From Mesorhizobium sp. LSJC280B00 (lineage in GTDB: Bacteria; Pseudomonadota; Alphaproteobacteria; Rhizobiales; Rhizobiaceae): 64,000 nucleotides of DNA. Shown here piece after piece: positions 1-64,000 of the stretch. The stretch covers positions 1 through 64,000 of the forward strand of contig NZ_AYVL01000006.1 in NCBI RefSeq assembly GCF_000502835.1. Reading direction: 5' to 3'. A program made the position numbers and the translations under genes. The notes under the pieces were generated by a model that made no database searches, was not told the origin of the DNA, and saw only the letters and a list, made by a program, of their open reading frames with translations. Each line of letters opens with the position of its first letter. Positions within the stretch are counted from its first letter, which is position 1.

Positions 1-1
1 G

Positions 2-2320
2 GCGGCCGAATGGATTACGCGCACGCTGGCCGAACTTGCCGCACTGCCCGATGTCCGCATCATGACCCGCACGACATTGTTCGGCGTCTATGATGGCGGC
101 ACCTATGGCGCCATCGAGCGGGTCAACGACCACCTGCCCTCGCCGCCCGAGCACCAGGTGCGCCAGCGGCTGTGGCGGATCGTGGCCAAGCGCTGCGTCG
201 TCGCCGCCGGCGCCATCGAGCGGCCGATCGTCTTTGCCGGTAACGACACGCCGGGCGTGATGATGGCTTCGGCTATGCGGACCTATGTCGCGCGCTACGC
301 GGTTACCCCTGCCAAGAGGATCGCGCTGTTCACCAACAATGAGGATGGCTGGCGCACGGTCGAGCCCGCGCTTGGCGCCGGTTTGCAGATCGCGGCGGTC
401 GTCGATGCGCGCCCGGACGTCTCCGCCGCGCATCGCGCGCTTGCCGCCAAAGGCGGCTTTGCCGTGCTCAACGGCTCGGTCAGCGGCGTCGAAGGCGGCA
501 AGGACGGGGTCCGGAAAATCGTGGTGGCGCTGACCGGCGGCGCACGGGCGGAAGTCGAAGCCGACGGGCTTGCCGTGTCCGGCGGCTGGAATCCGGCGGT
601 CGGGCTGACCTCCTATCATCGCGGCCGGCCGAAATGGCAGGACGATATCGCAGCCTTCGTGCCGGATGGTGCGCCGCCCGGCATGGTGGCCGCCGGCGCC
701 GCCAACGGCGCCTTCGGGCTGGGCGACTGCCTGCGCCAGGGCTTTGCCGCGGGTGCTGCGGCAGCGCAGAGTGCTGGACGCAGCGGCAATGCCGGCACAT
801 CGCCGGTCGCCGACAGCGAGGCGTTTTCGCTGACGCCGCTTTGGTATGTGGCCGGCAAAGGGAAAGCCTTCGTCGATTACCAGCATGACGTGACCGCGTC
901 CGACATCGAACTGGCGCAGCGCGAAGGTTTCGAATCGGTCGAGCATCTCAAGCGCTATACGACGCTCGGCATGGCCACCGACCAGGGCAAGACCTCGAAC
1001 GTCGCCGGTCTCGCCATCATGGCGGCAATCAGCGGCAAATCGATCCCCGAAACCGGCACGACGATCTACCGCCCGCCCTATGTGCCGGTCGCCATCGGCG
1101 CCTTCGCCGGCCATCACCGTGACGAGAATTTCCATGCGACGCGGCTGACGCCATCGCATCACTGGGCGGCCGAACAGGGCGCGATCTTCGTCGACACCGG
1201 CCTGTGGAAGCGCGCGCAATGGTATCCGCGCGCCGGCGAAAAGGACTGGCTGGAATCGGTCACCCGCGAGGTCAAGGCGGTGCGCTCCGGCGTCGGCTTC
1301 TGCGATGTCTCGACGCTCGGCAAGATCGACGTGCACGGCCCGGATGCCGGCGCCTTTCTCGACCGCGTCTACATCAACACCTTCTCCAGTCTCGCCGTCG
1401 GCAAAGCCCGCTACGGGCTGATGCTGCGCGAGGACGGCATCGTCTATGACGACGGCACGACGTCACGGCTGGCCGAGGACCACTATTTCCTGACCACCAC
1501 CACCGCCAAGGCCGGGCTGGTGATGCAGCATCTCGAATTCTGCCGGCAGGTGCTGTTCCCCGAATTCGACGTTCAGCTGACATCCGTCTCGGACCAGTGG
1601 GCGCAATTCTCGATCGCCGGGCCGAAGACCCGTGACCTGCTCCGGGAAATCGTCGCTCCGTCCGAGGATTTGTCGAACGAAGGTTTTCCGTTCATGGGGG
1701 CGCGGGAAGTCGCGCTTCGCGGTGGCATCAAGGCGCGGCTGTTCCGCATCTCGTTTTCGGGCGAAATGGCGTTCGAGATTTCGGTTCCCGCCCGCTATGG
1801 CGAGGCGCTGGTGCGCAATTTGATGCTGGCCGGCAAGCCGTTCGGCGTTACGCCCTACGGTACCGAGGCGCTCGGCGTCATGCGCATCGAAAAGGGCCAT
1901 GTCGCCGGCCCGGAGCTGAACGGCACGACGACCGCCGCCGACCTCGGGTTGGGCAAGATGATGTCCAGCAAGAAAGATTTCATCGGCCGCGTCATGGCCG
2001 GGCGCGAGGCGCTGATTGCGCCGGACCGCCAGGTCGTGGTCGGCATCAAGCCGGTCGACAAGACGCGCCGCCTGCGTTCCGGCGCGCATATCATCCCGAA
2101 GGGCGAGACGCCCGGTCCCGATAACGACCAGGGCTACGTCACCTCGGTCTGCTTCTCGCCGACGCTCGACCAGTGGATTGGGTTGGCACTGGTTGAGCGC
2201 GGGCGCGAGCGCATCGGCGAAATCGTCCATGCGCATGACCCGCTGCGCGGCGAAGACTACGACGTCGAGCTGTGCAGTCCCGTCTTCTACGATCCGGATG
2301 GAGGGCGCCAGCGTGGCTGA
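2..2320 (+). CDS. soxA: Sarcosine oxidase alpha subunit (5' truncated by window edge)
   Basis: Large subunit of heterotetrameric sarcosine oxidase, which demethylates sarcosine to glycine and passes the one-carbon unit to tetrahydrofolate. The frame is open from base 2, so the gene begins upstream and its N-terminal FAD/NAD-binding part is missing here. What is visible is the end of the pyridine-nucleotide-disulfide oxidoreductase region (CVVAAGAIERPIVFAGNDTP), the cysteine-containing GLGDCLRQG segment, and, from about base 1120 to the stop, a complete GcvT-like folate-binding domain. The stop codon overlaps the start of soxG, which indicates translational coupling. soxB and soxD would be expected upstream, outside the window. 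The family assignment is secure; only the truncation limits it. Confidence 0.95.
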   Translation, partial: AAEWITRTLAELAALPDVRIMTRTTLFGVYDGGTYGAIERVNDHLPSPPEHQVRQRLWRIVAKRCVVAAGAIERPIVFAGNDTPGVMMASAMRTYVARYAVTPAKRIALFTNNEDGWRTVEPALGAGLQIAAVVDARPDVSAAHRALAAKGGFAVLNGSVSGVEGGKDGVRKIVVALTGGARAEVEADGLAVSGGWNPAVGLTSYHRGRPKWQDDIAAFVPDGAPPGMVAAGAANGAFGLGDCLRQGFAAGAAAAQSAGRSGNAGTSPVADSEAFSLTPLWYVAGKGKAFVDYQHDVTASDIELAQREGFESVEHLKRYTTLGMATDQGKTSNVAGLAIMAAISGKSIPETGTTIYRPPYVPVAIGAFAGHHRDENFHATRLTPSHHWAAEQGAIFVDTGLWKRAQWYPRAGEKDWLESVTREVKAVRSGVGFCDVSTLGKIDVHGPDAGAFLDRVYINTFSSLAVGKARYGLMLREDGIVYDDGTTSRLAEDHYFLTTTTAKAGLVMQHLEFCRQVLFPEFDVQLTSVSDQWAQFSIAGPKTRDLLREIVAPSEDLSNEGFPFMGAREVALRGGIKARLFRISFSGEMAFEISVPARYGEALVRNLMLAGKPFGVTPYGTEALGVMRIEKGHVAGPELNGTTTAADLGLGKMMSSKKDFIGRVMAGREALIAPDRQVVVGIKPVDKTRRLRSGAHIIPKGETPGPDNDQGYVTSVCFSPTLDQWIGLALVERGRERIGEIVHAHDPLRGEDYDVELCSPVFYDPDGGRQRG

Positions 2321-2942
2321 GTTTTCCTGGATTGCCCGCAGTCCGCTGGAGAAAGCGCTTGTTGTCGGCGCCTATGGCGCGCGCGGCACGGCGGCCGGCG
2401 TATCGCTCACCGAGATCCGCAATTTCGACCTGATCCAGGTGATGGCGCGGCGCGGCAAAGCGGCAGAACTGGGGAAGGCCGCCGAAACCCGCTTCGGCGT
2501 TGCCGCCCCGGAAACGCCCAAGGCGACCCAAACTCCCGACGCTACGCTGATCTGGTCGGGACCGGATCAGTTCCTGGTCCTGTCCAATGGCGGCAAGCAC
2601 CCGAGCGAACCGCTGAGCCAGGCGTTTGCGCAATCCGCCTCGTTGTCCGACCAGTCGCATGCCCGCGCGCTGATCAGCGTTTCCGGAGAAAAGGCGCGCG
2701 CGATGCTGGCCAAACTGTCGTCGCTAGACCTGCACCCCGCGGCGTTCCCGGCCGGCACCGCTGCGGCGACCTCGGTCGATCACACCAGCATCAATCTCTG
2801 GCGTGGCAATGACCGGCCGGACGGACAGGCGGTGTTCAATCTTCTGGTGTTCGCCACCTTCGCGGAAAGCCTGTGGCATACGATGCTGGACGCTGCCGCC
2901 GAGTATGGCGTCGAGATCAGCCACAACGAGGAGTTGGCATAG
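2313..2942 (+). CDS. soxG: Sarcosine oxidase gamma subunit
   Basis: Small gamma subunit (209 aa) of heterotetrameric sarcosine oxidase, a structural subunit related to the C-terminal half of GcvT proteins. The GTG at 2313 is preferred because GGAGG at 2300-2304 lies 8 bases upstream; an in-frame ATG at 2298 sits on top of that site and is less likely. It overlaps the soxA stop by 8 bases, so the two are one transcript. Visible family features are the N-terminal SPLEKALVVG region and the segment with NLLVFATFAESLWHTMLDAA near the end. The gene is followed directly by a hairpin-rich repeat that may end the transcript. Confidence 0.9.
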   Translation: MAEFSWIARSPLEKALVVGAYGARGTAAGVSLTEIRNFDLIQVMARRGKAAELGKAAETRFGVAAPETPKATQTPDATLIWSGPDQFLVLSNGGKHPSEPLSQAFAQSASLSDQSHARALISVSGEKARAMLAKLSSLDLHPAAFPAGTAAATSVDHTSINLWRGNDRPDGQAVFNLLVFATFAESLWHTMLDAAAEYGVEISHNEELA

Positions 2943-2956
2943 CCTTGGCGCGTCTT

Positions 2957-3103
2957 CCCTTCTCCCCTTGTGGGAGAAGGTGGATCGGCGCGCAACGCCG
3001 AGACGGATGAGGGGTGTTCCAGCGGAGTGAGAGGCTGGCGTTCCCTGGGACACCCCTCATCCGTCGCCTTCGGCGACACCTTCTCCCACAAGGGGAGAAG
3101 GGG
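2957..3103. repeat. RIME-like palindromic intergenic repeat, copy 1
   Basis: A 147-base nested inverted repeat. The outer arms (2957-2983 and 3078-3103) read CTTCTCCCCTTGTGGGAGAA and its complement. The inner arms carry GGATGAGGGGTGT and ACACCCCTCATCC. The same architecture recurs in the same orientation at 5594-5739. It resembles the rhizobial intergenic mosaic elements common between genes in Rhizobiales and can fold into one long hairpin on either strand. Confidence 0.85.
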
Positions 3104-3207
3104 GAGCTTGTGCCACCTTCACCTTGCCAAACCCGATCCCCCTGCTATTCTTCCCGCTAAAATAATTTTACACACAGGCAAACTTGTTTCTCGAAACCAA
3201 GGTTGAG

Positions 3208-5574
3208 ATGAGCCAGTCGCCCTACCCCGTCGTCGCCGGACCGCCCCGGCCGAGCCTGATCCTGCGGCCAGGCCAGATTACGCTGCCGGCCGGGATGGAG
3301 CGCTACTCGGTTCAGGGCAATGGCGCGATGCTGATCGAGGTCGAGGCCGGCGACATTGTCACCGTGCGCGATGTCGAGGGCGGGCAGGCCTGCGAGCTGC
3401 TGGCATGGGACAGCAGCGACGCGACCGATCCCGGCATTCTCGGCGAGAAATCGAACAGCAATGCCGCCGGCATCAAGGCGCTGCTGGCCGAAGGCGACGA
3501 CAGCCTCGCATCCTTGCGCCGGGGGCTCGAGCGGCGCCAGGTGCAGCTCGACCAGGCGAAGGCGGTTCGCGTTTTCGGCGGCGCCACCCCTGCCGGTACC
3601 GAACAGGCTTTTACCGTCGCCCGCGATGGGTCGATGCTGATTGCCGCGCCCGGCGGGCCGATGCTGGTCGACGGCCACGATACGGCGACGCCGCTTAGCG
3701 TCATCGTCCGCCGCGCCACCATCCGCCCTGCGGCGAAATCCAGGCTTGCCGACCCGCTGGCCGATCCCGTGCTCGACCTGCGCGTCCATTCGGCGACGGC
3801 GGAGGCCTACTTCGTCAAGGCGGGCGACTATCTGCAGATCATCGATGTCGACGGGCGCCAATGCACCGACTTCCAGTGCTTTTCGGCGCGCAAGCTGGAC
3901 AAGGGCCGCGATCATCCGCTCGACGTGACGACGACGCGCACGCTGATGGGTTCGAGCTATCCGATGCCCGGTCTGCACTCGAAATACTACGACCAGGACA
4001 TGGAGCCGCTGGTCGAGGTTGTGCAGGACACTTGCGGCCGCCACGATGCATTCGCGCTCGCCTGCGCGGCCAAATATTACGACGACATCGGTTATCCCGG
4101 CCATCCCAACTGCTCGGAGAATTTCAACCACGCGCTGGCCGACAAGGGTGTCACGCCTCGCGCCGGCTGGATGGCGATCAACTTCTTCTTCAACACGGCC
4201 ATCGACGCGCATGGCGTCGTGGTATCGGACGAGCCGTGGTCGCGGCCGGGCGACTATGTGCTACTCAGGGCGCTCACGGACATCGTCTGCGTCTCGTCCG
4301 CCTGCCCCGACGATACGACGCCGGCCAATGGCTGGAACCTGACCGACATCCATGTGCGAACCTATCCCGGCCAGCACAAATTCTCGCGAGCGATCGCCAG
4401 ACGCATGACGCCCGATTCGGAACCGAAAATGACCCGCGAGACCGCCTTTCATTCGAGCTTTGCCAAGCACACCCGCAACTTCGTCGAGTACAAGGGCTAT
4501 TGGCTGGCCAATTCCTTCGCCAGGCAAGGCCCGATCGATGAATACTGGGCCTGCCGGCAGGACGCCGTGATCATGGACCTGTCGCCGCTGCGCAAGTTCG
4601 AGGTCACCGGGCCGGACTCCGAGGCGCTGCTGCAATACACGCTGACCCGCGACATCAAGAAGCTCGGCGTCGGCCAGGTCGTCTATTCCGCCATGTGCTA
4701 CGAGCATGGCGGCATGATCGACGACGGCACGCTGCTCAGGCTCGGCAAGGATAATTTCCGCTGGGTCGGCGGCGACGATCTATCCGGCGAATGGCTGCGC
4801 GAGACGGCGACAAAGCTCGGCCTCAACGTGCTGGTGCGCTCGTCGACCGACCAGATGCACAATGTTGCCGTGCAGGGGCCGAAAAGCCGCGACGTCCTGC
4901 GGCAGATCATCTGGACCTCGCCGCTGCAGCCGTCGATCGACGAACTCGAATGGTTCCGTTTCGCCGTTGCCCGCATCGGCGGCGGCAACGGCATTCCGGT
5001 CGTTGTCTCGCGCACCGGTTACACCGGCGAGCTCGGCTACGAGATCTGGTGCCATCCGCGCGACGCCGAAAAGGTCTTCGACGCGATCTGGCAGGCCGGC
5101 CAGCCGCACGGCCTGAAGCCGATGGGGCTGCAGGCGCTCGATATGGTGCGCATCGAGGCCGGGCTGATCTTTGCTGCTCACGAGTTTTCCGACCAGACGG
5201 ATCCGTTCGAGGCCGGCATCGGCTTCACCGTACCGCTGAAGACCAAGAGCGACGATTTCATCGGCCGCGAGGCGCTGATCCGGCGCAAGGAAAACCCGCA
5301 GAAGAAGCTGGTCGGCCTCGACATCGACGCCAATATCGCGGTCGGCCACGGCGATTGCGTGCATGTCGGCCGGGCCCAGATCGGCGTCGTCACCTCCGGC
5401 ATGCGCTCGCCGGTGCTGAACAAGACCATCGCGCTGGCCAGGCTCGACGTCGCGCATTCGGCGATCGGCACCGAGGTCGAGATCGGCAAGCTCGACGGCC
5501 ACAGCAAGCGGCTGCCGGCGCGCGTCGTCGCCTTCGCCCATTACGACCCGCAAAAGAACAGGCCGCGCTCCTGA
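3208..5574 (+). CDS. DUF1989-GcvT fusion protein (putative folate-dependent methyl/aminomethyl transferase)
   Basis: A 788-aa two-part protein. Residues 1 to about 400 belong to the DUF1989 (urea-carboxylase-associated) group and seem to contain two copies of it: GDIVTVRDVEGGQACELLAW near residue 48 and GDYLQIIDVDGRQCTDFQCF near residue 210. From about residue 415 to the end is a full GcvT-type aminomethyltransferase domain with the usual RTGYTGELGYEIW and GLQALDMVRIEAG motifs. The ATG at 3208 is chosen; an upstream TTG at 3184 has no good ribosome-binding site. Beside sarcosine oxidase genes, a role in demethylating an N-methylated or amidated one-carbon donor is plausible but the substrate is not known. 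The gene is isolated between two direct repeat copies. Confidence 0.75.
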   Translation: MSQSPYPVVAGPPRPSLILRPGQITLPAGMERYSVQGNGAMLIEVEAGDIVTVRDVEGGQACELLAWDSSDATDPGILGEKSNSNAAGIKALLAEGDDSLASLRRGLERRQVQLDQAKAVRVFGGATPAGTEQAFTVARDGSMLIAAPGGPMLVDGHDTATPLSVIVRRATIRPAAKSRLADPLADPVLDLRVHSATAEAYFVKAGDYLQIIDVDGRQCTDFQCFSARKLDKGRDHPLDVTTTRTLMGSSYPMPGLHSKYYDQDMEPLVEVVQDTCGRHDAFALACAAKYYDDIGYPGHPNCSENFNHALADKGVTPRAGWMAINFFFNTAIDAHGVVVSDEPWSRPGDYVLLRALTDIVCVSSACPDDTTPANGWNLTDIHVRTYPGQHKFSRAIARRMTPDSEPKMTRETAFHSSFAKHTRNFVEYKGYWLANSFARQGPIDEYWACRQDAVIMDLSPLRKFEVTGPDSEALLQYTLTRDIKKLGVGQVVYSAMCYEHGGMIDDGTLLRLGKDNFRWVGGDDLSGEWLRETATKLGLNVLVRSSTDQMHNVAVQGPKSRDVLRQIIWTSPLQPSIDELEWFRFAVARIGGGNGIPVVVSRTGYTGELGYEIWCHPRDAEKVFDAIWQAGQPHGLKPMGLQALDMVRIEAGLIFAAHEFSDQTDPFEAGIGFTVPLKTKSDDFIGREALIRRKENPQKKLVGLDIDANIAVGHGDCVHVGRAQIGVVTSGMRSPVLNKTIALARLDVAHSAIGTEVEIGKLDGHSKRLPARVVAFAHYDPQKNRPRS

Positions 5575-5593
5575 CCGACGCTTCCTGGTTCTT

Positions 5594-5739
5594 CCCTTCT
5601 CCCCTTGTGGGAGAAGGTGGATTGGCGCGCAGCGCCAAGACGGTTGAGGGGTGCTGGACGAAGTGCGGTTTTGCCAAGCTGGAACACCCCTCATCCGACC
5701 GAGCTTCGCTCGGCCACCTTCTCCCACAAGGGGAGAAGG
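5594..5739. repeat. RIME-like palindromic intergenic repeat, copy 2
   Basis: Second copy (146 bases) of the nested palindrome at 2957-3103, in the same orientation, with near-identical outer arms (5594-5620 and 5715-5739) and a more diverged centre. It fills the first part of the 396-base gap before the permease. The two copies bracket the DUF1989-GcvT gene as direct repeats. Confidence 0.85.
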
Positions 5740-5814
5740 ACAGACCGCACCCTTGGGCAGCGCCAGCGAAGCTCGACTGTTTCACAAGCGCAATGTGCAC
5801 AGCGTCACAAAGCG

Positions 5815-5843
5815 CTTGACGTGAAAGCGCGTTGGGTCAATCT
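5815..5843 (+). promoter_or_regulatory. Candidate sigma70-type promoter for the permease gene
   Basis: CTTGAC at 5815-5820, a 17-base spacer, then CAATCT at 5838-5843. The -35 matches the rhizobial CTTGAC consensus exactly; the -10 is weak. It lies between repeat copy 2 and the permease start at 5971, and would give a leader of about 120 bases. Confidence 0.4.
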
Positions 5844-5970
5844 TCACTGCTAAGAAAAAAATACTACTGAGCGGAAAACGCCTGGGGCCGTTCAACGTGA
5901 GCGTCGATGACGCCTCGCGAGATTGCGGCTGTTGCCGATGGGGAACATCAAAAATGGGGAATCCACGTAA

Positions 5971-7680
5971 ATGAGCACGATAGTCACCACCTTGGTGCCG
6001 CCTGCCGAAGGGCAGCTGCACCGGAACATCGATTGGCGCGGCGCCTTCTGGGTGGCAAGCGGCGTTCCGGCCCTTGTCCTGTTTTCGATCGGCGGCATCG
6101 CCGGCACCACCGGAACACTGGCCTTCCTGATCTGGGCCGTATCCATGGTCATGGGCTTCCTGCAGTCCTTCACCTATGCGGAGATCGCCGGGCTGTTCCC
6201 GAACAAATCCGGCGGCGCCTCGGTCTACGGCGCCACCGCATGGCTGCGCTATTCGAAATTCATCGCGCCGCTTTCGGTGTGGTGCAACTGGTTCGCCTGG
6301 TCGCCGGTTCTGTCGCTCGGCTGCTCGATCGCCGCCGCCTATATCCTCAACGCACTGGCGCCGGTGCCGCTGTTCACCGACACTTCGCCGGAAGTCGCCG
6401 CCTATATTGCGGCCCATGCCGGAACCAGCGCCGCTGACGCCATCACCGCGGTCACCGCGGCGGCGACGCCGGCGATCCGTAACTGGACGCTCTACGGTCA
6501 CACGCTTGGCCCGGTTTCCTTCACCTTCAACGCCACCTTCTTCATCGGCGCGGTGCTGATGCTGATCATCTTCTCGATCCAGCATCGCGGCATCCTGGGC
6601 ACGGCCAACGTGCAGAAATATATCGGCCTGCTGGTGATCATCCCGATGCTCATCGTCGGCGTGGTGCCGATCGTCACCGGCCAGATCAACTGGGCAAATT
6701 TTTCGCCGCTGGTGCCGCTCGCCGCCGCCTATGCGCCGGAGGCCGGCGCGTGGAACATCGCCGGCTGGACGCTGGTGCTCGGCGGCATGTTCATCGCGGC
6801 ATGGTCGACCTACGGCTTCGAGACCGCGGTCTGCTACACCTCCGAGTTCAAAAACCCGGGCACCGATACCTTCAAGGCGATCTTCTACTCCGGCCTGTTG
6901 TGCATGCTGCTGTTCATCCTGGTGCCGTTCACCTTCCAGGGCGTGCTCGGCTTGAACGGCATGCTGGCGACGCCGATCGTCGACGGCTCCGGCGTTGCCG
7001 ATGCGCTGGCCGGCATGGTCGGCGGCGGACAGCTGATCCACAGCCTGCTGGTGATGCTGATGATCCTGGCGCTGGTGCTCTGCATCATGACGGCGATGGC
7101 CGGCTCCTCGCGCACGCTCTATCAAGGTTCGGTCGACGGCTGGCTGCCGCGCTATCTCAGCCATGTCAACGAGCACGGCGCCCCGACGCGGGCGATGTGG
7201 ACCGACCTGATCTTCAACCTGATCGTGCTGGCCATCGCCTCGGCCGACGCAACGAGCTTCTTCTTCATCCTGGCGGTGTCGAATTGCGGCTACATCATCT
7301 TCAACTTCCTTAATCTCAATGCCGGCTGGATCCACCGCATCGACAATGGCCACATCGCGCGGCCATGGAAGGCGCCGAGCTGGGTACTCGGCCTCGGCGC
7401 CATCTTTGCCTATGTCAACGCGGTCTTCATGGGCGCCGGCGCCAAGGTGTGGAACCCGATGGCATTGTGGGCCGGGCTGATCACGGCAGCCTTGATCATC
7501 CCGGTGTTCTGCTTCCGGCACTACATCCAGGACAAGGGCAAATTCCCCGACCACATGCTGGCCGATCTCGGCATGAGCTCGTCCGACCTTGCGGTGAAAA
7601 AGGCGGGGATGCTGCCCTATCTGACGCTGGTCGCCGGCGTCGTGGTGATGCTGCTCGCCAACTGGCTGTTCGTCATCTGA
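5971..7680 (+). CDS. APC-superfamily amino acid/amine permease
   Basis: A 569-aa integral membrane transporter with about 12-14 hydrophobic segments. The N-terminal part has the APC pattern: GVPALVLFSIGGIAGTTGTL in the first membrane segment, then the conserved ITYAEIAGLFPNKSGGASVY-like region, here read as FTYAEIAGLFPNKSGGASVY. It would import an amino acid, amine or similar nitrogen compound across the inner membrane. Downstream of sarcosine oxidase and GcvT-type genes, a methylated amine or amino acid is a reasonable guess, but the substrate cannot be read from the sequence. A loop near residues 130-175 is longer than usual. The gene ends in a strong hairpin at 7693. Confidence 0.8.
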   Translation: MSTIVTTLVPPAEGQLHRNIDWRGAFWVASGVPALVLFSIGGIAGTTGTLAFLIWAVSMVMGFLQSFTYAEIAGLFPNKSGGASVYGATAWLRYSKFIAPLSVWCNWFAWSPVLSLGCSIAAAYILNALAPVPLFTDTSPEVAAYIAAHAGTSAADAITAVTAAATPAIRNWTLYGHTLGPVSFTFNATFFIGAVLMLIIFSIQHRGILGTANVQKYIGLLVIIPMLIVGVVPIVTGQINWANFSPLVPLAAAYAPEAGAWNIAGWTLVLGGMFIAAWSTYGFETAVCYTSEFKNPGTDTFKAIFYSGLLCMLLFILVPFTFQGVLGLNGMLATPIVDGSGVADALAGMVGGGQLIHSLLVMLMILALVLCIMTAMAGSSRTLYQGSVDGWLPRYLSHVNEHGAPTRAMWTDLIFNLIVLAIASADATSFFFILAVSNCGYIIFNFLNLNAGWIHRIDNGHIARPWKAPSWVLGLGAIFAYVNAVFMGAGAKVWNPMALWAGLITAALIIPVFCFRHYIQDKGKFPDHMLADLGMSSSDLAVKKAGMLPYLTLVAGVVVMLLANWLFVI

Positions 7681-7692
7681 CGGCTTGCCTTG

Positions 7693-7736
7693 AGGGATCG
7701 GGCGCGCAAGGCGCGCTCGATCCCTGCATTTTGTTC
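7693..7736 (+). terminator. Intrinsic terminator after the permease gene
   Basis: Arms 7693-7707 and 7711-7725 pair over 15 positions with one G-U wobble and a three-base loop, followed by the T-rich tract ATTTTGTTCT. It lies 12 bases past the permease stop. Confidence 0.8.
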
Positions 7737-7764
7737 TTGCTTTGTGCCGGCAGCTATGCTACTA
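7736..7764 (+). promoter_or_regulatory. Candidate promoter of a short transcript
   Basis: CTTGCT at 7736-7741, a 17-base spacer, and CTACTA at 7759-7764, close to the rhizobial CTTGAC-N17-CTATAT consensus. It lies between two terminators (7693-7736 and 7794-7822), so any RNA started here would be only about 50 bases long. Confidence 0.4.
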
Positions 7765-7770
7765 ATCTCG

Positions 7771-7822
7771 ATATGGTGCTGATTCGCCCCGAGACCCGCC
7801 GCCGAGGCGGGTTTTTCTTTTT
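7771..7822 (+). ncRNA. Putative small RNA (about 50 nt) ending in an intrinsic terminator
   Basis: Between the candidate promoter at 7736-7764 and a textbook terminator (stem ACCCGCC/GGCGGGT at 7794-7800 and 7806-7812, then a run of T) lies a short stretch with no gene of its own. The terminator reads on the plus strand, while the neighbouring flavin reductase is on the minus strand, so it does not serve that gene, and the permease already has its own terminator. A small RNA is the simplest reading. The first ATG at 7773 opens a frame through the terminator with no ribosome-binding site, so I do not call a peptide. Confidence 0.4.
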
Positions 7823-7827
7823 AGGGG

Positions 7828-8388
7828 CTATTCGGCAGCGGTGCCTGCGCGGGAGCGACCGCCAAGCGCTGCACCGATATCCTCGAGCACCTGTCCGACG
7901 CGCGCCTGGATCGTCTCGGACGCAAGCACGCCGTCGATGAAATCCCTGTCCGAAGCGTAGATCGCGGTCGGCAGCGTAAAGGCCTCGAAGAAGCCGAACA
8001 GCGGCCTCAGCTGGTGCTCGATGATCAGCGCATGCCGGTCGCCGCCGCCGGTCGCCAGCAGCACCACCGGCTTGCCCCTGAGCGCCGTTGGGTCGACAAG
8101 ATCGAAGAAGTGCTTGAACAGGCCGGTGTAGCTGCCCTTGTAGGTGGGCGAGCCAACGACGAGCACGTCCGCCGCGACGACGCACTTGAGGATATCGCCC
8201 GCTTGCGCATCCAGTTCACGCGCCCATCTGGCGCCACCGAGGCTGGGGCCGAGGTCGACGACGTCATGCGTGCTGGCGGCCAGGCCATATCTGCCGGCTA
8301 CCTCGTTCACGATACGATCGACGAAGCCGCGCGTCTTGGACGGCCGGGTGAAATTGCCTGAGAAACCGACAACGGCCGGATTGGTCAT
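7828..8388 (-). CDS. NAD(P)H-dependent FMN reductase (SsuE/MsuE-like)
   Basis: A 186-aa flavodoxin-like reductase that would supply reduced FMN to a two-component monooxygenase. The N-terminal GFSGNFTRPSKTR loop is the flavin phosphate-binding site, and GSPTYKGSYTGLFKHFFDLV is the typical family motif near residues 80-100. It lies downstream of, and on the same strand as, the FMN-dependent monooxygenase at 8504-9859, separated by 115 bases; that pairing is the usual oxygenase-reductase arrangement. Length and motifs fit the SsuE/MsuE group, but which one cannot be decided by eye. Confidence 0.85.
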   Translation of the reverse strand: MTNPAVVGFSGNFTRPSKTRGFVDRIVNEVAGRYGLAASTHDVVDLGPSLGGARWARELDAQAGDILKCVVAADVLVVGSPTYKGSYTGLFKHFFDLVDPTALRGKPVVLLATGGGDRHALIIEHQLRPLFGFFEAFTLPTAIYASDRDFIDGVLASETIQARVGQVLEDIGAALGGRSRAGTAAE

Positions 8389-8503
8389 GATGCAAAGCCC
8401 TCGCGACGATTTCGGGCTGCCAGCCCGCTGCTCATGACCCTATGGACATTCGGACCGAACGAAAAGAACGGATGCTTGCCACGGTCTAAAATCATTACCG
8501 GTT

Positions 8504-9859
8504 CTAACCAGCTTTGCGGATCGCTGCCGTCTCAGGTTGGAAGAACCGGTTTGGCGGCCGCTTCAGGCCAAGATTTTCGCGCAGGGTCGATCCTTCGTAT
8601 TCGCTCCTGAAAATGCCGCGCCGCTGCAATTCGGGCACGATTTTCTCGACGAAATCATCCAATCCGGCGGGAAGATAGGGGAACATGACGTTGAACCCGT
8701 CCGAGCCTTCGGTGACTAGCCATTCCTCCATCTCGTCGGCGATGGTTTTCGAAGTGCCGACGAAGGCAAGACCGGAATAGCCGCCCAGCCGCTGCGCAAG
8801 CTGCCTGACGGTCAGGTTTTCCTTGCGCGCCAGTTCGATGACGCGCTCGCGGCCGCTCTTGCTGGCGTTGCTTTCCGGGATTTCGGGCAAGACTGAATCC
8901 GGATCGAACCGCGACGCGTCGTGGCCGAGCGCGATCGACAGCGAGGCGACGCCGCTCTCGTAGTAGACGAGGCTGTCGAGCTTGGCCCGCTTCGTCTGCG
9001 CCTCCTCGACAGTCTCGCCGACAATGACGAAGGCGCCGGGCAGGATCTTGATGTCGTCGCGCGACCGGCCAAGTTTTTGCGCACGTTCCTTGACGTCGGC
9101 AAAGAAGCGCTGCCCCGAGGCGAGATCGGCATGGGCGGCGAAGATCACCTCGGCCGTTTCCGCGGCGAGCTGCCGTCCGGCCTCCGACGCGCCGGCCTGC
9201 ACGATGACCGGCCAGCCCTGCACCGGCCGCGCGATATTGAGCGGTCCCCGCACCGAAAGATATTCGCCCTTGTGGTCGAGCACATGCAGCTTCGCCGGAT
9301 CGAAATAGAGCCCGCTTTCGGCGTCGCGGATGAAGGCATCGTCGGCAAAACTGTCCCACAGGCCGGTGACGACATCATAAAACTCCCGCGCCCGGCGATA
9401 GCGCTCGTTGTGCTCGACATGCTCGTCGAGGCCGAAATTCAGCGCGGCGTCGGGATTGGATGTGGTGACGATATTCCAGCCGGCGCGCCCGCCGCTGATA
9501 TGGTCGAGAGAGGCGAAACGACGGGCGATGTGGTACGGCGCGTCGAACGTCGTCGAGGCGGTTGCGATCAGCCCGATACGATCGGTGACGGCGGCAAGCG
9601 CCGACAACAGCGTGAACGGCTCGAAGGACGTGACCGTGTGGCTGCGCCGCAGCGCCTCGATCGGCATGTTGAGCACGGCCAGGTGGTCGGCCATGAAGAA
9701 GGCGTCGAACTTCGCCGCTTCCAGCCTTTGCGCGAAGTGCTTGAGATGCGCGAAATTGAAGTTGGCGTCGGGATAGGCGCCCGGGTAGCGCCAGGCGCCG
9801 GTATGAAGGCTGACGGGCCGCATGAAAGCGCCAAGCCGCAATTGTCGATTTTCTGCCAT
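8504..9859 (-). CDS. FMN-dependent monooxygenase of the NtaA/SnaA/DszA family
   Basis: A 451-aa luciferase-like flavin monooxygenase of the nitrilotriacetate-monooxygenase branch, which oxidises N- or S-containing organics using FMNH2 supplied by a partner reductase. Visible features are LGAFMRPVSLHTGAWRYPGA at the N-terminus, FDAFFMADH after strand 2, and SGGRAGWNIVTTSNPDAALN, a hallmark of the NtaA group. The start at 9859 (MAENRQLRLGAF) is preferred because the family begins there; an upstream ATG at 9928 would add 23 residues unlike the family. The flavin reductase follows it and an aldehyde dehydrogenase precedes it on the same strand. The substrate is unknown. Confidence 0.85.
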   Translation of the reverse strand: MAENRQLRLGAFMRPVSLHTGAWRYPGAYPDANFNFAHLKHFAQRLEAAKFDAFFMADHLAVLNMPIEALRRSHTVTSFEPFTLLSALAAVTDRIGLIATASTTFDAPYHIARRFASLDHISGGRAGWNIVTTSNPDAALNFGLDEHVEHNERYRRAREFYDVVTGLWDSFADDAFIRDAESGLYFDPAKLHVLDHKGEYLSVRGPLNIARPVQGWPVIVQAGASEAGRQLAAETAEVIFAAHADLASGQRFFADVKERAQKLGRSRDDIKILPGAFVIVGETVEEAQTKRAKLDSLVYYESGVASLSIALGHDASRFDPDSVLPEIPESNASKSGRERVIELARKENLTVRQLAQRLGGYSGLAFVGTSKTIADEMEEWLVTEGSDGFNVMFPYLPAGLDDFVEKIVPELQRRGIFRSEYEGSTLRENLGLKRPPNRFFQPETAAIRKAG

Positions 9860-9992
9860 GGAAAAACGCACCGATGACGACGAGCGTAACGCTCCAATTG
9901 CTCGAGCATGGGATGGCTTTGCGGCCATGGGAAGGAATTCTGTTTTGCAAAACCGGCGTCGGGGAGCATTTTTTGTGCGGGCGGCGGACCGA

Positions 9993-11486
9993 TCAATCGA
10001 TCTTGATGAACACGCCCTTGGTGTTGAGATACTCAGCGAGGTGCTCGGCGCCGCCCTCGCGGCCGTAGCCGCTCATCTTGTAGCCGCCGAAGGGCACGGC
10101 CGGATCGATGGCGTGATAGGTATTGACCCAGACCGAGCCGGCGCGGATCTTGCGCGACAGCTGGTGGGCGGTGGCGAGATTTTGGGTGAAGACCCCTGCA
10201 GCCAGGCCGTAAGGCGTGTTGTTGGCCCGCTCGACCGCCTCGTCCAGCGTATCGAACGGCAAGGCTGAAATCACCGGCCCGAATATCTCCTCACGGGCGA
10301 TCTTCATGTTGTCCGAGACGCCGGCAAAGACGGTCGGCGCGACGAAATTGCCGGCGGCAAGCGCGCCTTCCACAAGCCGGGTGCCTCCGGTGACGAGTTT
10401 CGCCCCTTCCGCGGTGCCGGCCTCGAGGTAACCGGTGACCCGTTGCAGCTGCTTTTCGGAGACGAGCGGACCGATCTCGGTCGCCGGGTCGATGCCGTCG
10501 CCGACCCTGAGACCCTTGGCGTATGCCGCGAGCCGCTCGACGAACTCGTCATGGACGGCGCGTTCGACGAAAAGGCGCGAACCGGCGATGCAGATCTGGC
10601 CGGAATTGGCGAACACCGACATCGCCGCCACCGGCACCGCCTTGTCGAGATCGGCATCGGCGCAGACGATGACCGGCGACTTGCCGCCGAGCTCCAGGGA
10701 GACGCGCTTGAGGTTGCCGGCCGAGGCCCGCACGATCGACTGGCCGGTTGCCGTCGAGCCGGTGAAGACGATCTTGTCGATGCCCATATGCTCGGCGAGT
10801 GCGGCACCTGCCTCGGTGCCGGTGCCGGTGACGATGTTGACGACGCCGGCCGGCACGCCGGCCTCGTTCATGATGTCGGCGATCAAAAGTGGCGTCAGCG
10901 GCGCCTCTTCCGACGGCTTCAGCACGATGGTGCAGCCGGTCGCCAGCGCCGGCCCGATCTTCCAGATCGACGCCGCCGTTGGCGCGTTCCAGGGAATGAT
11001 GGCGCCGACGACGCCGACCGGCTCCTTGCGGGTGAAAGAGACGATTTCGCCGGGCAGCGAGTTGTCGATCGTCTCGCCGTGCAGCGCCGTCGCCATGCCG
11101 GCATAGTAGCGCAGCATGCCGATGACGCGGTTGCGATTGGCGCGGGTGCGTATGATCGGCATGCCCATGTCGGTGGTGTCGGAGCGGCTGATCTCTTCCC
11201 AGTGCTTTTCGAAGAGGTCGGCGATCCTCAGCAGCAGCACCTGCCGCTCATAAGGCTTGAACCGGCTCCACGGGCCCTCGAACGCCTTGCGCGCAGCAGT
11301 CACCGCCGAGTCGATGTCCTGCCGGTCGGCGCGCGGCACCGTGGCGATGACCGCGCCGGTGGCGGGATTGCGGCTCTCCGTGGTCCGGCCGGAGCGGGCA
11401 TCGACCCAGCCGCCGCCGATGAACATCTCGCGATGGCGCCCGTCGATCGGCAGCCGCAGCGGTGCCTTTGTCTGAGCCATGGTCAT
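9993..11486 (-). CDS. NAD(P)-dependent aldehyde dehydrogenase
   Basis: A 497-aa aldehyde dehydrogenase that oxidises an aldehyde to its carboxylate. The catalytic glutamate lies in SLELGGKSP and the catalytic cysteine in FANSGQICIAGSRLF; the NAD-binding FTGSTATGQSI segment is present. The start at 11486 is favoured by GGAGGAGG ending 6 bases upstream. It is followed 133 bases later by the FMN-dependent monooxygenase, so an operon in which the oxygenase releases an aldehyde (for example glyoxylate or a semialdehyde) that this enzyme oxidises is plausible. It lies between the RND operon and the monooxygenase, all on the minus strand. Exact substrate unknown. Confidence 0.85.
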   Translation of the reverse strand: MTMAQTKAPLRLPIDGRHREMFIGGGWVDARSGRTTESRNPATGAVIATVPRADRQDIDSAVTAARKAFEGPWSRFKPYERQVLLLRIADLFEKHWEEISRSDTTDMGMPIIRTRANRNRVIGMLRYYAGMATALHGETIDNSLPGEIVSFTRKEPVGVVGAIIPWNAPTAASIWKIGPALATGCTIVLKPSEEAPLTPLLIADIMNEAGVPAGVVNIVTGTGTEAGAALAEHMGIDKIVFTGSTATGQSIVRASAGNLKRVSLELGGKSPVIVCADADLDKAVPVAAMSVFANSGQICIAGSRLFVERAVHDEFVERLAAYAKGLRVGDGIDPATEIGPLVSEKQLQRVTGYLEAGTAEGAKLVTGGTRLVEGALAAGNFVAPTVFAGVSDNMKIAREEIFGPVISALPFDTLDEAVERANNTPYGLAAGVFTQNLATAHQLSRKIRAGSVWVNTYHAIDPAVPFGGYKMSGYGREGGAEHLAEYLNTKGVFIKID

Positions 11487-11556
11487 GACGGTCCTCCTCC
11501 GGCGCCTACGCCTGGTGGGCGGATTAAACCGCCGGAGGTCACATTTGCCAACAGCT

Positions 11557-14500
11557 CTATTCGGCCGCCAGGGCCAGTTGCGGCCTTTCGCTTTCTTCTG
11601 CCACCTTGGCCGCCTCTTCCGTTGCCACCACCTTCTTGGGCTCCCTGCCGAAGAACAGCGCATAGGCTGCCGGCAGGACAAGGATGGTCAGCACCGTGGC
11701 GACGAGAATGCCGCCCATCATGGCGTAGGCGAGCGGCCCCCAGAAGACGCCGCGCGAGATCGGGATCAGCGCCAGCACCGCCGTCAGCGCCGTCAGCACG
11801 ATCGGCCGGAACCGGCGCACCGCCGAGCCGATGATGGCCTCGGAGCGCTCCACGCCGGCGGCGATGTCCTGGTCGATCTGGTCGACCAGGATGATCGAGT
11901 TGCGCATGATGATGCCGAGCAGGGCGATGACGCCGAGGATGGCGACGAAGCCGAACGGCGCGCCGCTGATCAAAAGTGCCGCGGCCGCGCCGATGATGCC
12001 GAGCGGACCGGTGGCCAGCACCAGCATGGCCTTGCCGAAATGCTGCAGCTGGATCATCAGCAGCACGACGATGACGGCCAGCATGATCGGCGCTTTCGCC
12101 GCAATCGAGGCCTGGCTTTCGGCCGCATCCTCGGCGCCGCCCTGGATCTCGATCTTGTAGCCGGGTGCGAGGCTGGCGCGCAGGCCCTGCATCTCGCTGT
12201 ACATTTTCATGGCGACATCGTTCGGCTGCACGCCGTCCGGCAGCGTGGCGCGCACGCTGATGGTCGGCAAGCGGTCGCGCCGCCATTCGACGCCTTGCTC
12301 CAGCACCGGGACGATCTTGGCGACCTGCGACAGCGGCACGGAGCCACCGAAATCGGTCGGGATGTAGACGGAGTCGACCGCCGACAGCAGGTGACGGCTT
12401 GCCTCCGGCTCACGGGCGACGATCGAAACCGTCTCCTCGCCGTCGCGGAAGTCATCGAGCGGCGCTCCCGACATGGTCGCCTGCAGTATCTGGCGGATGC
12501 GCTGCGAGGTGACGCCGAGCGCACGGGCGCGATCCTGGTCGATCACCAGCTTCATCGCCGGCACCGGCTCCAGCCAGTCGTCGTGGATGGCGCCGAGCAG
12601 CGGATTTGCCTGGAACTTCGCCTTCACCTCGTCGGCGATGCGGCGCACCTCCTGGCGATCCGGACCCATGACGCGCATCTGCACCGGCCAGCCGGTCGGC
12701 GGACCAAGGAACAGGCGATCGACCTTGGCGCGGATCGATGGGAAATCCTCGGCCAGGATGGTGCGCAGCTTGACGATCAGCCGCTCGCGGGCTGGTTCGT
12801 CATTGGCCATCACCAGAAGCTGGGCGAAGTTCGGGTTGCGAAGCTGCTGGTCGAGCGGCAGGAAGAAGCGCGGCGCGCCTTCGCCGATATAGGTGGCGAT
12901 GAAGCGCTTGTCCTTGTCGTCCATCATCCTGGCTTCGAGCGCCTTGGCCTGGGTCTCGACTTCCTTGATGCTGGTGCCTTCCGGCAACCAGAGGTCGACA
13001 AGGATTTCCGGGCGCGACGATTGCGGGAAGAAATTCTGCGGGATGAACTGGAACGCCCACAGGCTGGTGGCAAACGTCATCAGCGTCATCACCAGGACGA
13101 TGATGCGGTGGCGCACCGCCCATGCAACGGTCGAGCGAAGACGGCGGTAGAAGCGCGTGTCGAAGACATCGTGATGGTTGCCGGCGTGCTTGCGCTGCTT
13201 CAGGATCATGTGGCCGAGCCATGGCGTGAAATAGACCGCCGCGAACCAGGACACGATCAGCGCGATGCCGACGACGTAAAAAAGGGTGCGCACATATTCG
13301 CCGGCGGTCGAGGCAGCGAACCCGACGGGAATGAAGCCGGCCGTCGTGATCAGCGTGCCGGTCAGCATCGGGAAAGCGGTCGAGGAGTAGGCGAAGCTCG
13401 CCGCCTCGACCTTGACCAAGCCTTCCTCTAGTTTTCGCTCCATCATTTCGACGACGATCATCGCGTCGTCGACCAAGAGCCCAAGAGCGATGATCAGCGC
13501 GCCGAGCGAAATGCGCTGCAGGTCGATGCCGAGCTCGTACATGATGGCGAAGGTGGCGGCCAGGACCAGCGGAATGACGATCGCGATCACCAGGCCCGAG
13601 CGCCAGCCGATCGACAGGAACGATACAAAAAGCACGATCAGCAGCGCTTCGCCGAGCGCTTCCATGAACTCGCTCACCGCCTCCTTCACGACATGCGGCT
13701 GGTCGGAAATCTGATCGACCGAAACGCCATAGGGCAGCGCCTCTTCGAAGCGCTTGTAGGTCGCTTCGACGTCCTTGCCGACGTCGGTGACGTTGAAGCC
13801 CTTGGCCATGACGACGCCGAGCTGGACGCTGTCGTGTCCGTTGAAACGGTACTTGCGCTGGTACGGATCCTCGAGGCCCGAGGTCACGGTGGCGATGTCG
13901 CCGAGGCGCGTCACCTGGTTGCCGGCGCGCAGGCGAAGCTCGCGGATGTCGGCCGCCCTGGTGACATCGCCCTCGACCGAAATGCGCACCGAACGCTGGC
14001 CGGTGTCGACCGAACCTGCCGGGTCGACATTGTTCTGGCCTCGGATCGCATTCTGCAGGTCGGTCAACGTCAGGCCACGTTCGGCAAGCGCCTTGGATGA
14101 AACGTCGATGTAGAGTTTTTCCGGCTGGTCGCCGATGATCACGGCCTTCTCGACACCGGGCGTCGTCAGCAGCATGTCACGCGCCTGGATGGCGAATTTC
14201 TTCAGCTCGGGATAGCTGTAGCCGTCGCCGCTGATCGAATGCAGGGTGATGAACGTGTCACCGAATTCGTCATTGAAGTAAGGCCCAAGCAGCCCCTGCG
14301 GCAGCTCATTGGCGATATCGCCGACCTTCTTGCGCACCTGATAGAAAGCATCGGCGACCTGCGCCGGATTGGTGTCGCCCTTGACCTGCAAGGTGATGAT
14401 GGCGCTGCCGGCGCGGGTGTAGGAGCGGACGAAATCGAGGTGCGGCGTTTCCTGCAGCTTGCGCTCGATCTTGTTGACGACCTGGTCCTCCATCTCCTTG

Positions 14501-14697
14501 ATCGAGGAGCCTGGCCAGATCGCCTGGACGACCATGACGCGGAAGGTGAAATCGGGGTCTTCCTTTTGGCCCATGCGCATCAGGCCGAGCGCACCGGCCA
14601 CGATGATCAGCCCGAACAGGAAGCGGGCAATGCTCGGATGGCCGATTGCCCAGCGCGAAAGATTGAAAGACCGCTTTTCATTGGTGTCGATGGTCAT
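11557..14697 (-). CDS. RND-family efflux transporter, inner-membrane permease subunit
   Basis: A 1046-aa resistance-nodulation-division pump of the AcrB/HAE1 superfamily, which exports hydrophobic or toxic compounds using the proton gradient as part of a tripartite complex. It has the family's duplicated layout: a single membrane segment, a large periplasmic loop, a bundle of membrane segments, then the same again. The proton-relay DD pair lies in GLLVDDAMIVVEMMERKLEEG's first part, in the fourth membrane segment. It follows the membrane-fusion lipoprotein gene after a structured 208-base gap. No outer-membrane channel gene lies nearby, so it probably recruits a TolC encoded elsewhere. Confidence 0.92.
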   Translation of the reverse strand: MTIDTNEKRSFNLSRWAIGHPSIARFLFGLIIVAGALGLMRMGQKEDPDFTFRVMVVQAIWPGSSIKEMEDQVVNKIERKLQETPHLDFVRSYTRAGSAIITLQVKGDTNPAQVADAFYQVRKKVGDIANELPQGLLGPYFNDEFGDTFITLHSISGDGYSYPELKKFAIQARDMLLTTPGVEKAVIIGDQPEKLYIDVSSKALAERGLTLTDLQNAIRGQNNVDPAGSVDTGQRSVRISVEGDVTRAADIRELRLRAGNQVTRLGDIATVTSGLEDPYQRKYRFNGHDSVQLGVVMAKGFNVTDVGKDVEATYKRFEEALPYGVSVDQISDQPHVVKEAVSEFMEALGEALLIVLFVSFLSIGWRSGLVIAIVIPLVLAATFAIMYELGIDLQRISLGALIIALGLLVDDAMIVVEMMERKLEEGLVKVEAASFAYSSTAFPMLTGTLITTAGFIPVGFAASTAGEYVRTLFYVVGIALIVSWFAAVYFTPWLGHMILKQRKHAGNHHDVFDTRFYRRLRSTVAWAVRHRIIVLVMTLMTFATSLWAFQFIPQNFFPQSSRPEILVDLWLPEGTSIKEVETQAKALEARMMDDKDKRFIATYIGEGAPRFFLPLDQQLRNPNFAQLLVMANDEPARERLIVKLRTILAEDFPSIRAKVDRLFLGPPTGWPVQMRVMGPDRQEVRRIADEVKAKFQANPLLGAIHDDWLEPVPAMKLVIDQDRARALGVTSQRIRQILQATMSGAPLDDFRDGEETVSIVAREPEASRHLLSAVDSVYIPTDFGGSVPLSQVAKIVPVLEQGVEWRRDRLPTISVRATLPDGVQPNDVAMKMYSEMQGLRASLAPGYKIEIQGGAEDAAESQASIAAKAPIMLAVIVVLLMIQLQHFGKAMLVLATGPLGIIGAAAALLISGAPFGFVAILGVIALLGIIMRNSIILVDQIDQDIAAGVERSEAIIGSAVRRFRPIVLTALTAVLALIPISRGVFWGPLAYAMMGGILVATVLTILVLPAAYALFFGREPKKVVATEEAAKVAEESERPQLALAAE

Positions 14698-14771
14698 CGG
14701 CGTCAGTCCGTTTCAATTTGATCAACAGAGCACGCGCTTTCGCATGCCCAAGGAACTTCCGATGTGGGCTT

Positions 14772-14884
14772 CCGGGCGGCGTGGCTTTCCGAGTTGAGAG
14801 ATCTACATCGCGGTGGGACGCGAGGATCGACGTGGGGGTTACATCGACCTGAGATCTCGAAAATCGGGGGCGCCTGCCGCCCGG
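14772..14884. other. Structured spacer between the MFP and RND genes
   Basis: The 208 bases between the two efflux genes hold no gene. Inverted arms CCGGGCGGC (14772-14780) and GCCGCCCGG (14876-14884) enclose a second set of complementary segments around two AGATCT sites. Transcribed, it could form a branched hairpin that separates expression of the two subunits. The fold is inferred by eye. Confidence 0.35.
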
Positions 14885-14905
14885 AAACCGTGAATTGCCT
14901 GGCCG

Positions 14906-16054
14906 TCAGCGCAAGCGCCTTGCAGCGTCATCGGCCGACGCCGACTGTTGCGCCGCATCACCGGTCAGCTTGACTTTCAGATTCTCGGTCATGAACTGCG
15001 TGCCGGCGGCGACGACGACGTCACCCGGCTTCAGCCCATCGGCGACACTGACGCCGTCGGGGGTGAAGGCGGCGACCTTGACCGGATGCGCATGGACGGT
15101 CCCGCCGTTGCGGTCGACTGTCCAGACGATCGATTGGCTGTCCTTTTGCGCCAACGCGGCCAGCGGGATCGACACCAGTTGCTGCCGGTTGTCCGCCGCG
15201 GCTTCGATGGAGGCGGTCATGCCTAGCAGCACGCGAGAATCGTTGGGCAGGCTGACGCGAACGGCAAAGGTGCGCGACTGCGGATCGGCGCTGCCGGCGA
15301 CTTCGCGGACCTTGCCGTCGAGCGTCAGCGCCTCATCGGACCAGAAGCCAGCCTTGACGGTCTTGCCCGGCTTGAATTCGGCGATATCGGTTTCCGGAAC
15401 AGCGATCAGGACTTCCTTCTCGCCGTCGATGGCAACGGTCACCACCGGCGTGCCGGAGCCGACCACCTGGCCGACATCGGCGGCAACGGCAGTGACGATG
15501 CCGTTCTTGTCCGCCTTGAGATCGGTATAGCGGACCTGGTTCTGTGCCTGGGCAAGCTGCGAGCGGGCGGAGTCTCGCGTGGCGACAGCCTGATTATAGG
15601 CGAGCGTCGCCTGCTCGAGCTGCGACTTCGGCGCGAAATTCTTGGCGTAGAGCTGTTCGGCCCGCTTGCGCGTAAGCTCGACTGTCTCGACCTGACGGTC
15701 GGCAGCATCGAGGCTGGCCTGAGCGCTTCTCACCGAAAGCTCGTAGTCGGTGGGATCGATGCGGGCGAGAACGTCGCCCGGCTTGACGCGGTCACCGATG
15801 TCGACAAGGCGCTCGGTGATCTTGCCGTTGATGCGAAAACCGAGATTCATCTCGGTGCGGGCACGCACCGATCCGGAATAGGAAAGCTGACGGGTATCGC
15901 TCGCCTTAGCGATCTCGACCACCTTGACCGGGCGGATGATCTCGGTGACCTCGGCTTTCTCCTGCGAGCAGCCGGCGAGGCCGAGAGCGACAACCATAAT
16001 CAATGCTAGGCCGGCGGCCGGTCGCCTGTAGGTGATGGACTTGGACAAAGACAC
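14906..16054 (-). CDS. RND efflux membrane-fusion (periplasmic adaptor) lipoprotein
   Basis: A 382-aa AcrA/HlyD-type adaptor that bridges the RND pump to an outer-membrane channel. Starting at the GTG at 16054 gives a lipoprotein signal ending in LGLAGC at residues 23-28, so it would be lipid-anchored in the inner membrane; GGGAG lies 9 bases upstream. After the signal come the barrel-sandwich/lipoyl half (GFRINGKITERLVDIGDRVK), a helical hairpin rich in Ala, Gln and Arg, and the beta-barrel region. It is transcribed after the TetR regulator and before the pump, the standard layout for a self-regulated efflux operon. Confidence 0.9.
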   Translation of the reverse strand: MSLSKSITYRRPAAGLALIMVVALGLAGCSQEKAEVTEIIRPVKVVEIAKASDTRQLSYSGSVRARTEMNLGFRINGKITERLVDIGDRVKPGDVLARIDPTDYELSVRSAQASLDAADRQVETVELTRKRAEQLYAKNFAPKSQLEQATLAYNQAVATRDSARSQLAQAQNQVRYTDLKADKNGIVTAVAADVGQVVGSGTPVVTVAIDGEKEVLIAVPETDIAEFKPGKTVKAGFWSDEALTLDGKVREVAGSADPQSRTFAVRVSLPNDSRVLLGMTASIEAAADNRQQLVSIPLAALAQKDSQSIVWTVDRNGGTVHAHPVKVAAFTPDGVSVADGLKPGDVVVAAGTQFMTENLKVKLTGDAAQQSASADDAARRLR

Positions 16055-16116
16055 TTTTCGTACTCCCGAACTGTGGGGATGAATTGCCGGTATCGCCGCC
16101 CGACGGGCGGCAACGG

Positions 16117-16725
16117 TCATTTCTTCAAGGCTCTGATGGCAAACTCGGTAAGCTCGTCCGGCGTCGCCCGGTTCTTCTTGGCGAGGCACTGGGCCATCAT
16201 CTGCGGATGACAGAGGCTGATAATGGCAGCGCCGAAGCACCGGGAAGCGATCACCGGATCCTGATCGACGAACTCGCCGGTAGCGATTCCCTCGCGGATC
16301 ACTTCCGCGACCAGTTCATGGATGCTGTCGATGTGCTTTTCGATGACGTGCCAGTCGCGCTCGATGGCGACGATGACCATCTCGTGCACCTTCTCCTGGT
16401 CGATCATGGTCTCGAGCGTCCACTGGTAGTGCGTATGCACGTAGCGGCGGAGCTTTTCGCTGGCGGTGCCGGGGCCATGGCAGGCTTCGTAGGTCAACCG
16501 GTAGCAGGTCTCGAGCATACGGCCGCAAACCGCCTGGTGGATTTCCACCTTGGAGGCGAAGAAGCGGTAGATGTTGGCGGTCGACATGCCGAGTTCGCGC
16601 GCTATGTCGGCGACGTTGGTCTTGCCGTAGCCGTAGTGGCGAAACAATCGCTCCGCGCAATCCAGGATGCGCGTGACATTTTCCTGGCGGGCGGAATCGG
16701 CGGTGGTGTCTAGGGTTTCAAGCAT
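16117..16725 (-). CDS. TetR/AcrR-family transcriptional repressor
   Basis: A 202-aa TetR regulator with an N-terminal helix-turn-helix (VADIARELGMSTANIYRFF, residues about 33-51) and a C-terminal ligand-binding domain. The ATG at 16725 is chosen; a TTG at 16737 would lie inside the palindromic operator and has no ribosome-binding site. It is the first gene of the operon with the adaptor and RND pump and has a large inverted repeat directly upstream, so it probably represses itself and the pump until an inducer binds. The inducer is not known. Confidence 0.9.
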   Translation of the reverse strand: MLETLDTTADSARQENVTRILDCAERLFRHYGYGKTNVADIARELGMSTANIYRFFASKVEIHQAVCGRMLETCYRLTYEACHGPGTASEKLRRYVHTHYQWTLETMIDQEKVHEMVIVAIERDWHVIEKHIDSIHELVAEVIREGIATGEFVDQDPVIASRCFGAAIISLCHPQMMAQCLAKKNRATPDELTEFAIRALKK

Positions 16726-16735
16726 CTCGTTGGCC

Positions 16736-16777
16736 AATTTACGACTGACGAATTTAGAATTTCGTCACTCGTAAATT
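16736..16777. promoter_or_regulatory. Palindromic operator for the TetR regulator
   Basis: Two 20-base arms, 16736-16755 and 16758-16777, match as an inverted repeat at 18 of 20 positions around a two-base centre (core AATTTACGAnTGACGAA). It sits 11 bases before the TetR start codon, the usual place for an autorepressor site. The arms are longer than a simple TetR box and could hold two overlapping dimers. Confidence 0.7.
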
Positions 16778-16920
16778 GAAAACCATCACCTGTCAAGGCA
16801 CGATTTTGGCTGCTGATGACAGATGGTGACATCCCTGGACGGAGTTGGCCCATGAAACGCATGTGGTTTCCGCCGGGCGAGCCTGCAACGCCGCCCCGTG
16901 TTTTTTTGCGAACGATCTTG

Positions 16921-16960
16921 AAAAGATGCTTTCCGAAATCGGTTCCGTTTTCGGATCAGG
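16921..16960. repeat. Degenerate rhizobial palindromic repeat
   Basis: Short imperfect palindrome TTTCCGAAATCGG / CCGTTTTCGGA preceded by AAAAGATGC, similar to the GATC-ATGC-type CCGAAAA/TTTTCGG repeats scattered between genes in Mesorhizobium and relatives. It lies just past the stop of the acyl-CoA synthetase gene and may act as its transcript end. Confidence 0.4.
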
Positions 16961-16962
16961 CC

Positions 16963-18603
16963 CTAAGGCTGCTTTGCCATCTCCCGCAGCCGGAACTTCT
17001 GGATCTTGCCCGTCGAAGTCTTCGGGATTTCCGCGAAGATCACCGCTTTCGGCACCTTGAAGCGGGCGAGCAGCGCGCGGCAGTGCTCGATTACCTCCGC
17101 CTCGGTCGCCGCCTTGCCCGGCTTCAGCTCGACATAGGCGACCGGCACCTCGCCCCATTTGTCGTCGGATCGGGCGACAACGCCGCAAGAAGCGACGGCG
17201 GGATGCTTGTACAGCGCCTCCTCGACCTCGATCGAGGAGATGTTTTCGCCGCCGGAGATGATGATGTCCTTGGAACGGTCCTTGAGCTGGATGTAGCCGT
17301 CCGGATGGATGACGCCGAGGTCGCCCGAATGGAACCAGCCGCCGGCAAAGGCCTCGTCGCTCGCCTTGCGGTTCTTGAGATAGCCTTTCATGACGATGTT
17401 GCCGCGGAACATCACCTCGCCGATGGTCTCGCCGTCGGCCGGCGTCTCTTGCATCGTCTGCGGGTCCATCACCGTCAGGCCTTCGAGCGCGGCATAGCGT
17501 ACGCCTTGCCTGGCCTTCTTCGCCGCCCTCGCCCCTTTCTCCAGCCGGTCCCACTCGCCATGCCATTCGTTGACGACGGCCGGGCCATAGGTTTCGGTCA
17601 GGCCGTAGAGATGGGTGACGGCAAAGCCCGCATCGGCCATGCCCGACAGCACCGCCTCGGGCGGCGGCGCCGCGGCGGTGTTGAAGGTGACGGTCTGCGG
17701 GAACTGCCGCTTGTCCTCGTCCCTGGCGTTGATCAGCACCGACATGACGATGGGTGCACCGCACAGATGGGTGACGCCGTGATCGGCGATGGCGTCGTAG
17801 ATCGGCTTCGGCCGCACCCAGCGCAGGCAGACATGCGTGCCGCCCTGCACGGCAAGCGTCCAGGGAAAGCACCAGCCGTTGCAGTGGAACATCGGCAATG
17901 TCCACAGATAGACGGGGTGCTTGCCCATGCCGGCATGGATGGTGTTGGCATAGGCCATCAATGCCGCGCCCCGATGGTGGCAGACGACGCCCTTCGGATT
18001 GCCTGTCGTGCCGGAGGTGTAGTTGAGCGAAATGGCATCCCATTCGTCGTCCGGCATCGACCAGGCGAAATCCTCGTCGCCGCCGGCGACAAACGCCTCA
18101 TAGTCCAGCGTGCCGATCCGCTCGCCCTTGGGATAGGGCGCATCGGCGGCATAGTCGGGATCGTCGTAATCGATCAGCAGCGGCCTGACCTTGGCCAGCG
18201 TCAGCGCTTGCCGAACCACGCCGGCGAATTCGCGGTCGACGATCAGCACCTTGCTTTCGGCGTGATCGAGCTGGAAGGCAATGACGGCGGCGTCGAGGCG
18301 GGTGTTGAGCGAATGCAGCACCGCCCTGGTCATCGGCACGCCGAAATGCGCTTCCAGCATCGGCGGTGTGTTGGACAGCATGACGGTGACGGTGTCGCCC
18401 TTGCCGATACCGCGCTTCGCCAGCGCCGAGGCAAGCCTCAGCGAGCGCTTCCAGAAATCGCGATAGGTCGTGCGCTGGCGGCCATGGATGATGGCGGTCT
18501 GATCGGGAAAGGTTTTTGCCGCCCGCTCAAAATAGGTCAGCGGCGTCAGCGGCTGGTGGTTGGCCGGGTTCCTGTCTAGGTCCTGTTCGTAGGGATTGCC
18601 CAT
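16963..18603 (-). CDS. Acyl-CoA synthetase (AMP-forming)
   Basis: A 546-aa member of the adenylate-forming ligase family that activates a carboxylic acid to its CoA thioester via an acyl-AMP. The ATP-binding loop YTSGTTGNPKG, the HLYGLTETYGP motif, FHSGDLGVIHPDGYIQLKDR region and the C-terminal catalytic lysine in KTSTGKIQKF are all present. The start at 18603 has GGAGGA 6 bases upstream. The protein resembles medium- or short-chain fatty-acid and methylmercaptopropionate ligases; the substrate cannot be told from sequence. It is divergent from the SorC regulator, and the TetR gene follows on the same strand. Confidence 0.88.
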   Translation of the reverse strand: MGNPYEQDLDRNPANHQPLTPLTYFERAAKTFPDQTAIIHGRQRTTYRDFWKRSLRLASALAKRGIGKGDTVTVMLSNTPPMLEAHFGVPMTRAVLHSLNTRLDAAVIAFQLDHAESKVLIVDREFAGVVRQALTLAKVRPLLIDYDDPDYAADAPYPKGERIGTLDYEAFVAGGDEDFAWSMPDDEWDAISLNYTSGTTGNPKGVVCHHRGAALMAYANTIHAGMGKHPVYLWTLPMFHCNGWCFPWTLAVQGGTHVCLRWVRPKPIYDAIADHGVTHLCGAPIVMSVLINARDEDKRQFPQTVTFNTAAAPPPEAVLSGMADAGFAVTHLYGLTETYGPAVVNEWHGEWDRLEKGARAAKKARQGVRYAALEGLTVMDPQTMQETPADGETIGEVMFRGNIVMKGYLKNRKASDEAFAGGWFHSGDLGVIHPDGYIQLKDRSKDIIISGGENISSIEVEEALYKHPAVASCGVVARSDDKWGEVPVAYVELKPGKAATEAEVIEHCRALLARFKVPKAVIFAEIPKTSTGKIQKFRLREMAKQP

Positions 18604-18746
18604 CCCGTCCTCCGCAATGTGTTCGTCGAGAACTTTAGCTACCGGCTTCCGACCCGTCACCACCAACGATGCCATCATAGACCGCGTTTGGCACAAGAAA
18701 GGTCTAGATTTGGCGAGCGAAAGGGCATCTATGCCTTCCTCCCAAT

Positions 18747-18774
18747 TTGACTTTTGTCGAGAGCCGTGAATAAT
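18747..18774 (+). promoter_or_regulatory. Candidate promoter of the SorC regulator-aldolase operon
   Basis: TTGACT at 18747-18752, a 16-base spacer, and AATAAT at 18769-18774. Transcription would begin near 18781, so the leader is very short and the AAGGAG ribosome-binding site would lie close to the 5' end. Confidence 0.5.
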
Positions 18775-18791
18775 GTCAGCAAGGAGATGGC

Positions 18792-19757
18792 ATGGCGATC
18801 CGACCGGCAGAACAGCTTATCCACAAGGCCGCCTGGCTTTACTATGCACACGGCCTGCGCCAGGACCAGGTGGCCAGCCAGCTCAAGATTTCCCGTGCCT
18901 CGGTGGCGATGTATCTGCGCAAGGCGCGCGAGACCGGCATCGTCAACATCTCGACCTCGACCCAGCTTTTCACCGACGACGTGCTGGCACGCAAGCTGGA
19001 AGACGCGCTGAAGCTCGACGCGGTCTGGATCGCGCCGGAAAACGGCTATGTCGCCGACCCCTCGACCGACATCGCGGTGCTGGCGGCAAGCGTCTTTCTC
19101 GAGCTGATCAGGAAGGGCGACCGCATCGGCGTCGCCTGGGGACGGACCATCTACACGATCGCCGACATCATGTCCTATGCCGATCTGCAGGACGTCACCG
19201 TGGTGCAGCTCTGCGGCAATCTGGGCGCCCCCTATTCGTACCGGCCGGACCAATGCACGATGGAAATCGCGCGCCGGCTCAACGCCAAGGGGCTGAATTT
19301 CTACGCGCCGCTGGTGCTGACGACGGAAGAACTGGCACGCGGCCTGCGCGCCGAGCCGGTGATCCGCGAGCAATTGTCGGGCATCGGCGAATGCGGCCTG
19401 GCGCTGTATTCGGTAGGCTCGGTGGACACCGACAGCCATCTGGTCAAATGCGGCGCGCTGACGCCAAGCGAAATGGCTGTATTGCGCAAGGCGGGTGCGG
19501 CCGGCGTCATTGCCGGGCAGATCATCGACGCCCGAGGCCAGGCGCTCGACTGCAGCTACAACCGCCGGCTGATTTCGGCAGAGCTGTCATCGCTGCGCAG
19601 GATCGGAAAGCGCCTTGTAGTGGTGCAGGAGGACAGCAAGTTCGAACCGCTCGCCGCGGCGATCGCCGGCGGGCTCTGCACCCATCTCGTCGTCGGCGCG
19701 CGCATGGCGCGGCGGCTGCTCGACCACGCTGGAGCAACAGCAGAAGAGGTCGCCTGA
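18792..19757 (+). CDS. SorC/DeoR-type sugar-binding transcriptional regulator
   Basis: A 321-aa regulator with an N-terminal helix-turn-helix (DQVASQLKISRASVAMYLRK, residues about 25-44) and a C-terminal SorC effector domain that normally binds a phosphorylated sugar. AAGGAG lies 5 bases before the ATG. The aldolase-dehydrogenase gene follows 83 bases downstream on the same strand. Given the gene set around it, the natural inducer may be methylthioribose-1-phosphate, methylthioribulose-1-phosphate or the 5-deoxy analogue. It is the best candidate to bind the perfect palindrome at 25694-25722. The family call is firm; the ligand is inference. Confidence 0.9.
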   Translation: MAIRPAEQLIHKAAWLYYAHGLRQDQVASQLKISRASVAMYLRKARETGIVNISTSTQLFTDDVLARKLEDALKLDAVWIAPENGYVADPSTDIAVLAASVFLELIRKGDRIGVAWGRTIYTIADIMSYADLQDVTVVQLCGNLGAPYSYRPDQCTMEIARRLNAKGLNFYAPLVLTTEELARGLRAEPVIREQLSGIGECGLALYSVGSVDTDSHLVKCGALTPSEMAVLRKAGAAGVIAGQIIDARGQALDCSYNRRLISAELSSLRRIGKRLVVVQEDSKFEPLAAAIAGGLCTHLVVGARMARRLLDHAGATAEEVA

Positions 19758-19840
19758 TACCCAGTTCCAGCCGCCGGCGCGTTGGCATCAATGTGTCGCG
19801 GCATTCCTGTTCCAACAAAGAGAAATCGGACGAAGCTGAC

Positions 19841-21895
19841 ATGAAGAACCTGTGGAATGACGGCGAGGCGGAGAAGCTGGTCGCCGACTATGCAAAGAAG
19901 GGTGTGGCCCGCGATCTGGCGCTGCGCGTCTATACGACCAGGCTGCTGGGCGGCGAGCCGCGGCTCGTCCTGCATGGCGGCGGCAACACCTCGTGCAAGA
20001 CCAAGGCCACCGACCTTGTCGGCGACGAATGGGACGTGCTCTGCGTCAAGGGCAGCGGCTGGGACATGGGCGTCATCGAGCCGCAGGGCCTGCCGGCGGT
20101 CAAGCTCGGCGCGCTGTTGAAGGCGCGGTCGCTCAAGAAGCTCTCCGACGAGGACATGGTCGCGCTGCAGCGGGCGAACCTCATCGATCCGTCCTCGCCC
20201 AATCCGTCGGTCGAGACGCTGCTGCACGCCTTCCTGCCGCACAAATTCGTCGACCACACGCATTCGACAGCGATCCTGGCCATCGTCGACCAGGAGGACA
20301 GCGAAGCGCTGAGCCGGAAGGTGTTCGGCGAAAAGATGGGCTTCGTGCCTTACATCATGCCGGGCTTCGATCTGGCCAAGGCGGCCGCCGATGTATTCGA
20401 CGCCGATCCGACGGTCGAAGGCCTGATCCTAGACAAGCACGGCATCTTCACCTTCGGCGACGATGCCAGGCAGGCCTATGACCGGATGATCCATTATGTG
20501 AACGTCGCCGAGGATTTCATCGCCGGGAACGGCAAGCCGCGCACCGAAAAAGTGGCACTGCCGGCCAGGCTGGCGAAGCCCGCGGACATTGCGCCGATGC
20601 TGGGCGGCGCGGTGGCGGTGGCACGCGGCGAAGGCCGCTTCGATCGGATGATCAGCGATTTCCGCACCTCGGATGCGATCGTCGATTTCATCAATTCGGC
20701 AAAAATTGCCGACTATGCCGGACGCGGCGTGTCGACACCCGACCTGTCGATCCGCATCAAAACCGGACCGATGGCACTGCCGGCGCCCGACGCGGACAAG
20801 GTCGGCGACTACAAATCCGTCATCCGCCAGCATGTCGAGAAATTCGCCAAGGACTATCGCGCCTATTTCGAAACCAATGATGCGCTCGACGACGTGAAGC
20901 GCACCATGCTCGACCCGATGCCGCGGCTGACGCTGGTGCCCGGCCTCGGCATGTTCGGCCACGGCCGCACGCTGAAGGATGCGAAGATTGCCTCGGACGT
21001 CGGCGAAATGTGGATCGAGGCGGTACGCGGCGCCGAAGCCGTCGGCGATTTCCGCCCGCTCTCCAAAAGCGATCTGTTCCCGCTCGAATACTGGTCGCTG
21101 GAACAGGCCAAGCTCGCCGCCAACAAGCCGAAGCCGCTGACCGGCCAGGTGGTGCTGGTCACCGGCGGCGCCGGCGCGATCGGTGCTGCCACGGCAAAGC
21201 TGTTCGCCGACAACGGTGCCCATGCCGTCGTCGTCGATCTCGATGGGTCAAGGGCTGCCGAGGCGGCAAAAAAGGCTGGCAACGGTTCGATCGGCATTGG
21301 CGCCGACATCACCGATCCGGTGCAGATGCGCGCCGCCTTCGACAAAGCGGTCGACGTCTACGGCGGCCTCGACATTCTCGTCTCCAATGCCGGTGCTGCC
21401 TGGGAGGGCCGGATCGGCGAGCTCGACGACGCCACCTTGCGCAAAAGCTTCGAACTCAATTTCTTCGCCCATCAGTCGGCGGCGCAGAATGCCGTGCGCA
21501 TCATGCTGGAACAGGGCACCGGCGGCGTGCTGTTGTTCAACACCTCCAAGCAGGCGGTCAATCCGGGGCCGAAGTTCGGCGCCTATGGCATTCCCAAGGC
21601 GGCAACGCTGTTCCTGTCCAGGCAATATGCGCTCGACTACGGCGCGCATGGCATCCGCTCCAATGCCGTCAACGCCGACCGCATCCGTTCGGGGCTGTTG
21701 ACCGATGCCATGATCACCAGCCGCTCGGGCGCGCGCGGCGTCTCGGCGAAGGAGTACATGTCCGGCAACCTGCTCGGGCAGGAAGTGACGGCCGAAGACG
21801 TCGCCCAAGCCTTCCTGCATCAGGCGCTGGCCGAGCGGACCACCGCCGATGTGACGACAGTCGATGGCGGCAACATCGCGGCGGCGTTGAGGTAG
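19841..21895 (+). CDS. Bifunctional class II aldolase / short-chain dehydrogenase (RhaD-like fusion)
   Basis: A 684-aa fusion. Residues 1 to about 400 are a class II sugar-phosphate aldolase of the fuculose/rhamnulose-1-phosphate type with HGGGNTS (45-51) and metal-binding histidines at 139, 141 and 200. Residues about 430-684 are a short-chain dehydrogenase with the NAD(P) loop TGGAGAIG (441-448), NAG, a serine in FNTSKQ and the YxxxK pair Y582/K586. Family knowledge: fusions of this type split rhamnulose-1-P into DHAP and lactaldehyde and then convert the aldehyde. Here no rhamnose isomerase or kinase lies nearby; mtnK and mtnA do, so the substrate is more likely 5-methylthioribulose-1-P or 5-deoxyribulose-1-P, giving DHAP plus an aldehyde. 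Confidence 0.88.
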   Translation: MKNLWNDGEAEKLVADYAKKGVARDLALRVYTTRLLGGEPRLVLHGGGNTSCKTKATDLVGDEWDVLCVKGSGWDMGVIEPQGLPAVKLGALLKARSLKKLSDEDMVALQRANLIDPSSPNPSVETLLHAFLPHKFVDHTHSTAILAIVDQEDSEALSRKVFGEKMGFVPYIMPGFDLAKAAADVFDADPTVEGLILDKHGIFTFGDDARQAYDRMIHYVNVAEDFIAGNGKPRTEKVALPARLAKPADIAPMLGGAVAVARGEGRFDRMISDFRTSDAIVDFINSAKIADYAGRGVSTPDLSIRIKTGPMALPAPDADKVGDYKSVIRQHVEKFAKDYRAYFETNDALDDVKRTMLDPMPRLTLVPGLGMFGHGRTLKDAKIASDVGEMWIEAVRGAEAVGDFRPLSKSDLFPLEYWSLEQAKLAANKPKPLTGQVVLVTGGAGAIGAATAKLFADNGAHAVVVDLDGSRAAEAAKKAGNGSIGIGADITDPVQMRAAFDKAVDVYGGLDILVSNAGAAWEGRIGELDDATLRKSFELNFFAHQSAAQNAVRIMLEQGTGGVLLFNTSKQAVNPGPKFGAYGIPKAATLFLSRQYALDYGAHGIRSNAVNADRIRSGLLTDAMITSRSGARGVSAKEYMSGNLLGQEVTAEDVAQAFLHQALAERTTADVTTVDGGNIAAALR

Positions 21896-21914
21896 ATCTA
21901 AACACCGGACCAAC

Positions 21915-21945
21915 AAAAAGAGCGGCCCGCGAGCCGCTCTTTTCC
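21915..21945. terminator. Bidirectional intrinsic terminator between convergent genes
   Basis: Arms 21916-21926 (AAAAGAGCGGC) and 21933-21943 (GCCGCTCTTTT) pair perfectly around a six-base loop, with A on one side and T on the other, so it can stop the aldolase transcript and the opposing ABC-transporter transcript. Confidence 0.85.
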
Positions 21946-21963
21946 TTTGCCTATAGCGAAAGA

Positions 21964-23019
21964 CTACTTCGCGTTCGGGTTCGGCATCCAGGCCGGCATC
22001 GCGACGTCGGCATGGGCGAATTGCGGCAGCTTGGCCGAGAGGTCTTCCATGTTCTTGATGTCCTTGTCGACGAGGTCCTTCTGGGTGATCAGCGTCGGCG
22101 GTACAATGACGTTGTGGCCGGGATCTTCACCGGCCAACAGCTGCGCCAGCGCACGCACCGAGACCTGGCCGACGACGGCCGGGTTGGTGGCGGCGGTTGC
22201 CGCCCAGGCGCTGTCCGGCTCGCGCATCGCGGCGATGTCCGAGGTCGAGATGTCGGCCGAATAGATCTTGATGTCCTTGTTCAGTCCGGCTTCGTCGACC
22301 GCGATCTTCACGCCCTTGGCGAATTCGTCATAGGGCGCGAACATCACCTTGATGTCGGGGTGGGCCGATAGCACCGAACGGGCCTGGTTGGCGACCGAAT
22401 TGGCGATCGGATTGTCGAGCGTGCCGAACATGGCGGCTTCGTTGATGCCCGAATATTTCTTCTTGAATTCGACCCAGGTCTCGTTGCGGCGGTCGAGCGG
22501 CGCGATGCCGGCGACATAGACATAGCCGGCCTTCCAGCTCTCGCCATTGTCCTTGACCGCCTGTTCGAGCGCCAGGCGCGCGAGGTCGCGGTCGGATTGC
22601 TCGATCTGCGGGATCTTGGGGTTTTCGACATTGACGTCGAAGGCGACGACCTTGATGCCGGCCTCGACCGCGCGCTGGGCGGCGTCCTTCATCGATTCCG
22701 TCAGGCCGTGCTGGATGATGATGCCCTGGACGCCGAGCGCGATGGCCTGGTCGACCATGTCCGCCTGAAGCGCCGCGTCCTGGCGGCTGTCGAGCACGCG
22801 CAGGTCGACACCGAGTGCCTTGGCCTGCGCCTCGACGCCGGACAGATACGCCTGGAAGAAGTCGCCAGTCGAGAGATAGCGGACCAGCGCTATCTTGACG
22901 GCGCCCGGCTTGTCGAACGGCGCCGGCCTGTCCTGCGCCATCGCCGGCAACTGCATAAGCAATGTTGCGCCGGCAAGCCCGAGCGCTGCCTTCCCTAAAA
23001 GCCTTCTTGTGATGTTCAC
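21964..23019 (-). CDS. Sugar ABC transporter, periplasmic binding protein (RbsB type)
   Basis: A 351-aa periplasmic binding protein of the ribose/galactose family (peripla_BP_4). The GTG at 23019 is chosen because GGAGG lies 7 bases upstream; it opens a signal sequence with paired arginines (ITRRLLGKAALG) ending at PAMAQ, possibly a Tat signal. It has the family's SRQDAALQADMVDQAIALGV segment. It is the third gene of a minus-strand ABC operon (ATPase, permease, binding protein) that lies between the aldolase fusion and mtnK-mtnA, so its ligand is probably the sugar these enzymes use: 5-methylthioribose, 5-deoxyribose or a related pentose. The ligand is inference. Confidence 0.88.
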   Translation of the reverse strand: MNITRRLLGKAALGLAGATLLMQLPAMAQDRPAPFDKPGAVKIALVRYLSTGDFFQAYLSGVEAQAKALGVDLRVLDSRQDAALQADMVDQAIALGVQGIIIQHGLTESMKDAAQRAVEAGIKVVAFDVNVENPKIPQIEQSDRDLARLALEQAVKDNGESWKAGYVYVAGIAPLDRRNETWVEFKKKYSGINEAAMFGTLDNPIANSVANQARSVLSAHPDIKVMFAPYDEFAKGVKIAVDEAGLNKDIKIYSADISTSDIAAMREPDSAWAATAATNPAVVGQVSVRALAQLLAGEDPGHNVIVPPTLITQKDLVDKDIKNMEDLSAKLPQFAHADVAMPAWMPNPNAK

Positions 23020-23066
23020 GTCGTTTCCTCCACTTGTTGAACCCAAAATGTGACCCGGTCGAACCC

Positions 23067-24062
23067 CTATCTCCTGCCCCTGCCGGAAAGGGCGAAGGTA
23101 AAGACAAGGGCGACCACGAGAACCACGCCCTTGACGAAATCCTGCGTGTAGTAAGGCGCGTTCATCATCGTCAGGCCCTGCAACAGCACGCCGACAAACA
23201 CCGCGCCGACAGCCGTGCCGAAGGCGTTCGGCTTGGCGGCGCCGAGAACCGCGTAACCGATGAGTGCCGCAGCCACCGCGTCGAGCAACAGATTATTACC
23301 CGAGGCGATGTCGCCGCGTCCAAGCCGGGCAGCGAGCAAAATGCCGCCGATCGAGGCAAAAACTCCCGAAATCACATAGGCCCAGATTTTGTATGCCTTG
23401 ACAGGCGCGCCGGCGAGTTCTGCGGCGCGTTCGTTGCTGCCGACCGCATACATCATGCGCCCGAAACGCGTGTATTCGAGAAAGAACCAGATCAGCACCG
23501 CCAGCACGAGCAGGACGACGACCGACACCGGAATGAGGTTCGGGATGAAGAAATCGAAGCGATGGCGGCCAAGCGCCAGGAACGCGGCGCCGAAACTGCC
23601 GTTGGCGACCGAGCCGTCGGGCATGGTCATGCCAGTGGCGATCGAACGGCCCTCGGTCGGTATGCGCTGCAGGCCGACAAGCAGGAACATCATGCCGAGC
23701 GTCGCCAAAAGGTCCGGAACCCGCATATAGACGATCAGCCAGCCATTGATCAGGCCGACGACGGCGCCGATCACAAGACAGACGACGACCGCCACGACGG
23801 CGTTCTGCCCCAGCACCACCATGACATAGGCAGCCGCCATCATGGCGCTGGTGGCGACAGAGCCGATCGACAGGTCGAAGCCGCCGACGACCAGCGTGGC
23901 GGTGACGCCGAGCGCCAGAACACCGGTGATGGCGACCGACTGGAAGATGAAGACGGCGCTTTGCGGCGAGACGAAACCATCGGCGGCAACAGCGAAATAG
24001 GCGATCAGCCCGAACAACAGAACGATGAAGCCGTAGCGAATAGCATTGTCGCGCAGGATCAT
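23067..24062 (-). CDS. Sugar ABC transporter permease (RbsC type)
   Basis: A 331-aa inner-membrane permease of the ribose-type (CUT2) ABC family, with about eight to ten hydrophobic segments and the signature GGFDLSIGSV near residue 60 and VYMRVPDLLATLGMMFLLVG after it. GGGAG lies 6 bases before the ATG. It would form the homodimeric channel for the ATPase encoded upstream and the binding protein downstream. It has the typical length for the family. Confidence 0.9.
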   Translation of the reverse strand: MILRDNAIRYGFIVLLFGLIAYFAVAADGFVSPQSAVFIFQSVAITGVLALGVTATLVVGGFDLSIGSVATSAMMAAAYVMVVLGQNAVVAVVVCLVIGAVVGLINGWLIVYMRVPDLLATLGMMFLLVGLQRIPTEGRSIATGMTMPDGSVANGSFGAAFLALGRHRFDFFIPNLIPVSVVVLLVLAVLIWFFLEYTRFGRMMYAVGSNERAAELAGAPVKAYKIWAYVISGVFASIGGILLAARLGRGDIASGNNLLLDAVAAALIGYAVLGAAKPNAFGTAVGAVFVGVLLQGLTMMNAPYYTQDFVKGVVLVVALVFTFALSGRGRR

Positions 24063-24145
24063 TCAGCGCTCCCGCACGCTGGCACCGTCTTTATCCGACC
24101 CGAATTCATGCCCTCTCCATTCCAATTCTCATCGTCTTCCCGCTC

Positions 24146-25657
24146 TCAGGCTGCGCTGTGCAAAGGCCCGCCCGCCACTTCGGCCAGCAGACGCTCGAGA
24201 TCGACATCGGTATTGCGGTGCTCGCCGACGATCGTCTGCTCCGACATCACCAGGATGCGATCGGCCGTCTCCAGGGCTTCGTCGAGTTCGGTGACGAACA
24301 GCAGCGTCGCGCGGCCGTGGGCGCTGGTCCGCAGCTTGGCGGCGATATCGCGTCTGGCCGAGATGTCCACACCTTGAAACGGCTCGTCGAGGATGAAAAG
24401 CCTTGCCGCCTGCGACATCCAGCGGGCGACCATCACCTTCTGCTGATTGCCACCGGAAAGCGACGCCATCTCGTCCCTCTCGGAGCGACAGACGATGCCC
24501 AACTCCTGGATCTGCTGGCGAGCAATGGCGCGTTCGATACGGCGCTTGAGGACGCCGAGACGCGACATGCGCCTGTGGAACGGCAGGCTGATATTCTCCT
24601 GGACGTTGAAGTCGCCGACGATGCCGTTTTCGCCCCGGTCCTTGGCGACGAGAAACACACCGGCGGCAATCGCTTCGCCGGTCGATGCCGGCGCATAGGG
24701 TTTCCCGTTCAGCATCATGGTCCCGCCCAGCGGCTGGCGCAGGCCGAACAGCGTCTCGGCGAGCGCGGTCTTGCCGACGCCGACGAGGCCGGTGATGGCA
24801 ACGACCTCGCCGTCGCCGAGGGTCAGCGAAATCGGCCGGGCGCCTTCTGCAACCCGCAACCCGTCCGTGGCAAAAATTGCTTTGGCCGAATTCCTGGCGA
24901 CGATCCGCTCGAGCTGGATCTTGCGGCCGAGCATGGCGTTGACCGCACCTTCGTAATCCAGCGGCTTCTTGTCGAAGATGCCTGAGATGACCCCATCGCG
25001 CATCGAAATGATGCGATCGGCAAGCCGCCTGATGTCAGACATACGGTGCGAAATGTAGAGGATGGCCACGCCTTGCTGGCGAAGCCGGTCGAGCAATGCG
25101 AACAGCCGGTCGGCCTCGGCGCTGGACAGCGAGGAAGTCGGCTCGTCGAGGATCAGCACTTTCGGCCGGTGCGCCATGGCGCGGGCGATCGCCACCATCT
25201 GGCGGTCGGCCAGAGAGAGATCGCTGATCCGGGCCTTGAGGTCGATGGCCAGTCCCATGCGGTCGGCCACCGCCTTTGCCTCGCGACGCACCCGGCCTGG
25301 ATTGAACAGGGTCGGCACGCCGCTGCCGCTCAACCTGTCGAGGGTAAGATTGGTGGCGACGTCGAGGTCGGCGACGACACCGTCATTAATGTTCTGGTGG
25401 ACGGTGACGACGCCGGCGCGGATCGCCTCCGCCGGCGTTTTCGGGTCGAACTCATGACCGGCAAGCGACATCGAGCCGCCGCCATGGTCGTAGACGCCAC
25501 TGATGATCTTGACGAGGGTGGATTTGCCGGCGCCGTTGGCGCCCATCAGCACGGTCACTTCGCCGGCATGCAATTCGAGCGAGACGCCGCCAAGCACCTC
25601 GATATGGCCAAAGGATTTCCTCAGGCCGTCGACGCGGAACACGGCATCATTGCCCAT
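24146..25657 (-). CDS. Sugar ABC transporter ATPase, two-domain (RbsA type)
   Basis: A 503-aa ATPase made of two fused nucleotide-binding domains, typical of ribose-type importers. Domain 1 has Walker A GANGAGKST, a variant signature LSLADRQ and Walker B LILDEPTSS. Domain 2 has a variant Walker A GLVGVGKT, signature LSGGNQQ and Walker B LFILDEP. The start at 25657 has GGAGG 5 bases upstream; an in-frame ATG further up lies within the promoter. It is the first gene of the transporter operon, read divergently from mtnK across the palindrome at 25694-25722. Confidence 0.9.
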   Translation of the reverse strand: MGNDAVFRVDGLRKSFGHIEVLGGVSLELHAGEVTVLMGANGAGKSTLVKIISGVYDHGGGSMSLAGHEFDPKTPAEAIRAGVVTVHQNINDGVVADLDVATNLTLDRLSGSGVPTLFNPGRVRREAKAVADRMGLAIDLKARISDLSLADRQMVAIARAMAHRPKVLILDEPTSSLSSAEADRLFALLDRLRQQGVAILYISHRMSDIRRLADRIISMRDGVISGIFDKKPLDYEGAVNAMLGRKIQLERIVARNSAKAIFATDGLRVAEGARPISLTLGDGEVVAITGLVGVGKTALAETLFGLRQPLGGTMMLNGKPYAPASTGEAIAAGVFLVAKDRGENGIVGDFNVQENISLPFHRRMSRLGVLKRRIERAIARQQIQELGIVCRSERDEMASLSGGNQQKVMVARWMSQAARLFILDEPFQGVDISARRDIAAKLRTSAHGRATLLFVTELDEALETADRILVMSEQTIVGEHRNTDVDLERLLAEVAGGPLHSAA

Positions 25658-25676
25658 TCGTTCCTCCCTGACCATG

Positions 25677-25705
25677 ACGCTATGGGCTATATCGGCAATT
25701 GTCAA
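25677..25705 (-). promoter_or_regulatory. Candidate promoter of the ABC-transporter operon
   Basis: On the minus strand TTGACA (25705-25700), a 17-base spacer and TAGCGT (25682-25677). The -35 lies inside the left arm of the palindrome 25694-25722, mirrored by the mtnK promoter on the other strand. Confidence 0.55.
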
Positions 25706-25722
25706 CACGATTGACAATTGCC
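25694..25722. promoter_or_regulatory. Perfect 29-bp palindromic operator in a divergent promoter region
   Basis: Two perfect 12-base arms, GGCAATTGTCAA (25694-25705) and TTGACAATTGCC (25711-25722), around CACGA. Each arm supplies the TTGACA -35 box of one of two back-to-back promoters. A bound regulator would block both the transporter operon and mtnK-mtnA. The SorC regulator at 18792 is the best candidate. Confidence 0.8.
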
Positions 25723-25739
25723 AGCAGGCTTCCTAGCTT
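25711..25739 (+). promoter_or_regulatory. Candidate promoter of mtnK-mtnA
   Basis: TTGACA at 25711-25716 in the right arm of the palindrome, a 17-base spacer, and TAGCTT at 25734-25739. Transcription would begin near 25746, about 47 bases before the mtnK start. Confidence 0.55.
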
Positions 25740-25792
25740 GGCCCGACCGCGTTGGCTCCGCTATCATCGGAGCACATGAGCGGGAGGTGAGG

Positions 25793-27064
25793 ATGACTGG
25801 GAAATCGCCGTTCGAAGCACTGTCGGTCGAGACACTGGCGGGCCGTCTCGGTGCCAACGAGCCCCTGTGTTCGCAGATCGGCAAGGATACGAGCCAGTGG
25901 AAGGTTCGTGAAGTCGGCGATGGCAATCTGAACCTGGTGTTCATCGTCGAGGGTGCTGAGGGTGCGGCCGTCGTCAAGCAGGCCCTGCCCTACGTCCGGC
26001 TGGTCGGCGACAGCTGGCCGCTGCCGCTAAAACGCTCCTTCTTCGAATACCATGCGCTGACGCGGCAACAGGCGCGGGCGCCGGGTTCGGTGCCCGATAT
26101 CTATCACTTCGACGAAGGCCAGGCGCTGATCATCATGGAGTATCTGTCGCCGCACATTATCCTGCGGCGGGCGCTGATCGAAGGCCGGCAATTGCCCAAC
26201 ATCGCGACAGACATCGGCTTGTTCATGGCCCGCACGTTGTTTCGCGGCTCCGACCTGCATATGGCGACCAAGGACCGCAAGGCCGATCTGGCACTGTTCG
26301 CCGACAATGTCGAACTCTGCGACATCACCGAGAACCTGGTTTTCTCGGATCCGTATTTCGATGCCAAGATGAACCAGCACACCAGCCCGCAGCTCGATGG
26401 CATTGTCGCCGAGCTGCGCGCCGACCGCGACCTCAAGGTCGAGGCGCAGCGCATGAAGCACATCTTCGCTGCCAATGCCGAGACGCTGCTGCATGGCGAC
26501 CTGCATTCCGGCTCGATCATGGTCACCGACATCGAAACGAGGATGATCGACCCCGAATTCGCCTTCTACGGGCCGATCGCCTTCGACGTCGGCATGCTGC
26601 TCGCCAATTTCTGGATGGCGTTCTTCTCGCAGCGCGGCCATGAACAGGACGGAAGCCGCGACGCCATGCGTGACTATCTGCTCGGCGTTACGGTCGAGAC
26701 ATGGTCGGTGTTTCGCGCCGAGTTCTCGCATCTGTGGCGAACCGAGCGTACCGGCATGCTCTACCAGAAGAGCCTGTTCGAAGATCAGGGCGACAGGCTT
26801 GGCGCCGAGCAGGCGCTAGACCACATGCTGCATTCGATCTGGACCGATCTGCTCGGCTTTGCCGGCGTCGAGGTTCACCGGCGAATTCTCGGCCTTGCCC
26901 ACAATGCCGATTTCGAGACCATTGCCGATCCGGATCTGCGCGCCAGATGTGAGGCAAAGGCGCTGAAATTCGGCCGTCACCTCGCCGTCAACCGGCGCCA
27001 GATCCACAGCATCGACGAGGTCAACCGGTTGGCCGCGCTGATCGAACGGGAGAGCAGGATTTGA
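25793..27064 (+). CDS. mtnK: 5-Methylthioribose kinase
   Basis: A 423-aa kinase that phosphorylates 5-methylthioribose (and in some bacteria 5-deoxyribose) at C1. It has the aminoglycoside-phosphotransferase-like fold with the phosphate/nucleotide region [13 protein letters not shown], the catalytic loop [13 protein letters not shown] and the metal-binding [11 protein letters not shown] segment. The ATG at 25793 has GGAGG 5 bases upstream. Its stop overlaps the TTG start of mtnA (TTGA), so the two are translationally coupled. No genes for the later Met-salvage steps (mtnB, C, D or E) lie in the window, which points to an alternative fate of the product. Confidence 0.92.
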
Positions 27065-28155
27065 ACGTCGGCGACCGCCACTACCGCACCATCTGGCCGA
27101 GTGACGACGGGCGTTCGGTGGAGATCATCGACCAGCGCTGGCTGCCGCATGATTTCCGCATCGAAAAGATCGATTCCGTCGCCGGCATCGCCACGGCAAT
27201 CCGCGACATGTGGGTGCGCGGGGCGCCGCTGATCGGCGTCACCGCGGCCTATGGCGTCGCCATGCAGATGGCCGACGATCCGTCGGATGCAGCACTCGAC
27301 GCCGTCTGGGCAACCATGCACGAAACGCGCCCGACGGCGATCAATTTGCGCTGGGCGCTGAACGAAATGCAACGCTTCCTGCTGACGCTTCCCCTGGCAG
27401 AACGTGCCGCGGCTGCCTATCGGCGTGCCGGCGAGATCGCCGACGAGGATGTCGGCCTCAACCGCGCCATCGGCGCCCATGGGCTCGAAATCATCAAGGC
27501 GATCGCGGCGCGCAAGCAGCCGGGCGAACCGGTCAATATCCTGACCCACTGCAACGCCGGGTGGCTGGCCACGGTCGACTACGGCACCGCCACCGCGCCG
27601 ATCTATCTGGCGACGGAAGCCGGCATTCCAGTCCATGTCTATGTCGACGAAACACGACCCCGGAACCAGGGTGCCCAATTGACCGCCTGGGAGATGGCCG
27701 GCCACGGCGTGCCGCATACGCTGATCGTCGACAATGCCGGCGGCCATCTGATGCAGCGCGGCCAGATCGATATGGTCGTCGTCGGCACCGACAGGACCAC
27801 CGCCGACGGCGATGTCTGCAATAAGATCGGTACCTATCTCAAGGCGCTTGCCGCCGACGACAACGACGTGCCGTTCTATGTCGCGCTGCCGTCGCCGACG
27901 ATCGACTGGACTGTGGGCGACGGGCTGGCCGACATCCCGATCGAACAGCGCTCGCCCGACGAGGTCTCACTGGTCTGGGGCAAGACCGCTTCCGGAGAGA
28001 TCGCCCAGGTCCGCGTATCGCCGGAAGCCACGCCGGCGGCCAATCCGGCCTTCGACGTGACGCCGGCGCGGCTGGTCACCGGCTTGATCACCGAACGCGG
28101 TGTCGCTACGGCCTCGCGCGAAGGCCTGAGGGCGATGTTTCCCGAGCGCGGATGA
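27061..28155 (+). CDS. mtnA: S-methyl-5-thioribose-1-phosphate isomerase
   Basis: A 364-aa isomerase of the eIF-2B-alpha-like family that turns methylthioribose-1-P into methylthioribulose-1-P. The active-site cysteine lies in [10 protein letters not shown] (C164) and the catalytic aspartate in [19 protein letters not shown] (D244). It starts at a TTG that overlaps the mtnK stop; GGGAG lies upstream. With mtnK and the aldolase fusion it completes a possible three-step route from methylthioribose to DHAP plus an aldehyde. 5-Deoxyribose-1-P is a known alternative substrate of such enzymes. Confidence 0.92.
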
Positions 28156-28336
28156 TCCGCTTTGCCGAGAGGGCGCTCCGGATTTGCCTGATCTCACGAT
28201 TTCTTGAACGCGGCACGGTTAAAAACGCCCGTTGCCTGTCCCACATGGACGGCCGTATGCGTAGCGGCGGCGCGGCGCCCAACGCTCGAAGCCGGGGTTG
28301 CCCACGGCTCGGCGAGTGAACCAGCGGGATACCGCG

Positions 28337-29221
28337 ATGTCATTCAGACCGTTGCTTGGTGACGGACGGGTTCGGAGCCAGGACGAGAAGTCGGAGCCCC
28401 TGCAAACCGCGTCATGGGTCAGCTCCTCGATCGTCTTCGACAACCGGCGGTGGGCGTGCCGGGAGGCGGAGCTCCGCTGGACAGCCCCTCATCATCTGAT
28501 CGTGCTGACCGAAGAAGGCGGCACGTCCCATACATCCATCCGGCACGAGGCACGATCCCTTTACGACGGAATGGACCGTCCCGGAGCCCTCACCTTCGTC
28601 CCGGCAGGCGCGGAACGACAGGGCTTCTATCGCGATGTAAACCTCTCCTATTCAGCCCTGTGGATCGATCCCGATATCGGGCTTCCCGGATGCGAACGCC
28701 TGAGGAACCTGCCTATACTGGTAAACAAGAAAGACGCGGTCGTCGCCACGCTCTTGAGTTCGCTTCGTGACGAGATGGCACTCGGCCACAAGCCAGACAC
28801 TGCCTATGTCGAGCATCTGGTCGCCCTCGTCAGTCTCCGCGTGGCCAACCTGAGCCGGGAGCAACCGCGGTTTGTACGTCACGGCTGTCTCAGCCGCCGG
28901 GCACTTGGTCGCGTTCGGGATTACATCGATGCGCATATGAATTCCGACATTTCGCTAAGCGAGCTGGCAGCCGCCGCGGGCATGGCCGTCGACAGTTTTG
29001 CGCGTCGCTTCAAGGCGACGACCGGCCTTGCACCCTACGCCTATGTGATCGAGGAACGGGTGCGGCGAGCGGAGGCGCTGCTGCGCGAAACGGGTTTGTC
29101 GATCGGTGTCATTGCCTTTCGGCTCGGCTTCTCAAGCCAGAGCCACTTCACCACGACCTTCCGACGTCTGAGGGGCATGACGCCTCGTGCCTATCGGGTG
29201 AATTCTTCTCCAGAATCCTGA
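28337..29221 (+). CDS. AraC-family transcriptional regulator
   Basis: A 294-aa regulator with an N-terminal cupin-like sensor half and a C-terminal double helix-turn-helix of AraC type (LSELAAAAGMAVDSFARRFK and IGVIAFRLGFSSQSHFTTTF). The ATG at 28337 is chosen; an upstream TTG at 28298 has no ribosome-binding site. It lies just upstream of, and on the same strand as, the aldehyde oxidoreductase genes and is their likely activator, responding perhaps to an aromatic aldehyde. It lacks any obvious link to mtnA, which ends 181 bases before. The inducer is not known. Confidence 0.88.
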   Translation: MSFRPLLGDGRVRSQDEKSEPLQTASWVSSSIVFDNRRWACREAELRWTAPHHLIVLTEEGGTSHTSIRHEARSLYDGMDRPGALTFVPAGAERQGFYRDVNLSYSALWIDPDIGLPGCERLRNLPILVNKKDAVVATLLSSLRDEMALGHKPDTAYVEHLVALVSLRVANLSREQPRFVRHGCLSRRALGRVRDYIDAHMNSDISLSELAAAAGMAVDSFARRFKATTGLAPYAYVIEERVRRAEALLRETGLSIGVIAFRLGFSSQSHFTTTFRRLRGMTPRAYRVNSSPES

Positions 29222-29228
29222 TAGTGCC

Positions 29229-29251
29229 GCCGGTTTCTTGAAAGAAAGCCG
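29229..29251 (+). other. Short hairpin after the AraC gene
   Basis: CGGTTTCTT and AAGAAAGCCG pair with one bulge right after the regulator's stop codon. There is no T-run, so this is at most a weak transcript end. A second 7-bp hairpin (ACCCGAG/CTCGGGT, 29291-29310) follows in the leader of the oxidoreductase operon. Confidence 0.3.
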
Positions 29252-29351
29252 CCGCCCGCACTCCCACCTCCAGTGTCGTTGGGTGACAGAACCCGAGGGT
29301 TCGCTCGGGTCAAGTTGCCGTCTGCGCTTCATTGCGACTGGGAGATCATGC

Positions 29352-30011
29352 ATGGCCAAAACGGACAACAGGAGCGGACCGACGCGTCGAATGGTATTGG
29401 AAGGCGGTGTTGCGACCGGGGTGCTCCTGGCTACCGGACTACCGGTTGACGCCGAGCCGGCCGAGACCGTCACAGCGGCTGCGTCGTCCTCACCACTACC
29501 GACGATGACGATGTCGTTACGGATCAACGCGAAGGATCTTGCCATCGAGCTCGACCCGCGGACGACGCTGCTCGACGCCCTGCGCAACCATCTCGGCCTC
29601 ACCGGCTCGAAGAAGGGCTGCGACCACGGCCAGTGCGGCGCATGCACGGTGCTCGTCGATGGGCGCCGGATCAATTCCTGCCTGACGCTTGCCGCAATGC
29701 ATCAAGGCGACGAGATCACCACGGTCGAGGGCCTTGCCGAGGGTGACCGGCTGCATCCGGTCCAGGCCGCCTTCGTCGCCCGCGACGGTTTCCAGTGCGG
29801 CTACTGTACGCCAGGCCAGATCTGCTCGGCGGTTGGCATGCTGGGCGAGGCGCGGGCCGGCTGGCCAAGCCATGCGAGCGCCGACGTGGCAGCGGCTTCC
29901 GTCGCTCTCACCGATGCCGAGATCCGCGAGCGGATGAGCGGCAACATCTGCCGTTGCGCCGCCTATCCGAACATTGTCGCTGCAATCCGCGACGCGGCAG
30001 AGGAGGCATGA
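29352..30011 (+). CDS. paoA: Periplasmic aldehyde oxidoreductase, [2Fe-2S] subunit (PaoA/YagT-like)
   Basis: A 219-aa iron-sulfur subunit of a molybdenum hydroxylase. It begins with a twin-arginine signal (PTRRMVLEGGVATGVLLATG), as in E. coli PaoA (YagT), so the folded complex is exported to the periplasm. The plant-ferredoxin cluster is CDHGQCGAC plus a later cysteine in RINSCLTL; the second cluster is held by CGYCTPGQ and CRC in NICRCAAYPN. GGAGAT lies 5 bases before the ATG at 29352. It is followed after 3 bases by the FAD subunit gene. It transfers electrons from the molybdenum centre to FAD during aldehyde oxidation. Confidence 0.92.
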   Translation: MAKTDNRSGPTRRMVLEGGVATGVLLATGLPVDAEPAETVTAAASSSPLPTMTMSLRINAKDLAIELDPRTTLLDALRNHLGLTGSKKGCDHGQCGACTVLVDGRRINSCLTLAAMHQGDEITTVEGLAEGDRLHPVQAAFVARDGFQCGYCTPGQICSAVGMLGEARAGWPSHASADVAAASVALTDAEIRERMSGNICRCAAYPNIVAAIRDAAEEA

Positions 30012-30014
30012 GCA

Positions 30015-31001
30015 ATGCAGTCCTTCACTTATGAACGTGCGACGAGTGCTGAGCAGGCGGCGGCCGCGGTTGCGGCCCGGCCGGACGCCAAGTTCATCAG
30101 CGGCGGTACCAACCTGCTCGACCTGATGAAGCTCGAGATCGAGCGCCCAGCGCATCTCGTCGACATCAGCCGGCTGCCGCTTGATCGGATCGAGGAGACG
30201 GCGGAAGGCGGGCTTCGGGTCGGCGCCCAGGTCCGCAATAGCAATCTCGCCGCCGACCCGCGGGTAAGGTCGCGCTACCCGATGCTCACGCAAGCGCTGC
30301 TGGCGGGAGCGTCCGGCCAGATACGCAACAAGGCCTCGACCAGCGGCAATCTCCTGCAGCGCACGCGCTGCCCCTATTTCTACGACCGCAACATGCCCTG
30401 CAACAAGCGCCAGCCGGGTTCGGGCTGCGCGGCACTTCAGGGCTTCAACCGCATGCACGCCGTACTCGGCGCGAGCGAAGCCTGCATCGCGGTCCATCCT
30501 TCTGACATGGCGGTCGCCATGTCCGGGCTCGACGCCAGGATCGAGACCGTCTCGCCCGGCGGCGAGACCCGTACGACCCCGATCGGCGATTTCCATCGAT
30601 TGCCCGAGACGATGCCCCAGGTGGAGACCGTGCTCGGCCACGGCGAAATGGTCGTCGCGGTTGTCCTGCCGCCGCCGCCACCCGGCCGGCAGCTTTACCG
30701 CAAGGTGCGCGACCGTGCTTCCTACGCCTTCGCGCTGGTGTCCGTGGCAGCAATCGTCGAGAAAGGCGGCGACCGTATTCGAAGTGCTCGGATCGCCATG
30801 GGCGGCGTGGCAGCCAAGCCCTGGCGCGCGACGGAGGCGGAGCGCACGCTCGCAGGAGCGTCGGCGTCCGACGGTGCCTTTATCGACGCGGCCGAAGCCG
30901 CGCTCGCCGGAGCTGTCGGGCATGGCGCCAATGATTTCAAGATCCCGCTGGCGAAACGGACGATGCGGCACACGCTCGCTGCTGCCGTCGAGAGTGCGTG
31001 A
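30015..31001 (+). CDS. paoB: Periplasmic aldehyde oxidoreductase, FAD subunit (PaoB/YagS-like)
   Basis: A 328-aa FAD-binding subunit. The N-terminal FAD motif [13 protein letters not shown] and later [16 protein letters not shown] are present. It also holds the cysteine cluster [20 protein letters not shown], which in E. coli PaoB carries an extra [4Fe-4S] centre and sets this group apart from xanthine dehydrogenases. It has no signal peptide; in the family the complex is exported by the Tat signal of the small subunit. The molybdenum subunit gene does not follow directly, as it usually does: an NTF2-like gene is inserted. Confidence 0.92.
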
Positions 31002-31010
31002 GGTGACACG

Positions 31011-31076
31011 ATGACAGAGACGACGACCCCGAACAGCGGTTCCCAGATGCAGGCGACGAGCAGGAGATCGATATGA
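31011..31076 (+). CDS. 21-codon open frame coupled to the NTF2-like gene (doubtful)
   Basis: ATG at 31011 to TGA at 31074-31076, whose last four bases (ATGA) contain the start of the next gene. Product begins MTETTTPNSGSQMQ. The first residues look like those of the molybdenum subunit start downstream (MNETIPG), so it may be a relict of the original start of that gene left by an insertion, or a small coupling peptide. AGGTGA lies 4 bases upstream. Very weak evidence for a real protein. Confidence 0.25.
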   Translation: MTETTTPNSGSQMQATSRRSI

Positions 31077-31543
31077 AACTCACGCGACGCGCCGTTGCCG
31101 CCGCGGGTGGCGGCCTTTTTGTTTCTGCCGCAGCAGCTTGGGGCGCCACATCCGACCCGGGAGCTCGTCACGGGCTCGAGGCCGCCGTCGACGCCTTCTT
31201 TGCCGGCTGGGCCTCTGGCGACTGGACGGCATTCCTTGATTGTTGCGATGAGACGATGACCTTCCAATTCCCTGTCGGCGAGCAACGAGGCCGACACGGA
31301 CCACCGGAAGGCAAGCGGGCACTCGCAGCCTGGACCGCCGCGCATCAGGCGCAGGGAAACAGGATCACGAAATCGACCGTCGATCTCAAGCTCTTCGCCG
31401 CCGACTGGGTCATCGTCTGCGACCGCGGGAGCGGGACAATCGGTGGCGCGCCCTACACTGGCCTGCATGCGATCCTCATCCGGGCCGGCCCGACAGGGAG
31501 GCTGGTCGAATTTCGCGAGTATTTCGGCGAGATCGCCGCGTGA
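31073..31543 (+). CDS. NTF2/SnoaL-like protein with Tat-type signal
   Basis: A 156-aa protein with a signal of twin-arginine type (KLTRRAVAAAGGGLFVSAAA) and a nuclear-transport-factor-2/SnoaL-like domain: AVDAFFAGWASGDWTAFLDC opens the typical cone fold, with VIVCDRGSGTIGG and GRLVEFREYFGEIAA near its end. It would be exported to the periplasm like the oxidoreductase around it. Such domains bind small hydrophobic ligands or act as isomerases and dehydratases. It lies between the FAD and molybdenum subunit genes, where E. coli has nothing; it could process the enzyme's substrate or product. Function not known. Confidence 0.75.
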   Translation: MKLTRRAVAAAGGGLFVSAAAAWGATSDPGARHGLEAAVDAFFAGWASGDWTAFLDCCDETMTFQFPVGEQRGRHGPPEGKRALAAWTAAHQAQGNRITKSTVDLKLFAADWVIVCDRGSGTIGGAPYTGLHAILIRAGPTGRLVEFREYFGEIAA

Positions 31544-31641
31544 GCTCCGGCCGCCGCGCGACGAACATAAAGGTGCGAGGAAGCGGCGTCGTCGCGGCCT
31601 CGATGCTTCCGAACTCCAGATGAAAAATCTTTAGGTGACTT

Positions 31642-33951
31642 ATGAACGAGACCATACCCGGACTGCCCGGCTCCGCCACCCATTCAAGGATGAAACCTCG
31701 TCCCGATGCTGGCATCATCGGGAGGCCGATCGACCGCATCGACGGTCCGCTCAAAGTGACGGGCGGCGCCACATACGCTTACGAGAATGAGCTGGATGGT
31801 ACAGCCTATGGCTACATTCTCGGCGCCTCCGTCGCCAAGGGCCGCATCGCCGAGATCGACACGACCGAAGCCGAACGGGCGCCGGCAGTGCTGCTCGTCA
31901 TCACGCACCGCAATGCGCCGGCCCAGCCGGATTTCGGCCCAACGGTCACGCCAACGGTGCCGGAGGTCTTCACGCGCCCCCGGCCCGCGCTCAACAGCGA
32001 TCGAGTACGGTATTACGACGAGCCGGTCGCGCTGGTCGTTGCGGAGACGTTCGAGGCGGCACGCGCTGCTGCGGGCCCCATCAGAGTACGCTATGACGAG
32101 GAGCCGGGCCTCTACGATCTACCGGGACATATCGCCGACGCCTACGCGCCAAAGCGGACCAATGCCGGCTTCGAGACCGACAGCGTGGTCGGCGACTTCG
32201 AGCGCGCCTTTGCGACGGCGCCGATCAAGATCGATTCCACCTACGGGACCCCCTTCGAACATCACAATCCGATGGAGCCGCATGCGACGCTTGCTGCCTG
32301 GTCAGGCAACGAGCTGACGATCCGTACATCGGCGCAGACCCTCGCGAACTTCCGGGCCGGGGTCGCCAGCACGCTTCGCATCCCGCTCGAGCGAGTGCGC
32401 ATCGTCAGCCCCTTCATCGGCGGAGGCTTCGGTTCCAAGCTGATTGCCCATGCCGACACGATCCTGGCCGCACTTGCAGCGCAGGTGCTGCAGCGCCCCG
32501 TGAAGATCGCGCTGACGCGACAACAGATGTTCGCCAATGCCGGTCATCGCGCAGAGATGGTCCAACAGGTACGTCTCGGCGCGGACACTGACGGGCGGCT
32601 CACCGGGATCGCGCACGATGTCTGGTCCGCAACGTCCAGCTTCGAGGAGTACTGCGAACAAACGGCAGTTTTTGCGCGCTCGCTCTACGCCGCGCCGAAC
32701 CGTCTCACCCGCCATCGCCTGGTTCCGCTGGACATCAACCGCGGCGAATGGATGCGCTCGCCCGGCGAAGCGCCCGGCATGCTGGCTTTCGAATGCGCCA
32801 TGGATGAGCTCGCCGAGCGCGCCGGTCTGGACCCGATCGAACTCAGGATCCGCAACGAACCGGCACAGGATCCCGAGCGCGGCGTGCCGTTCTCCACCCG
32901 CAATCTCGTCGCCTGCATGGAGGAAGGCGCCCGCCGTTTCGGCTGGGAGCGGAGAAACCCGACACCGGGCCGAACTCGGGAGGGCCGCAAGCTTATCGGC
33001 CACGGCATGGCGGCGGCGATCCGTCCGAACTATATCGGCGCGGCGACGGCGCGGGTTGCGATCGACCGGGACTGTCGGGTGACGGCGCGGCTCGACATGA
33101 CCGATATTGGGACCGGCACCTATACGATCCTGACCCAGATTGCCGCCGAGAGCCTCGGCCTGCCGATCTCGTCCGTCAAGGTGGAGCTCGGCGACAGCCG
33201 CTTCCCGCGTACCGCCGGCTCCGGCGGGTCCTGGGGCGCAGCAAGTGCGGGTTCGGCCTTGTATAATGCGTGCAACGTCCTCAAGGAACGGATCCTGGAG
33301 GCGGCGCAGTCGAACGAAGCCTCGCCGTTGCGCGGCGCGAACGCCACCGAGGCAAGCTTTGCCGACGGCGAGGTCAGGGTCGGCCAGCGATCGGCGAGCC
33401 TGGCCGATCTTATCCGAGGGATCTCTCCCGACGGGCTCGAAGCCGAAGGCTCCGTAGCCGCGGGCGCCACCACCCAGTCATACAAGACCTATTCGCAGCA
33501 TTCCTATGGCGCGCATTTCGCAGAGGTCGCTGTCGATTGCGATACCGGTGAAATCCGGATGCGCCGGATGCTGGCTGTGATCGGCGCGGGCCGTATCCTC
33601 AACGCCAAGACCGCGCGCTCGCAAATCATCGGCGGCATGACCTGGGGGATCGGTGCAGCGCTGATGGAGCAGACGGTGCTCGACCCGCGCTACGGCCACT
33701 TCGTCAATCACGATCTTGCCGAGTATCATGTGCCGGTCAATGGCGATGTCCCCGATATGGAGGTCGCCTTCCTCGAGGAAGACGACGACAAGGCCAACCC
33801 GCTTGGCGCAAAGGGTCTCGGCGAGCTCGGCGTGTGCGGTGCGGGGGCTGCTGTCGCCAACGCCGTTTACAACGCGGCCGGCGTGCGAGTGCGTGAATTT
33901 CCCATCACCTTGGACAAGGTGCTGCCTGCCTTACCGGTGATCGCCATTTGA
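31642..33951 (+). CDS. paoC: Periplasmic aldehyde oxidoreductase, molybdenum-binding subunit (PaoC/YagR-like)
   Basis: A 769-aa catalytic subunit of the xanthine-oxidase family that oxidises aldehydes to acids at a molybdopterin (in PaoC, the cytosine dinucleotide form). The start IIGRPIDRIDGPLKVTGGAT is the family's small N-terminal domain. Cofactor motifs include GGGFGSKL, EWMRSPGEAPG and GTGTYTILTQ, and the catalytic glutamate is in KGLGELG (E728). AGGTGA lies just upstream of the ATG. No paoD-type maturation chaperone gene lies in the window. The arrangement paoA-paoB-NTF2-paoC is unusual. Confidence 0.92.
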   Translation: MNETIPGLPGSATHSRMKPRPDAGIIGRPIDRIDGPLKVTGGATYAYENELDGTAYGYILGASVAKGRIAEIDTTEAERAPAVLLVITHRNAPAQPDFGPTVTPTVPEVFTRPRPALNSDRVRYYDEPVALVVAETFEAARAAAGPIRVRYDEEPGLYDLPGHIADAYAPKRTNAGFETDSVVGDFERAFATAPIKIDSTYGTPFEHHNPMEPHATLAAWSGNELTIRTSAQTLANFRAGVASTLRIPLERVRIVSPFIGGGFGSKLIAHADTILAALAAQVLQRPVKIALTRQQMFANAGHRAEMVQQVRLGADTDGRLTGIAHDVWSATSSFEEYCEQTAVFARSLYAAPNRLTRHRLVPLDINRGEWMRSPGEAPGMLAFECAMDELAERAGLDPIELRIRNEPAQDPERGVPFSTRNLVACMEEGARRFGWERRNPTPGRTREGRKLIGHGMAAAIRPNYIGAATARVAIDRDCRVTARLDMTDIGTGTYTILTQIAAESLGLPISSVKVELGDSRFPRTAGSGGSWGAASAGSALYNACNVLKERILEAAQSNEASPLRGANATEASFADGEVRVGQRSASLADLIRGISPDGLEAEGSVAAGATTQSYKTYSQHSYGAHFAEVAVDCDTGEIRMRRMLAVIGAGRILNAKTARSQIIGGMTWGIGAALMEQTVLDPRYGHFVNHDLAEYHVPVNGDVPDMEVAFLEEDDDKANPLGAKGLGELGVCGAGAAVANAVYNAAGVRVREFPITLDKVLPALPVIAI

Positions 33952-34030
33952 CGCTCTCCTCCCTCGCCCTCAACGGTGACCAGGTCGAAACGAATCGCTA
34001 TTTCTGCGCCATCGACGACGACGCCGGTGG

Positions 34031-34059
34031 TTGACAGCGCTTTCCGGCCCTTCCATACA
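34031..34059 (+). promoter_or_regulatory. Promoter of the FMN riboswitch-ribH2 transcript
   Basis: TTGACA at 34031-34036, exactly 17 bases, then CATACA at 34054-34059. Transcription would begin near 34067, at the base of the riboswitch. Confidence 0.75.
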
Positions 34060-34070
34060 AACGCCGTCAA

Positions 34071-34765
<695 letters not shown>

Positions 34766-34831
34766 AACCTCCACCGCCGGGTGGAAATCCCGGTAAGGCG
34801 CTGTAGTATCTCACGAAGCAGGAGGATGCCG

Positions 34832-35839
34832 GTGCAGACCAAGAAGATCATCAATGACGGCAATCGCTCCGTCGACGAGATGCTGGAGGGCATCCTGGCT
34901 GCGCATCCGCGCCACCTCAGAAGCGCGGACGGCAGTCCGCGCGCCATTATCGCCCGCGACGGACCGCGCCCAGACAAGGTCGGCCTTGTCATCGGCGGCG
35001 GCTCGGGCCATGAGCCGACCTTCCTCGGCTTCGTCGGCAAGGGGCTGGCTGACGCGGCCGCGATCGGCAATGTCTTCGCCTCGCCGCCGCCGGACCCGAT
35101 CCTCGAATGCGCCAAGGCGGCCAGCGGTGGCGCCGGCGTGCTGTTCATGTACGGCAACTATGCCGGCGACGTGATGAACTTCGACATGGCCGCCGAAATG
35201 GCGGCAATGGACGACATCGAGGTGCGTACCGTGCTGACCACCGACGATGTCGCCTCGGCGCCACGCGACCAGAGGCAGAAGCGACGCGGCGTCGCCGGCA
35301 ATTTCTTCATCTTCAAGGCCGCCGGTGCCGCCTGCGACCGAATGCTCTCTTTCGACGAGTGCGAGCGCATCGCCAGGAAGGCCAACGATCACACCTTCAC
35401 CATGGGCGTGGCGCTGTCGCCCTGCTCCTTGCCGCAGACCCGCCGGCCCAATTTCGAGATCGGACCGGACGAGATGGAGATCGGCATGGGCATCCATGGC
35501 GAGCCAGGCATCGCGCGCGGAAAATTGAAAACCGCCGACGAGATCACAGACGAGATGCTGGACAATATCCTCGACGAGATGGCGCCGGCGCGCGGCGACA
35601 AGGTCGCGGTGCTGGTCGATTCGCTCGGCTCGACGCCGCTGATGGAACTCTACATCATGAATCGGCGGGTCAAGCAGAGGCTCGACGAGATCGGCGTTTC
35701 CGTCCACGCGACCTGGGTCGGCAATTACTGCACCTCTCTCGAAATGGCCGGCGCCTCGGTGACGCTGATGCATCTCGACGGCGAGTTGCAGGCGATGCTC
35801 GACCATCCTTGCGACTGCGCCATGTTCCGCGCCGGCTGA
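34832..35839 (+). CDS. dhaK: DhaK-type dihydroxyacetone/tetrulose kinase, substrate-binding subunit
   Basis: A 335-aa DhaK domain protein. The ketose substrate is held covalently on a histidine, here in GMGIHGEPG, and IGGGSGHEPTF contributes to the site. The GTG at 34832 has GGAGG 6 bases upstream; an ATG at 34826 abuts that site. It is followed after 9 bases by dhaL. No DhaM (PTS) gene is present, so it probably uses ATP bound by DhaL. Its place beside eryI and eryH suggests that its substrate is a four-carbon ketose (D- or L-erythrulose), as in the mycobacterial tetritol pathways, rather than dihydroxyacetone; that is inference. Confidence 0.85.
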   Translation: MQTKKIINDGNRSVDEMLEGILAAHPRHLRSADGSPRAIIARDGPRPDKVGLVIGGGSGHEPTFLGFVGKGLADAAAIGNVFASPPPDPILECAKAASGGAGVLFMYGNYAGDVMNFDMAAEMAAMDDIEVRTVLTTDDVASAPRDQRQKRRGVAGNFFIFKAAGAACDRMLSFDECERIARKANDHTFTMGVALSPCSLPQTRRPNFEIGPDEMEIGMGIHGEPGIARGKLKTADEITDEMLDNILDEMAPARGDKVAVLVDSLGSTPLMELYIMNRRVKQRLDEIGVSVHATWVGNYCTSLEMAGASVTLMHLDGELQAMLDHPCDCAMFRAG

Positions 35840-35848
35840 GAAAGCATC

Positions 35849-36487
35849 ATGACCTCGATCGATTCAGTCGGCTTGAAAAGAATGTTCGATGAGATCGCGG
35901 CGGCGATCGACGCCGACAAGGACAGGCTCTGCCAACTCGACGGCGTCATCGGCGACGCCGACCATGGCATCGCCATGGCACTAGGCTTCAGTGCTGCGCG
36001 CGATGCACTAGCGCAACTCGACCTCGCGGCGACCGAGCCGACGGCGCTGCTCAACACTGCGGCGAAATCCTTCCTCAACGCGGTCGGCGCCTCGTCAGGC
36101 CCGCTCTATGCGACCGCCTTCATGCGCGGTGCCGCCGCCGTCAAAGGCAAGGCAATTCTGGAGGACGCTGACATCATCGCCATGCTCCGGGCGATGGCGC
36201 AAGGCATCCAGGATCGCGGCAAGGCCGAGCTCGGCGAAAAGACCATGGTCGACGCCTGGCTGCCGGCGGCGCAAGCAGCGGGTGCCGCGCAGGAAGCCGG
36301 CAAGAGCCTGTCCGAGAGCCTGGAGGCTGCACTTGCAGCGGCCGAACGAGGTGCCGAGGCGACCAAGGACATGATCGCCGCCAAGGGCCGCTCATCGCGG
36401 CTCGGCGAGCGCTCGCTCGGGCATATGGACCCCGGCGCCGCGTCGGCCGTGACGATCATCAGGGCGATGCGGAACAGTCTGGCTTAG
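35849..36487 (+). CDS. dhaL: DhaL-type kinase, ATP-binding subunit
   Basis: A 212-aa DhaL domain protein, which binds the nucleotide and passes phosphate to the ketose on DhaK. The magnesium-binding aspartates lie in [16 protein letters not shown] near residue 33 and the phosphate loop in [12 protein letters not shown]. In PTS-linked systems DhaL keeps ADP as cofactor; in ATP-dependent enzymes the two domains are fused. Here they are split with no DhaM. Its stop overlaps the stop of eryI by 4 bases, tail to tail. Confidence 0.88.
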
Positions 36488-36927
36488 CCCCGCTTCGCCG
36501 CGTCGAGCCTGTCGATGGCCTGGACATTGCCGGCCGATGGTCCCTTCTCATCGAATTCCGATGCGAGCCAGGCGTCGACGATCGACTTGGCCAGTTCCGG
36601 GCCGATGACGCGCGCGCCCATGGTGATGATCTGGGCGTTGTTGGATTTCGCGGCGCGCTCTGCCGAATAGGTGTCGTGGGTGAGTGCGGCGCGAATGCCG
36701 GGCACCTTGTTGGCGGATATGGATACGCCGATGCCGGTGCCGCAAAACAGGATGCCGCGATCGTTTTCGCCGTCCAGGATGGTCTGCGCGAGCTTCTGTG
36801 ACAGGTCGGCATAGTAGCCCGACTGGCTGAGGTCGCTAACCGTGAGGCCGGGCTTGGTAGCGAGGTGAGCGGCAATGACGTCGAGCAGCGGCTTGCCGGC
36901 GCTATCAGCTCCAATGGCAATTTTCAT
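36484..36927 (-). CDS. eryI: D-Erythrose-4-phosphate isomerase (RpiB family, EryI)
   Basis: A 147-aa RpiB-type isomerase. In Brucella the homologue EryI turns D-erythrulose-4-P into D-erythrose-4-P, the last step of erythritol use. The active-site cysteine is in [15 protein letters not shown], and the [15 protein letters not shown] segment follows. AAGGA lies 8 bases before the ATG. It is 26 bases downstream of eryH on the same strand. Its place in an ery locus argues for this reaction over ribose-5-P isomerase. It is convergent with dhaL. Confidence 0.9.
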
Positions 36928-36953
36928 GTTCCGTTTCCTTCCTGTTTGATGAT

Positions 36954-37712
36954 TCAGATCGCCGCCGAGGCGCGCTTGAGGATGTCGACATAGCCGTCCG
37001 CCTGCCAGGCCGAGCGGCCGATGAACAAGCCGTCGATGTTGGGCTGGCCGACCAGTTCGGCGGCATTTTGCGGATTGACGCTGCCGCCATAAAGCACCGG
37101 CGGCACCATCGGCAGCAGGTCGCGTGCGATTTTCTTGATTAGCGCCTGCTGCCTGTCGGCATAGTCCGAACTGGCCGGCACGCCCTTGTCGCCGATCGCC
37201 CAGACGGGCTCATAGGCAAACAGGATCGTCGCCGCCTTCGCCGCGCCTTCGAGAAACTGCAGCGCGCCGTGCACCTGCAAGGCCAGCACCGCAGCGGCCT
37301 GCCCGCTGTCGCGTTGAGCCAAGGTCTCGCCGACGCAGATGAGTGGCACGAGACCGTGCTTCACCGCCGCCGCAGTCTTCAGCCCGACAGCCTTGTCGGT
37401 CTCGCCGAAATGCTCGCGCCGTTCGCTGTGGCCGAGCTCGACCATGTCGAGCCCGCAGTCTTTCAGCATGACCGGCGAGATCTCGCCGGTCCAGGCGCCG
37501 GCGTCGGTCCAATGCATGTTCTGCGCGCCGACCTTGATGCGCGTCGGCGACAGCGCTTTCTTGACCTCGCGGATCGCCGTGAAGGGCGGGATGACGAAAG
37601 GCTGGATGCGCTCGTCGAAACCGGGGACGAACTCCGCCAGCGCCTCGGCGAAAGCCATCGCCTCGGCGAGCGTCTTGTTCATTTTCCAGCTGGTGCCGAC
37701 CCAATAAACCAT
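36954..37712 (-). CDS. eryH: D-3-Tetrulose-4-phosphate isomerase (TpiA2/TpiB family, EryH)
   Basis: A 252-aa triosephosphate-isomerase-like enzyme. In Brucella, EryH converts D-3-tetrulose-4-P to D-erythrulose-4-P. The catalytic lysine is in [14 protein letters not shown], the histidine in [14 protein letters not shown] and the glutamate in [13 protein letters not shown]. The opening GTSWKMNK, rather than the GNWKMN of glycolytic enzymes, marks the EryH branch. Its start is 10 bases from the eryR stop, so eryR, eryH and eryI form one operon. Confidence 0.9.
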
Positions 37713-37722
37713 GCGTGCCCTC

Positions 37723-38487
37723 CTATTCTGCGATCACTGTCAGCGAAACGCCGGCACCATCCAGCGCGGCGCGCATCTGCGGCTGCGGCTCGCGGCCGGT
37801 GAAGACCGTGTCAAAGGCCTTGAGATCTGTCAGGAAGTGCAAGGCAGTGCGGCCGAATTTCCCATGATCGACCAGCAGATATTTGCGCGCTGCTGCGGCC
37901 ATCATCAGCCGTTTGGTCTGGACCACTTCCTGATCCTGGTGAAAGGCAGAGGCACCATGGATGGCCGATGACGACAGGAACGCGACATCGGCGCGCAATG
38001 ATTTCAGCGTGTCCTCGGCGAGCAGGCCGAAGAAGCCGTGAAATTTCTTGTTGTATTGGCCGCCGAGCGCAATCAGGTTGATGCCGGCAACGCCCGCCAA
38101 ATCCTGGATGACAGCCAGATTGTTCGAGATCACCGTCAGCGGACGCAGATCGGCAAGATGCCGAGCAACGCCGCCCGCGGTTGAGCCGTCGTCGATGATC
38201 ACCGTCTGACCCGGTTCGATCATCGTCACGGCAGCGGCGGCGATGCGCTTCTTTTCGTCGCCGGCCAGCCGCTGGCGGTAGCGGAAATCGCTCTCGAAAA
38301 GGCTGCTCGGCTGGATCGAGGCGCCGCCGCGCACCTTGCGCAGGAAGCCGCTTTCCTCGAGCTCGTCGAGGTCGCGGTGGACAGTCATCTTTGACACGCC
38401 GAAGCGTGAGGCAAGATCGTCGACACTGGCGGTGCCGATGTCCATCAGAAAATCCATGATGCCTTGCCGACGGCCGTCGCTCTTCAT
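37723..38487 (-). CDS. eryR: DeoR-family repressor of the erythritol locus (EryR)
   Basis: A 254-aa DeoR-type regulator with an N-terminal helix-turn-helix (VDDLASRFGVSKMTVHRDLD) and a C-terminal sugar-phosphate sensor domain of the DeoR type (VIIDDGSTAGGVARHL, YLLVDHGKFG). The ATG at 38487 is preceded by AGGAAG. It is the first gene of an operon with eryH and eryI and is divergent from the class II aldolase. A DeoR regulator at this place is typical of rhizobial erythritol loci. The inverted repeat at 38518-38576 is its likely binding region. Confidence 0.88.
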   Translation of the reverse strand: MKSDGRRQGIMDFLMDIGTASVDDLASRFGVSKMTVHRDLDELEESGFLRKVRGGASIQPSSLFESDFRYRQRLAGDEKKRIAAAAVTMIEPGQTVIIDDGSTAGGVARHLADLRPLTVISNNLAVIQDLAGVAGINLIALGGQYNKKFHGFFGLLAEDTLKSLRADVAFLSSSAIHGASAFHQDQEVVQTKRLMMAAAARKYLLVDHGKFGRTALHFLTDLKAFDTVFTGREPQPQMRAALDGAGVSLTVIAE

Positions 38488-38517
38488 TTCCGCGGCTTCC
38501 TCGTGCAATCCGGTTCC

Positions 38518-38576
38518 GAGATATAACAGCAAACGTCGCACAAGCCACCAAATTTTTTGTGATAATGTTATATCTC
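38518..38576. promoter_or_regulatory. Inverted-repeat operator pair between eryR and the aldolase gene
   Basis: GAGATATAAC (38518-38527) and GTTATATCTC (38567-38576) are perfect inverted 10-mers 39 bases apart, with a related GATAATGTTATATC overlapping the right copy. The region is the AT-rich part of the 256-base divergent spacer. Candidate EryR sites. Confidence 0.6.
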
Positions 38577-38743
38577 CATGGGATATCATGACGCTTCTGC
38601 TCGCGTCCTGTAACAAGAATTGCTGCCGGCCGAGCGCCCAGCGGTTGCGGTGCCGCGGAAATCCGGCCAGAAGCATCAGGGGCTCGACGACAACCGAACG
38701 GCCCGCAAACACTGGCTCGAAACCGGATACGGGAGACTACTGA

Positions 38744-39808
38744 GTGGCTCGCATCACACTGAGACAATTGCTCGATCATGCCGCCGAATACGGCTACGGC
38801 GTGCCTGCCTTCAACATGAACAATATGGAACAGGGCCTCGCCATCATGGAGGCAGCCGAGGAGACCAAATCGCCGGTTATCCTGCAGGCGAGCCGCGGCG
38901 CGCGAGCCTACGCCAACGATGTGGTGCTGGCCAAGCTGATCGACGCGCTGGTCGAAATCCATCCCGATATCCCGGTCTGCATGCATCTCGACCATGGCAA
39001 CAACGAAGCGACCTGCGTCACCGCGATCCAGCACGGCTTCACCTCCGTGATGATGGACGGATCGCTGAGGGAAGACGGCAAGACGCCGGCCGACTACGCC
39101 TATAATTCCGGCATCACCCGCCGCGTCGTCGACATGGCGCATTGGGGCGGCGTCTCGGTGGAAGGCGAGATCGGCGTCCTTGGATCGCTTGAGATGGGCG
39201 GCGGCGAGCAGGAAGACGGCCATGGCGTCGAGGGCGTCATCAGCCACGACCAGCTGCTGACCGACCCGGTGCAGGCCGAACAATTCGTGCGCGACACCCG
39301 TGTCGATGCGCTGGCCGTCGCCATGGGCACCAGCCACGGCGCCTACAAGTTCAGCCGCAAGCCGGACGGCGCTGTGCTGGCCATGAACGTCATCGAGGAA
39401 ATCCACCGCCGTCTGCCGAGCATGCATCTCGTCATGCACGGCTCGTCCTCGGTGCCAGAGGAGTTGCAGGAGATCATCAACAAATATGGCGGCCAGATGA
39501 AGCCGACATGGGGCGTGCCGGTCGAAGAGATCCAGCGCGGCATCAAGCACGGGGTGCGCAAGATCAATATCGATACCGACAACCGCATGGCGCTGACCGG
39601 CGCAATCCGCAAGGTGCTGACCGAGAACCCGAGCGAATTCGATCCGCGCAAATATCTGACGCCGGCAATGGCCGCGATGCGGAAGCTGTGCAAGGAGCGC
39701 TTCGAGCAGTTCGGCACCGCCGGCAACGCACCGAAGATCAAGCCGCTGCCGCTGTCGGAAATGGCCAAGCGCTACAAGTCCGGAAGCCTCGATCCGAAAT
39801 TTGGCTGA
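38744..39808 (+). CDS. fba: Fructose-bisphosphate aldolase, class II (CbbA/Fba type)
   Basis: A 354-aa zinc-dependent aldolase that cleaves or forms fructose-1,6-bisphosphate. Zinc ligands and active-site motifs are visible in [46 protein letters not shown] and [10 protein letters not shown]. The start is a GTG with GGGAG 8 bases upstream. It lies inside the erythritol locus, divergent from eryR and convergent with eryC. Since the ery pathway ends at erythrose-4-P, an aldolase could help link it to hexose phosphates, or it could act on sedoheptulose-bisphosphate; the latter is inference. It ends at a perfect 13-bp hairpin. Confidence 0.9.
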
Positions 39809-39821
39809 CGTATTCCGGTTC

Positions 39822-39850
39822 TGAGCAGGAGCTGCCTCAGCTCCTGCTCA
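39822..39850. terminator. Perfect hairpin between convergent fba and eryC
   Basis: Thirteen-base arms TGAGCAGGAGCTG and CAGCTCCTGCTCA around CCT. There is no T-run, so it may be a Rho-aided or RNA-stabilising end serving both strands. Confidence 0.55.
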
Positions 39851-39855
39851 TCCGA

Positions 39856-40794
39856 TCATGCTCGCGGCAAGAGATCGGCCCTGCCGGTCTCGATAAATGG
39901 TGCCCAGTAGTCGACCGACTCGCGGATCATGGCGATGACCTCGTGGTCGACGGGCTCGCGCTCGCGGAACGACAATTCCAGGCAGATCTCGTTGTCGACG
40001 CCGCCGCCGCGACGCACTGTCTGAAGGAGCTTTTCCGGCGTGATACGGCCGTCGTTGTTGTAGGTCGCAGTGAACGGCCAATGGCCGCCCTTGTTCATCG
40101 ACGACTGCTTGACGTGGATGATCGGCGATTGCCTGGGAAAGGCTTCGGCCCAGGCATAAGGGTCGGTGTCCGCCGGATTGCTCGAGGTCACGTCGCCATG
40201 GTCGATGTCGACCATCATCTTGAGCGGGACGGCCATGCCGGCCGCTTCGATCTCGCGCTGCAGTGCCCGGCAGCTTTCGATCGTATGGCCGAATTCGCGG
40301 CCGACCGACATCGGCTCCCAGAACAGGTAGGTCAAGCCGGCTGCTTTGGCATGCTCGGCGACCTCGCGCCAGCATTCCAGCGCGATGTCGAAAAGCCGCG
40401 CGCGACGTTCAGGATTGTCGTAATCCCGGTGGGTGAAGATCGCGAATTGCGTGCCCATGCCCGCGGCGCCGAGCTCGGCCGAAACTTCTGAAAAGGTCTT
40501 GAACCAGTCGACGTAGTAGCGCCGCACGTCGGCATCGGGATGGCCGAAATGATTGAGCCGGCCGTAAGGGCCGGTCATCGCGGAGGTCACGCGCACACCG
40601 GTGCGGTTGAGCGCGGAGCGGAACAGGCGGACGAATTTGGCGATCGTCGCCGCCGGCCAGCCGGGATTGACGAATTCATGGGTGAGTTGGACGTCCCTGA
40701 TACCGATCTGATAGGCGATCGCGTCGATCAGGTCGTCCGGCTCCGCAAAGCGGTTGACCAGCGGATTGGTGTTGAGCGAAAGCGTAAAGGCCAT
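39856..40794 (-). CDS. eryC: L-3-Tetrulose-4-phosphate racemase (EryC, xylose-isomerase-like)
   Basis: A 312-aa TIM-barrel protein of the xylose-isomerase-like superfamily. In Brucella EryC turns L-3-tetrulose-4-P into D-3-tetrulose-4-P. The protein shows the family's conserved features: LNTNPLVNRFAEPDDLI at the start, MTGPYGRLNHFGHPDADVRR, FWEPMSVGREFG, DIDHGDVTS and HVKQSSMNKGGHWPFTA, with acidic and histidine residues suited to metal binding. It starts at 40794 within the stop of eryB (TGATG overlap). It is the last gene of the main ery operon. Confidence 0.92.
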   Translation of the reverse strand: MAFTLSLNTNPLVNRFAEPDDLIDAIAYQIGIRDVQLTHEFVNPGWPAATIAKFVRLFRSALNRTGVRVTSAMTGPYGRLNHFGHPDADVRRYYVDWFKTFSEVSAELGAAGMGTQFAIFTHRDYDNPERRARLFDIALECWREVAEHAKAAGLTYLFWEPMSVGREFGHTIESCRALQREIEAAGMAVPLKMMVDIDHGDVTSSNPADTDPYAWAEAFPRQSPIIHVKQSSMNKGGHWPFTATYNNDGRITPEKLLQTVRRGGGVDNEICLELSFREREPVDHEVIAMIRESVDYWAPFIETGRADLLPRA

Positions 40795-42311
40795 CAGCCG
40801 GCCTTTGCCAGCCGGCTCGAGCACCAGTCCTCGAAGGCGGTTCTTTCCGCGGCGGACAGATGCAGGCCGTGCTTGGTGCGCCTTTCGAGAATATCGGCGG
40901 CGGTCTCGGCCCATTCATGCTCGAACAGGTAATTGGCTTCGCGCTCGAAAAAATCCTTGCCGAAGCGCCGGCCCAGTTCGGCGAGCGAGGTGGCCGCGCC
41001 GACCAGATCGCGCGTCCTTGTGCCGTAGAGCCTGCCGTAATGCTTGACCAGCGATGCCGGCATCCAGGGAAATTCATGGCCGAGGTCGCCCAGAAACTGC
41101 TCGAAATCGGCATTGGCGATATCGCCGCCCGGCAGGTGCCCTTTCGAGGTCCACGGCTTGCCCATTTTCGGAAAGAACGGGGCGATACGGTCGAGCGCGT
41201 GCTCGGCCAATTTGCGGAAGGTGGTGATCTTGCCGCCGAAGACCGAAAGCAGCGGCGCCTGCCCAGCCGGTGCGTCGAGTTCGAATATGTAATCGCGGGT
41301 CACCGCGCTCGGATTGTCGGCATTGTCGTCATAGAGCGGCCTGACGCCGGAAAACGAGTAGACGACGTCGCTTCGTGCGAGCTGGCGCTTGAAGTAGCGA
41401 TTGACTGCCTTGATCAGGTAATCGATCTCGCTCGCATCGGCGGTCACGTCCTCCGGCCGCCCGTCATAGGGAATGTCAGTGGTGCCGATCAGCGCCAGAT
41501 CGTTCTGATAGGGATTGATGAAGATCACCCGCTTGTCGCTGTTCTGAACGAGATAGGCCTGCCGCCCTTCCCAGAATTTTGGCACGACGATGTGGCTGCC
41601 CTTGACCAGGCGCACGTTGCGCCTGGAATTCTGGCCGGCGACGCGGTTGATGACGTCGTCGACCCAGGGTCCGGCGGCGTTGATCAGCGCCCGTGCCCGG
41701 ACTGTGGTCCTGACGCCGGTTCGACCGTCGCGCATCTCGATCGACCACAGGCCGTTTTCGCGACGGGCGGCTATGCAGGCGGTGCGGGTGAATATCCTGG
41801 CTCCGCGCTCAGCGGCGTCGAGCGCGTCGATGACGACCAGGCGAGCGTCATCGACCCAGCAGTCAGAATATTCGAAGCCGCGCTTGAAGGCGTCCTTGAT
41901 CGGCGCGCCTTCGGGCGCGGTGCGCAGGTCGAGCGTACGCGTGGCCGGCAGCCGCTTGCGGCCGCCAAGATGGTCGTAGAGGAACAGGCCGAGCCGGACC
42001 AGCCAGGCCGGCCGGTCATCGGGGCTGTGCGGCAGCACGAAGCGCATCGGCCAGATGATGTGCGGCGCGGATTCGAGCAGCACCTCGCGTTCGATCAGCG
42101 CCTCCCGCACCAAGCGGAACTCGTAATATTCGAGATAGCGCAAACCGCCATGAACGAGCTTTCCCGATCGCGAACTGGTGCCCTCGGCGAGATCGTCTTT
42201 TTCGCAAAGAATGACCGACAGCCCCCGGCCTGCCGCATCGCGCGCGATACCGGCGCCATTGACGCCGCCGCCGATGACGAAGAGGTCGACGATTTCGGTT
42301 TCACCGCTCAT
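40794..42311 (-). CDS. eryB: L-Erythritol-4-phosphate dehydrogenase (EryB, GlpD-like)
   Basis: A 505-aa FAD-dependent dehydrogenase related to glycerol-3-phosphate dehydrogenase, which oxidises L-erythritol-4-P to L-3-tetrulose-4-P at the membrane and feeds the quinone pool. The FAD-binding motif GGGVNGAGIARDAAGRG lies at residues about 14-30, followed by SSRSGKLVHGGLRYLEYYEF, and the GlpD C-terminal cap domain is present. It overlaps eryC by one base and lies 19 bases downstream of the D-2-hydroxyacid dehydrogenase. The place in the ery operon decides EryB rather than GlpD. Confidence 0.92.
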   Translation of the reverse strand: MSGETEIVDLFVIGGGVNGAGIARDAAGRGLSVILCEKDDLAEGTSSRSGKLVHGGLRYLEYYEFRLVREALIEREVLLESAPHIIWPMRFVLPHSPDDRPAWLVRLGLFLYDHLGGRKRLPATRTLDLRTAPEGAPIKDAFKRGFEYSDCWVDDARLVVIDALDAAERGARIFTRTACIAARRENGLWSIEMRDGRTGVRTTVRARALINAAGPWVDDVINRVAGQNSRRNVRLVKGSHIVVPKFWEGRQAYLVQNSDKRVIFINPYQNDLALIGTTDIPYDGRPEDVTADASEIDYLIKAVNRYFKRQLARSDVVYSFSGVRPLYDDNADNPSAVTRDYIFELDAPAGQAPLLSVFGGKITTFRKLAEHALDRIAPFFPKMGKPWTSKGHLPGGDIANADFEQFLGDLGHEFPWMPASLVKHYGRLYGTRTRDLVGAATSLAELGRRFGKDFFEREANYLFEHEWAETAADILERRTKHGLHLSAAERTAFEDWCSSRLAKAG

Positions 42312-42330
42312 CTCGCTCTATGCCCTGTCG

Positions 42331-43371
42331 TCAGCATGGATTGACCGGAGGCAGACCGGCGATGAAGCGGCGCACTTCCTCGGCCGCCTGCTCGGCCGCG
42401 TAGGTCACGGTGCGTACCGACGCGCCGGCGATATGCGGCGTCAGCGTCACGTTCGGCAGTTGCAACAGCGGCCAGTCGGCAGGCACTGGCTCGACGGCGA
42501 ACGTCTCCAGCATAGCACTGCCGATGTGTCCCGAGACGAGCGCCTCGTAGAGCGCATCGTAGTCGACCAGCGGTCCGCGCGCGGTATTGACGAAGATCAC
42601 GCCGGGCTTCATCCGGGCGATGGCGTCCTTGCCGATCAGGCCGCGCGTCTCCTCGGTGACCCGGGAATGCAGCGTGACCACATCGGAGCGCGATAGGAGA
42701 TCGTCCAGCGCAACCAGTTCGACCCCGGCATTGCGGTCCTCGGCGTTCAATTGCACATAGGGATCGCAGACCAGGATGCGGCAGCCGAAGGCGCGCAGCA
42801 GCCGTACCAGCCTGGTGCCGATATTGCCGTAGCCGATGACGCCGACGGTCATTTCGTTGAGCTCGCGGCCGGTACGGTCGGCGCGGTAGAGATCGCCGCG
42901 CCACTCGCCCTTGCGCAAGGCTTCGTGGCCGACGCGGATCAGCCGCGTTTCGGCGAGAATGGCGCCGATGGTGAACTCGGCTACGGCGCTGGCATTGCGG
43001 CCGGGCACATTGACAACGGTAATGCCGTGGGCCTTGGCGGCGGCCATGTCGATGTTGATCGGTCCGCCGCGCGAGACCGCAACCAGCTTGAGCGTGGGCA
43101 GGCGCTGCATCATGCTTTCGGAGAGCGGCGCAAGCTGGGTGACGAAGATTTCGGCGTCGCCGATGAAATCCACCACCTCGTCGGGATCGCCGAAATACTC
43201 CTTGACCTTGTCCAGACCAAGCGCGGCATTGCCGAATTGCATCGGCTCGTCGGGCCAAGCGGTCTCAATGCTGCGGATGTCGAGATTGTCGCCGCAGGCC
43301 GCCTCGATTTTCTCGCGAAACACTTCCGGAAGCATGAAGCGGTCGCCGATGATCGCAATTTTCTTGGGCAT
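42331..43371 (-). CDS. D-2-Hydroxyacid dehydrogenase family protein in the ery operon
   Basis: A 346-aa NAD(P)-dependent dehydrogenase of the D-isomer-specific 2-hydroxyacid family (phosphoglycerate-dehydrogenase-like). The Rossmann motif is VGVIGYGNIGTRL; the catalytic set is present: arginine in VNTARGPLVD, glutamate in FAVEP and histidine in LTPHIAGAS. It lies between eryA (7 bases) and eryB (19 bases) in the same transcript, so a role in tetritol or tetronate metabolism is likely. Possible substrates are a tetronate or erythronate-4-P (compare PdxB) formed in a side reaction. Its gene is not part of the Brucella ery operon as I know it. The substrate is not known. Confidence 0.82.
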   Translation of the reverse strand: MPKKIAIIGDRFMLPEVFREKIEAACGDNLDIRSIETAWPDEPMQFGNAALGLDKVKEYFGDPDEVVDFIGDAEIFVTQLAPLSESMMQRLPTLKLVAVSRGGPINIDMAAAKAHGITVVNVPGRNASAVAEFTIGAILAETRLIRVGHEALRKGEWRGDLYRADRTGRELNEMTVGVIGYGNIGTRLVRLLRAFGCRILVCDPYVQLNAEDRNAGVELVALDDLLSRSDVVTLHSRVTEETRGLIGKDAIARMKPGVIFVNTARGPLVDYDALYEALVSGHIGSAMLETFAVEPVPADWPLLQLPNVTLTPHIAGASVRTVTYAAEQAAEEVRRFIAGLPPVNPC

Positions 43372-43378
43372 GCTCTTC

Positions 43379-44941
43379 TCAATTCACGTCGGTTTGCCTG
43401 GACGCGGCCATCGAGCGCCAGACCGGCCGCAGCGCCTCATGCGCCAATGTGTAGGACGGAGCCATCGCCTCATAGGCAGCGGCAAGTTTCCGATCGCTGG
43501 GTTCGGCCGTACGGAGCAAAGGCGTGACCCATTCGCTGACGCAATCGTCCATCGATGCGTATTGGCCGACGCAGACCGCAGCAATCATTGCGGCGCCCGC
43601 AGCACCGGCCTCCTCGCGTTCGCTGGTGCGAATGTCGGCTCCGACCGCAGCACCCAGGATCTTGCGCAGAGCCGGGCTCCTGGCCGCTCCGCCGGTCAGG
43701 CGGATTTCCTTGGGCAGTGGCCCCATGGCGGCGTAGCAATCGCGTGCCGCGAAAGCCAGCCCCTCGAACACCGCGCGGACCATGTCGGCATAGCCGTGCC
43801 TGGACGAAATGCCGATGAAGCCGGCCCTGGCATTGGCATCGACGAACGGCCCGCGCTCGCCGGCCTCCGAGACATAGGGCTGGTAGAGCAGCGAGCCTGG
43901 CTCGGACGACGATATCCACTGGTCGACCAGCGCGATCATCTCGCCATTGGTCCGCGTAATACCTTGCGAGGCGAGAATGCCGGAGGCGAGGCCAAGGACC
44001 CAGTCGATATTGAGCGTTGCCGCCATGTTCGACTGCATCTGCGCAAAGACGCCGGGTGCCGGCATCGTCATCGTGTAGCCGGTTGCAGCCTCGTTGAGCA
44101 GAACCTCGTCCGGCGTTTCGGCAAGCCGCATATGCATTCCGGTGGAGCCGATGATCGAGCATCCCGGCTTGCGTTCGCGATCGAACAGGCCGGCGCCGAG
44201 CGCCGTGCAGGCGACATCGACATAGGCCAGAACGACCGGTGTGCCGGCGAGCAGGCCAGTCGCATCGGCTGCTGCCACCGACAGCGAGGTGCTTTGCCTG
44301 GTGCCATCGACGATGGGCGGCAACAGATGCCGGAGATCGGTGACGCCGAGTACCTCGAGCACATCATCGCAATAGCCGCGCGTGCGGAAGTCGCCGAAGG
44401 TGAAGGTGCCCTCGGACGGGTCGGTGGCGCGGTGGCCGGTCAACTTGAAATAGAGCCAGTCCTTGCAGTGGAACGCCGTCGCTGCATTGGCAAGCATCGC
44501 GGGCATGTGGCGCTTCATGAACACGAACTGCGATCCCTGCTGGCAGGCAGCGAGCCCGCTGCCGGTCTTTTCGAAGCGCAGCCGGTCCTCCGGCCGCGCG
44601 CGGATCTCCTCGACGACCGCGGCAGCGCGCGCGTCGAGCCACAGCCAGCCCTTGGCAACCGGCTCGCCATCCTTGTCGATCAGCCAGGTACCGTCGCCCT
44701 GCCCGGTCACGGCGATGGCAATGGTCCGGCTGGCGAGATCCGGCACCTTATCGGCAAGCTCGCGCAAGGTCGTCGCGGTATCGGCCCAGGTGCGTGTCAG
44801 GTCCTGCTCGGCGCCGCCGCCCGGCAGTGTCTCGTATTTATTGGGCAGCGCGGCGGACGCGATCTGCCTGCCCGCCGTGTCGAAGGCGACGGATTTTATG
44901 ACAGACGTGCCGGCGTCGATGCCGATCAGCACATCCTGCAT
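43379..44941 (-). CDS. eryA: Erythritol kinase (EryA, FGGY family)
   Basis: A 520-aa FGGY carbohydrate kinase that phosphorylates erythritol to L-erythritol-4-P with ATP. It has DVLIGIDAGTSVIKSVAFD at the N-terminus, VTGQGDGTWLID, WLWLDARAA and the C-terminal LTGGAARSPALRKILGAAV plus GAAGAAMIAA motifs. Start at 44941, where its ATG overlaps the stop of the preceding ATPase gene (TGATG). The length and N-terminal sequence match Brucella EryA closely. First catabolic gene of the operon after the transporter. Confidence 0.92.
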   Translation of the reverse strand: MQDVLIGIDAGTSVIKSVAFDTAGRQIASAALPNKYETLPGGGAEQDLTRTWADTATTLRELADKVPDLASRTIAIAVTGQGDGTWLIDKDGEPVAKGWLWLDARAAAVVEEIRARPEDRLRFEKTGSGLAACQQGSQFVFMKRHMPAMLANAATAFHCKDWLYFKLTGHRATDPSEGTFTFGDFRTRGYCDDVLEVLGVTDLRHLLPPIVDGTRQSTSLSVAAADATGLLAGTPVVLAYVDVACTALGAGLFDRERKPGCSIIGSTGMHMRLAETPDEVLLNEAATGYTMTMPAPGVFAQMQSNMAATLNIDWVLGLASGILASQGITRTNGEMIALVDQWISSSEPGSLLYQPYVSEAGERGPFVDANARAGFIGISSRHGYADMVRAVFEGLAFAARDCYAAMGPLPKEIRLTGGAARSPALRKILGAAVGADIRTSEREEAGAAGAAMIAAVCVGQYASMDDCVSEWVTPLLRTAEPSDRKLAAAYEAMAPSYTLAHEALRPVWRSMAASRQTDVN

Positions 44942-46065
44942 CAAGCAAGCTCCGTGCCGTGCGAAATGGCATTGCCGCTCGCCTGATCGAAGACGTGAAG
45001 GTTTTTCGGATCGATGCTGATCTTGATCGGCGCGCCAAGCTCCAAGCGGGTTCGGTCATGTTCGACCAGGACCAGCGAACCGCCGGCGAAATCGGCGGCG
45101 ATATGGGTCTGGTCGCCGAGCCATTGATTGGCCGAAACCGTCGCCGGCACACCATCCTTCGAGCGGCGGACCGCATAGGGCCTGACGCCGATGACGACGC
45201 GCTGCCGGTTGAGCAATTCGTCGCGAACCGGGCCGCTGAACGCATCCTTGTCGTAGTCGAGCGAAAGCCCGTCGGGCAGCTTGAGACTGATCTTGCCGGC
45301 AGCCGTGCCGACATAGGCCTCGAAGACATTCATCGGCGGCTCGCCAACGAAGGTGCCGGTGAACAGGTTTGCCGGCCGCTCCTTGAGCCTGTCAGGCGTA
45401 TCGAACTGCTGCAGCACGCCGCCCTCCATGACGGCGATGCGGTCGGCCAGCGCATTGGCCTCGGTCTGGTCGTGGGTGACCAGGATCGCGGTCAGGCCGC
45501 GCTCCTTGATGAAATGCTTGATGCGGCCGCGCAGCACGGCGCGAAGCTGCGGCTCGAGCTGGCCCATCGGCTCGTCCAGCAGATGCAGGTCGGCCTCGCG
45601 GATCAGCGCCCGGCCGAGGCTGGCGCGCTGCTGCTGGCCACCGGAGATCGAGCTCGGATAGCGCTCGAGAATGTCCTCGATCTCAAGCAACTTGGCGATA
45701 TTGGCAACCTTTGCATCGACCGCACTCTTCGCCAGCCTGGCAGCCTTGAGGGCGAAGGCCATGTTCTCGCGCACGGTCAGCGGCGGATAGAGCGAATAGC
45801 CCTCGAAGGCCATCGCGACGTTGCGCTTGACCGGAGGCAGCATGTGCACTTTGCGGCCGGCAACCGAGATGCTACCGCGCGAGACCTCTTCGAAGCCTGC
45901 GATCATGCGCAACGTCGACGTCTTGCCGCAGCCGGACGAGCCGAGCAGCGCCACGATCTCGCCCTTGGCGATTTCCATCGTCAGGTTCTTGACGGCGTGC
46001 ACGCCGCGATCAATCGGGCCGTAGAACTTGTCGACGCCCGAAACGGTGATTGCGCTCGGGCTCAT
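44941..46065 (-). CDS. Polyol ABC transporter ATPase 2 (Q-loop variant)
   Basis: A 374-aa MalK-like ATPase, the second of two non-identical ATPases of a polyol importer like rhizobial mptABCDE or glpSTPQV. Walker A is GSSGCGKT (42-49), signature ISGGQ (140-144), Walker B HLLDEP with the catalytic glutamate E165, and the switch histidine H198 in VTHDQ. The Q-loop, normally FQ, reads AFEGYSLYP, with Glu at 88. The D-loop is GQLE in place of SNLD. A C-terminal regulatory (TOBE) domain follows. It overlaps the first ATPase gene by 4 bases. Confidence 0.88.
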   Translation of the reverse strand: MSPSAITVSGVDKFYGPIDRGVHAVKNLTMEIAKGEIVALLGSSGCGKTSTLRMIAGFEEVSRGSISVAGRKVHMLPPVKRNVAMAFEGYSLYPPLTVRENMAFALKAARLAKSAVDAKVANIAKLLEIEDILERYPSSISGGQQQRASLGRALIREADLHLLDEPMGQLEPQLRAVLRGRIKHFIKERGLTAILVTHDQTEANALADRIAVMEGGVLQQFDTPDRLKERPANLFTGTFVGEPPMNVFEAYVGTAAGKISLKLPDGLSLDYDKDAFSGPVRDELLNRQRVVIGVRPYAVRRSKDGVPATVSANQWLGDQTHIAADFAGGSLVLVEHDRTRLELGAPIKISIDPKNLHVFDQASGNAISHGTELA

Positions 46066-47180
46066 GCCGCTTCTCCACTGCGCAAATTGACGACGTTTTT
46101 CGAGCCGATGCGCTCGCCGCTTGTGCGATCGAACAGCAGGGCGCTTTTGCTGTCGACGGCGATGTAGACCTTGCCCTCGGATTGGCCCGGTGTCCCGGAC
46201 GGACGCGAAACCAGGATTTCACGGCCGCGCACGGTGCGCACCAGCGTGACGATCTTCTCGTTGAGCGGCGTCTCGGCCTCGACCGTCACCGGGATGGCGC
46301 CGGGCGTGCGTTCATCGACAAACGCCAGCGCCTCCGGCCGCAGCCCGATCACGCAGTCGCGGCCGACCGCCGCCTCATGCGCGCCGGCAAGATGGACCTG
46401 GACGTTGGACAGGCCGACATAGATGCCCTTGGCGTCCCGCGCCGGCTTGACGTCCAGAAGGTTGATGGTCGGGTCGCCGAACAGCCGGGCAATCTCGACG
46501 TTGGCCGGCTCGCGATAGATCTGCTCGGGCGTGCCGAGCTGTTTGACGACGCCCTGCGACATCACCGCGATGCGGTCGCCGAGCGCCATCGCTTCCTTGT
46601 AGTCCTGGGTGACATAGATGACGGTCGCGCCACGATCCGCCAGCAGTCTTGGCAATTCCAGCCGCATTTCGAAGCGCAATTTGGCATCGACGTTGCGCAA
46701 GGGATCATCGAGCAGCAGCAGCGGCGGCGAGCCGACCAGGGCGCGGGCAAGTGCGGTGCGTTGCTTCTGGCCGTTGGACAGCGCCCGTGGCTTGTGGCTG
46801 AGCACATGGCCGATTTTCAACAGCTTGGCGACGCTCTCGACGCCGGTCTTTATCGTGCCTTGCGATGAGTGCTTCGCCTGCAGCGGCGTCGCAATGTTAT
46901 CGAACGCCGTCATATGCGGGAACAGCGCGAAGTTCTGAAATGCCATGCCGACGCCGCGGAACTCGGCGTCGAGATCGGTCATGTCCTCGCCGCCGATGAG
47001 TATCTTTCCCTCGTCGGGGTCGATGACGCCGGCCACCAGCCGCAGCAGCACGGTCTTGCCGGCGCCGGACGGCCCGAACAGGACCAGCGTTTCGCCGTCG
47101 GCGACGGTCAGCGACAGATTGTCGAGAACAGTCTGGCTTTTATAGCGCTTGACGATGTTTCGCAGTTCGAGGCTTGCCAT
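46062..47180 (-). CDS. Polyol ABC transporter ATPase 1 (degenerate catalytic site)
   Basis: A 372-aa MalK-like ATPase, partner of the one encoded next to it. Walker A GPSGAGKT (36-43) and the Q-loop FQ (Q82) are normal. The signature is LSNGQ (134-138) instead of LSGGQ, Walker B is LLLLDDP with Asp at the catalytic Glu position (D159), and the switch histidine is Gln (VTQDYKEA, Q192). Its own catalytic residues should hydrolyse ATP poorly, so in a heterodimer the active site would be the one using Walker A/B and histidine of the partner. A TOBE domain closes the protein. Family: GlpS/MptD-like. Confidence 0.88.
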   Translation of the reverse strand: MASLELRNIVKRYKSQTVLDNLSLTVADGETLVLFGPSGAGKTVLLRLVAGVIDPDEGKILIGGEDMTDLDAEFRGVGMAFQNFALFPHMTAFDNIATPLQAKHSSQGTIKTGVESVAKLLKIGHVLSHKPRALSNGQKQRTALARALVGSPPLLLLDDPLRNVDAKLRFEMRLELPRLLADRGATVIYVTQDYKEAMALGDRIAVMSQGVVKQLGTPEQIYREPANVEIARLFGDPTINLLDVKPARDAKGIYVGLSNVQVHLAGAHEAAVGRDCVIGLRPEALAFVDERTPGAIPVTVEAETPLNEKIVTLVRTVRGREILVSRPSGTPGQSEGKVYIAVDSKSALLFDRTSGERIGSKNVVNLRSGEAA

Positions 47181-47184
47181 CGGA

Positions 47185-48042
47185 CTATCCTTTCACCGCG
47201 CCAAGCGACAGGCCTTCGACGAGATAGCGTTGCGCATAGAGCGCGAGCGCCAGCGTTGGCGTGATCGACAGCACGATCGCCGCCGAGATCTGGCCGTACT
47301 GGATGCCCGAGGAGGTGATGAAGGCGAGCGCGCCGACCGTCACCGGCTGCTTGTCGGCCGAGGCGAGCACCAGCGCAAAAACGAAATTGTTCCAGGCAAA
47401 GATGAAGGCGAGCAGACCGGCAGCGGCAATGCCTGGGCCGGCGAGCGGCAGCGCGATCTTGCGGAAGGTGGCAAACCAGGAATGTCCGGCAATGCGGTAG
47501 GCGTATTCGATGTCGGCGGGAATGTCCTCGAAATAGCCGCGCACGATCCACAGGATCAACGGCAGGCAGATCAGCTGATAGACCCAGATCAGCCCGATAT
47601 AGGTGTTGGCCAGCCCGAGCTTCTGGAAATAGAGGGTGAGCGGCAGGAGCACCAGCAGCGCCGGCGCAAACCGGAACGACAGCAGCGTAAAGGCAATGTC
47701 CTCCGAGCCGCGGAATTTGTGCCGCGCAAAGGCGTAGGCCGCCGGAACGCCGAGCAGCAACGCGACGGCAACCGAGGTGACCGACAGGAAGACGGAATTC
47801 CAGAGGTTGCGCATGAAGGCGATATCGAGCGTGCCGGCCGCCGTCATCAGCTTGCCGGTGATCAAGGCAGTGTAGTTGGCGAGCGTCGGCTCGAAGACAA
47901 GCTGCGGCGGAATCCGCAGGATTGTCTCGTTGGTCTGGAACGACATCATCAGGATCCAGACGATCGGGAACATGAAGAAGATCACGACCAGCGCCAGGGC
48001 AATGCCGCGCAGGATGCGTTCGAGAAGCGAGGTGTGTTCCAC
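47185..48042 (-). CDS. Polyol ABC transporter permease 2 (MalG type)
   Basis: A 285-aa inner-membrane permease with six predicted membrane segments; the cytoplasmic coupling (EAA) loop reads EYAYRIAGHSWFATFRKIAL, where the conserved glycine docks on the ATPase. It pairs with the permease encoded upstream. It ends 4 bases before the ATPase 1 start. Role: forms the channel for erythritol or a related polyol, judged from the operon. Confidence 0.9.
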   Translation of the reverse strand: MEHTSLLERILRGIALALVVIFFMFPIVWILMMSFQTNETILRIPPQLVFEPTLANYTALITGKLMTAAGTLDIAFMRNLWNSVFLSVTSVAVALLLGVPAAYAFARHKFRGSEDIAFTLLSFRFAPALLVLLPLTLYFQKLGLANTYIGLIWVYQLICLPLILWIVRGYFEDIPADIEYAYRIAGHSWFATFRKIALPLAGPGIAAAGLLAFIFAWNNFVFALVLASADKQPVTVGALAFITSSGIQYGQISAAIVLSITPTLALALYAQRYLVEGLSLGAVKG

Positions 48043-48051
48043 GCCAGCCTC

Positions 48052-48975
48052 CTATGCCTGGCCGCGGGCGCGTTCGCGCAGCCGCAGCCAGTTCTTGATG
48101 AAAATGTTCGAGAGGAAATAGGTGATCGCCCACAGGATGATCATCAGTGCCGCCGAGCGGCCGACATTGGTCGACTGGAAGAAATTGAGATAGGCCTCGA
48201 CCTGGAACACGGTCAGCGTGTCGCCCGGACCGCCCTGCGTCATGGCGTAGATGATGTCGAACTGCTGGATGGAATCAAGCAGGCGGAACAGGGTCGCCGT
48301 CAGGATGTAGGGGGTCAGCATCGGCAGTGTGATGCGGAAGAAGACGAAGCTGCGTGGCACGCCGTCGAGTGCTGCCGCCTCGAAGGGCTGCGTCGGCAGG
48401 CTGCGCAGGCCTGCAAGCAGCAGGATCATGATGAAGGGCGTGTAGACCCAAATGTCGACGAGCACGACGGTGAGCAGCGCCGTCGACGGAGACGAGGCCC
48501 AGCGGAAATCCTGCAACCCGATCAGGCTGGCGAGATAGCTGAGCACGCCGAAACCGGGATTGGTCATCAGCTTCCACATCAGCGCGGCGAGCGCCGGCGC
48601 CGTCATCAGCGGCATCAGCAGCATGATCGAGATGAAGTTGTTCAGCGTCGAGCGCTTCTGCAGCAGCATGGCGATGCCGAGACCGAGAAGCAGCTCGAGC
48701 ACGACGGTGATGCCGGCGTAGAGCAGCGACACCTGCAACGTGTTCCAGAACTTCGGATCGGTGAAGAAAGAGATATAGTTGTCGCCCCAGTTGAACTGCC
48801 GCGCCCAGGGTTGGCTCAACCGGTAGCGCTGGAACGAATAGACCACCGACGTCAGGAACGGGATCAGGATGCCGATGCAGACCAGCAGGGCCGGCAGGCT
48901 GAGGAGATAGGGCAGCACCCGCTTGCTGATCCTGAAGCCCGACGGCCTGTTTCTTTGTATTGTCGCCGCAGTCAT
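48052..48975 (-). CDS. Polyol ABC transporter permease 1 (MalF type)
   Basis: A 307-aa inner-membrane permease (start at 48975 has GGAG 6 bases upstream; an ATG at 48990 would add five residues). About six membrane segments; the EAA loop reads EAAALDGVPRSFVFFRITLP, a clear CUT1 type. It heterodimerises with permease 2. It lies 152 bases downstream of the binding-protein gene, with a hairpin between them. Confidence 0.9.
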   Translation of the reverse strand: MTAATIQRNRPSGFRISKRVLPYLLSLPALLVCIGILIPFLTSVVYSFQRYRLSQPWARQFNWGDNYISFFTDPKFWNTLQVSLLYAGITVVLELLLGLGIAMLLQKRSTLNNFISIMLLMPLMTAPALAALMWKLMTNPGFGVLSYLASLIGLQDFRWASSPSTALLTVVLVDIWVYTPFIMILLLAGLRSLPTQPFEAAALDGVPRSFVFFRITLPMLTPYILTATLFRLLDSIQQFDIIYAMTQGGPGDTLTVFQVEAYLNFFQSTNVGRSAALMIILWAITYFLSNIFIKNWLRLRERARGQA

Positions 48976-49007
48976 CGGCTGCTCCGTCATCCTGTTGCTT
49001 CGCCGTC

Positions 49008-49036
49008 CCGGCCGCCCAAGGGAGCAAGGCGGCCGG
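49008..49036 (-). other. Hairpin between the binding-protein and permease genes
   Basis: Nine-base arms CCGGCCGCC and GGCGGCCGG with an 11-base loop and no T-run. Such stems after binding-protein genes usually protect the upstream message or cut read-through, so the binding protein is made in excess of the membrane parts. Confidence 0.5.
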
Positions 49037-49127
49037 TCGGGCGAGCAGGCGGCACCTTTCGGGACCGCGTCGCAAACGTATCACATCTCAAAGGCTGGCC
49101 CGCGGACGGGTCAGCCTTGGCCGCGGC

Positions 49128-50573
49128 TTAGCCGAGCCCGGCTTCCTTGAGCTGGCTGTTGATGCTCTCGGCCAGCTTGTCGAGGCCCTCGTCGACCGGC
49201 ACTTCCTTGGCCACCATCTTCTGCAGCGTCGCCGCCCATTCGGTGGTGAGATCGAAGAACAGCGGCTGCGGGGTGAACTTGATGCTGGCGCCCGGCGCCG
49301 AGACGTCGAACATCTCGACATAACCCGGATAGCTCTTGTTCAGCTTCTCGCGGAACATCTCGTCGTTCCAGACCGACTGACGAACCGGATTGACGAAGTC
49401 CATCTTGGTCGCACCGAACAATGCATGCTCGGGTCCGGATGCCCATTGCATGAAGTACCAGGTTGCGTCCTTGTCCTTGGAGAAGTTGGACATCGACAGC
49501 GACCAGATCCAGATATTGGGCGTCGGCGCCTTGGCGGCAGGATTGGCCTTGAATGCCGAAAAGGCGAGCTTGCCGGCCATCTTGTTGTCGCCGCCATTCA
49601 TGAAGTAGCCAAGGATGTCGGCGTCGTAAATCATCGCCGAAGCACCTGCACCGAGATCGGTGCCGACCTGGTACCAGGTGTAGGTCGACCAGTCCTTCGG
49701 GCCGCTCTCCTGGATCATCTGGACCCACTGCTTGTGGAAAGCCTTGGATTCGGCGGTGTTCATCGCGGCCGACAGCTTGCCGTCAGCCGAGACGTTCAGG
49801 TCCTTCTGGTCGAAATTGGCGTAGGCCGACAGGAAGCCCGGGTGGATCGTTGCCCAGGAGCGCGAGCCGCGCACGCCGATGCCGTAGACGCCACCGCCGA
49901 CGTCCTTGGTGAGCTTCGCCGCCGTAGCGACCATCTCATCCATATTGCCGGGAACGCTGACGCCGACCTTGTCGAACATGCCCTTGTTGTAGGTGATATT
50001 GTTCTGCTCGAAGCCCCACGGAATGCACCATTGCTTGGCGTCCGCCGAACCGAGCGCGCCGCCCGGCTGGCCGTTCCAGGCGCAGGAGTTCTTGACGCCT
50101 GGCAGGAAGTCGTCCCAGGCATATTTCGGGTTGGTCTTGGCCGGATCCTTGATCCATTCGTTGAGGTCGGTGATCCAGCCGGCCGGGCCGTAGGTCCAGG
50201 TCATGTAGGCGCCGGTCATGAAGGCATCGTATTCGGGCGAGCTGGCCGACAGCGCGGCGGTAACCTTGTCGAAATAGACGTCTTCCGGGAATACGTCATA
50301 GACGACTTCCATGCCGGTCAGCTTCTTGAAATTGTCGAGGTTGGCGATCATCGCATCGGCGTAAGGATGCTTGTTGAGCAACAGCTTGATGGTTTTGCCC
50401 TTATGCGCCTGCCAGTCGAAATCAGCCGCCAGGGCGCGGGTCTGCCCGAAATTGAGCAGTGTGCCGGCGGTGCTGGCGGCAAGGCCCATTGCACCGAGGC
50501 CCTTGATCAGCCCACGGCGGTCGACTTGTCCACGCAGGAATGCGTCGATGAGGTCTTTCTCTTTCTCATGCAT
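49128..50573 (-). CDS. Polyol ABC transporter, periplasmic binding protein
   Basis: A 481-aa family-1 solute-binding protein with a twin-arginine signal (VDRRGLIKGLGAMGLAAS) ending at about ALAAD, so it is likely exported folded by Tat. Ligand-site aromatic residues are many (YMTWTYGPAGW, QWCIPWGFEQNN, STYTWYQ), as in other polyol or sugar binders. It is much like the binding protein of rhizobial glycerol/erythritol importers. GGAGGAG lies 7 bases upstream. It sits directly behind eryD and before the two permeases. Ligand by context: erythritol or another polyol. Confidence 0.88.
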   Translation of the reverse strand: MHEKEKDLIDAFLRGQVDRRGLIKGLGAMGLAASTAGTLLNFGQTRALAADFDWQAHKGKTIKLLLNKHPYADAMIANLDNFKKLTGMEVVYDVFPEDVYFDKVTAALSASSPEYDAFMTGAYMTWTYGPAGWITDLNEWIKDPAKTNPKYAWDDFLPGVKNSCAWNGQPGGALGSADAKQWCIPWGFEQNNITYNKGMFDKVGVSVPGNMDEMVATAAKLTKDVGGGVYGIGVRGSRSWATIHPGFLSAYANFDQKDLNVSADGKLSAAMNTAESKAFHKQWVQMIQESGPKDWSTYTWYQVGTDLGAGASAMIYDADILGYFMNGGDNKMAGKLAFSAFKANPAAKAPTPNIWIWSLSMSNFSKDKDATWYFMQWASGPEHALFGATKMDFVNPVRQSVWNDEMFREKLNKSYPGYVEMFDVSAPGASIKFTPQPLFFDLTTEWAATLQKMVAKEVPVDEGLDKLAESINSQLKEAGLG

Positions 50574-50617
50574 TTCTCTTCTCCTCCACAGGGTAGTTTC
50601 AACGAAATGGTTCCCGG

Positions 50618-51592
50618 CTACCCGACCGGCGTCTGTTCCACGAGCGATCGCGCCGTCCGCTCGTCGGTTATCAAGCCTTTGAGATAACGGCCCTCCAGCA
50701 CTGACTTGATGGCGCGAACCTTCACCTTGCCGCCGGCGACGGCGACAATCCTGCGGTTGCTGATGTCTTCGCGCGCCAGTGCCAGCGCCCGGTCGGAAAG
50801 CGTCGTCGCAACGGCCTTTCCGGCATCGTCGAAGAAATGGCCGAGCAGTTCGCCGACACCGCCGTTGCGGCGGATCTCCTCCATCTCGCCCTTCTCGATC
50901 ATACCGGTGGCGACAAGCGAGGCCTCACGTTCGGCGGTGCCGATGCCGGCGATGAGCAAGTCGGCGGACTTGGCGAGGTCGAAGACATCGCTGACGCCTT
51001 TCTGCCCGAGCAACACTGTTCGATCCTCGACCGTGTTGGCGAACATCGGTACGGGCATCACATAGGCCTCCGCACCAGTCCGCTCGGCGACGCGGTGGAT
51101 GACGTCATGCGGGTTGGCCGAGAACTTGCGCGTCAGGCCGCCAAGCAGCGAGACGAAACGGATCCTGCCGGCCGATATGCGCGGCAGATATTCCACGCAG
51201 GCGGCAAGCGTGCGGCCGTGGCCGACGCCGATCAGCGCCTCTTCGCCGCGTTCGATCTCGCGCTTGAGAAACTGCGCGCCAGCAATGCCGAGCGCCTTGA
51301 GCGGCAGGTCTTCGGCATCGAAGTCCGGAACCACCTCGCAGTAGTCGAGGCCGTACCGGCCGGACAACTCATCCTCAAGCTCCACGCATTCTGAGACTTC
51401 GCCGTCGATGTAGACTTTGACCAGGCCTTCCTGATTGGCCTTGGTGATCAGGCGATGCGCCTTGAGACTGGTCAGGCCAAGCCGTTTGGCGACCTCCGAT
51501 TGGGTCAGGCCGCCGGCATAGTGAAGCCAGGCGGCACGGGCTGCCATTCCGGTCTCATCGTCGCGCAGCAGGCCGTTGCCAAAACCAACCAT
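50618..51592 (-). CDS. eryD: SorC-family repressor of erythritol catabolism (EryD)
   Basis: A 324-aa regulator with an N-terminal helix-turn-helix (LTQSEVAKRLGLTSLKAHRL) and a SorC sugar-binding domain (GIGHGRTL-like site, here GVGHGRTLAACVEYLPR). In Brucella EryD represses the ery operon and erythritol relieves it. Here it is the first gene of the transcript that goes on to the transporter and eryA-eryB-eryC, so it is autoregulated. Start at 51592, about 12 bases from the predicted transcription start; divergent from a LacI gene. Confidence 0.92.
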   Translation of the reverse strand: MVGFGNGLLRDDETGMAARAAWLHYAGGLTQSEVAKRLGLTSLKAHRLITKANQEGLVKVYIDGEVSECVELEDELSGRYGLDYCEVVPDFDAEDLPLKALGIAGAQFLKREIERGEEALIGVGHGRTLAACVEYLPRISAGRIRFVSLLGGLTRKFSANPHDVIHRVAERTGAEAYVMPVPMFANTVEDRTVLLGQKGVSDVFDLAKSADLLIAGIGTAEREASLVATGMIEKGEMEEIRRNGGVGELLGHFFDDAGKAVATTLSDRALALAREDISNRRIVAVAGGKVKVRAIKSVLEGRYLKGLITDERTARSLVEQTPVG

Positions 51593-51602
51593 TTCCGCCC
51601 TT

Positions 51603-51616
51603 TGATATTTTTATCA
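51603..51616. promoter_or_regulatory. Candidate EryD operator
   Basis: Palindrome TGATA-TTTT-TATCA that covers the -10 box of the eryD promoter, a good place for a repressor. Short and AT-rich, so it may be chance. Confidence 0.4.
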
Positions 51617-51639
51617 GTTGCTGCAAAATTTTTCACAAG
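51611..51639 (-). promoter_or_regulatory. Promoter of the eryD-transporter-ery operon
   Basis: On the minus strand CTTGTG (51639-51634), a 17-base spacer, TGATAA (51616-51611). Transcription would begin near 51604, leaving a very short leader before eryD at 51592. Confidence 0.6.
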
Positions 51640-51758
51640 GCGTCGCCCGAGTCAAGCAACCGCTGCGTTTAAATCTCCGGCCAGGAGCTTGCCGGCCGGG
51701 GCCGAATAGGGCCGCGCTAACCAACGGGCAAGAAACAACACCGACCGCGCGCCATTTA

Positions 51759-51766
51759 AAACGTTT
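51759..51766. promoter_or_regulatory. LacI-type operator half 1
   Basis: AAACGTTT palindrome centred on CG, as in many LacI-family sites. A second copy lies at 51790-51797, with the centres 31 bases apart (about three DNA turns). Both flank or overlap the likely promoter (TTGCAA at 51765, TACAAA at 51787). Confidence 0.6.
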
Positions 51767-51789
51767 GCAATTTCGCTTGAACTGATTAC

Positions 51790-51797
51790 AAACGTTT
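51790..51797. promoter_or_regulatory. LacI-type operator half 2
   Basis: Second AAACGTTT, in TTACAAACGTTTCAA, 23 bases before the LacI start codon. See the copy at 51759-51766. Confidence 0.6.
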
Positions 51798-51819
51798 CAA
51801 ACTTCGTTCGGGAGGAACG

Positions 51820-52863
51820 ATGCCGGCCCGCGTTACGACCCTCAAGGAACTTGCTGCGCAGCTCGGCCTGTCGATCACGACCGTTTCGCGCGCCCTTGCC
51901 GGCCACGAGCAGATCGCCTTGAAAACGCGCCAACGTGTCACCGAGGCTGCGCATCAGGCCGGCTATGTGCCGAACACCGCAGCCCGCACGCTGGTCTCCG
52001 GCCGCAGCGGCTTTGTCGGCATGGTGCTTCCGATCCGCGGCCCCAATCTGGTCGATTCCTTCCTCGGCGAATTCGTCACCGGGCTCGGCGAAGGGTTGGT
52101 TTCGCACGGCTCCGACCTGATCCTGGCCGCAGCGGCGCAGGGCCAGTCGGAACTTTCCGTGCTTCGCCATGTCGTCGAATCCGGACGCGCCGATGGGGTC
52201 GTCGTCACCCGCATCGCCGAGGTCGACGAGCGGCTTGCCTATCTGCGTCACCGCAATTTCCCGTTCGTCGCGCATGGCCGGCTGCTCGACGGCGACTTTG
52301 CCTACCATTGGCTCGATACCGATGGCGCGCACGCATTCGGCGAGGCCTTCGACATGCTCTACGATCTCGGACACCGCCATTTCGGCCTGGTGACGATTTC
52401 CGAGCCGATGACATTTCGCCATCTCAGACAGGACGGGCTCGCCGCCGCGATCGCCCGCCGGGGCGATCCGTCCGTCAGGCTCGATGTGGCGACGGCGCCG
52501 CGTTTCGATCGCGGTGCCCGCATCCAGGCAATCAACCGGCTTCTGCACGCCACCGAGCGGCCGACGGCGATTGTCGCGCTGTTCGACGAGCTGGCGCTGA
52601 CTGTGATGGAAGAGGCGGGGCGCGCCGGACTTGCCATTCCTCGCGACCTTTCGGTGATCGGCTTCGACAACATAGCCGCCTCCGCCTATGCGCCGCCGGG
52701 GCTGACCACTTTCGACGCCTCGATCCGCCGGTGCGCGCGCGAGATCGGCGAGATGCTGCTGACCGTCATCGGCGACAGGCCGGACTCGCCACTGACGCGG
52801 CTGGTCCGGCCGACACTTGTCTCGCGGGCAAGCCATGGCCCGGCACCCACAGGACGGAACTGA
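51820..52863 (+). CDS. LacI-family transcriptional regulator
   Basis: A 347-aa regulator with the LacI headpiece (LAAQLGLSITTVSRALAG, hinge GYVPNTAARTLVSGRSG) and a periplasmic-binding-protein-like effector domain ending in SVIGFDNIAASAYAPPGLTT. GGAGG lies 4 bases before the ATG. It is the first gene of a plus-strand cluster with a CUT1 transporter and a glycoside hydrolase and has two AAACGTTT boxes in front. It probably represses this cluster and is released by the transported glycoside. Confidence 0.92.
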   Translation: MPARVTTLKELAAQLGLSITTVSRALAGHEQIALKTRQRVTEAAHQAGYVPNTAARTLVSGRSGFVGMVLPIRGPNLVDSFLGEFVTGLGEGLVSHGSDLILAAAAQGQSELSVLRHVVESGRADGVVVTRIAEVDERLAYLRHRNFPFVAHGRLLDGDFAYHWLDTDGAHAFGEAFDMLYDLGHRHFGLVTISEPMTFRHLRQDGLAAAIARRGDPSVRLDVATAPRFDRGARIQAINRLLHATERPTAIVALFDELALTVMEEAGRAGLAIPRDLSVIGFDNIAASAYAPPGLTTFDASIRRCAREIGEMLLTVIGDRPDSPLTRLVRPTLVSRASHGPAPTGRN

Positions 52864-52899
52864 CGCCTTAGCGGCGCACAACCAGGGAGGAAGACGACG

Positions 52900-54168
52900 A
52901 TGAATGCGTTGAGGACATTGGCAGGTGCGGTGCTGGCGTTGTCGCTTGCTGCCGGCGCAGCACAAGCCCAGCAGGTGTTGTTCTGGTCGACACAGGCGCG
53001 ACCAGTGGAAGAGACACAGAAGATGCGCAGCGAAGTGCTGAAGGGGTTTGACGGCCAGGTCGACTATCAGGTCGCCGAGGACGGGCCCTGGCTCACCCGC
53101 CTTCAGGCCGAACTGCAGGCCGGCTCCGGCACCATAGGCGTGCTCGGCGGCCTGCACGGAGACTTCTCCACCGTCGGCGCGAACCTTGTCGATCTCTCTG
53201 GCGTCGATCTCGGTGGCGTCAAGGTCAACGAGACCTACAAGAAGCTCGGCATGCTCGGCACCGGCGAGCAGAAGTACCTGCCATGGATGCAGGCCACCTT
53301 TCTGATGGCGGCCAACAAACAGGCGCTGCAATATCTGCCGGCCGGCACCGATCTCAACACCATCACTTATGACCAACTGATCAAGTGGGCGAAAAACATC
53401 GCTGAAAAGACCGGTTCGCCCAAATTCGGTTTTCCGGCCGGCCCGAAAGGGCTGAAGCACCGTTTCTTCGAGGGTTTTCTCCTTCCATCGTATACCGGCT
53501 CGATGGTGACGAAATTCCGCTCGGCGGAGGCCGAGACGGCGTGGAATAAGTTCAAGGAATTGTGGCAATACACCAACCCGAATTCGACCAACTATGCCTT
53601 CATGCAGGAGCCGCTGCTGACCGGCGAAGTCTGGGTGGCATTCGATCACGTGGCGCGCCTCGCCGACGCCTTCAACCAGAAACCCGACGAGTTTGTCGCC
53701 TTCCCGGCGCCGGCTGGCCCGGCAGGCCGCGGCTACATGCCGGTGGTGGCCGGTGTCGCTATCCCGAAGACCTCGCCTGACATGGACAAGGCCAAGGCGC
53801 TGGTCGCCTATATGCTGAAACCGGAAACCCAGATCGCGACGGTGAAGGCGACAAACTTCTTCCCCATCGTCGACGTCAAGCTGCCCGACGACATGCCGGC
53901 CTCGGTGAAGGCCTTCAGCCCAGTGATCGCCACCATGACCGGAGCTCCCGATGCGTTGCCGGCGCTGCTGCCGATGGGACTTGGCGGCCTCGGCGGCAAG
54001 TTCAACCAGGTCTACACCGACAGCTTCGAGCGCATCGTGCTCGGCGGCGACGATGTGCACGGCGTGCTCGACGAACAGGCGACGGCGCTGAAGGCGATCA
54101 TCGACCAGGCGAAGGCGCCATGCTGGGCGCCCGACAAGCCCTCGCAAGGCGCCTGCCCGGTCGATTAA
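52900..54168 (+). CDS. Carbohydrate ABC transporter, periplasmic binding protein (CUT1)
   Basis: A 422-aa family-1 solute-binding protein with a Sec signal (MNALRTLAGAVLALSLAAGA) cleaved about after AAQA. It has the normal fold size for disaccharide or glycoside binders, with GFPAGPKGLKHRFFEGFLLP and GYMPVVAGVAIPKTS in its two lobes. The C-terminus holds two cysteines (PCWAPDKPSQGACPVD), which could form a disulfide. A hairpin separates it from the permease gene. Ligand by context: glucosyl- or mannosylglycerate or a similar solute. Confidence 0.88.
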   Translation: MNALRTLAGAVLALSLAAGAAQAQQVLFWSTQARPVEETQKMRSEVLKGFDGQVDYQVAEDGPWLTRLQAELQAGSGTIGVLGGLHGDFSTVGANLVDLSGVDLGGVKVNETYKKLGMLGTGEQKYLPWMQATFLMAANKQALQYLPAGTDLNTITYDQLIKWAKNIAEKTGSPKFGFPAGPKGLKHRFFEGFLLPSYTGSMVTKFRSAEAETAWNKFKELWQYTNPNSTNYAFMQEPLLTGEVWVAFDHVARLADAFNQKPDEFVAFPAPAGPAGRGYMPVVAGVAIPKTSPDMDKAKALVAYMLKPETQIATVKATNFFPIVDVKLPDDMPASVKAFSPVIATMTGAPDALPALLPMGLGGLGGKFNQVYTDSFERIVLGGDDVHGVLDEQATALKAIIDQAKAPCWAPDKPSQGACPVD

Positions 54169-54178
54169 GAATCCTCCC

Positions 54179-54210
54179 GGGCGTCCGGATTTCCAGCGCG
54201 CCGGGCGCCC
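54179..54210 (+). other. Hairpin between binding-protein and permease genes
   Basis: Ten-base arms GGGCGTCCGG and CCGGGCGCCC (one mismatch) around a 12-base loop, without a T-run; same position as the hairpin in the polyol transporter operon and likely the same purpose of uneven subunit expression. Confidence 0.5.
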
Positions 54211-54243
54211 ACCCCTTTTGAAGCTTCGAATAGAGAGCGCTCC

Positions 54244-55089
54244 ATGCACAGCAAGGCCCTGCCCTATCTGCTGCTGACGCCGGCGACGCTGTTCCTCTGT
54301 GTCTTTTTCCTCTACCCGTTCGTGTTGGTCGCCTTCGAGGCGTTCACCCGCGACGGCGGCTTTACGCTCGACAATTTCCGCACCATGGCGGGCAGCTGGA
54401 AGTTTCCGGTCACTGTCCGCAATACGCTGCTGCTGAGCGCCATCGTCGTGCCGATCCAACTGGTGATGGCGCTGCTGATGGCAACGGTGGTGTCGCGGCT
54501 TGAAACCGGGCGCAGCGCTGCGCTTTACATCTTCGCTATTCCGCTCGGCATCTCCGATCTCGCCGCCGGGCTGATCTGGCTCGCCATCTTCGACCAGTCC
54601 GGCTTCCTGAACACCTTGCTCTCCAATCTCGGCGTCATCGACAGGCCGGTTATGTTCCTCGGCTACCAGAGCAAGCTGACGATCTTCATCGCCGTGGCGC
54701 TGGCTGAGATCTGGCGCGCGACCGCCATCATGATGGTCATTCTGGTCGCCGGCATGGGGCTGATCCCCCGGGAATACTACGAGGCGGCGGAGGTCTTTGG
54801 CGCTAGCCCGTGGAAGCGCTTCATCAAGATCACGCTGCCTCTGCTGCGCCCAAGCCTGCAGACCTCGATCATCCTGCGCGTCATCCTTGCCTTTGAGGTC
54901 TTTGCCGTGGTTGCAGCACTCGGCGGCACCAATCTGCCGGTGCTGATGGGCGAGACCTACAATTGGCAGTTCACGCTGCAGGACCACAATGTCGCCGCCG
55001 CCATGGCGCTGTTCATCCTCGCCATCTCGATCGGCTTCACGCTGTTCTTCCTGCGGGTGCTGCGTGTGCCGAAGGAGACTCGCATATGA
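54244..55089 (+). CDS. Carbohydrate ABC transporter permease (MalF type)
   Basis: A 281-aa inner-membrane permease with six membrane segments and an EAA loop (YEAAEVFGASPWKRFIKITL) for docking on the ATPase. Its stop overlaps the next permease start (ATGA). Part of the LacI-controlled transporter cluster. Typical length. Confidence 0.9.
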   Translation: MHSKALPYLLLTPATLFLCVFFLYPFVLVAFEAFTRDGGFTLDNFRTMAGSWKFPVTVRNTLLLSAIVVPIQLVMALLMATVVSRLETGRSAALYIFAIPLGISDLAAGLIWLAIFDQSGFLNTLLSNLGVIDRPVMFLGYQSKLTIFIAVALAEIWRATAIMMVILVAGMGLIPREYYEAAEVFGASPWKRFIKITLPLLRPSLQTSIILRVILAFEVFAVVAALGGTNLPVLMGETYNWQFTLQDHNVAAAMALFILAISIGFTLFFLRVLRVPKETRI

Positions 55090-55928
55090 GCACTGTCGCG
55101 GAGCTCTCGATCGCCGCGCCTGAGGCCCGCAAAGCCGGCAACTGGTTGCTGGTCGCAACGGTCATCCTGCTTTGCGTCTGGGTGCTGCTGCCGATCTATC
55201 TGTTGATCGTCAACGCGCTGTCGTCGCCGGAAGAGGTGACCGCCTTTCCCAAGCGCTTCTTCCCGTCATTCGATTTCGGCAGCCTTTCTTTCTTCATCAA
55301 TTTCGCCGGCGTCGCCAAGGCGCTGTGGAACTCCGTTCTCGTCGCCACGCTGACGATGCTCCTCTCGATCGGCTTCGGCGCACCCGCGGGCTACGCGCTG
55401 TCGCGCTTCGAATTCCCGGGCAAGGAAACGTTCCGTTTCCTTGTGCTGATGACCCGCGCCTTCCCGCTGCCGCTGCTGGCGCTGCCGCTGGCGGTGATGT
55501 TCATCCGCACCGGCCTCGACGACACCGCGATCGGGCTGGCGCTGGTCCACACCACGCTGGCGCTGCCGTTTGCGGTGCTGATCACCTTCTCGCTGTTCTC
55601 CGGCATTCCCGTCGAGCTGGAGGAGGCGGCCTGGACGCTCGGCTGCACGAGATTGCAGGCATTCCGAAAAGTCATTCTGCCGCTGGCGCTGCCGGGCATC
55701 GCGGCGTCGGCGGTGTTTGCCTTCACCATCTCCTGGAACGAGGTGTTTGCTGCCGCAGTGCTCACCATAGAGAACCGGACGCTGACTGCCTTCCTGTTGC
55801 AGAGCCTCGGCGAATCGCCGCTCTACCTCAAATTTGCCGGTGGCGCGGCACTGGTCATTCCGGCGCTGATCTTCATCTTCGCCGTTCGCAAATATCTGTT
55901 CGCCATGTGGGGGATCGCCAACCGATGA
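55086..55928 (+). CDS. Carbohydrate ABC transporter permease (MalG type)
   Basis: A 280-aa inner-membrane permease; start at the ATG that overlaps the previous stop. The EAA loop reads EEAAWTLGCTRLQAFRKVIL. It forms a heterodimer with the previous permease. The ATPase gene follows after 21 bases. Confidence 0.9.
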   Translation: MSTVAELSIAAPEARKAGNWLLVATVILLCVWVLLPIYLLIVNALSSPEEVTAFPKRFFPSFDFGSLSFFINFAGVAKALWNSVLVATLTMLLSIGFGAPAGYALSRFEFPGKETFRFLVLMTRAFPLPLLALPLAVMFIRTGLDDTAIGLALVHTTLALPFAVLITFSLFSGIPVELEEAAWTLGCTRLQAFRKVILPLALPGIAASAVFAFTISWNEVFAAAVLTIENRTLTAFLLQSLGESPLYLKFAGGAALVIPALIFIFAVRKYLFAMWGIANR

Positions 55929-55949
55929 CGCGCACAAAAGAGAACGCCG

Positions 55950-56990
55950 ATGGCTGAGATCGTCATCAAGCAGGTGGCAAAACGTTTCGGCGGCTTCACA
56001 GCGCTGCATTCGATCGACCTGACCATCGCCGACCAGGAATTCATGGTGCTGCTTGGCGCCTCGGGTTGCGGCAAGACCACGCTGCTGAGGATCGTCGCCG
56101 GGCTGGAAACGCCAAGCCAGGGCGAGGTCTGGATCGGCGGCCGTCGCGTCGACCATCTGCCGCCGCGCGAACGCGGCATCGCTATGGTGTTCCAGAATTA
56201 CGCCGTGTTTCCGCACCTGACGGTATTCGAGAATATCGCCTTCGGCCTGCGCATGAAGAAGCTGCCGCAGCAGGAGGTCGACGGGCGCGTCAACCGCACC
56301 GCCGAGCTCATGCATATCGAACAGCTTTTGAAGCGCTATTCGGGCCAGCTTTCCGGCGGTCAGCGCCAACGCGTGGCTGTGGCCCGGGCCCTGGCGATGG
56401 AGCCTGACGTGATCTTGATGGACGAGCCGCTGTCCAACCTAGACGCGCTGCTGCGGCTCGAAATGCGCGCCGAGCTCAAAGGTGTGCTCGCGGCGTCCAA
56501 GACCACCACCATCTACGTTACCCACGACCAGGTCGAGGCGATGAGCCTCGCCGACCGCATCGCCGTCATGCATCAGGGCCGTATCGTCCAGGCCGCCTCG
56601 CCGGTAGAGGTCTACCGCAATCCGGCGGCCCGCTTCGTCGGCTCCTTCATCGGCAACCCGCCGATGAATTTCATCCCGGCGACGAAGACGGCCGACGGCA
56701 GTTGGACCGTCGCCGGGCTGACGCTGCCCGGCCCCAAATCGGACAAGCAGACGATAGAATTCGCCATTCGCCCCGAGGATGTGGACGCCGGCAACGAAGG
56801 TATTAACGCCACCGTGCGCGTTGTCGAGCCGCTCGGACCGCACACGCTGGTCACCTGCGACGTCGAGGGCGGCCTGTTCCGCGCCATCCTCGAATCGAAT
56901 GCCACGGTCGCCGTCGGCGATCACTTGCGGCTTTCGCCCAAACCCGATCGCGTCCGCTGGTTCGATCCCGAAACCACCAACGCCCTTTGA
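55950..56990 (+). CDS. Carbohydrate ABC transporter ATPase (MalK/UgpC type)
   Basis: A 346-aa ATPase with all canonical motifs: Walker A GASGCGKT, Q-loop FQNYAVFPH, signature LSGGQ, Walker B ILMDEPLSNLD and switch histidine VTHDQ, then a TOBE domain. It would act as a homodimer, in contrast to the two odd ATPases of the neighbouring polyol transporter. Its stop overlaps a TTG that could open the hydrolase gene. Confidence 0.92.
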   Translation: MAEIVIKQVAKRFGGFTALHSIDLTIADQEFMVLLGASGCGKTTLLRIVAGLETPSQGEVWIGGRRVDHLPPRERGIAMVFQNYAVFPHLTVFENIAFGLRMKKLPQQEVDGRVNRTAELMHIEQLLKRYSGQLSGGQRQRVAVARALAMEPDVILMDEPLSNLDALLRLEMRAELKGVLAASKTTTIYVTHDQVEAMSLADRIAVMHQGRIVQAASPVEVYRNPAARFVGSFIGNPPMNFIPATKTADGSWTVAGLTLPGPKSDKQTIEFAIRPEDVDAGNEGINATVRVVEPLGPHTLVTCDVEGGLFRAILESNATVAVGDHLRLSPKPDRVRWFDPETTNAL

Positions 56991-57022
56991 TCCCCTTCGA
57001 TTCTGAAAGTACGAACGCCCCG

Positions 57023-58303
57023 ATGATATCTCTTGCTGTCGACGAAACCATCGCCCGCGCCGTCGAGGTGCTCAGGGAAAATGACCAAGGCACCTATACC
57101 ATACCGACCAAGGGGCTCTACCCGTTTCAGTGGAACTGGGATTCCTGCCTGACCGCGCTCGGCCTTGCCCACTATGACGAGGCGCGCGCCTGGACCGAGA
57201 TCGACACGCTGTTCGCCCACCAATGGCCAGACGGCATGGTGCCGCACATCGTCTTCCATGTCTGGAGCGACGGCTATTTCCCCGGGCCGGAGGTCTGGCG
57301 AACCAACCGCCCGACTGCCACCTCCGGCATCACCCAGCCGGCGGTCGCCGGCTTTGCCGTGCGCCGCTTGTTCGACCAGGCCAAGGACAAGGCCCTGGCG
57401 GCCGATCGCGCCCGCGCGCTGTTGCCGAAAATCGATGCCTGGCACCGCTGGTTCTACGAAAATCGCGACCCGGACGGCGAAGGGCTGGTCGCCATAATCC
57501 ACCCATGGGAGTCCGGCCGCGACAACTCGATCGACTGGGACGAGGCGTTCGAGCGCGTGCCGACCGAAGGCGTCGAGCCCTACACCCGCCGCGACATCCT
57601 GCACGCCGATCCGGCGCATCGTCCAACCAAGGCACAGTATGACCGCTATGTCTGGCTGTTGCAGCATTTCCGCGGGCTTGGCTGGGATAATGCCCGGCTG
57701 CACGATGCCTCGCCATTCCAGGTCGTCGATCCCGGCTTCAACGCCATCCTGATCCGTTCCGCCGCCGACCTTGCCGATCTCGCCGAGGCACTTGGCGAAA
57801 CCGAAATCGCAGAAGCCAATCGCGCCCGTGCCGAAAAGGGGCTTTCGGCAATGGAACGGCTGTGGAGCGACGCGCATGGCCAGTACATTTGTTTCGACCG
57901 AGTGGCCGGAAAGCATGTTGACAGCGCGTCGGTCGGCGGCATTCTGTCGGTATTTTCGGCCATCCCGGAAAGCCGGGCAGCGACCATCGCTGCAACGATC
58001 GAGCGCATCGCCGGCAAAGCGCGTTACATCGTCCCGTCGCACGATCCTGAGGATGGGCGCTTCGACCCAAAGCGCTACTGGCGCGGCCCGGTCTGGCTGG
58101 TGGTCAACTACATGATCGCCGACGGCCTTGCCGCCGCCGGCCACAGCCAAATCGCACAACGGATCACGCAATCCAGTCTCGAGCTGATCGCCGAGAGCGG
58201 TTTTGCCGAATATTACGATCCCCTCAGCGGCGAGCCGCTCGGCGGCAATCGCTTCACCTGGACCGCGGCAATGGTGATCGAGTTCCTGAAGGGCAGAGCC
58301 TGA
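57023..58303 (+). CDS. GH63-type glucosylglycerate/mannosylglycerate hydrolase-like protein
   Basis: A 426-aa (alpha/alpha)6-barrel glycoside hydrolase of the mannosylglycerate-hydrolase-like (MGH1) group. Family motifs are LYPFQWNWDSCLTALGLAHY near the start, HPWESGRDNSIDWDEAF (the aspartate is the probable general acid), YWRGPVWLVVNYMIADGL, and FAEYYDP...FTWTAA near the end (the glutamate is the probable base). Length fits these enzymes. The ATG at 57023 is preferred over a TTG at 56987 that lacks a ribosome-binding site. No signal peptide, so the substrate is hydrolysed in the cytoplasm after import by the adjoining transporter. Confidence 0.8.
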   Translation: MISLAVDETIARAVEVLRENDQGTYTIPTKGLYPFQWNWDSCLTALGLAHYDEARAWTEIDTLFAHQWPDGMVPHIVFHVWSDGYFPGPEVWRTNRPTATSGITQPAVAGFAVRRLFDQAKDKALAADRARALLPKIDAWHRWFYENRDPDGEGLVAIIHPWESGRDNSIDWDEAFERVPTEGVEPYTRRDILHADPAHRPTKAQYDRYVWLLQHFRGLGWDNARLHDASPFQVVDPGFNAILIRSAADLADLAEALGETEIAEANRARAEKGLSAMERLWSDAHGQYICFDRVAGKHVDSASVGGILSVFSAIPESRAATIAATIERIAGKARYIVPSHDPEDGRFDPKRYWRGPVWLVVNYMIADGLAAAGHSQIAQRITQSSLELIAESGFAEYYDPLSGEPLGGNRFTWTAAMVIEFLKGRA

Positions 58304-58495
58304 ACGCTTCCGCCTAGGCCGCCGGCTACCAAAGCCCGTTCTGTCTGCCGAATAACAGTCGACCCCATTTGCGTCTGAGGCATGTCCCGGCCCATCAAAA
58401 CAGGGCCAAGGCATGCCAATCTTCACCATGCCAGAGCTATAGTAATTCTTCACAAACCGCTATCTATACTGCGTCGGGGCGGGGAGAAGCGCGGC
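58304..58495. other. Spacer between hydrolase and SWIM operon
   Basis: 192 bases without a gene. A TATACT at 58465-58470 could be a -10 box for the following operon, but no good -35 stands at the right distance. I see no terminator after the hydrolase gene. Confidence 0.3.
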
Positions 58496-59896
58496 TTGGA
58501 ATTCGATCTGAAAACCATTGAGGCGCTTGCTCCCGATCAGGCGTCGCTGAGCGCCGCCTCCAAGCTCACCAAACGAACGAACTGGCCGCGGCTCGAAAAG
58601 CATGAGCAGCAGGCGCTCATCTGGGGCGAATGCCAGGGCTCCGGCTCCAATCCTTATCGAGTGGTGGTCGACACGGGTGATCACGGCTACAAATGCACCT
58701 GCCCTTCGCGCAAATTCCCATGCAAGCACACTCTGGCCCTGATGTGGATTGCCGCCACCGCGCCAGCCAGTTTTGCCGCTGCCAATACCACGCCGGAATG
58801 GGTGAATGACTGGCTTGGCCGACGCAGGAAGACAACGCCACAGCCGGCGCAACCGGTACCCGGTGCGGAAGCCAAGCGCATCGGCGAAGCCTCACAAGCC
58901 GACGAGAGCACCGCCATTGAAGACATCGCGGCGCTGGAGCGTCGCGAGGCGGCGCAGCGCAAGCGGGCGGAAAGCACACGAGAAGCAGTGTCGGCTGGGC
59001 TCGATGAGCTTGACCAGTGGATTGCCGACCAGTTACGGCTCGGTCTGTCCGGGTTTGTCGACGCCAGCAGCGACCGTTGCCGGCGGATTGCTGCGCGGCT
59101 GGTCGATATGAAGGCAGCCGCGCTCGCCGGCCGTATCGACGAGATTCCGTCGCGGCTGATGGCGCTGCGCAGCGAGGAACGGTCTGATGCGGCAATCCGC
59201 GAGCTCGGCAAGCTCGTGCTGCTGGCCAAGGCGTGGCGGTCGGAGCCCGACGACCCCGAGCTGAAGCGCCTCGTATCAACGTCGGAACCCCGCGAACAGG
59301 TTCTCAGCAGTCCGGATGCAAGACAGGTTGAAAGCCTCTGGGAAGTTCTCGGCGAGAAGATCGAGAGCCGCCGCGATGGTCTGGTCAGCCATTCGACCTG
59401 GCTGCTCGATTTGAAAAGCGCCACCCCGCAATTTGCCGTGCTGCTCGACTTTTTCCCGGCTTCGGCCGGGCGCCGGTCCAACGCTTTTGCACCAGGCGAC
59501 CGTTTCAATGCCCGACTGGTGTTTTATCCATCACGCCTGCCGCTCCGCGCCCTCGTGGTGGAGCGCATGGGGGAGGTTGTGCCCGGCGCGTGGCCCGATT
59601 TTGCTTTTGGCACCGCGAAGGATCCGCTCGCCACGCATGCTTCCCATCAGGACGCCGCGCCCTGGATCGCCGATTGTCCCCTCATGCTGCCGCCCGGTGC
59701 TATCCTGCTCGACGATCGGGGCACGGCATGGTGGCAGGCGGAGGATGAACCGCAGGGGATCGCCTTGCCGATCGCCGGCGCGGTAGATCAAACCTTGCTC
59801 GGCCTCGACCTTGCAGCCACGGCAGCGCTCTGGAACGGCGCCCGGCTTGAGCTTCTGGCGGCGCAAAGCGAGTTCGGGAGGCTTGATCTGGCGTGA
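58496..59896 (+). CDS. SWIM zinc-finger domain protein
   Basis: A 466-aa protein with an N-terminal SWIM zinc finger, CTCPSRKFPCKH (CxC-x6-CxH form), at about residues 65-76. Such fingers bind DNA or proteins. The rest is helical and rich in Ala, Arg and Glu (a possible coiled coil about residues 145-270), followed by a beta-rich C-terminal part. The TTG at 58496 is chosen because GGGGAG lies 9 bases upstream and because the frame upstream of it does not resemble protein; the start is less sure. Its stop overlaps the next gene (GTGA). First gene of the SWIM-DUF5691-MoxR-DUF5682 operon. Function unknown. Confidence 0.8.
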   Translation: MEFDLKTIEALAPDQASLSAASKLTKRTNWPRLEKHEQQALIWGECQGSGSNPYRVVVDTGDHGYKCTCPSRKFPCKHTLALMWIAATAPASFAAANTTPEWVNDWLGRRRKTTPQPAQPVPGAEAKRIGEASQADESTAIEDIAALERREAAQRKRAESTREAVSAGLDELDQWIADQLRLGLSGFVDASSDRCRRIAARLVDMKAAALAGRIDEIPSRLMALRSEERSDAAIRELGKLVLLAKAWRSEPDDPELKRLVSTSEPREQVLSSPDARQVESLWEVLGEKIESRRDGLVSHSTWLLDLKSATPQFAVLLDFFPASAGRRSNAFAPGDRFNARLVFYPSRLPLRALVVERMGEVVPGAWPDFAFGTAKDPLATHASHQDAAPWIADCPLMLPPGAILLDDRGTAWWQAEDEPQGIALPIAGAVDQTLLGLDLAATAALWNGARLELLAAQSEFGRLDLA

Positions 59897-61326
59897 ACGA
59901 AAGCGAGCAAACAGGCCTGGCGGCAATGCGCGATTGCTGGATCACCGGCGGTGCTACGTTCGATCTGGCTCCGGCCGGATGGAAGGCAATCGCCGGCGGT
60001 GCAAGTCCCGACGAACAGGAGCGCCGGCTCCTGGCAATCGCAGCACAAGCGCTCGACGTCGCGCTGCGGCCGGCCGCGCCGACGACACTCAAGCGTCGTC
60101 CGCCGCTGCCCAGACTTGCCCTGCCCATTCTGCCGGCACGATTTCGGCCGTTGTTGAGAGCCGCTCTGAAGCACGCCGCCGACGCGAGGCGAAAGGCACG
60201 CGTGGCGGCGCTCGTCGCCAGCCGCGGCTTTGTGCTCCATCCCATGGACTGGATGCCCTCGGATCAGAACAGCCCGGACGTCTACGCACCATGGGTAGAC
60301 TGGCAAGCAAGCATGAACGGGGAAAGGCTTGCCCCACAAGAGAAACTGACTGCGGAAAACTGGGATGAGTTCTATCCCGCCGCGCGACGCTTGGTCCTTG
60401 CCGATATGCGCCGTACCGACCCGACATCGGCTCGAATGTTGATCGAAGCCAAGGCGTCGGGCGAACCGGCGGAAGTCAGGCTTGCGCTGGTCGAGCTTAT
60501 GCGCTTCGGCCTGAGTGCCGAGGACGTGCCTTTCCTGAAAAGCCTTTCCGCCGACAGGTCCGGCAAGGTGCGCGAACTGGCTGGCCGGCTGCTGGCAAGA
60601 TTAGGAGAGCACGTTCGCCCGAGCGACGGTGGACCGGACGATCCCGTAGCCGAACTCGCCGCCTTTATCACTGAAGGCAGATCGGGCTTCATCCGCCGCC
60701 GGACGATCTACACTCCAGCAAAACTAAAATCCCAAGTGCAGGAGCAACGCCGCGCCGAACTGTTCGAGATATGCAACCTCGTCGACGTTACCGAACGGTT
60801 CAACACTACGGAAGCCGAATTCATAGGAGGCTGGCAATTTGGTGCCGACAATAAAGCCGACATCCTGATCGCACGAATGGTCGCCGCCTCAGGGAGCGAA
60901 GCCGCCCTTACGCAGATGGCGGATACGCTTATCGCCGAAGGCGGCAAACCGGCGCTGTTCGTGCTTCACCTCATGCCGCGCCTGGACAGCCGCAGAAAGC
61001 GTGTCCTCATCAGGCTGATCCTCAAGGAGACAACTTATCTTGGCATGATCAACCTGGCGGAAGGCATCGATGTCGACTGGCTGGAATGGGACGACCTGAC
61101 GAATGGACAGGCGCTCGCCGCACTGCGTTCCGCCGCCGGCGGAAAAGACGACGCCGCGCGGCGGGGTCTCGACGATGTACTGGAGACGATCGGCTTCCTT
61201 GCCACCGCGACCACGGCAGCGAAATTGATCGACGACATGGTCGCGGCGGGCGTGCCGCCCGCGGCTCCTTCACTCGGGCTTCTACGTCTCAATGCATCAC
61301 TGGCGGGGCCTGGAAGCAACACATGA
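59893..61326 (+). CDS. DUF5691-type helical repeat protein
   Basis: A 477-aa protein that I place in the DUF5691 group because of its neighbours and its make-up: all-helical, with HEAT-like repeats (SARMLIEAKASGEPAEVRLA, VRELAGRLLARLGEH) and a conserved-looking block around FEICNLVDVTERFNTTEAEF. It probably serves as a scaffold or substrate adaptor for the MoxR ATPase encoded next. It starts at a GTG in the stop of the SWIM gene and ends in the ATG of the MoxR gene (ATGA), so the three are translationally coupled. No catalytic motif seen. Confidence 0.7.
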   Translation: MNESEQTGLAAMRDCWITGGATFDLAPAGWKAIAGGASPDEQERRLLAIAAQALDVALRPAAPTTLKRRPPLPRLALPILPARFRPLLRAALKHAADARRKARVAALVASRGFVLHPMDWMPSDQNSPDVYAPWVDWQASMNGERLAPQEKLTAENWDEFYPAARRLVLADMRRTDPTSARMLIEAKASGEPAEVRLALVELMRFGLSAEDVPFLKSLSADRSGKVRELAGRLLARLGEHVRPSDGGPDDPVAELAAFITEGRSGFIRRRTIYTPAKLKSQVQEQRRAELFEICNLVDVTERFNTTEAEFIGGWQFGADNKADILIARMVAASGSEAALTQMADTLIAEGGKPALFVLHLMPRLDSRRKRVLIRLILKETTYLGMINLAEGIDVDWLEWDDLTNGQALAALRSAAGGKDDAARRGLDDVLETIGFLATATTAAKLIDDMVAAGVPPAAPSLGLLRLNASLAGPGSNT

Positions 61327-62426
61327 CCAATCCGGAGAACAGCAAAATGAACGCAGCCATCCGCCTCCCGGTCGAGCAGGCCTACGCTTCGGAATTGCAG
61401 GCGCTGGCGCGCGATGACGACCGGCAGAGGCCTGCCGGCTGGAGCCTGTCGCCACAGGCTGTGCTGACCTATTTGCTAGGCGGGAAGGCCGGTGACGGCA
61501 CCTTGGTAACGCCAAAATATGTCGGTCGCCGCCGGTTGATGGAAACCGCGGTAGCGACGCTCGCCACCGACCGTGCACTCTTGCTGCTCGGCGTTCCCGG
61601 AACCGCCAAGTCCTGGGTGTCTGAACATCTTGCCGCCGCCATCATGGGCGACTCGACGCTGATCGTGCAGTGCACGGCCGGCACCGACGAGAACCAGATC
61701 CGCTATGGCTGGAACTATGCGCAGCTACTGGCAAAGGGCCCGAGCCAGGAAGCGTTGGTGCCGACGCCGCTCTACCGAGCCATGCAGAACGGCAAGCTCT
61801 GCCGGCTGGAGGAACTGACCCGCATGGGCTCAGACGTGCAGGACACGCTGATCACCGTGCTTTCCGAAAAGATGATGCCTATCCCGGAATTGAACACCTC
61901 GATCTACGCCCAGCGCGGCTTCAACATTATCGCCACGGCAAACAACCGCGACAAAGGTGTCAACGAGCTCTCCTCGGCGCTCAAGCGTCGCTTCAATGTC
62001 GTGGTGCTGCCATTGCCGGAAGACATGGCCGAAGAGGTGGCGATCGTCTCCAAACGGGTCGACGAGATGGCTGGCGGACTCGACCTGCCGGTGCCGAAAA
62101 ATGTCGGCGAGGAGATCGCCCGTGTGCTGACCATTTTCCGCGAATTGCGCTCCGGCGCGACTGCCGACGGCAAGGTGACGCTGAAGACGCCTTCCGGCTC
62201 GCTGTCGACCGCAGAAGCGATCGCCACGATGGTTGGCGGGCTCAGCCAGGCGGCGTGGTTCGACAGTGGCAAGCTCGGCGCCGAAGGTCTCGCCGCCAGC
62301 CTTGTCGGCGCGATCGTGAAGGATCCGGTACAGGACAAGGTGGTGCTGGAGGAATATCTGGAAACCGTGCTCAAGAAGCGGGCCGACTATGCCGGCTATT
62401 ACGCGGCGCTGAACGCAGCGATCTGA
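61323..62426 (+). CDS. MoxR-type AAA+ ATPase
   Basis: A 367-aa AAA+ ATPase of the MoxR/RavA clade, which usually works as a hexameric chaperone with a von Willebrand A partner. Walker A is GVPGTAKS (90-97). The Walker B region reads LCRLEEL, with Glu-Glu where Asp-Glu is usual. Sensor 1 is IIATANNRDKG and the arginine finger region is SSALKRRFNVV. The start at 61323 overlaps the previous stop; an ATG at 61347 with GGAG 9 bases upstream is an alternative. The DUF5682 gene follows after 4 bases. Confidence 0.9.
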   Translation: MTNPENSKMNAAIRLPVEQAYASELQALARDDDRQRPAGWSLSPQAVLTYLLGGKAGDGTLVTPKYVGRRRLMETAVATLATDRALLLLGVPGTAKSWVSEHLAAAIMGDSTLIVQCTAGTDENQIRYGWNYAQLLAKGPSQEALVPTPLYRAMQNGKLCRLEELTRMGSDVQDTLITVLSEKMMPIPELNTSIYAQRGFNIIATANNRDKGVNELSSALKRRFNVVVLPLPEDMAEEVAIVSKRVDEMAGGLDLPVPKNVGEEIARVLTIFRELRSGATADGKVTLKTPSGSLSTAEAIATMVGGLSQAAWFDSGKLGAEGLAASLVGAIVKDPVQDKVVLEEYLETVLKKRADYAGYYAALNAAI

Positions 62427-62430
62427 CGCC

Positions 62431-64000
62431 ATGGGCCACGGCGACATTGCCTATTTCGGGATACGCCATCACGGGCCGGGTTCCGCCGACAGCCTGGTGC
62501 AGGCACTGAAGGATTTGAACCCGGTCGCCGTGCTGATCGAGGGGCCGATCGACGCCTCTGAGCTTCTGCCCATGCTGGCCCGCCCCGAAATGCAGCCGCC
62601 TGTGGCGCTCCTTTGCTATCCGGAGGACGATCCGGCTTCGACAAGCTTCTGGCCTTTTGCCGAGTTCTCGCCCGAATACCAGGCGGCGCTTTGGGCTGTG
62701 GGCAATAAGGCGACGTTGCAGTTTATCGACCTGCCGTCATCGGCACGGTTCACCACTGCTGCGATCGGTGGCGCGGAGGACACCGATGCGACCGAAGCTA
62801 CCCAAGCCCCCGAGGATGGTGACGCGGCTCCGCTTCCGCGTGATCCGATAGCCATGCTGGCACACGCCGCCGGTTATGAGGACGGCGAAAGCTGGTGGTC
62901 GGACATCATTGAACAGAACCCGGAACCCGGCCCCATATTTGCGGCCATCGCCGATGCGATGACGACACTGCGGAATGGTGAGGGTCCGATCGCGCAGTTC
63001 GAAGCCAAGCGCGAGGCGCATATGCGGCTCGAAATCGCCAAGGCGCGTAAGCAGTTCGACGGGCCGATCGCCGTCGTCTGCGGGGCATGGCATGTGCCGG
63101 CGCTGCAGGCCACCCACACTCAGAAAAACGATCAGGTCCTGATCAAGGGAATTGCCCGGCGCAAGAGCACAATGACATGGGCACCGTGGACGGGACCGCG
63201 CCTGGCGCGGGGATACGGCTATGGCGCGGGCGTCGTCGCACCGGGCTGGTGCAAGCATCTCTGGCGCACGCGCGGCCGGCGCGATGCGGCGACCCTGTGG
63301 CTTGCGACGATCGCCGCCGTGCTGCGGGCGAAGGGTCACCTGATCTCGACCGCTTCGTTGATCGAAGCGGAGCGGCTCGCCCGGACGCTAGCCGCGATTC
63401 GCGAACGACCGAAACCCGGATTTGAGGAATTGCGCGACGCCGCGATCGCCGCCCTCTTCAACGGCGAAGCGTTGCTGTGGGGGCTGGTCGAGGCCGAGCT
63501 GCTTCTGGGTTCGGACGTCGGCGAAATTCCGCCCGACACACCGCTGGCGCCACTGATCGAGGATCTGCAGCGTAGCCAAAAGGCGGCGCGCCTAAAACCC
63601 GAGGCGCTGGAGCGGGAACTGTCGGTCGACCTGCGAAGCGAGAGCGGGCTGTTTCGCTCGACATTGCTGCATCGGCTGCACGTGCTTGGTGTGCATTGGG
63701 GCAGACTGACCGATGCCGGTCGCAGCCGTGGCACCTTCCGCGAGCGGTGGACCCTAGCGTGGGAACCGGAATATGCCGTTCGTCTGGTCGAGAACCTGAT
63801 CTACGGGCCGACCATCGAAAAGGCTGCCAATGGCCGCCTGATCCAGATGATCGAAACGGCGGCGACGCTCGATACGCTTGCGGCACTGGTCCAGAGCGCC
63901 ATCACTGCAGGCCTGTCGGAAGCATCGACTGCCGGCCTCACGGCGTTGGAGGCACGCGCGGCGCGCAGCAGTGAATGCCTGGAGATCCTGGCGTCGGTGC
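62431..64000 (+). CDS. DUF5682 family protein, Tiki/TraB-like N-terminal region (3' truncated by window edge)
   Basis: At least 523 aa; the frame is open to the end of the window. The N-terminal part holds YFGIRHHGPGSADS (residues 8-21), VAVLIEGP (32-39), REAHM (194-198) and VVCGAWHVPAL (215-225). The order G-x-x-H...S, then a buried E after a hydrophobic strand, then R-x-x-x-M, then G-x-x-H, is that of the Tiki/TraB/ChaN-like fold, which includes metal-dependent proteases and haem binders. The rest is helical. It comes right after the MoxR gene; a VWA protein would be expected next. Activity unknown. Confidence 0.75.
   Translation, partial: MGHGDIAYFGIRHHGPGSADSLVQALKDLNPVAVLIEGPIDASELLPMLARPEMQPPVALLCYPEDDPASTSFWPFAEFSPEYQAALWAVGNKATLQFIDLPSSARFTTAAIGGAEDTDATEATQAPEDGDAAPLPRDPIAMLAHAAGYEDGESWWSDIIEQNPEPGPIFAAIADAMTTLRNGEGPIAQFEAKREAHMRLEIAKARKQFDGPIAVVCGAWHVPALQATHTQKNDQVLIKGIARRKSTMTWAPWTGPRLARGYGYGAGVVAPGWCKHLWRTRGRRDAATLWLATIAAVLRAKGHLISTASLIEAERLARTLAAIRERPKPGFEELRDAAIAALFNGEALLWGLVEAELLLGSDVGEIPPDTPLAPLIEDLQRSQKAARLKPEALERELSVDLRSESGLFRSTLLHRLHVLGVHWGRLTDAGRSRGTFRERWTLAWEPEYAVRLVENLIYGPTIEKAANGRLIQMIETAATLDTLAALVQSAITAGLSEASTAGLTALEARAARSSECLEILASV

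Follow-up and report, generated by a model that had tools for sequence, protein, structure and literature searches.

A predicted import and DHAP-shunt locus with an aldolase-dehydrogenase fusion and a putative SorC repressor in Mesorhizobium sp. LSJC280B00

Introduction

MTA and 5'-deoxyadenosine arise as by-products when S-adenosylmethionine is used. Organisms without MtnK, e.g. E. coli, are described as excreting methylthioribose (PMC6302742). In the available parts of the reports, the DHAP shunt of extra-intestinal E. coli is encoded by mtnK-mtnA-ald2-permease (PMC12632272, PMC10986504), and YjhU, also termed MtnR, is its repressor (PMC12632272). In Bacillus thuringiensis, drdK-drdI-drdA serve 5-deoxyribose salvage, and putative sugar transporters are present in four of the drd-type clusters drawn (PMC6079011). 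Rhodospirillum and Rhodopseudomonas salvage MTA by MtnP, MtnA and Ald2 (PMC5893883). An aldolase joined to a dehydrogenase is known from RhaEW (RhaD_aldol-ADH, TIGR02632), the rhamnulose-1-P aldolase/lactaldehyde dehydrogenase (PMC3870299).

Here, a locus within a 64,000-nt stretch of Mesorhizobium DNA (the window) is compared with these systems. The best reading is SorC-controlled import combined with an oxidative variant of the DHAP shunt. With good confidence, the locus is regarded as a unit for the catabolism of 5-modified ribose that is induced by its substrate; 5-methylthioribose is the most likely sugar and 5-deoxyribose comes second.

Results

Organization of the locus

The locus comprises seven named genes, all of which are intact in the list of open reading frames of the window (Table 1). 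The stop of mtnK is overlapped by mtnA by 4 bp and thus the two genes look coupled. The importer is encoded on the minus strand, divergent from mtnK-mtnA on the plus strand. The fusion of a class II aldolase (PF00596) and an SDR (PF00106) lies with the SorC regulator (PF04198) on the other side of the importer. Coupling, divergence and the position of fusion and regulator confirm the layout given in the initial annotation. The inverted repeat between the two convergent genes is not among the terminators listed by the terminator scan, and its possible role as a two-way terminator is therefore one that we infer.

Table 1. Features of the locus (positions within the 64,000-nt window).
Feature	Position	Strand	Description
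sorC	18792-19757	+	SorC/DeoR-type sugar-binding regulator, proposed repressor; PF04198, 165 bits
aldolase-SDR fusion	19841-21895	+	684 aa, ATG start; N-terminal class II aldolase, C-terminal SDR
inverted repeat	21916-21943		14-nt arms, 93% complementary, no loop; between two convergent genes
periplasmic binding protein	21964-23019	-	PF13407; proposed 5-methylthioribose/5-deoxyribose binder
RbsC-type permease	23067-24062	-	PF02653
RbsA-type double ATPase	24146-25657	-	PF00005, two stretches
perfect palindrome	25694-25722		GGCAATTGTCAA-CACGA-TTGACAATTGCC; between importer and mtnK
mtnK	25793-27064	+	5-methylthioribose (5-deoxyribose) kinase by family; PF01636
mtnA	27061-28155	+	5-methylthioribose-1-P (5-deoxyribose-1-P) isomerase by family; PF01008; TTG start

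Kinase, isomerase and MTA pathway

MtnK and MtnA exceed the cut-offs of their NCBIfam equivalog models (TIGR01767, 506.7 over 275 bits; TIGR00512, 418.3 over 279 bits), which provides the kinase and the isomerase of the DHAP shunt. The nucleosidase that belongs to the kinase route is encoded elsewhere in the genome (MTA/SAH nucleosidase, TIGR01705, 386.7 over 152.2). No mtnP over its cut-off is present in the genome; an MTAP-like protein scores below it. In the whole-genome search the mtnA of the locus is the only one and the sole IF-2B-family gene found.

For classical methionine salvage (mtnB-mtnC/W-mtnD-mtnE), both MtnD and MtnB are missing from the whole genome. There are zero matches to PF03079 (mtnD). 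None of the four Aldolase_II places in the genome passes the mtnB model TIGR03328 (cut-off 137 bits, best score 39.6); the fourth of them is a rhamnose-type fusion. The lack of mtnB and mtnD, stated initially for the locus, is thus borne out genome-wide.

Importer and binding protein

The closest match of the binding protein in both sequence and fold is 4ry8 (E 5.4e-61; Z 38.4 over 316 residues; 35% identity). This entry is TLET_1677 of Thermotoga lettingae and is titled 5-methylthioribose transporter solute binding protein in the PDB. Entries of E. coli RbsB are found near Z 28 in the same fold search. At the positions that we take to be the sugar contacts of RbsB, the binding protein and 4ry8 share the changes Arg90 to Val/Leu, Asn190 to Tyr/Trp, Phe214 to Ala/Val and Gln235 to Thr. 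By sequence and fold, the binding protein resembles a methylthioribose binder. Six of 18 genomes have relatives with 54-61% identity and no mtnK/mtnA in the fetched stretch, and the four of these six that were aligned share most pocket residues. For this reason, a 35% identity with 4ry8 is not enough to assign the ligand; 5-methylthioribose or 5-deoxyribose is proposed.

The aldolase-SDR fusion

The fusion scores 1139 bits with NF006192 (bifunctional aldolase/SDR; NCBIfam cut-off 639). It stays below the rhamnose model TIGR02632 (483.9 bits, cut-off 567.75), which a second fusion on contig C12 of the same genome passes with 1065.6 bits. Its neighbours are mtnK, mtnA, the importer and sorC, which is not the setting of a rhamnose locus. 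A tree places 22 rhamnose-type rows on a branch of their own (support 100). These controls are the C12 copy, G295 and 20 sequences from rows with 32-36% identity among the matches listed; a TIGR02632 score was taken for the C12 copy only. None of the 22 has mtnA, mtnK or mtnP nearby. Of open reading frames longer than 730 aa, only the last 700 residues entered the tree, in which L043 is labelled as an importer cluster although its mtnK and mtnA fall beyond the stretch.

A rhamnose enzyme was rejected for the fusion on account of the missed model, the true rhamnose fusion elsewhere in the genome and the controls. Action on rhamnulose-1-P alone, named in the initial annotation as the outcome that would overturn it, finds no genomic support in the two TIGR02632 scores. 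Similarly, it is hardly credible that the locus serves rhamnose, fucose or another deoxy sugar and that mtnK and mtnA are annotated by distant likeness. The score with TIGR02632 does place the fusion within the wider PRK08324/RhaD-SDR group, but it is another fusion of this genome that passes the model, the rhamnose-type controls lack mtnA and mtnK in their surroundings, and MtnK and MtnA exceed equivalog cut-offs.

In 19 aligned rows, Glu125, His139, His141 and His200 of the aldolase domain are invariant, as are Thr441, Gly445, Gly448, Asp466, Asn540, Tyr582 and Lys586 of the SDR domain; Ser569 is nearly so. Their roles are presumed from general knowledge. A single FucA sequence yielded nothing when compared with a profile of the aldolase domain (E 0.46), and hence the catalytic residues were matched to FucA by eye only. 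RhaD, FucA and DrdA are absent among the matches listed in the fold search; SDR rows make up these matches, so that this absence excludes nothing. A class II aldolase domain is present and the family is tied to mtnA by neighbourhood. The fusion is proposed to be a 5-methylthioribulose-1-P/5-deoxyribulose-1-P aldolase and aldehyde dehydrogenase.

The direction of the SDR step has to be considered separately. Carbonyl reduction is common among SDRs, and in the same pathway the SDR half might reduce (methylthio)acetaldehyde to (methylthio)ethanol, the task proposed for a putative separate alcohol dehydrogenase in Rhodospirillum/Rhodopseudomonas. We consider this somewhat unlikely. Asp466, located at the end of the second strand, belongs to a motif that we take to favour NAD, which argues against reduction. 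Furthermore, NADH is a product of the characterized RhaEW fusions (Chloroflexus, Bacillus), and the one from Chloroflexus is described as inactive with NADH supplied (PMC3870299). On the other hand, the product observed with Ald2 is 2-(methylthio)ethanol and its aldehyde is thought to be reduced in Rhodospirillum/Rhodopseudomonas (PMC5893883), so that oxidation is not the sole option. Most likely, NAD+-dependent oxidation by the SDR half converts the aldehyde into the acid.

Gene neighbourhoods in related genomes

The fusion family has mtnA nearby in 30 of 45 loci of the own-order set and in 53 of 80 loci of the genome-contig set; mtnP is nearby in 16 of the latter 80. Of the 83 loci holding both mtnA and the fusion, 24 have the two genes overlapping or no more than 200 bp apart on the same strand. 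In 47 loci (some species twice), kinase, isomerase and fusion are accompanied by both importer and regulator, which agrees with the joint conservation that the initial annotation suggested checking. Such clusters are also found on plasmids. The grouping is maintained in relatives even where extra genes separate the fusion from the importer and thus exceeds chance. By eye, the open reading frames in between look unrelated and differ among genomes, and were dismissed as additional pathway enzymes.

The 125 family loci are not all independent since some species occur in both sets (e.g. L045 and L133). No marker gene is present in the stretch examined in 33 of them and a SorC gene alone in 6 more; some of these loci are truncated where a contig ends. 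The fusions of L075-L077 and R. etli p42a lie close to other sugar genes and a SorC regulator, and the wider family is therefore not single-purpose. G600 has mtnK-mtnA-importer with no fusion within 17 kb, and in G040/G080 the importer cluster is present with the fusion elsewhere. The family counts leave aside 12 loci (L088-L099) that are aldolase-only or below 390 bits, as well as the fragments G311, G297, G326, G032, G057 and G386; of two members in the L079 stretch, the better one was counted.

In other Alphaproteobacteria the fusion family often follows mtnP-mtnA, a route from the cell's own MTA. The main role here might likewise be the clearing of 5-deoxyribose or methylthioribose made in the cell, the importer merely recovering leaked sugar. 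The MTA/SAH nucleosidase of the genome and these internal-route relatives are in line with this, as is the observation, cited in PMC10986504, that Bacillus thuringiensis mutants grow more slowly with 5-deoxyribose. Retention of importer and regulator in the 47 loci and on plasmids, however, suits nutrition from outside, and internal clearing as the main role is judged unlikely.

Regulator and candidate operator

The SorC protein is 31% identical to E. coli YjhU over 305 aligned columns and scores below the cut-offs of both NCBIfam DeoR/LsrR models. It is proposed to be the repressor of the locus. The palindrome between importer and mtnK is a new observation. Of 48 clusters, 45 carry its core, TGTCAA-N5-TTGACA, and those stretches contain no copy at any other place; the own 7-Mb genome contains exactly one exact copy. 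The palindrome is probably the SorC operator. It holds a -35-like TTGACA hexamer toward each divergent unit; the promoter scan gave no consensus promoter over it, the hexamers having no good -10 box. In 26 of the 48 clusters, the search for a second operator upstream of sorC gave sites, but all of these were degenerate (2-3 mismatches). The promoter scan lists one promoter upstream of sorC (18747-18774), at a rate near chance.

Discussion

In the proposed pathway, the ABC importer would bring in 5-methylthioribose or 5-deoxyribose, and the MTA/SAH nucleosidase could add internally made sugar. MtnK would phosphorylate C1, and isomerization by MtnA would then give the ribulose-1-phosphate. The aldolase half is predicted to cleave the latter into DHAP and an aldehyde, either (methylthio)acetaldehyde or acetaldehyde, which the SDR half would take as substrate. 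SorC would repress by binding to the palindrome and may be released by a phosphorylated intermediate. A DHAP-shunt locus with its own importer and regulator, as initially annotated, is supported by the family models, the lack of mtnD and of an mtnB over its cut-off, the 4ry8 match and the association of the fusion family with mtnA, mtnK or mtnP in other genomes. The adjoining transporter is less new than was implied there because transporters beside kinase-isomerase-aldolase clusters are already reported (PMC6079011).

A broader proposal is put forward tentatively, as possible rather than probable. NF006192-type fusions may be a standing replacement of Ald2 in many Alphaproteobacteria, namely NAD-coupled methylthioribulose-1-P aldolase-dehydrogenases of an oxidative DHAP shunt ending in (methylthio)acetate or acetate. 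In Rhizobiales they would have become part of an import locus that is inducible through a SorC operator. The same operon would include, in Rhizobiaceae and others, a second branch with a split transketolase and an unassigned RuBisCO-like protein that acts on the same methylthioribulose-1-P. For the own genome this branch was rejected: two RuBisCO-family places score no higher than 60-70 bits against the Rhizobiaceae protein and have no split transketolase pair. In the available text of the literature searched, no paper connects methylthioribulose with an aldolase-SDR fusion, or Rhizobiales with an ABC importer for methylthioribose; an earlier mention of either may exist.

If the proposed pathway is correct, importer and inducible pathway would turn leaked sugars into a carbon source for soil bacteria, and the one-protein aldolase-dehydrogenase would explain the fate of the reactive aldehyde. 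It would also give a function to a large family whose present annotation is no more than 'bifunctional aldolase/short-chain dehydrogenase'.

To our knowledge, RhaEW are the closest known enzymes with tested activity to the fusion. They share its domain order (PMC3870299), but form a separate branch with about 33% identity among the matches listed, and the fusion of the window lies below their model amid mtn genes. The drd cluster has in common the kinase, the isomerase and an aldolase yielding DHAP and an aldehyde; DrdA is related to fuculose-1-P aldolase, and no aldolase-SDR fusion is described in the available text (PMC6079011). The MtnP-MtnA-Ald2 salvage shares the intermediate and its cleavage (PMC5893883), and the fusion family stands behind mtnP-mtnA in other Alphaproteobacteria, whereas the own genome has the kinase route instead of mtnP. 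The DHAP shunt of extra-intestinal E. coli corresponds in kinase, isomerase, class II aldolase step and associated transporter gene (PMC12632272, PMC10986504) and in a regulator of the same broad family. It differs in gene order and proposed operator, in having Ald2 in place of the 684-aa fusion and in having a single permease where the present locus encodes a three-part ABC importer with binding protein.

Gene content of the locus and of the genome

ORF calls in the window placed all seven genes where the initial annotation had put them, and Pfam domains were assigned in all seven proteins. The NCBIfam cut-offs are passed by MtnK (506.7 vs 275), MtnA (418.3 vs 279) and the fusion (1139 vs 639). 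Among solved chains, MtnK matches 2olc ('Methylthioribose kinase') and 2pyw, whose entry gives the molecule no name, and MtnA matches 1t9k ('Probable methylthioribose-1-phosphate isomerase').

Features of the locus and of related loci (L, fetched locus; G, genome; C, contig)
Feature	Position	Strand	Remark
sorC		+
Aldolase-SDR fusion	start 19841	+	start codon ATG
Binding protein, permease, ATPase		-
mtnK, mtnA		+
Perfect palindrome	25694-25722		12-nt arms, 5-nt spacer; between ATPase gene and mtnK
Acyl-CoA synthetase (NF006020)	16963-18696	-	divergent from sorC
RuBisCO large-subunit family gene	L254:7044-8537		own genome, C21
Fusion relative, R. etli p42a	L242:8220-10268		44-50% branch
Fusion homologue L088	G043:C6:409629-410969		match crosses TGA and TAA
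Trio downstream of mtnA	L240:2654-5717		plasmid
Trio downstream of mtnA	L241:2477-5534		plasmid
Trio downstream of mtnA	L243:20325-23382		plasmid
Trio downstream of mtnA	L244:20325-23382		plasmid

The absence of mtnB and mtnD, noted initially for the locus, extends to the searches of the whole genome (7.03 Mb, 120 contigs, completeness estimate 100). None of its four Aldolase_II places reaches the mtnB cut-off and no ARD (mtnD) match was found. They comprise the fusion of the window, a second fusion of rhamnose type on contig C12 (TIGR02632, 1065.6 vs cut-off 567.75), a PRK07490-type protein and a protein below all cut-offs listed. The window's mtnA is the sole IF-2B-family match. Six ORFs were scored at seven PNP_UDP_1 places. 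One exceeds the cut-off for an MTA/SAH nucleosidase (386.7 vs 152.2), and internal production of methylthioribose is therefore possible. An MTAP-like protein stays below cut-off (80.2 vs 274.85). Among the genes tested (mtnK, mtnA, mtnB, mtnD and those at the Aldolase_II and PNP_UDP_1 places), MtnK, MtnA and an aldolase form the only predicted onward route for internal methylthioribose. A RuBisCO large-subunit family gene elsewhere in the genome has a transketolase-like gene and what by eye is an aldolase gene next to it; this arrangement resembles a Calvin-cycle operon.

The two halves of the fusion

In fold searches with the structure model of the fusion (pLDDT 84.6), residues 1-228 match 3m4r, an N-terminal class II aldolase domain (Z 31.8, 212 aligned, 44% identity), and residues about 429-681 match many SDRs. 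E125, H139, H141 and H200 of the aldolase half and T441, G445, G448, D466, N540, Y582 and K586 of the SDR half are invariant in 19 relatives, and S569 is nearly so. Class II aldolase and SDR motifs were the basis for assigning their presumed roles.

The RhaEW fusions of Chloroflexus and Bacillus have tested activity and oxidise lactaldehyde with NAD+; the Chloroflexus enzyme shows no activity with NADH supplied (PMC3870299). Because of these properties, the SDR half studied here is probably oxidative. By analogy, oxidation of the aldehyde to (methylthio)acetate or acetate is favoured over its reduction. In the closest Mesorhizobium branch, 21 loci keep the acyl-CoA synthetase gene beside sorC; it is not in the remaining clusters, M. 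zhangyense among them. The enzyme could activate an acid product, or the position of its gene may be plain synteny.

Distribution of the fusion family

The fusion query matched in 143 of 397 genomes of the order (E <= 1e-60). Among the matches listed, near full-length family members at 44-100% identity are present in 46 genomes including the own one; the other matches listed are mostly rhamnose-type fusions at 32-36%, plus aldolase-only relatives near 45%. Family carriers have mtnA in 43 of 46 cases, compared with 207 of 351 other genomes (Fisher p 1e-6, kinship ignored). It is missing from G379, G047 and G290, and for G379 a piece of mtnA cut by the contig end is visible (L053). ARD is present in one of the 46 carriers (G347) vs 18 of the 351 others.

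In the 45 other genomes, the family member was inspected together with its surroundings, in stretches of at most 18-19 kb. These contain mtnA in 30 cases; two (L043, L044) stop short of its expected place. The grouping of mtnK, mtnA, the importer and a SorC gene with the family member is recovered in 15 stretches. The contexts of the remainder are mtnA with mtnP (nine), mtnA alone (three), mtnK-mtnA (three), importer parts without mtnA (two) and none of mtnA, mtnK, mtnP or importer (13, four with a SorC gene). As a control, none of 22 rhamnose-type fusions has mtnA, mtnK or mtnP beside it. Among the best 80 of at least 596 candidates from named genomes, mtnA was found in 53, mtnP in 16 and the full importer cluster in 32 loci, with many Mesorhizobium, Nitratireductor, Rhizobium, Aquamicrobium, Chelativorans and Ahrensia among the hosts. 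The two genes mtnA and fusion lie on the same strand within 200 bp in 24 of 83 loci holding both; in the window they sit at opposite ends of the locus. Several Mesorhizobium genomes carry 1-4 kb of variable genes between fusion and importer, with the cluster still kept.

In a FastTree phylogeny of 158 rows, the 22 rhamnose-type fusions form a single branch (support 100). The window fusion falls within a 49-row group (support 99), 43 rows of which have the kinase-isomerase-importer context. This group is nested in a 105-row set (support 97) that includes the 25 mtnP rows, and a separate 8-row group (support 100) has five further importer clusters (L078, L081, L082, L084, L086). From this placement of importer and mtnP rows, the association of the family with MtnA looks old. 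The tree has importer clusters in two distinct parts, possibly by common descent with losses.

The 44-50% branch (the p42a relative, L075-L077 and L087) probably acts on another ketose-1-phosphate. The p42a gene is near a SorC-type regulator, an FGGY kinase, an SDR and an iron alcohol dehydrogenase; kinase-like ORFs were seen by eye in the other four loci. Aldolase-only relatives (L089-L096), which match the N-terminal 430 residues at 44-48% identity, mostly have a SorC-type gene and another type of sugar ABC importer as neighbours. The homologue L088 is possibly decayed, and its genome has mtnK-mtnA elsewhere (L230).

Binding protein

The top phmmer match of the binding protein is 4ry8 (E 5.4e-61), 'Crystal structure of 5-methylthioribose transporter solute binding protein TLET_1677', followed by 5ulb (2.3e-37) and, far behind, ribose binders. 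Its AlphaFold model (pLDDT 78.8) aligns with 4ry8 over 316 residues (Z 38.4, rmsd 3.2, 35% identity).

The pocket was compared using what we take to be the sugar-contact residues of E. coli RbsB. F15, F16, D89, R141 and D215 are conserved in the window protein and 4ry8, and N13 is G in both. In place of R90, N190, F214 and Q235 the window protein has V, Y, A and T, and 4ry8 has L, W, V and T; N64 is Q in the window protein and D in 4ry8, and S103 is conserved in the window protein and D in 4ry8. The loss of polar contacts would suit a ribose replaced at the 5-hydroxyl.

Of 398 genomes of the phylum, 18 have a close relative, and six of these 18 (G023, G187, G446, G449, G524, G680) lack mtnK and mtnA in the fetched stretches. 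Four aligned relatives from these six share most pocket residues; a ligand of the 5-methylthioribose type is therefore predicted as probable only. Of such relatives without mtnK/mtnA (L224, L225, L228), the first two adjoin an acyl-CoA-dehydrogenase-like flavoprotein.

Palindrome

The pattern AATTGTCAA-N5-TTGACAATT has a single match in the window at up to three mismatches (0.02 expected in shuffles). Its core, TGTCAA-N5-TTGACA, occurs exactly once in the genome, and at up to one mismatch at eight places including this one vs three for the reversed pattern. With a spacer of 5 or 6, the core is present in 45 of 48 clusters (absent from L082, L084 and L086), within the interval bounded by the far ends of the ATPase gene and mtnK and nowhere else in their stretches. 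The 25 distinct sequences from 42 clusters vary in spacer, and bases outside the core often, not always, change jointly in both arms (AATTG/CAATT, AAATG/CATTT, ATTTG/CAAAT). By these features the palindrome looks like a candidate dimeric repressor site. As both arms read TTGACA outward, one protein could cover both divergent -35 regions; the promoter scan listed no good -10 box at the palindrome.

The SorC protein shares 31% identity with E. coli MtnR, the repressor of the DHAP-shunt operon (PMC12632272). By analogy, SorC is the likely binder. The same paper points to CAAAT-N9-ATTTG; some rhizobial palindromes also read CAAAT...ATTTG, but with 15 bases between, and no weight is given to this likeness.

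Split transketolase and RuBisCO-like trio

The cluster is present in four of five plasmid records, and in these the two genes of a split transketolase and the gene of a RuBisCO-like protein follow mtnA within 4-5 bp. On the fifth record, that of R. etli p42a, the fusion has a 50% relative that stands in a different setting. Matches over 100 bits to at least one trio protein were found in 14 of 154 loci, all adjoining the mtnK-mtnA-importer cluster except L085. The full trio is present in eight, and the stretch end truncates most of the rest. Besides the four plasmid loci of the table, loci with such genes are L054, L078, L124, L130, L131, L146, L234 and L235; the genes come directly after mtnA or adjoin the importer, and the hosts are Rhizobiaceae and other relatives. 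The RuBisCO-like protein stays below every NCBIfam cut-off (best 194.7 vs 409, 2,3-diketo-5-methylthiopentyl-1-phosphate enolase model), and the whole-genome search did not find the trio in the window's genome. The trio may offer methylthioribulose-1-P a second route.

Comparison with known systems

The DHAP shunt and kinase-isomerase-aldolase clusters with transporters are known from PMC6079011, PMC12632272 and PMC10986504, as is the RhaEW fusion (PMC3870299) and, separately, a methylthioribose-transporter binding protein (4ry8 title). The literature search, whose reach did not include the North 2020 survey, listed no paper joining an aldolase-SDR fusion to methylthioribulose or describing this importer cluster. 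Cut-offs, neighbourhoods and the 4ry8 match mostly bear out the initial proposal of an import and DHAP-shunt locus with an aldolase-SDR fusion. The locus is a real, conserved, new form of a known pathway.
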